Below, piece after piece: positions 1 through 22,546 of a DNA stretch of 22,546 nucleotides. Each line of letters starts with the position of its first letter. Within the stretch, counting starts at the first letter, position 1. The DNA is from a virus. Under the pieces are notes generated by a model, which was not told the DNA's origin, did no database searches, and saw only the letters and a list, made by a program, of their open reading frames with translations. Both the position numbers and the translations under genes were made by a program. The DNA lies in IMG/VR virus record IMGVR_UViG_3300010389_000092, positions 5,974 through 28,519 of that record; one strand, given 5' to 3'.

Positions 1-3000
1 GGTATATATTATGTAAAAAATCAAAGTCCGTCAACAATAAAGTTGTCATTAAGTAAAGAAAATTTATTTAATGGAAATTATTTATCAATAACTGGAGAAA
101 TAAGTGGAAAATTTTCATTTTTGGAATTTAATGATATTAATCTAAACTTAAAGAGTGTTTCCTCCCAAAGGTTGTTACGTAAAATAAGCAACCCTACTAA
201 TGAAAGTGATGTTTATCAAACTAATTACGGAACTACTGGGATATTCATTAATGGAGTAGAATTATTAAATTATAAATCAAAAGATAAAATATTTTATGGA
301 CCAATAGAAAGTATTAATGTATCTTCTGGTGGAGAAGGGTATGATGTTATTAATCCACCAGAAGTAAATATTTTAGATACTTTAGGCACTGGATGTGTTG
401 CACATTGCAGTGTTGTTGGTGTCCTTGAGAGGATTGACATTCTTGATGAAGGATTTGATTACCTAGATCCTCCTGTTATAACAATAACAGGAGGCAATGG
501 CGTAGGAGCATCTGCAGAAGCTAATTTAGGACAATTTGAGCATTCTACATCTTTTAATTCAGAAAATATATCTTTATTGGATTTTACAAATAATGTAATC
601 GGATTTAATACGTATCATAAGTTTAGAAATTATGAAAGAGTAATATATCAAACTTTCGGACAAACATCTCTATCTGGTTTGACTACAAATTCGGAATATG
701 TTGTAAAAACTATTGGAATTTCTTCTATTCAATTATTTAAATCTTTAGATGATGCTATCTTGGGAATCAATACTATTTCATTTTCTTCATCTGGAAAGGG
801 GGTACATGAATTTAAATCTACCAAGAAAAAAAATAAAATAAAATCCATATCAATTAAAAATTCTGGAAGTGGTTATTCAAATAAGAAAAGAACTACTTTA
901 CCGATCGGTATTAATACGGCCTCAAATACGATTAATATTAATAACCATGGATATCTTGATGGAGAAATTGTTAGATATGATGCAACAGGAATTTCTATTT
1001 CTGGGTTAAGTTCTGGGACATCTTATTATCTTAAAAAAATTGATAATGACAATTTTAAATTGTCTAAGATAGGAATAACAACAGAACAGAAAGATTATTT
1101 TTATAAGACAAATCAATTTATAAATCTATCATCTATTGGTTCAGGTTATCATATTTTTAATTATCCACCAATAGAAGTAAAAATAAGTGGAAAAATTGGA
1201 ATACAGACGCACCCCGGTCAAAATTTTAATGCAGTGATAAAACCAGTTTTTAGAGGAAAAGTAGAAGATATTTTTGTCGAATTTGGAGGAACTTCTTACG
1301 GAACAGATGAAATAATTAACTATAATAGACAACCATCTATAAGTCTTTCTTTCGGTTCTGGTGCAGAAATTACTCCTATTGTTTCGCAAAATGGAAGTAT
1401 TGTCGATATAATAGTGCAGTCTGGAGGTTCTGGGTATAATAGCCAACCAAACATAGTTGTGAGTGGATCTGGCAGCGGCGCAGTATTAGTTCCAATTATA
1501 TCTAATGGTTCAATTAAAGATGTAAAAATTATTTCAGGTGGAGGCGGATATTCCCAAAATAATATCGCTGTTAGCATTATTTCTTCTGGTTCTGGATTTA
1601 ATTATGATGCAAAAATAAAGTCTTGGACAATCAATTTATTAGAAAGAGTATTGGGAGATAATGCTAGAATCTCTAATGAAGGTGGTGTTTTATCAAACTC
1701 TAATTTTGGATTAAAATACACTCATATGTATGCACCGGAAACATTGAGATCAATATCTTATAGAGAAATTAGCGATGGATTATTAATTTCGGATATTGAA
1801 AATGATAATTCTAACGATAATCTTTATCATTCTCCTATTATTGGATGGTCTTATGATGGAAATCCAATTTACGGTCCATATGGATATTCATCCCCTAGCG
1901 GATCTTCTGGAGTAAAATTATTAAAAAGTGGTTATAAATTGGATATTAAAGAAAATAGACCAATTTCTTATCCACCGGGATTTTTTGTAGAAGATTATGA
2001 TTTTTTTGCAACAGGAGATCTTGATGAGAATAATGGAAGATTTTGCATAACTCCGGAGTTTCCTGCAGGAACATACGCATATTTTTGTACCCTCAATGAA
2101 AGTAAAAACCCAGAATTTCCATATGTTATAGGAAATACATATAAGTCAAAACCAATTGATTTTAATTTTGAATTACTATCGAATGATCAATATATTGATT
2201 TAAATAAAACAGATTGGATTAGAAATACTACACCATATAATTTATTGAATAAAAGGAGTGGTTATGACTATATTTTGGATATTAGTAACAATAAAATATC
2301 CACAATTTCGAATATTTTAGTTGGTTCTATTTCTTCTATTGCTGTCATAAGTGAAGGAAATAATTATAAAGTAAATGATGAAGTTATTTTTAATGGAAAT
2401 GAAAATAAAACAAAATGTTATGTATCTGAAATTAAAGGTAAGAAAGTATCGCAAATTGGAGTCAGTTTGACTTCTTTTGAAAATGTGGAATTATTTCCAC
2501 AACAGCAAGGTTCATATTTTCTAGGTTTTTGTGAAGTTCCCCACGGACTAAAAAATAATGATATTATATCAATATCTGGTTCTTACGAGTTTAACAAAGT
2601 ATCTCCGATTACAATTAATCAAAATATATTAGTATTAACTTCTGGGATAGGAACTACTGGAAATACTGGGATTGTTACATATTTTGGAGTTTCTGGTATT
2701 TTGGACTATCCAAATATTAGAGAAAATGATATTTACAATATTTTCGGTGAAGATGTAAAGATTTTAAATATTGATAAAGAATCTTCCAGAATAAAAGTTC
2801 TCAGAAATCGTAATAATATTTCTGGTATTTCTTCTTATTCTGCTGGAAGTTTATTAACTGAAAAAACAAGAAAATTTAAAGTCAATCTAGGTATAACTTC
2901 CAGTTTTTATAATTATGTACCAAATACTGAGTTTTATTTTGATCCCCAAGAGTCTTTAGCCAAAGGAACTTCTGGCATTACTTCTACTCTATATTTTTCC

Positions 3001-6000
3001 AATCCTGGATCAGGAGTTACTTCCACAACAATTCCAATAAAAACAATTTACCTGCCTAATCATAATTTACAAACCGGAACGAAATTAATATATTCTAATA
3101 ATGGTGGCAATTCCATATCAGTATCTACAAACACTACTTCATCATTTACTTTGAATGATAATTCAATAGTATATGCTGTAAGAATTAATAATAATTTAAT
3201 TGGAATTTCTACAGATAAGGTTGGGATAAATTCCAACGGAAACTACATTGCAATTGGCACTTCATCTTCATCTGCAGATACTTTATATTTTGTTGGCAGC
3301 GGAAATGGTTCTTATCATAGTCTAAAAACAGATTATTTGGATAATTTGAGTGTAGAAATTTTAAATTCTCAAGTTACTGTTTCCACAGCATCTAGTCATG
3401 GTCTAAATTTAAAAGATACTGTTAAAGTGTCGATTAAATCTGGTATTACAACAACTGTTGTTGTTAAATATGATGATTACCATAGAAGATTATTAATCAA
3501 CCCTAAACAAATTGAAGATATTGATTTAATAGAGGATACTTTAACGATAACAAATCATGGATACTCCACTGGAGATAAAATAGTCTACAGTGCAATCAGT
3601 CCAATAGGCGGATTAAATAATAAAGGTATATATTATATCGTTTCTGTTAGTAAAAATAAATTTAAATTAGTAAATACATTTTTTGACTCACAAAAACAAC
3701 TAGTAGATGCAATTAATCTTACTGCATTGGGTACCGGAACAGTTTCTTCAATCAATCCTCCACTAAATTTTATCAATGGACAGACAATAGTATTTGATCT
3801 TTCGGATAGTTCTTTATCATATACTAGTTCTTCTACAAAACCTGCATTTGATTTTAATCTATATACAGATTCGCAATTTAAAAATAAGTTTGAATTCTCT
3901 GGGTTAAGTCAAGTATCAGAAGTAACAAAAGAAGGAATAATTGGAATAGATGCCACTGCAAAACTAACAATAAGCACAACAAATAATTTACCAAAAAAAC
4001 TTTATTATAATTTAACACCAATAAATCTTGATAATAACTTAGAAACAAAAATTGAAATTATTTCAGATAATGAACAACAAAATAACAACATAATAACATT
4101 TGGTGAAAGTAATTATTCCGGAGAATATATTATTTCTGGAATAACAACAAACACTTTCCAATATAGTTTGTCAAATATTTCGTCAAACGAAGGTAATTAT
4201 ACTCCATCAAATTCCATAATAAATTATACAACAACTTCATTATCTGCTTTTGGTGGAGTTGAAAAAATTGTAGATAGGGATAAGAACAAAAAATATAACA
4301 CGATCCCGCCAATTTCCGAAATTAATACTAACACTGGTACTAATTTATTGGTCGATGCAGTTAGTAGCAATATTGGTCGTATTAATAAAACTAAATTAAA
4401 TGATATAGGATACGATTACCCTTCAGATTTAACAATAAGACCCAAAGCTAAAATTCCCCAAGTATTGAAATTAGAATCTTTATCTATTTTTGAAAGTATT
4501 GGAGTAACTTCCACTGGAATTAATTACAATTCTCCTCCAGATTTGGTAGTCATCGATAGTTTGACAAATCAAATAGTTGACGATGTTGAATTGCAGTATA
4601 TTCTTGGAGAAAATAACGTTACAATAGTCAAAAATACTGCGGGTATTGGAAATTTGCCGCCAATTATAATACCAACAAATAATTCAAATGGAGTTGGAAT
4701 TAATTCCATAAGTTATGATGAAATTACAAAAGATGTAACAATAATTATCAATGGAACTTATTTAAATGAATCTCAGTTTCCCTTTGATGTTGGAGATGAA
4801 ATACTAGTCGAAAATGTAAATGTTATTTCTGGATCTGGAAAAGGATATAATTCGGAAAATTACAATTATGAATTTTTTACAGTAAAAACAATTACAATTA
4901 ATCCCGGAATAACAACAAATCCAAGTATCACGTACAATATTGCAGATGTAATAGAATCTGATCTTCCAGGTACTTATGATAATACATTTATAAGCGGTAG
5001 TGTAGTTCCGGTTAAAAATCTTGCAACATTTAAGTCTGTTTTAACCAGATTTCCTTATTTAATTGGGGAGGAAGTCGTATCAAAAGAATCAAGGGGAATT
5101 GTTGAGCATTGGGATAGTGATAATTCTTATCTAACAATTCTCAGTAGTGATGATTTTGAAGTTGGTAGTAGTATTTTTGGAAAAATATCAAATACACTTA
5201 ATTCTATATCCAAAATATACAAAACAGATAATATTTTCTATGAGGTTTCTTCATCATCAGTAAATAAATACGGATGGGAAACGGAGACTGGATTTTTAAA
5301 TAATGATCTTCAAAGAATTCATGATAACGATTACTATCAATATTTTTCTTATTCATTAAAATCTGAAGTTCAATTGAATGACTGGGATGAAATAGTTAGC
5401 AATTTAAATCATACTTCTGGATTTAAAAAATTTAGTAATCTTATTGTTGATAGTAATACTGGAATTTTGACCGCAAGTAATATTACAACTCAGGATAGTG
5501 ACATTAGTAGTTTTGCAGAAATAGATAGTTTTGTTGATGTAAATTGTGTTTTTGATTTTGACTCTGTAGCAGAAATTTCCGTTCAATTTCCAGATAGATA
5601 CAAATCAAATCAACTTTATATTCAAAATACTTTACTTAAAGATTATTTTGAAATGATTGGCAATAGAGTACTGATATTAGATGATATATCCGATATATTT
5701 GATAGTTCTAGACAAGATTTTGAAATCACTACAAATAATTATCCAATATTTAAAAGAGAATTTGTTGGTTCTGCAGTGAGTATATCCGATAATATTATTA
5801 ATATTCCTAACCATTTTTTTGTTACTGGAGAAGAGATTGTATATATTTCTCCAACGGACGGAACTGGAATAGGAATAGCAACAACTTCTATCGCAGGTAT
5901 AGGATTGACAGATCTTTTGCCACCAAAAATTTATATTGTAAAGGATAGTGAATTTGGTGTCAGAATTTCTGCTTCAGCATCAGAGTCGCTATTGGCAATA

Positions 6001-8859
6001 CCTACAGTTCTTCAAATTAGTGACGTTGGCACAGGAACTACTCACACATTTTTATCTAAAAAGCAAAACACGAGGGCATTAATCACAATAGATGGCATTA
6101 TCCAATCTCCTATTGTTTCAACTTCAGTAACAACTTCTACAACCTCCACAATATCAATCGGGACAGATTTAATACCGATCATCGGCGTTAGCTCTATTTT
6201 TGCAGGAAATTACATAAAAATAGATAATGAGATCATGAAAGTTTTATCATCAGATAATAATCAAATATCAGTAATTAGAAATACACTTGGAACAGGTTTA
6301 ACATCTCATGATTCGGGAAGTTTGGTCACTAAAATTAAGGGTAATTATAATATAATAGAAAATACATTATATTTTACTGAACCTCCTATCGGAAAAACTC
6401 CTATAGAAACATCATTGCCGGATGAGTTAGATTTTGTTGGAATTGTTACAAATTCGTCTTTCTCCGGAAGAGTCTTTTTAAGATCAGGTATAATTGATAC
6501 TAATAATGAAACATATGAAACAAATTATGTTTTTGATGATATTTCTAGTCAGTTTGATGGATTAAATAAATCATTTGAATTAAAATACGAAGGGCAATCT
6601 ATATCGGGTTTTTCTACTGGAAATTCTATTATTACTATAAATAATGTTCTTCAAACTCCAAATGGATTTAATGTTACTGGAGACTATTCGTTAGAAGAGA
6701 ATTTGGGCATAAGTACAATAAACTTTACCGGAACTGCTTCTTCTGTTTCATACGATACAAACACTGCAAATCTTCCTAGAGGGGGTATCATTGTTTCTGT
6801 AGGGTCTACTCAAGGATTTGGATATCAACCTTTAGTTTCTGCTGGAGGTACTGCAATAGTCTCTTCTGCAGGAACAATACAATCTATTTCTATTGGAAAT
6901 AGTGGTTCTGGATATAGATCAGGAATTCAAAATATTATTAATGTTGGTGTCAAAACTTACAACAATGGAGTGCAAAATATTGAATTTATTGGAATTGCTT
7001 CTGTTTTAAATGGAAATGTAGTTAGTGTTAATATCACAAATCCAGGTTTGGGATATACTACATCAAGTCCACCCACTGTGGTATTCGACTCTCCACTATC
7101 ATATTCAAATATCCCATTGGTTTACAGTTCAATATCTTCTGGAGTTGGAACTGGTGCAAAAGTTGACATTATTGTTGGCCAAGGTTCAAGTGTTATTTCT
7201 TTTGAACTAACTAACTTTGGATATGGATATGAGAATGGAGATATTTTAACAGTATCAATCGGTGGCACAACAGGTATTCCCACTACCGGCAATTCCTATG
7301 AAGAATTTAATCTTACTGTAGATCAAATATTCACTGATGATTTTTCTGGATGGTATCCAGGAGATTTTGAGGTTTTTGATCCGTTGGATAATTATTTTAA
7401 CGGATCAAGAAAATCATTCCCAATAAGATTAAATAATGTTCCCACAACAATTGCAAGTAAAAAGGGTTCTAATTTGAATCCAGAATCTGCAATTTTACTT
7501 TTTATAAATGATGTCCTACAAATTCCCGGAAATGGATATAGATTTGATGGAAGTATTATAACTTTTGATGAACCACCAAGAGGAACTACCGGAGAAGAAA
7601 CTGGGGATAAATCTAAAATTCTTTTCTACAAAGGTACTTCAAGTATAGATGTTATATTTAAAAATTCAATAGAAACAATTAAAATTGGAGATACTGTACA
7701 ATTGTCTGGAGATGATTTGCGATATAAACAAGATAAAAGACAAGTTATGGACATTAAATCTCCAGTAATAATCGAAACAAATGTCTATTCTGGACCAGGA
7801 ATTAATACCGATAGTTCGTATTTGAGACCTATTAATTGGTGTAGACAGACTAGTGATAAGTTTATTGGTGGATTAGAAGTAACAAAAAATAGAGAATTGT
7901 ATGAACCATTAATTTATCCAGCAACTAATATTATTCTAGGTGTTTCTACTGAATCTAATGAAATTTTTGTTGAAAGTGTTAAGACATTCTTCGACAATCA
8001 AAGAGAAGGGCCAACATATGATGTTATACTTCAATCACAAGATCAAAAGGTAGGCGCAGTTGCTAATGCAATTCTTACAGGTGATCAAGTTTCTTCTATA
8101 GAAATAACAAATCCAGGAAAAGGTTATGTTACTTCACCAACAATTACTATTGCATCTCCTACTGGAATAGGATCTACTGCAATTGCATTTGCTACCGTTT
8201 CTGACGGATCTGTTAGTGGGCCAATTACTCCAGTTGATTTTGGATCAGGTTATACTAATATTCCGGAAGTTATTATTTCGACACCAGATCCAATAGCGGA
8301 ATTTATTGAAGATGTTAGTTATGAAGGTGATTTTGGAATCATAACTGGAATACAAACTTCAACATATGGGGGTTCAAATGCATTAATATTTGACCTTTAT
8401 ATTCCAAATAATTCATATCTCAAAGATGTGTCAGTTGTTGGGACGGCTTTTACTGTAAGTGAAATTAAGGAAAATTATTATTTTGTAGTTTCAAATTCAA
8501 ATATCAGTGGAGTATCCACTTCAAAAACTGTGTCTGGCAACACTATAGGAACATCAAATTATATTGATAATGTATATCAAGTCGCGTCTGTCAGTATTGG
8601 AAGTACTTTTGTTCCGGGCGAAACTGGATTAGTTGATGTGGCAAAAGTGACGGTAAAAGTAGATTACCCCAACTCAATTGGAGTTGGTTATAGCAATTAT
8701 TACGGAAATTATAGTTGGGGAAGAATTTACAACTTTAAGAGAAGAGACAAATCTCCAAAATCTTTTGATGCGTATAATGAAAATGGATATTTGGGAATTT
8801 CATCTTCACCTATTCTTTATAGATATTCTCCATTAAAATACCAAGATTATAATTCATAA
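1..8859 (+). CDS. Giant mosaic repeat structural protein with YHYH domain, 5'-truncated
   Basis: The frame is open from base 1, so the true start lies upstream; the TTG at 43 is not credible because residues before it (GIYYVKNQ...) continue a repeat unit found elsewhere in the protein. At least 2952 residues are visible, ending at TAA 8857-8859. Seen in order, counting codons from base 1: Gly-Ser-Gly-Tyr repeats (about 100-175, 285-300, 420-535), a YHYH domain (about 569-717, with GWSYDGNPIYGPYGY, GRFCITPEFPAGTYAYF and VIGNTY), several 'NHG-x-x-G-D...YYV...F.L' units, FDG/NNVLQ modules (about 1895-2530), more Gly-Tyr repeats (2260-2400, 2700-2760) and a C-terminus ending YSPLKYQDYNS. No transmembrane segment or enzyme motif is evident. 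The gene lies directly before gp8, the slot of gene 7 in T4, so a baseplate-attached or fibre role is inferred. YHYH proteins are common in marine T4-like phages but their function is unknown. Confidence 0.85.
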   Translation, partial: GIYYVKNQSPSTIKLSLSKENLFNGNYLSITGEISGKFSFLEFNDINLNLKSVSSQRLLRKISNPTNESDVYQTNYGTTGIFINGVELLNYKSKDKIFYGPIESINVSSGGEGYDVINPPEVNILDTLGTGCVAHCSVVGVLERIDILDEGFDYLDPPVITITGGNGVGASAEANLGQFEHSTSFNSENISLLDFTNNVIGFNTYHKFRNYERVIYQTFGQTSLSGLTTNSEYVVKTIGISSIQLFKSLDDAILGINTISFSSSGKGVHEFKSTKKKNKIKSISIKNSGSGYSNKKRTTLPIGINTASNTININNHGYLDGEIVRYDATGISISGLSSGTSYYLKKIDNDNFKLSKIGITTEQKDYFYKTNQFINLSSIGSGYHIFNYPPIEVKISGKIGIQTHPGQNFNAVIKPVFRGKVEDIFVEFGGTSYGTDEIINYNRQPSISLSFGSGAEITPIVSQNGSIVDIIVQSGGSGYNSQPNIVVSGSGSGAVLVPIISNGSIKDVKIISGGGGYSQNNIAVSIISSGSGFNYDAKIKSWTINLLERVLGDNARISNEGGVLSNSNFGLKYTHMYAPETLRSISYREISDGLLISDIENDNSNDNLYHSPIIGWSYDGNPIYGPYGYSSPSGSSGVKLLKSGYKLDIKENRPISYPPGFFVEDYDFFATGDLDENNGRFCITPEFPAGTYAYFCTLNESKNPEFPYVIGNTYKSKPIDFNFELLSNDQYIDLNKTDWIRNTTPYNLLNKRSGYDYILDISNNKISTISNILVGSISSIAVISEGNNYKVNDEVIFNGNENKTKCYVSEIKGKKVSQIGVSLTSFENVELFPQQQGSYFLGFCEVPHGLKNNDIISISGSYEFNKVSPITINQNILVLTSGIGTTGNTGIVTYFGVSGILDYPNIRENDIYNIFGEDVKILNIDKESSRIKVLRNRNNISGISSYSAGSLLTEKTRKFKVNLGITSSFYNYVPNTEFYFDPQESLAKGTSGITSTLYFSNPGSGVTSTTIPIKTIYLPNHNLQTGTKLIYSNNGGNSISVSTNTTSSFTLNDNSIVYAVRINNNLIGISTDKVGINSNGNYIAIGTSSSSADTLYFVGSGNGSYHSLKTDYLDNLSVEILNSQVTVSTASSHGLNLKDTVKVSIKSGITTTVVVKYDDYHRRLLINPKQIEDIDLIEDTLTITNHGYSTGDKIVYSAISPIGGLNNKGIYYIVSVSKNKFKLVNTFFDSQKQLVDAINLTALGTGTVSSINPPLNFINGQTIVFDLSDSSLSYTSSSTKPAFDFNLYTDSQFKNKFEFSGLSQVSEVTKEGIIGIDATAKLTISTTNNLPKKLYYNLTPINLDNNLETKIEIISDNEQQNNNIITFGESNYSGEYIISGITTNTFQYSLSNISSNEGNYTPSNSIINYTTTSLSAFGGVEKIVDRDKNKKYNTIPPISEINTNTGTNLLVDAVSSNIGRINKTKLNDIGYDYPSDLTIRPKAKIPQVLKLESLSIFESIGVTSTGINYNSPPDLVVIDSLTNQIVDDVELQYILGENNVTIVKNTAGIGNLPPIIIPTNNSNGVGINSISYDEITKDVTIIINGTYLNESQFPFDVGDEILVENVNVISGSGKGYNSENYNYEFFTVKTITINPGITTNPSITYNIADVIESDLPGTYDNTFISGSVVPVKNLATFKSVLTRFPYLIGEEVVSKESRGIVEHWDSDNSYLTILSSDDFEVGSSIFGKISNTLNSISKIYKTDNIFYEVSSSSVNKYGWETETGFLNNDLQRIHDNDYYQYFSYSLKSEVQLNDWDEIVSNLNHTSGFKKFSNLIVDSNTGILTASNITTQDSDISSFAEIDSFVDVNCVFDFDSVAEISVQFPDRYKSNQLYIQNTLLKDYFEMIGNRVLILDDISDIFDSSRQDFEITTNNYPIFKREFVGSAVSISDNIINIPNHFFVTGEEIVYISPTDGTGIGIATTSIAGIGLTDLLPPKIYIVKDSEFGVRISASASESLLAIPTVLQISDVGTGTTHTFLSKKQNTRALITIDGIIQSPIVSTSVTTSTTSTISIGTDLIPIIGVSSIFAGNYIKIDNEIMKVLSSDNNQISVIRNTLGTGLTSHDSGSLVTKIKGNYNIIENTLYFTEPPIGKTPIETSLPDELDFVGIVTNSSFSGRVFLRSGIIDTNNETYETNYVFDDISSQFDGLNKSFELKYEGQSISGFSTGNSIITINNVLQTPNGFNVTGDYSLEENLGISTINFTGTASSVSYDTNTANLPRGGIIVSVGSTQGFGYQPLVSAGGTAIVSSAGTIQSISIGNSGSGYRSGIQNIINVGVKTYNNGVQNIEFIGIASVLNGNVVSVNITNPGLGYTTSSPPTVVFDSPLSYSNIPLVYSSISSGVGTGAKVDIIVGQGSSVISFELTNFGYGYENGDILTVSIGGTTGIPTTGNSYEEFNLTVDQIFTDDFSGWYPGDFEVFDPLDNYFNGSRKSFPIRLNNVPTTIASKKGSNLNPESAILLFINDVLQIPGNGYRFDGSIITFDEPPRGTTGEETGDKSKILFYKGTSSIDVIFKNSIETIKIGDTVQLSGDDLRYKQDKRQVMDIKSPVIIETNVYSGPGINTDSSYLRPINWCRQTSDKFIGGLEVTKNRELYEPLIYPATNIILGVSTESNEIFVESVKTFFDNQREGPTYDVILQSQDQKVGAVANAILTGDQVSSIEITNPGKGYVTSPTITIASPTGIGSTAIAFATVSDGSVSGPITPVDFGSGYTNIPEVIISTPDPIAEFIEDVSYEGDFGIITGIQTSTYGGSNALIFDLYIPNNSYLKDVSVVGTAFTVSEIKENYYFVVSNSNISGVSTSKTVSGNTIGTSNYIDNVYQVASVSIGSTFVPGETGLVDVAKVTVKVDYPNSIGVGYSNYYGNYSWGRIYNFKRRDKSPKSFDAYNENGYLGISSSPILYRYSPLKYQDYNS
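301..1650 (+). repeat. Gly-Ser-Gly-Tyr protein repeat region of the giant protein, N-terminal block
   Basis: Diverged units of about 35-40 residues share the pattern 'I..I.I.(N/S).G.GY....P.V.I....G.GA.A...' : SSGGEGYDVINPPEVNI, LDEGFDYLDPPVITITGG, KNSGSGYSNK, SSIGSGYHIFNYPPIEV, QSGGSGYNSQPNIVV, ISGGGGYSQNNIAV. They are interrupted at about 600-820 and 930-1090 by another unit type ('NHGYLDGEIVRYD...SYYLKKI...FKL'). The units are similar in protein but not in DNA, so they are old duplications rather than recent ones. Confidence 0.8.
469..494 (+). other. Perfect inverted repeat in the giant gene (11-bp stem)
   Basis: CCTCCTGTTAT (469-479) and ATAACAGGAGG (484-494) are exact reverse complements with an AACA loop. 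The segment codes for PPVITITGG, a Gly-Tyr repeat unit. The right arm contains AGGAGG, a strong ribosome-site-like sequence, but no start codon follows at a usable distance in a long frame. Confidence 0.8.
1705..2149 (+). other. YHYH domain within the giant structural protein
   Basis: The segment carries the sequence hallmarks of the YHYH family: YTHMYAPE, then LYHSPIIGWSYDGNPIYGPYG, a Pro/Tyr-rich link (SYPPGFFVEDYDF), LDENNGRFCITPEFPAG, TYAYF and PYVIGNTY. It is the only part of the giant protein that does not look like a short beta repeat. The family has no established biochemical activity. In this window it is flanked by Gly-Tyr repeats on the N-terminal side and by divergent beta modules on the C-terminal side, which suggests a folded head displayed on a repetitive shaft; that arrangement is inference. 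Confidence 0.85.
5689..6402 (+). repeat. Composite of three module types in the giant protein
   Basis: The order is: IFDSSRQDFEITTNNYPIFK (first part of an FDG/NNVLQ module), an 'NHFFVTGEEIVYI...IYIVKDSEFGVRI' unit (about 5790-6060), RALITIDGIIQSP (second part), an 'RN-LGT-SHDSG' unit (6118-6340), then NYNIIENTLYFTEPPIGKTP (third part). Uninterrupted copies of the FDG/NNVLQ module are at 6529-6720 and 7369-7590. Confidence 0.6.
6775..7290 (+). repeat. Gly-Tyr protein repeats of the giant protein, C-terminal block
   Basis: Units GFGYQPLVSAGGTAIV, GNSGSGYRSGIQN, TNPGLGYTTSSPPTVVF and TNFGYGYENGDILTVSIGG follow one another at 25-65 residue spacing, each preceded by a hydrophobic strand such as IQSISI or VVSVNI. 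Another pair lies at about 8050-8280 (TNPGKGYVTSPTITI, DFGSGYTNIPEVII). The pattern is the same as in the N-terminal block, in gp14, and in the inserted region of gp8. Confidence 0.8.
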
Positions 8860-8862
8860 ATA
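8855..8862 (+). promoter_or_regulatory. Candidate T4-type late promoter before gp8
   Basis: CATAAATA matches the T4 late-promoter box TATAAATA at seven of eight positions and overlaps the stop codon of the giant gene, 17 nt before the gp8 ATG. It is one of two such matches lying at gene borders in this window. In sequence this A+T-rich a chance match is easy, and the leader would be very short, so the call is weak. Confidence 0.3.
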
Positions 8863-8879
8863 GATAAAAAACCTAGAAA

Positions 8880-10460
8880 ATGTCCGCAATTATAACTGAC
8901 CAATTAAGAATTTTATCTGCCAGAAATTTTATTTCTGGCATAAGCTCTTCGAATAATTCTTATTATTTGTTTGTTGGATTACCAAATAATTTGGAATATA
9001 GTCTCTCTTGGAATTCAAACCCATTAGATCCCAAAGACAGTTTTGATGAAGAAAATGACTATTGGGATACGATGATTGCTATGAAAAAAATTAATTCAGA
9101 GGATACGAGACAAGTTATTAGAAGAATAAATTGGACATCTGGATTGACATATGATATGTATAGGCATGATATTGATAGGAATAATAAATCGAAACCATCC
9201 GATAGCACAAATCTATATTCGTCAAATTTTTATGTCGTAAATAGAGATTATAGAGTTTACATATGTCTCTATAATGGCATAAACCCAGATAATCCAAATG
9301 GAAGACCATCTCTCGATGAACCAACTTTCACTGATTTAGAACCAAAACCAGCAGGAAGTAGTGGAGATGGTTATATTTGGAAATACTTATATAGTATTAG
9401 TCCCTCAGAGATTAATAAGTTTGTTACTTCGGAGTATATTCCAACGCCTAAAGATTGGTTTACAAGTCCCGAAAATTTTCCTATTCGTACTAATTCAGAA
9501 AGTGGTGGGCAATTGAAAATTATCACCATAACTGATAGGGGAGAAGGTTTAGGTGCAAATCAATCATACCAAAATGTTCCAATTAAAGGTAATGGGGAAT
9601 CAGCAACTGCAACTATAATTACAAATAGTGAAGGGAAAGTTGAGTCTATCACTGTGTCAAATGGTGGTAGTGGATATACTTATGGAAGTGTAGATTTGGA
9701 AGGTGGAAATGTTCCTACTGGAACTACCAGACCAAAATTTAATGTAATAATTCCACCAATGGGTGGCCATGGCGCAAATATATATCGAGAACTGGGTGCA
9801 TATCGAACTATAATATATTCTAGATTAGAAAATGATACAGATAACCCAGATTTTACTACTGGAAACTCTATAGCAAGAATTGGTATTGTTGAAAATCCTT
9901 TACAATATAATACTAATTCTTTACTCAATGATACAAAGGTAAGTGCCCTCAGCGCATTAAAATTAGTAGGACCTGCTGGAAATGAGGATTTATATAGAAA
10001 CGTTGCATTTATATCAAATTCTACAATAACGCAAACGATAGGAACAGGAATTACAGCAGTTGGTAGAGTTGTATCATACGATCCAAGTACTGGAATATTA
10101 AAATACTGGCAAGATAAGAGAATGGTTGGATTTAATACTAATGGTACAAGAAATACTTCTCCAATTTATGGATTTGAAGAAAAAAAATTCACAGCATCTC
10201 CAACTGGAATCGGAACAGTTCTTATAACTGGAGGAACATCAAATTTGTACATAGATACAAATTTTGGTACTGAGTCTAATCCGGGCATCAATACTGTAAT
10301 AAATAATAGAACATATAATCTTGGACAACCTTTTATCGCCGGCGTATCAAACCCAGAAGTTAAAAAATATTCTGGCAATATAATTTATGTCGATAATAGA
10401 CCTTCGATTACTAGATCTCAAAACCAAAAAGAAGATATCAAAGTTATTTTGCAATTCTAA
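8880..10460 (+). CDS. 8: Baseplate wedge subunit gp8, enlarged
   Basis: gp8 is a structural subunit of the baseplate wedge of contractile tails. The C-terminus (NRPSITRSQNQKEDIKVILQF in part) matches the T4 gp8 end 'ENRPPI...Q.E.I.I...F', and the segment GDGYIWKYLYSISPSEINKF matches T4 'GDGYVWEYLFEIPPD'. The N-terminal half also keeps the family layout (SW, DPKDS, W..M.A., VIRRINW, V..RDYRVYICLYN). At 526 residues it is far longer than T4 gp8 (334). Part of the extra length is a repeat insert at about residues 209-275 (ITVSNGGSGYTYG), followed by PPMGGHGANIYRELGA. The ATG at 8880 follows the giant gene by 20 nt; no good ribosome site is visible, so translation may depend on coupling. It lies after the gene-7-slot protein, as in T4. 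Confidence 0.93.
   Translation: MSAIITDQLRILSARNFISGISSSNNSYYLFVGLPNNLEYSLSWNSNPLDPKDSFDEENDYWDTMIAMKKINSEDTRQVIRRINWTSGLTYDMYRHDIDRNNKSKPSDSTNLYSSNFYVVNRDYRVYICLYNGINPDNPNGRPSLDEPTFTDLEPKPAGSSGDGYIWKYLYSISPSEINKFVTSEYIPTPKDWFTSPENFPIRTNSESGGQLKIITITDRGEGLGANQSYQNVPIKGNGESATATIITNSEGKVESITVSNGGSGYTYGSVDLEGGNVPTGTTRPKFNVIIPPMGGHGANIYRELGAYRTIIYSRLENDTDNPDFTTGNSIARIGIVENPLQYNTNSLLNDTKVSALSALKLVGPAGNEDLYRNVAFISNSTITQTIGTGITAVGRVVSYDPSTGILKYWQDKRMVGFNTNGTRNTSPIYGFEEKKFTASPTGIGTVLITGGTSNLYIDTNFGTESNPGINTVINNRTYNLGQPFIAGVSNPEVKKYSGNIIYVDNRPSITRSQNQKEDIKVILQF
8918..8940 (+). other. Perfect inverted repeat near the 5' end of the gp8 gene
   Basis: TGCCAGAAAT and ATTTCTGGCA are exact reverse complements separated by TTT, giving a 10-bp stem and 3-nt loop. 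It begins 38 nt after the gp8 ATG and is fully coding. A fold here could slow ribosomes or mark an RNA processing site; no direct evidence of function is in the sequence. Confidence 0.7.
9505..9705 (+). repeat. Gly-Tyr repeat insert inside gp8
   Basis: Residues about 209-275 of gp8 read LKIITITDRGEGLG..., an alanine/threonine stretch GESATATIITNSEGKVE, and then SITVSNGGSGYTYGSVDLEGG. This is the same strand-plus-GSGY unit seen in the giant protein, the 2618-residue protein and gp14, and T4 gp8 has no equivalent. Confidence 0.75.
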
Positions 10461-10466
10461 AGAATT

Positions 10467-13400
10467 ATGCCACAGGAAACTAATCTCAACGTCTCTCCAT
10501 ATTTTGACGATTTTGATATTGATAAGGACTATTATAAAGTCTTATTTAAACCAGGTTATCCAGTACAAGCAAGGGAACTGACAACTTTACAGTCAATTCT
10601 ACAAAATCAGGTTGAGCAATACGGAAAGCATATTTTTAAAGAAGGTTCGGTAGTAATTCCCGGACAATTAAGATACGAAAACCCACTTTATGCCGTAGAA
10701 ATTGAAGAGTCTTTTAATGGAATTCCAATTTCTTTATACTTTGATCAATTCTTAGGAAAAAAATTAAGAGGTTCTTCCAGTGGTGTTACTGCAGAAGTTG
10801 TATATCTTTTAAAGAATACGGATTCTGAAAGAGGAAATTATACACTATACTTGAAATATCTTACTAGTGGTGGCGAAGACTTTACTAATCGCATTTTCCA
10901 AAGTGGAGAAACATTAACTCTAGAAACTCCACTAACTTATGGTAACTTTACAATTCAAGTTGGACAAGGAGTTTGCAATACAATTTCAACTAATGCAACT
11001 TCTGAGGGTTCTGGTGTATCTGTAGCGGAAGGTATTTATTTTGTTAGAGGTGTATTTGCCAGAGTATCCGCACAAACTATTATTTTAAGTCAATACTCCA
11101 TTTCTCCTTCATATAAAGTTGGTTTTGATATTATTGAACAAGTAATCTCTGCAGATGAGGATGAAAGTTTATTTGATAATGCCCAAGGATTTTCAAATTA
11201 TTCTGCTCCAGGCGCAGATAGATTCAAAATAACTTTAGAGCTCTCAAAAAGAAACATAGATGATTTAGATACAAATAATTTTGTAGAAATACTGAGAGTT
11301 CAAAATGGAGTACCTCAGTTTTTTGATAAGAATGCACAATATAATCTAATTAGAGATGAACTAGCTAGAAGAACTTTTGACGAGTCTGGTAACTATTTTG
11401 TAAGACCCTTCTCACTTTTTGTAAGAGATAGTTTAAATGATAGGGTTTTGAGCGAGGGTATTTATTTTAAAAATCAAAGAACGATTGGGGGAAATAATCC
11501 ATCAGAAGATTTGATGGTTTATCAAATTGGACCAGGTAAGGCATATGTAAATGGTTATGATGTCGAAACTATTGCACCAAGACTTTTAGACGTTCCCAAA
11601 CCAAGAACTACTCAGACAACAGATACTGAAGTTATTCCATTCAATGCAGGATCTTTATTCATAGTTAATAACACATATGGTTTCCCTTCAATTGGACTTG
11701 GAACAAATACAACAGTGAGTTTAATGGACTCTCGTATTGGAGAGTCTCCTAGCGTTGCTACAGGAACTACAATTGGTCTCGCTAGAATATATGATTGTGT
11801 TCCGGAATCCAGTTATATTGATGACACTAGCAGATTTAATTTAAGACTATTTGATATCAGAACATATACAAAGATAGGACTTACTACTTCCTTTGGGGGG
11901 ACTGGTCTTTCTACTCCTTGTTTTATTGAAGGTAAAAGAAGTAGGGCAACTGGATACCTCAAAGAATCAGTATCCGCAACTGGTACTGAATTGACTCTAT
12001 ATGAAACAACTGGCAATTTCCTAGAAAATGAACAAATTGTAGTAAATGGTATTGACAACGGAAGACTAATTCAATCTGTAATTGATTATTCAATCTCCGA
12101 TATAAAATCAATCTATTCTCAGGTTGGAATCAACACATTTAATGCAGATTTAGTTCTTTCTAGAGGTTCTTACATTGCAAAACCTGGAACCACATTTAGA
12201 GTTGATAATGGAGTAGTATCTGCAGGCCTGAATAACGTATTCACCAAACTCGTAAAAATTGGTGACATAGTATCATATGCAAGTACAACTTTTACTGGGG
12301 ATCCAATCTACAATAAAGTAACTTCAATTGGTGCTGGTGGAACATCATTTACTATTACTGGAATTACTACTGTCGCTGATATTTGTGACGGTGCTTTACC
12401 TGCAGGGTCTTTTGATGTTGCAAATATTATTAAAGTAGCACCATCTATTGATTCTACAAATTCATCTCTTTTAACGCTCTTAAACATAGATAATGTATCT
12501 TCGGTCAATTTTGAGGGAAATGAAGTCATTCAAAGACGCTCATATAATGTTGCATCTTTTTCGGGTAGTTCAATATCAGTTACAATTGATCCTTCGGACG
12601 CTGATATTTTCTTTGATTCCTTTGACGAGGACAGATTTTTAATTACCTATTCTGATGGTGATATTGAACCACTAAGATCTGATCAATATAATGTCAGTCT
12701 TGATGGAAAAACAATTACATTTAATGGATTAACAAAGTCAAGTGGGACTGATGTAATTGTTATTGCGACAGTTAGAAATATTAGACCAAGTTCAAAATCT
12801 AAAAAATTCAATAAAGTTTCTTCATTAGTAATTTCAAATTCAAGTCTTGTAAATTCCGGAATCGGAACTACAACTTTGAATGACGGACTTACTTATAGTA
12901 ATGTCTATGGTACAAGAGTTCAGGATAAAATTATTAGTTTAAACGTACCTGATGTAGTTAGGGTTCTTGCTGTTTATGAGTCCAATAGTATAGGAGAACC
13001 AGCATTACCAACTTTATTAATTTCTGGTAATCCAGACAATAATCAAAATTTTGTTGTTGGTGAATATATTGAAGGTAGGGATTCTGGCGCAACTGCAATT
13101 ATAACCAGAAAAATAGATACAAATAAGTTAGAATACGTATATCTTAACACCATTCAATTCTCTGTAGGAGAAGTCGTTGTAGGAAGTGAATCTGCTGAGG
13201 AAGCAATTATCTCTTCTAAAGTTTTGGGTGACAAGAATATCACAAAGAACTTCCTACTTGATGATGGGCAAAGAGATACTTTCTATGATTACTCCAGAAT
13301 TATTAGGAAAAGTAATCTACAAGAACCAAATAAAAAACTAAAAATTATATTCCAAAATTATACAATAGATTCTTCAGATACTGGCGAATTTATTACTGCT

Positions 13401-16400
13401 AATAGTTACAATGCAGAGAACTTTAAGTATGATGTTCCATCATATCAAAATTATAGATTAACCGATTACATTGATATTAGACCTCGTGTCGCACCTTATG
13501 AATTATCATCAAAATCTCCATTTGAGTTTTCTTCAAGGAATTTTGCTTTTGATGGACAATATTCCGAGTATACTCTGTGCCCTGGAGAAAATCTAATTCT
13601 TTCATATTCATATTATGTCGGAAGAATTGATAGAGTTTTCTTAAATAGTGATGGAACTTTTGATGTTGTTCAGGGAAATCCTTCTTTAACACCAGTTCCA
13701 CCACCACTCAAATCAAACTCTTTAGATATTGCAACAATTTCTATTCAACCTTACGTTTATGATGTAAAAAATATAAGTGTTATTATGTCAAAATATAAGA
13801 GATACAGAATGTCTGACATCTCTTTACTTGAAGATAGAATTCAAAGAGTTGAAAGATTCACAACACTCTCTATGCTTGAGAGTAAAACAGAAAACTTCAC
13901 CATCAGAGATGCGGAGACTGGTTTAGATAGATTTAAGTGTGGATTTTTCGTAGACAACTTTAGTTCGCAAGAATACCACGATTTAGCAAATCCAGTGTAT
14001 AGAGCTTGTATTGATACAAGTACTAATACTTTAAGACCAGTACATTATACAACTGCTATTGATCTACAATTAGGTTCGGAGGCAATTAGTGGTGTTGGTC
14101 AGACTTTCAAACCAAATGTTGATCAAAGTTACGTCACTGACTTGGGTTCTCCAAATATTAGAAAAACGGGAGACTTAATCACTCTAAATTACAATGAAGT
14201 TCAATATTTTGAACAACCTTATGCAACTAAGACTGAAAGTGTAACACCATTCTTAGTTAGATATTGGCAAGGCACTGTAACTCTCAATCCATCTTTCGAT
14301 AGTTGGATTGAAGAGAAGAAAATAACAACTACATCCATTAATGAAATATCGGAAACTATTGATAGAGAAGATCAGAATATTACAAATGTAGAAAATGTAA
14401 CGATAGATAGAGAGGTTTGGACAAATCCACCAATAACACAAACGGGTACAAATTCATTTGACTGGATTGCTAATGCACGAAGTGTTTTGGCAGGTGTTCA
14501 AGGTCTTGGTGGAATAGCAGTTAGATTTGATCCGCGCCAAAATTCTACTAATACAACAGCGCATGGTGCTGGATTACGTAGAAATGTCATTGGAAGTGAT
14601 ATTATACAACTTAATGTATGGAAGAGTAGAGTTACTCAAGCAGATAGAAATTTAATAAATCAACTTTTACCACCAGACGTAGCAGCACAGTTTTTAACTG
14701 CAATTGATACTAGAAATCGTAACGCACGTGCAGTAATTAATTTTACTCCCGGACAACCTCCAACCATTACGGAAAGTAGAGAAACTACAACAACTACAGA
14801 ATCAACTTCAAATACGACAACTCTTATTGTCCCAGAAGAAGTTATAACTGCTGATACAACTTCAACTTCTATCTCCAATTATACTGAAGAAGTAAGATTC
14901 TTAAGAAGCAGAAATATTGAATTTGATGCAAAAGGATTGAGACCTGTTACAAAATTCTATAGTTTCTTTGAGGGAATTGATGTGCAAAATTATATAATTC
15001 CAAAATTATTAGAAGTTGAAATGATTTCTGGCAAATTTGAAATTGGAGAAACTGTAGAATCTGACCCCCACTTCACCTCACAAAAAATAAGATTTAGACT
15101 TTGCAAACCAAATCACAAAACCGGACCTTTTGATGGTTCAAATCCACCATCAATCACAACGCCAATTCCTGTTGTAGATTTTACTACTGGAGAAGTTCTT
15201 CCACAGGATCCAAATCTACAAGCAAGACCGGATATTTTTAGGTTCAACCCATATACTCAGCAATCAATTCCGGAAGATTATAGCGAATCTTCTACTTTCT
15301 TAAATGTTGATACTCGTGCATTAGAACTTCAGACAGAAACTGAATATTATGGAATGATTGCACCCAATATGAAACTTATTGGAAAAACTTCAGGTGCGGT
15401 CGCAAGAATTTCTAATATCAGAATCATTTCTGATAATTTTGGAAGATTGCTTGGTTCTTTATACATCCCAGACCCAAATGTTCCAAGTAATCCAAAATGG
15501 GTTAATGGAAGCAATACCTTTACTTTGATTGATACTCCAACATTAGAAAATTTGGGCGATATTTACCAAGAATTTATATCAAATGCAAGAATTAATGAAA
15601 GTTCTGCAGAGGCTGAATTTGCTTCATTGGCGACAGCAAACGTAGAGGAAACTAACATTTTAACTACAAGAAACATAACAATCTTAACTAGTTATAATGT
15701 AACTACAACGACTATTACAAATACAACAACAAATACAACAACTGTTGCACAAACACAGACTGGAGGGACTGGAGGATCAGATCAAGTTAGAATTTGGGAA
15801 AATCATGACCCATTAGCACAATCCTTCTATGTCCGCGATAATACTGGAATATTCTTAACCTCAGTTGAAGTTTTCTTCGAGACAAAAGATGAAAATATCC
15901 CAGTAACTCTTCAGATTAGACCTATGATTGCTGGGGTTCCTAGCAACTTAGTAGTCCCATTCTCAGAAGTTACTCTTACACCCGACGAAATCAATCTTTC
16001 CTCCGATGGAACTATTCCAACAAAAATAACTTTCCCATCTCCAGTATATCTACCTGGACCTCAGCAACTAGAAGTCAGACAAGCACCACTTGGTAGTCAG
16101 CAAAGTTCTGAGTTTGCTATTGTTCTTCTTTCCGGAAGTCCTCAATATAGAGTGTTTATTGCTGAACTTGGCAGAAATGCTATGTTGCCAGGAGATAGTC
16201 CAAATGCAGGAACTGGAATAAGATTGTCAGCACAACCAACTTTGGGAAGTTTGTTTAAATCGCAAAATGGTTCAACTTGGTCCCCTGCACAGTTAGAGGA
16301 CCTAAAATATAGACTTTATCGTGCAGATTTTGCTAATGAAGGTCTGGTTAGATTCTTCAATCCAAAACTTGATCTTGGCAACAAAAAAGTAACAATAAGT

Positions 16401-18323
16401 GGTTCAAATCAAATTCAACCACTTTCTAAGAAGATTCTTGTAGGACTTGGGTCTATTGGATATGATGCAGATAATGTAGTTCCTGGAGTGTCCTTAGTTC
16501 AAGGGTCAGCAACAGGTGAACTGGTTGGAATCGCAGGAAGTATTGCATCCGGTATTGGACTGGGAGTTTCTATTACAAATCCTGGATTTGGATACACTGC
16601 AGGAACATTCTCTGACATTGCTTTGAGAACAGAAACTGGAAGTGGTAAAGGAGCTGTTGCAACAATTGGCGTAACTGCATCCGGAATAACCACAGTTACA
16701 ATAACTAATGGCGGATTTGGATATCAACTCGGAGATTCTTTACTTATCCCAGAAACTGGATTCGGTCAAAATGTTGGATTTGGTGGAAAACTAACGGTAA
16801 CTAATATTGCATCAAATAATACATTTATTATTGATAATGTTCAAGGACAATTTTCGGTTGGAATTAATACTTTAAATTACATAAATTCTTCTGGAATTGC
16901 AACACAGACAGGAATCGGAGTTACTATTACTGAAATCTTTGAAGATCCTTACTATGATGGTCTTCATATGAAGATTTTACATATGAATCATGGAATGCAT
17001 TCATCCGAGAATTATCTGAGAATAAGTTCATTCAGACCTCTACAATCCGAAGTTAATTCTAAATTAACAGCAGCAATTACACCTACAGACACTACAATTC
17101 CAATTACGTCATCTACTGGATTCGAAACCTTTGAGAGAGTTGCTGTAGATGCTTCCAATCCTGGTTATGTAATTATTGGAGATGAAGTAATTTCTTATAC
17201 TGGTTATAGCGCAACAAGTCTCACTGGCGTAGTTAGAGGAATTGATGGAACTCAAGCGCAATCTTATGATTCTGCACTACCTGTTTATAAGTATGAATTT
17301 AATGGTATTTCATTGAGAAGAATTAACAAAGTACACAATTTTGCGGAGGTTGATGAAAATCATCCAACCGAAATTAATTCATACTTTATTAAGATTGATA
17401 CGTCAGATACTGATGGAATTGGTTCAGATAGAACAAATGATTTATACTTTAATGAGACCTTACAAACTGGAGGACCAGGAACAATTCTCACAAATAATAT
17501 TCAGTTTGAAGCAATTACACCTAATGTATCTTATATTATTCCAGGAAAAACAAATCTTGAATGTAGAATTAGAACCTTTACTGGAACAAGCATAGGTGGA
17601 AATGAGAAGTCATTCTTGGATGATGGATTCCGTTCCATTCCGCTAGATGAAACTAGTTATTTCAGCAATCCAAAATTAATTTGTTCTGACATTAATGAGC
17701 AAAAGTTCATTACAGAATCACCAGGAAGTAAATCATTTACAATGGAATTCTTAATGAATACTGTTGATTCTAGAGTATCGCCAGTTATTGATACAATCAG
17801 AGTTGGTGCAGTTTTGACATCCAATCTAATTAACAGTCCTTATGGTGTAAATGAGAATTCCAATTACGCTAATGATGATACTGTAAGAAGTCTCTTCAAT
17901 GATAAGCACTCAACGATTTATATTTCTAAACCAGTAAGACTAAAAATCCCAGCAAATTCTATCAAGGTTTTACTTTCCGCAACTCGTAATGAGTCAAATG
18001 ATGTTAGAGTTCTCTATCAACTCTTTAGAGACGATGCTCCACAGGCATCTGAAAATTATGAATTATTTCCAGGCGCAGCCAACTATCAAGTTGATGGTCA
18101 AGGTATTAAGAGAGTTATTGACCCATCCCTGAATGATGGATCTCCGGATACATTTGCAAGACAAACAAACGATTCCTCTTTCCGTGATTATGAGTATAGT
18201 GTAGATGACCTACCCGACTTTAATGCCTTTGCTATTAAGATTGTAATGGCAGGAACAAATCAAGCAACTCCTCCATTGATTCGTCAATTAAGAGCAATTG
18301 CTACTATCAAACCCAGGATTTGA
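10467..18323 (+). CDS. Giant structural protein with N-terminal DUF4815-like region (2618 residues)
   Basis: Residues 1 to about 400 look like DUF4815 of marine T4-like phages: LFKPGYPVQARELTTLQSIL, GKHIFKEGSVVIPG, YSAPGADRFKITLELSK, LARRTFDESGNYFVRPF, GPGKAYVNGYDVET. Later blocks include RYRMSDISLLEDRIQRVERF with GLDRFKCGFFVDNF (about 1110-1170), two threonine-rich linkers (about 1435-1455 and 1732-1770), HDPLAQSFYV (about 1780), Gly-Tyr repeats (about 2030-2100), an 'RG-DGT' module (2197-2275) and a conserved-looking end with VIDTIRVGAVLTSNLI, TVRSLFNDKHSTIYI and GQGIKRVIDPSLNDG. No enzymatic motif or membrane segment is seen. It fills the gap between genes 8 and 13 where T4 has 9-12, so it is inferred to be a peripheral baseplate or fibre protein; the exact role is not known. 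The ATG at 10467 is 6 nt after the gp8 stop. Confidence 0.88.
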   Translation: MPQETNLNVSPYFDDFDIDKDYYKVLFKPGYPVQARELTTLQSILQNQVEQYGKHIFKEGSVVIPGQLRYENPLYAVEIEESFNGIPISLYFDQFLGKKLRGSSSGVTAEVVYLLKNTDSERGNYTLYLKYLTSGGEDFTNRIFQSGETLTLETPLTYGNFTIQVGQGVCNTISTNATSEGSGVSVAEGIYFVRGVFARVSAQTIILSQYSISPSYKVGFDIIEQVISADEDESLFDNAQGFSNYSAPGADRFKITLELSKRNIDDLDTNNFVEILRVQNGVPQFFDKNAQYNLIRDELARRTFDESGNYFVRPFSLFVRDSLNDRVLSEGIYFKNQRTIGGNNPSEDLMVYQIGPGKAYVNGYDVETIAPRLLDVPKPRTTQTTDTEVIPFNAGSLFIVNNTYGFPSIGLGTNTTVSLMDSRIGESPSVATGTTIGLARIYDCVPESSYIDDTSRFNLRLFDIRTYTKIGLTTSFGGTGLSTPCFIEGKRSRATGYLKESVSATGTELTLYETTGNFLENEQIVVNGIDNGRLIQSVIDYSISDIKSIYSQVGINTFNADLVLSRGSYIAKPGTTFRVDNGVVSAGLNNVFTKLVKIGDIVSYASTTFTGDPIYNKVTSIGAGGTSFTITGITTVADICDGALPAGSFDVANIIKVAPSIDSTNSSLLTLLNIDNVSSVNFEGNEVIQRRSYNVASFSGSSISVTIDPSDADIFFDSFDEDRFLITYSDGDIEPLRSDQYNVSLDGKTITFNGLTKSSGTDVIVIATVRNIRPSSKSKKFNKVSSLVISNSSLVNSGIGTTTLNDGLTYSNVYGTRVQDKIISLNVPDVVRVLAVYESNSIGEPALPTLLISGNPDNNQNFVVGEYIEGRDSGATAIITRKIDTNKLEYVYLNTIQFSVGEVVVGSESAEEAIISSKVLGDKNITKNFLLDDGQRDTFYDYSRIIRKSNLQEPNKKLKIIFQNYTIDSSDTGEFITANSYNAENFKYDVPSYQNYRLTDYIDIRPRVAPYELSSKSPFEFSSRNFAFDGQYSEYTLCPGENLILSYSYYVGRIDRVFLNSDGTFDVVQGNPSLTPVPPPLKSNSLDIATISIQPYVYDVKNISVIMSKYKRYRMSDISLLEDRIQRVERFTTLSMLESKTENFTIRDAETGLDRFKCGFFVDNFSSQEYHDLANPVYRACIDTSTNTLRPVHYTTAIDLQLGSEAISGVGQTFKPNVDQSYVTDLGSPNIRKTGDLITLNYNEVQYFEQPYATKTESVTPFLVRYWQGTVTLNPSFDSWIEEKKITTTSINEISETIDREDQNITNVENVTIDREVWTNPPITQTGTNSFDWIANARSVLAGVQGLGGIAVRFDPRQNSTNTTAHGAGLRRNVIGSDIIQLNVWKSRVTQADRNLINQLLPPDVAAQFLTAIDTRNRNARAVINFTPGQPPTITESRETTTTTESTSNTTTLIVPEEVITADTTSTSISNYTEEVRFLRSRNIEFDAKGLRPVTKFYSFFEGIDVQNYIIPKLLEVEMISGKFEIGETVESDPHFTSQKIRFRLCKPNHKTGPFDGSNPPSITTPIPVVDFTTGEVLPQDPNLQARPDIFRFNPYTQQSIPEDYSESSTFLNVDTRALELQTETEYYGMIAPNMKLIGKTSGAVARISNIRIISDNFGRLLGSLYIPDPNVPSNPKWVNGSNTFTLIDTPTLENLGDIYQEFISNARINESSAEAEFASLATANVEETNILTTRNITILTSYNVTTTTITNTTTNTTTVAQTQTGGTGGSDQVRIWENHDPLAQSFYVRDNTGIFLTSVEVFFETKDENIPVTLQIRPMIAGVPSNLVVPFSEVTLTPDEINLSSDGTIPTKITFPSPVYLPGPQQLEVRQAPLGSQQSSEFAIVLLSGSPQYRVFIAELGRNAMLPGDSPNAGTGIRLSAQPTLGSLFKSQNGSTWSPAQLEDLKYRLYRADFANEGLVRFFNPKLDLGNKKVTISGSNQIQPLSKKILVGLGSIGYDADNVVPGVSLVQGSATGELVGIAGSIASGIGLGVSITNPGFGYTAGTFSDIALRTETGSGKGAVATIGVTASGITTVTITNGGFGYQLGDSLLIPETGFGQNVGFGGKLTVTNIASNNTFIIDNVQGQFSVGINTLNYINSSGIATQTGIGVTITEIFEDPYYDGLHMKILHMNHGMHSSENYLRISSFRPLQSEVNSKLTAAITPTDTTIPITSSTGFETFERVAVDASNPGYVIIGDEVISYTGYSATSLTGVVRGIDGTQAQSYDSALPVYKYEFNGISLRRINKVHNFAEVDENHPTEINSYFIKIDTSDTDGIGSDRTNDLYFNETLQTGGPGTILTNNIQFEAITPNVSYIIPGKTNLECRIRTFTGTSIGGNEKSFLDDGFRSIPLDETSYFSNPKLICSDINEQKFITESPGSKSFTMEFLMNTVDSRVSPVIDTIRVGAVLTSNLINSPYGVNENSNYANDDTVRSLFNDKHSTIYISKPVRLKIPANSIKVLLSATRNESNDVRVLYQLFRDDAPQASENYELFPGAANYQVDGQGIKRVIDPSLNDGSPDTFARQTNDSSFRDYEYSVDDLPDFNAFAIKIVMAGTNQATPPLIRQLRAIATIKPRI
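14770..14835 (+). repeat. Threonine/serine-rich linker in the 2618-residue protein
   Basis: The codons specify ESRETTTTTESTSNTTTLI, low-complexity sequence separating the central part of the protein from the block RSRNIEFDAKGLRPVTKFYS. It probably forms an extended, flexible hinge; that is inference from composition. Confidence 0.6.
15655..15785 (+). repeat. Second threonine-rich linker, with tandem ACAACAAATAC DNA repeats
   Basis: Residues about 1732-1770 read TTRNITILTSYNVTTTTITN followed by more Thr/Asn and a glycine-rich GGTGGSD, just before the block beginning IWENHDPLAQSFYV. The DNA has short tandem copies of ACAACAAATAC-like units, a possible site of slippage. The composition suggests a hinge between two folded parts. 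Confidence 0.6.
16555..16760 (+). repeat. Gly-Tyr repeats in the 2618-residue protein
   Basis: Two units, VSITNPGFGYTAGTFSDI and VTITNGGFGYQLGDSLLIPE, are separated by an Ala/Gly stretch with GSGKGAVATIG. They match the pattern of the repeats in the giant protein, gp8 and gp14. Confidence 0.75.
17056..17290 (+). repeat. 'RG-DGT' beta module in the 2618-residue protein
   Basis: The segment runs TDTTIPITSSTGFETFERVA, IIGDEVISYTGYSATSLTG, VVRGIDGTQAQSYDSALPV. It aligns by eye with the C-terminal part of gp15 (21764-21985) and with 6118-6340 in the first giant protein, which share the order 'I.I...S.F', 'G-D/N-E-(V/I)', 'V(R)(G/N)..GT....H/Y..G..V'. Confidence 0.65.
18315..18318 (+). promoter_or_regulatory. 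Ribosome binding site deciding the start of the 75-residue gene
   Basis: AGGA lies 7 nt before the ATG at 18326, inside the last codons of the preceding gene. It is too close to an in-frame TTG at 18320, so it favours the ATG as the real start. Confidence 0.6.
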
Positions 18324-18325
18324 TT

Positions 18326-18553
18326 ATGGAATATATTAAAGTGAAAGATAAAGACCACCTTGCAAGAGATATGAATTCAAATGGAATTGTAAATTTTGAT
18401 ATGAAGGGTTATGAGAAATATATTGAGAACTACAAAAGAGTTTACAGTGAATCTCAAAAAATTAAAAATCTCGAGAGCGAAATGAGTGAAATTAAAGATG
18501 ATTTAAATGAAATTAAAACTTTATTGAGGAATTTAGCAAATGGATCCAGATAA
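18326..18553 (+). CDS. Small coiled-coil protein (75 residues) upstream of gp13
   Basis: The product starts MEYIKVKDKDHLARDMNSNG and has two parts: an N-terminal region of about 38 residues with a Tyr-rich helix (YEKYIENYKRVY), and a C-terminal helix with heptad positions I, L, M, I, L, I, L, L spaced 3-4-3-4-3-4-3 (IKNLESEMSEIKDDLNEIKT onward). This is a nearly ideal coiled coil. The ATG at 18326 is 2 nt after the preceding stop and has AGGA at the right distance; an in-frame TTG at 18320 is less likely. The gene overlaps the next by 14 nt. Similar small proteins occur before gene 13 in marine T4-like phages; I know of no assigned function. The position corresponds to wac (fibritin) in T4, but there is no sequence evidence of homology. 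Confidence 0.85.
   Translation: MEYIKVKDKDHLARDMNSNGIVNFDMKGYEKYIENYKRVYSESQKIKNLESEMSEIKDDLNEIKTLLRNLANGSR
18526..18530 (+). promoter_or_regulatory. Ribosome binding site of the 54-residue gene
   Basis: GAGGA is 9 nt before the ATG at 18540, within the end of the coiled-coil gene. It supports translation of the very short gene that follows. Confidence 0.6.
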
Positions 18554-18704
18554 AATTACTTTAGAAAATATATCTAAATTATTTGAATATGAGAAACTTT
18601 CTAGAGACCTAGATAGTATAGATGATATTGAAACTTTAAGAAATTTTGCAAAATCTTATGCAAAACTCTATTTCAAACAACAAGAAGTCATATTAACACT
18701 CTAA
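18540..18704 (+). CDS. Small acidic helical protein (54 residues) upstream of gp13
   Basis: ATG 18540 to TAA 18702-18704 encodes MDPDKITLENISKLFEYEKL, then SRDLDSIDDIETLRNFAKSY, then AKLYFKQQEVILTL. It has no membrane segment or known motif; it reads as two amphipathic helices. It overlaps the preceding gene by 14 nt and its stop codon shares one base with the gp13 start (TAATG), so the three genes are probably translationally coupled. A GAGGA ribosome site precedes it. The reading is supported because it exactly fills the space between the 75-residue gene and gp13, and because similar short proteins (with '..IDDI.TLRNFAKSYAKLY..QQE') are familiar from this place in marine T4-like phages. The function is unknown. 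Confidence 0.8.
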   Translation: MDPDKITLENISKLFEYEKLSRDLDSIDDIETLRNFAKSYAKLYFKQQEVILTL

Positions 18705-19549
18705 TGGCACAACCATCTACCAGACAAGAACTTATTGATTATTGCAAAAGAAAACTGGGTTCTCCAGTATTAGAAATAAATGTAGCTGATGAGCAAATTG
18801 AAGATTTAGTAGATGACGCCATTCAATTGTTCCAAGAGAGGCATTTTGATGGGGTGTATCCAACATTTTACAAATATAAAATAACCCAAGATGACATTGA
18901 TAGGGGAAGAACTAGAGGGGGATCTTCCCCTGTGGGAATTGCAACAACTACTACAACTGTAAATGTAGCTGGTATACCAGCTACATTTACATACGAAGAA
19001 AATAGCAATTATCTTCAAGTTCCACCAAATATTATTGGAGTAAATAAAATTTTTACCTTTGACGGTACAAATACGATTACAAATAATATGTTCAGTGTGA
19101 AATATCAATTATTTTTAAATGACGTTTATTATTGGGGTTCAACTGAGTTGTTGAGTTATTCTATGATAAAAACTTACTTAGAGGATCTTGACTTTTTATT
19201 AAACACTCAGAAACAAATAAGATTTAATAAAAGGCAAGACAGATTATATTTAGATATTGATTGGTCATCAGTATCTGTCAATAATTACATAATTATAGAT
19301 TGCTATTCAACGTTAGATCCAAATGATTATTCCAGAGTGTGGAATGATTCTTTTATAAAATTATATTTAACTTCGTTAATTAAGAAGCAATGGGGTCAAA
19401 ATATGATGAAATTTGTTGGGGTAAAACTTCCTGGTGGTATAGAATTAAATGGAAGACAAATGTATGATGATGCACAGAGAGAGTTGGATGTCTTAATGGA
19501 AAAAATGTCTAATACTTACGAACTTCCACCATTAGACATGATTGGGTAA
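18704..19549 (+). CDS. 13: Neck protein gp13 (head completion)
   Basis: gp13 joins the portal vertex after DNA packaging and, with gp14, forms the neck to which the tail attaches. The 281-residue product begins with the family's typical N-terminus (STRQELIDYCKRKLGSPVLE, VADEQIEDLVDDAIQLFQER) followed by HFDGVYPTFYKYKIT, and has the later block DLDFLLNTQKQIRFNKRQDR and the W.GQNMMKF.GV.LPGG region. T4 gp13 is 309 residues. The start ATG overlaps the previous stop by one base; no strong ribosome site is seen, so coupling is likely. A variable loop at about residues 66-98 (RGRTRGGSSPVGIATTTTT and onward) is encoded by DNA with two inverted repeats, including a 34-bp palindrome. Its place immediately before gp14 is the T4 order. 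Confidence 0.92.
   Translation: MAQPSTRQELIDYCKRKLGSPVLEINVADEQIEDLVDDAIQLFQERHFDGVYPTFYKYKITQDDIDRGRTRGGSSPVGIATTTTTVNVAGIPATFTYEENSNYLQVPPNIIGVNKIFTFDGTNTITNNMFSVKYQLFLNDVYYWGSTELLSYSMIKTYLEDLDFLLNTQKQIRFNKRQDRLYLDIDWSSVSVNNYIIIDCYSTLDPNDYSRVWNDSFIKLYLTSLIKKQWGQNMMKFVGVKLPGGIELNGRQMYDDAQRELDVLMEKMSNTYELPPLDMIG
18903..18930 (+). other. Inverted repeat in gene 13 (8-bp stem)
   Basis: GGGGAAGA (18903-18910) and TCTTCCCC (18923-18930) are exact reverse complements with a 12-nt spacer. A shorter alternative fold uses GGGGA and TCCCC closer together. The stem is G+C-rich in an A+T-rich gene and lies 27 nt before a long palindrome. Confidence 0.6.
18958..18991 (+). other. 34-bp perfect palindrome inside gene 13
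   Basis: The left half TGTAAATGTAGCTGGTA (18958-18974) is followed without spacer by its exact reverse complement (18975-18991). As RNA it would form a stem of about 15 bp closed by UAUA; as DNA it could extrude a cruciform. It codes for VNVAGIPATFT in the gp13 frame and keeps the frame intact. Confidence 0.9.
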
Positions 19550-19554
19550 AAAAT

Positions 19555-20967
19555 ATGCTAAATCCGTTTTTTCTTCAGGGTTCTAAATCAGAGCAAGGTC
19601 TCATTCAAGATCTGATCAATGAACAACTTAGAATGTATGGAGTTGAAGTTTATTATCTTCCAAGGCAATATGTAACAGAAAAAACTATTATAAGAGAAGT
19701 TATAGAATCGGAATTTAATAATGCATATCCAATTGAAGCTTACATAGATACTTATGATGGATATGCAGATAATCCAACCATTCTTTCAAAGTTTGGAATA
19801 CAAGCATTAAATGAAATTACATTAATTATATCTAGAGAAAGATTTAAAAATTATATTTCTCCACTTACAAAAAATGCAATTAATATAAAATTATCAACAA
19901 GACCAAAAGAAGGCGATTTAATCTATTTTCCCTTAGGCGAAAGATTATTTGAAATTAAATATGTGGAACATGAGAAACCATTTTATCAACTTCAAGGATT
20001 ATACACATACCAGTTAAGATGTGAATTATTTAGATATGAAGATGAAATTATTGATACTAGTATTGAAGAAATTGATGGAATAATTAGTGGAGATGATTTA
20101 ACCGACCCAGAAAAAATTTCTTCAAGTAACCTAATAAGTTTAACGATGGTTGGGTTAGGAGTTACTGCAACGGCAACTGTATCTATAGTTGATGGTGGAG
20201 TAAGATACGTAACTATGACTAATAGGGGAGGTGGATATACTAGCACTCCCACAGTTGGATTTTCATCTGCTCCGGTTAATGGAAAAACGGCGGCCGCCGT
20301 TGCAAAAATGATTAGCGGAATAGTTGTATGTAACGACAATACCAATCCACAGGCCTCTTCTGTTCAAGAAGTTTTAATTACAAATTCTGGATTTGGATAT
20401 ACAGTGGCTCCAGGGGTAAGATTTATTGGCGGAGGAGGAAGCGGGGCAACAGGAATTTCTTCCATTGGAGATGGTATAGTTGGAATTATTACTGTCACAA
20501 ATTCTGGTTCCGGATATATAACTTCACCGCCAATAACATTTAATGGTAGTTCTGCAGTCTCTGCAGCTGCAACAGCAGTAGTATCTACTGAAGGATCTAT
20601 TGCTGCCATTTATATTACAAATGCAGGTCTTGGTTATACAGAAACTCCGACTATTTTTATAGGAGATCCTGCTTTAACTTCAACTGGAAGTTTTATTTTT
20701 AATGAAACTATTACTGGATCTCAAAGTGGAGTAACTGCAAAAGTAAAATCTTGGAATTCTATCACAAATATACTTCAAGTTTCAAATGTTAGTGGAACGT
20801 TTATTCTTGGAGAAAATATTATAGGATCAGAGTCAAATGCATCACATTATCTAAGATTAATAGATGAATTTCCTTCAGATGATGGATATGCAAATAATGA
20901 TCAAATAGAAGAGGAGGCGGATAATATTATAGATTTTAGTGAGACTAATCCGTTTGGAATGCCATAA
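19555..20967 (+). CDS. 14: Neck protein gp14 with inserted Gly-Tyr repeats
   Basis: gp14 completes the head neck together with gp13. Residues 1 to about 165 match T4 gp14 closely: [60 protein letters not shown] and [20 protein letters not shown] resemble T4 'IQMRGVECYYVPREY', 'AAYLNSFEGYE', '[20 protein letters not shown]' and 'PFYQLG'. The end, ...NPFGMP, corresponds to T4 'SSPFDNDFMD'. The protein is 470 residues against 256 in T4: about 225 residues (203-428) are inserted before the C-terminal tail, comprising four Gly-Tyr repeats and one 'SG-TA...G.F..GE' module. The ATG is 5 nt after the gp13 stop. The gene ends 65 nt before gp15. Confidence 0.95.
   Translation: [470 protein letters not shown]
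20195..20700 (+). repeat. Four Gly-Tyr repeats inserted in gp14
   Basis: Units are [52 protein letters not shown] and [18 protein letters not shown], each preceded by a strand such as VRYVTM, VQEVLI, VGIITV or IAAIYI and followed by an Ala/Gly-rich stretch. Spacing is about 38-54 residues. This is the most regular copy of the repeat in the window. Confidence 0.85.
20286..20301 (+). other. 16-bp perfect G+C-rich palindrome in gene 14
   Basis: AACGGCGGCCGCCGTT reads the same on both strands and contains an 8-bp NotI-type GCGGCCGC core. It codes for part of KTAAAVAK at the border of the first gp14 repeat. Its G+C content is far above that of its surroundings. Confidence 0.8.
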
Positions 20968-20979
20968 AAAAAATTAATA

Positions 20980-20987
20980 GATAAATA
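20980..20987 (+). promoter_or_regulatory. Candidate T4-type late promoter before gp15
   Basis: GATAAATA matches the T4 late box TATAAATA at seven of eight positions. It lies in the only gene gap longer than 20 nt (20968-21032), 45 nt before the gp15 ATG, which gives room for a leader. The gap also holds a weak inverted repeat (TACTA 21001-21005 with TAGTA 21013-21017, also AATACTA with TAGTATT). In such A+T-rich sequence the match is only suggestive. Confidence 0.4.
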
Positions 20988-21032
20988 CTATTATTAGTTT
21001 TACTATTGAAAGTAGTATTGTAAGTTAATTAT

Positions 21033-22034
21033 ATGTTTGAATATTTTTATAACGAAATTCTAAGAAAAACCGTAATAGCATTCGGGTCTCTTTTTAATAA
21101 TATTTCAATACGCCACACGAATAATAGTGGAGATATTATTAATACAATAAAAGTACCTTTGGCATATGGTCCAACCCAAAAGTTTTTAGCAAGACTTAAT
21201 GAGTCACCAAATTTAAGTAAACAAACACAAATTACATTGCCAAGAATGTCTTTTGAGTTTACTGGACTAACTTATGATTCTACAAGAAAATCTACTACTA
21301 CTCAGTATTTTACATCAAAATCAGTTGAGGATGGAACTGAAATAAAAAAAGCATATCTTCCAGTTCCATATAGTATGCAGTTTGAACTAAGTATTATGAC
21401 TAAGTTGAATGATGATGCTTTGCAGATAGTCGAACAAATTTTGCCGTATTTTCAACCATCATATACTATGACTGTCGATTTAGTAAGTTCAATTAATGAA
21501 AAGAGAGACATACCGGTTGTTCTTGAAAATATTACCATGCAAGATGACTATGAAGGTGATTTTAATACACGAAGAGTTCTAATTTACACCTTAAGGTTTA
21601 CTGCAAAAACATACATCTTTGGCCCAACATCTTCCGCATCTAAAGATATTATCAAAAAATCTACTATCGGATATGTTACTGGAGGAACTACAACATCACC
21701 AACAAGAGAAGTGGTATACTCAGTTGAACCAAGAGCGATTCAAAATTATACTGGCATTGTTTTAACTAATCTTACAAGTGATATATCAACTACTGATACA
21801 GTAATTACTGTTAATGATGCGAGTTCTATTTTAGTCAATACCTATTTGGATTTGGAAGGAGAAGAAGTATATGTTGTTTCAAAATCGGATAATGTTTTAA
21901 CTGTTCAAAGAGGTAAAGATGGAACTACTATTACTTCTCACTTGGGAGGTTCTCCAGTTAAATCTATTACTGCGGAAGATAATGCATTAGTTGAGGAAGG
22001 TGACGATTTTGGATTTAGTGGATCGCTTTTTTAG
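21033..22034 (+). CDS. 15: Tail terminator / sheath stabiliser gp15
   Basis: gp15 caps the finished tail tube and sheath and joins the tail to the neck. The N-terminus MFEYFYNEILRKTVIAFGSL parallels T4 'MFGYFYNSSFRRYATLMGDL'; ELSIMTKLNDDALQIVEQIL then PYFQPSYTM parallels T4 'ELSIFTRYEDDMFQIVEQILPYFQPHF'; KRDIPVVLENITMQDDYEGD and RRVLIYTLRFTAKTYIFGP match 'KRDIKIVLMSAAIDE' and 'RRRIEWSLTFEVNGWMYPP'. VEPRAIQNY aligns with T4 'VVPRDIDPE'. It is 333 residues against 272 in T4: from about residue 244 to 318 an extra beta module is present (TDTVITVNDASSILV, VQRGKDGTTITSHLGG), related to modules in both giant proteins. The end is acidic (EEGDDFGFSGSLF). The ATG at 21033 has no strong ribosome site. 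Confidence 0.95.
   Translation: MFEYFYNEILRKTVIAFGSLFNNISIRHTNNSGDIINTIKVPLAYGPTQKFLARLNESPNLSKQTQITLPRMSFEFTGLTYDSTRKSTTTQYFTSKSVEDGTEIKKAYLPVPYSMQFELSIMTKLNDDALQIVEQILPYFQPSYTMTVDLVSSINEKRDIPVVLENITMQDDYEGDFNTRRVLIYTLRFTAKTYIFGPTSSASKDIIKKSTIGYVTGGTTTSPTREVVYSVEPRAIQNYTGIVLTNLTSDISTTDTVITVNDASSILVNTYLDLEGEEVYVVSKSDNVLTVQRGKDGTTITSHLGGSPVKSITAEDNALVEEGDDFGFSGSLF
21764..21985 (+). repeat. 'RG-DGT' beta module at the C-terminus of gp15
   Basis: The segment reads TDTVITVNDASSILVNTYLD, LEGEEVYVVSKSDNVLTVQR, GKDGTTITSHLGGSPVKSI. T4 gp15 has nothing alike at this position. The same order of motifs is seen at 17056-17290 and 6118-6340 in the two giant proteins. Confidence 0.7.
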
Positions 22035-22040
22035 TAAATT

Positions 22041-22469
22041 ATGAAGATGACAAAGAAATTTGACAAATTAAATGAGACTTTTAACGTAGATGGTGAGATA
22101 GTCTCTGTTGAAAAAGAAATTAAAACACAAATTGATAGAATTCAAATAAAATCAGATGATGTTGCAAAAGACTATGAATATACGAGGGGTAACTTATATT
22201 CATTAATAGAAAAAGGTCAAGAGGCAATTAATGGTATTTTAGAACTTGCTCAGGAGAGTGAAATGCCTAGAGCTTATGAAGTGGCGGGTCAACTTATTAA
22301 AAATGTTGCTGATGCAACAGATAAATTAATGGATCTTCAAAAGAAACTTAAAGATATTGAAGAAGAAAAGCAGAAGGGCCCAACAACAGTTAATAATGCA
22401 TTATTTGTAGGTTCAACTGCCGAACTAGCAAAATTACTCAAACAACAAACAGAAAATGAAGAGTTTTAA
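22041..22469 (+). CDS. 16: Small terminase subunit gp16
   Basis: gp16 is the small terminase subunit that regulates the large terminase at the start of DNA packaging. Over the central part, DDVAKDYEYTRGNLYSLIEK, ILELAQESEMPRAYEVAGQL, NVADATDKLMDLQKKLKDIE parallel T4 '[20 protein letters not shown]', '[21 protein letters not shown]', 'TTTNREILKLHKDMKDI', and the end VNNALFVGSTAELAKLL parallels T4 'NIQNATVFMGSPTELMDEI'. It is 142 residues against 164 in T4. Most of it is predicted helix, as expected for the oligomerising coiled-coil core. The ATG at 22041 is 6 nt after the gp15 stop, and a second in-frame ATG lies two codons on. The next gene overlaps its last 14 nt. Confidence 0.92.
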   Translation: MKMTKKFDKLNETFNVDGEIVSVEKEIKTQIDRIQIKSDDVAKDYEYTRGNLYSLIEKGQEAINGILELAQESEMPRAYEVAGQLIKNVADATDKLMDLQKKLKDIEEEKQKGPTTVNNALFVGSTAELAKLLKQQTENEEF

Positions 22470-22546
22470 GAAGTTTCAAGAAGAGTGGACGAATAAATAT
22501 AAAAAGAGTATTGATTGCTCCAACCCAAAGGGATTTTCTCAACGTG
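22456..22546 (+). CDS. Start of a further gene with NPKGFSQR motif, 3'-truncated
   Basis: From ATG 22456 the frame is open to the end of the window and gives MKSFKKFQEEWTNKYKKSID, then CSNPKGFSQR. The overlap of 14 nt with gp16 fits the tight spacing seen throughout the window. In T4 the gene after 16 is 17, the large terminase, but this N-terminus does not resemble large-terminase starts that I know. The lysine-rich start followed by 'C-NPKGFSQ' recalls short uncharacterised proteins of marine T4-like phages. No ribosome site is clear. Only 30 residues are visible, so no function can be given. Confidence 0.6.
   Translation, partial: MKSFKKFQEEWTNKYKKSIDCSNPKGFSQR

Follow-up and report, generated by a model that had tools for sequence, protein, structure and literature searches.

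The first description of quasi-palindrome correction, in which an imperfect inverted repeat is turned into a perfect one by template switching, came from phage T4 rIIB and yeast CYC1 (Ripley 1982, as recounted in PMC7202029); the same account places mutational hotspots of this type in T4 rIIB and describes the process in the E. coli thyA and lacZ reporters (PMC7202029). T4 also provides templated mutations, which are copied from an imperfect repeat located elsewhere (Schultz, Carver and Drake 2006, as cited in PMC3016281). In yeast coding genes, template switching homogenises the arms of inverted repeats and can replace up to five neighbouring residues (PMC8604942), and perfect stems can arise from one template-switch event (PMC8794818). 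Palindromes in coding sequence whose third codon positions pair with each other are phase 3 repeats, the most constraining class (PMC6649704).

The locus examined here is a palindrome within a structural gene of a T4-like phage. It was found in a stretch of 22,546 nt, referred to below as the window, which is part of a 28.5-kb metagenomic virus record. As in quasi-palindrome template-switch mutation, an imperfect inverted repeat appears to have become perfect and rare bases match the base opposite, here in a T4-like phage; unlike in the reporters, the end product alone is seen, in a natural metagenomic phage, and rare changes occur on both arms. As in the T4 templated mutations, a direct copy of 12 nt within 200 nt could template the left arm, although here this donor role is post hoc and statistical. 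Adjacent residue replacements and homogenised inverted-repeat arms in a coding gene recall the yeast multinucleotide changes; in contrast to these, the arms are 17 nt long and spacerless, and six of eight residues are unusual for the family. The palindromes of Nematomorpha mitochondria (PMC6649704) are likewise perfect inverted repeats lying wholly in coding genes with the frame intact, but the palindrome of the window, which is in phase 3, is single, short (34 bp) and not genome-wide. Our best reading is that it represents a further example of an already described mutation process, ordinary in kind and unusually clean.

A perfect palindrome in the neck protein gene

The window corresponds to the late structural region of a T4-like phage and includes gp8 (PF09215), gp13 (phrog_211), gp14 (PF11649), gp15 (PF16724) and the small terminase (PF11053). 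Marine phages of Synechococcus and Prochlorococcus are the named phages that it matches at the DNA level; one of them, Synechococcus phage S-SM2, likewise has gp14 after gp13. Homology and position ahead of gp14 identify the predicted product of gene 13 as the T4-like neck protein gp13. Gene 13 is an essential neck-protein gene.

Positions 18958-18991 are identical to their own reverse complement and form two perfect 17-nt arms with no spacer (Table 1). The limits are exact, since the flanking C and T at 18957 and 18992 do not pair. The initial annotation, which had reported a perfect palindrome with 17-bp arms, beyond chance in 22 kb and with the coding sequence preserved, was accurate on each of these points. 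With independent bases, 9e-6 spacerless palindromes with 17-nt arms are expected in 22.5 kb; the longest arms in 100 third-order Markov simulations were of 11 nt, the second-longest spacerless palindrome of the window has arms of 8 nt and the longest spacerless arms in 1.79 Mb of related phages' loci are of 12 nt. The 34-nt palindrome is thus real and, in a simple sense, not due to chance. It occurs once in the 28.5-kb record, where other matches to the arms are weak except for the copy at 18777, and the viral collection yielded no exact match beyond the window. When inverted repeats are ranked by arm length, the longest in the window is at 15172-15221 (24 nt, 75% complementary, 2-nt spacer), inside a gene for a 2618-aa structural protein.

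Table 1. Features of gene 13 and its repeats (window coordinates)
Feature	Position	Strand	Description
Gene 13, T4-like neck protein (head-tail adaptor Ad2), 281 aa	18704..19549	+	phrog_211, E=4e-47; profile hit on the solved neck proteins 9mkb/9lu4 (gp13), E about 1e-16
Possible donor: 12-nt direct copy of part of left arm (18960-18971)	18777..18788	+	TAAATGTAGCTG; within gene 13, at its conserved EINVADEQ stretch
Second inverted repeat, 9-nt arms, 12-nt spacer	18902..18931	+	AGGGGAAGA/TCTTCCCCT; same variable segment as palindrome
Palindrome, left arm	18958..18974	+	TGTAAATGTAGCTGGTA; residues V86 to G90; rare bases 18960, 18965, 18969
Palindrome, right arm	18975..18991	+	TACCAGCTACATTTACA; residues I91 to T96; rare bases 18975, 18977; uncommon base 18980

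The gp13 reading frame is open through the palindrome and its product is of the same size as in relatives. A hairpin had been proposed between the tiny upstream genes and gp14, but the site is instead inside gp13, 254 nt past the first base of the gene and 558 nt ahead of its end.

Two further repeats lie nearby. The direct copy at 18777-18788 is 183 nt upstream and spans all three rare left-arm bases; of 1273 places in the window, 3 share a word of at least 12 nt within 200 nt, and no relative in a set of 126 gene 13 sequences carries the 12-mer. On this statistical and post hoc basis, the copy may be the donor of the left arm. The second inverted repeat is located 26 nt ahead of the palindrome. 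Repeats at least as good are present in about 2% of similar segments of the window, and in relatives no arm is longer than 8 over a slightly wider segment.

Gene 13 also coincides with a change in relatedness. Identity to two close relatives (L088 and L093) is mostly 94-100%, and 85% at its lowest, over positions 17001-18700. Once gene 13 begins (18750-20700 compared), it drops to roughly 55-90%, with 75-80% being typical. This drop near 18700 points to a mosaic junction at the start of gp13. Just upstream, at 18540-18704, a gene of 54 aa (phrog_27081, function unknown) overlaps the genes on either side. Its protein is 94-100% identical in seven viral contigs; the gp13 beside it is much more divergent in the contigs compared.

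The encoded loop and pairing among relatives

Matches to gene 13 were found at 268 loci among viral contigs, 206 of them distinct at the DNA level, and the closest gene 13 among the sampled relatives has 81% nt identity. The palindrome codes for TVNVAGIPATFT, where most relatives have T-NIVGTATTFT; the commonest form of the loop is T-T/A-N-I-V-G-T-A-T-T-F-T compared to T-V-N-V-A-G-I-P-A-T-F-T in the window. Residues V86, V88, A89, I91, P92 and A93 are changed while the conserved N87, G90, T94 and F95 are retained, and the outer half of the right arm, which codes for TFT, is near the family consensus. V88, A89 and I91 are found in other lineages (L010 and L011 have NVAGI); P92 and A93 are rare in the family and each improves pairing. 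None of the relatives' loops listed encodes the loop sequence of the window, and the palindrome is absent from every gene 13 loop examined among the sampled relatives. Exact, core and degenerate-codon scans of the viral collection revealed no further gene 13 copy of the loop, and a direct search of this collection gave no intermediate allele combining NVAGI with an unchanged right arm. The absence of the palindrome from sampled relatives, together with the lack of an exact match elsewhere in the collection, indicates a private change. The only match from these scans was in a baseplate-like gene of another phage (L082:4930-4951), which codes for NVAGQPATSYY and carries a 9+4+9 inverted repeat with the same arm letters. 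By a rough estimate such a match is at chance level for a collection of this size, and it is probably due to chance or convergence.

An AlphaFold2 model of low confidence (mean pLDDT 50, about 60 here) has residues 79-88 and 91-100 as strands on either side of a turn at 89-90. In this model the palindrome would correspond to a beta-hairpin tip, and a beta-hairpin is probable at this site across the gene 13 family. Distant relatives carry indels in the loop, in agreement with the initial description of the region as variable, and these, with the seven relatives described below, support the view that the loop is permissive.

The gene 13 family carries an imperfect palindrome at this site. At the palindrome centre, relatives (n=101) pair on average at 8.4 of 17 positions, with a maximum of 12, compared to 17 of 17 in the window. 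The centre ranks second of 25 in-frame centres for relatives' pairing, which is not outstanding since a centre shifted by +36 scores 8.51. Across the palindrome, third codon positions face third positions and positions 1 and 2 face positions 2 and 1, so that residue pairs such as N/F and V/T make the family codons partly self-complementary.

Against this background, bases at codon positions 1 and 2 that are rare, as judged among living relatives, are concentrated in the palindrome: they occupy 5 of 22 sites there and 9 of 540 elsewhere in gene 13 (Fisher P = 9e-5). They are 18960T, 18965G, 18969C, 18975T and 18977C, with frequencies among relatives of 1%, 2%, 8%, 6% and 4% respectively. Four of the five pair with the majority base opposite (18960T/18989A, 70%; 18965G/18984C, 98%; 18975T/18974A, 93%; 18977C/18972G, 100%), and the fifth, 18969C, faces 18980G, which is also uncommon (13%). 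The six third-position pairs match without exception. For the given protein and the codon usage of the window, a perfect palindrome has a probability of 0.002, and coincidence at the protein level alone is therefore insufficient. At least as many rare bases occur at the loop, with no palindrome, in seven sampled relatives (L236, L229, L094, L090, L088, L106 and L021); clustering alone is thus not specific and is no proof of a single event.

Pairing itself is not conserved. In an alignment of 30 distinct sequences, including that of the window, the 17 pairs form in 58.4% of cells compared to 57.3% in column shuffles, and 85 of 500 shuffles gave a covariation score at least as high. These figures do not support a hairpin conserved in RNA or DNA, which was rejected since pairing is not retained by compensatory change across relatives.

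Alternative explanations

Independent substitutions could have accumulated by chance if selection acted for VNVAGIPATFT at the protein level while codon drift made up the remaining pairs. Codon positions 1 and 2 are already complementary in the residue pairs V/T, N/F, V/T, A/A and G/P, the loop evolves fast and three of its six changed residues recur in other lineages as noted above. This is nevertheless unlikely: every third-position pair matches in spite of the low probability calculated for the given protein, both P92 and A93 are rare and better pairing, and the 1.79 Mb of related DNA contain no spacerless arm of more than 12 nt.

Alternatively, the palindrome might be a functional RNA hairpin in the gp13 mRNA, acting as a processing site or translation-pause element and new in the lineage of the window. 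The predicted fold of the 34 nt is strong (-22.1 kcal/mol, z = -7.3) and is still predicted in 191 nt of context. However, no sampled relative keeps it, pairing equals that of column shuffles, and the window has no Rfam match, nor any tRNA. There is no terminator-like site at the palindrome, the only two such patterns in the window being weak, on the minus strand and located elsewhere. The hairpin also lies in the reading frame of a structural gene and would be expected to be unwound by ribosomes during translation. Where the initial annotation had suggested comparing relatives for pairing as opposed to sequence, the region proves to vary, with pairing not kept, at about 80% nt identity. We consider a functional hairpin of this type distinctly improbable, and it is very unlikely that a lineage-specific new hairpin in gp13 paces translation or processes the neck-gene mRNA under selection in unsampled close relatives.

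An assembly or amplification artefact has to be considered for a metagenomic virus record of 28.5 kb. It is very doubtful indeed, since a fold-back would invert the sequence past the palindrome while here both flanks are collinear with relatives, the frame is open, gene 13 has a normal length and N87, G90, T94 and F95 are kept. That the palindrome serves as a recognition site in DNA, or as a cruciform, for a junction resolvase, site-specific recombinase or protelomerase is extremely improbable, since support for this (including that for the resolvase substrate proposed earlier) is limited to the perfect symmetry of the palindrome itself and a predicted single-strand DNA hairpin of -14.6 kcal/mol (-1.7 to -3.2 for the 34-mers of four relatives), whereas the record has one copy, the viral collection no other, the site is within a structural gene and the sampled relatives are without it.

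Probable template switching at the tip of a variable loop

The palindrome is, in our view, likely to be a mutational product without function, generated by quasi-palindrome correction through template switching at the tip of a variable loop. Among the three ideas in the initial annotation, it is the trace of a template switch that the evidence favours. Since the palindrome is missing from the related genes examined, it is most likely a scar left by a local error of copying in DNA replication and not a working signal. Rare bases which fit the opposite arm, complete third-position pairing and the imperfect pairing of relatives together make the copying of one arm from the other at the DNA level the most economical explanation, although the mechanism, the number and order of steps and their neutrality are inferred.

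The family codons for the probable beta-hairpin would happen to form an imperfect palindrome. In the lineage of the window, the replicating strand would then have switched template within gene 13, one arm being copied from the other to give a perfect palindrome. The left arm may have come from the 18777-18788 repeat, in a copying event that preceded this switch or was linked to it. Changes are required on both arms, and in the pair 18969/18980 neither base is common among relatives. Copying once in one direction from an allele of the sampled type is therefore insufficient, and the palindrome must have taken two steps or more, or else have passed through an intermediate that is not among the sampled alleles. 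In one scenario, the left arm would derive from 18777-18788 and the inner right arm (18975, 18977 and 18980) would subsequently be corrected from the left arm; in another, the conserved right arm would first have served as template for the left. Inversion of one contiguous segment was also considered and rejected: it would not perfect the inner arms unless these were palindromic beforehand. We propose that the changed residues are tolerated because they are at the tip of a variable loop.

If template switching is the right explanation, a strong hairpin that is private to one phage contig should not be taken for a regulatory element. The palindrome then provides a clear natural case of the process in a T4-like structural gene, with about six loop residues replaced and the gene still open, and suggests that loops encoded by structural genes in marine T4-like phages can change by jumps.
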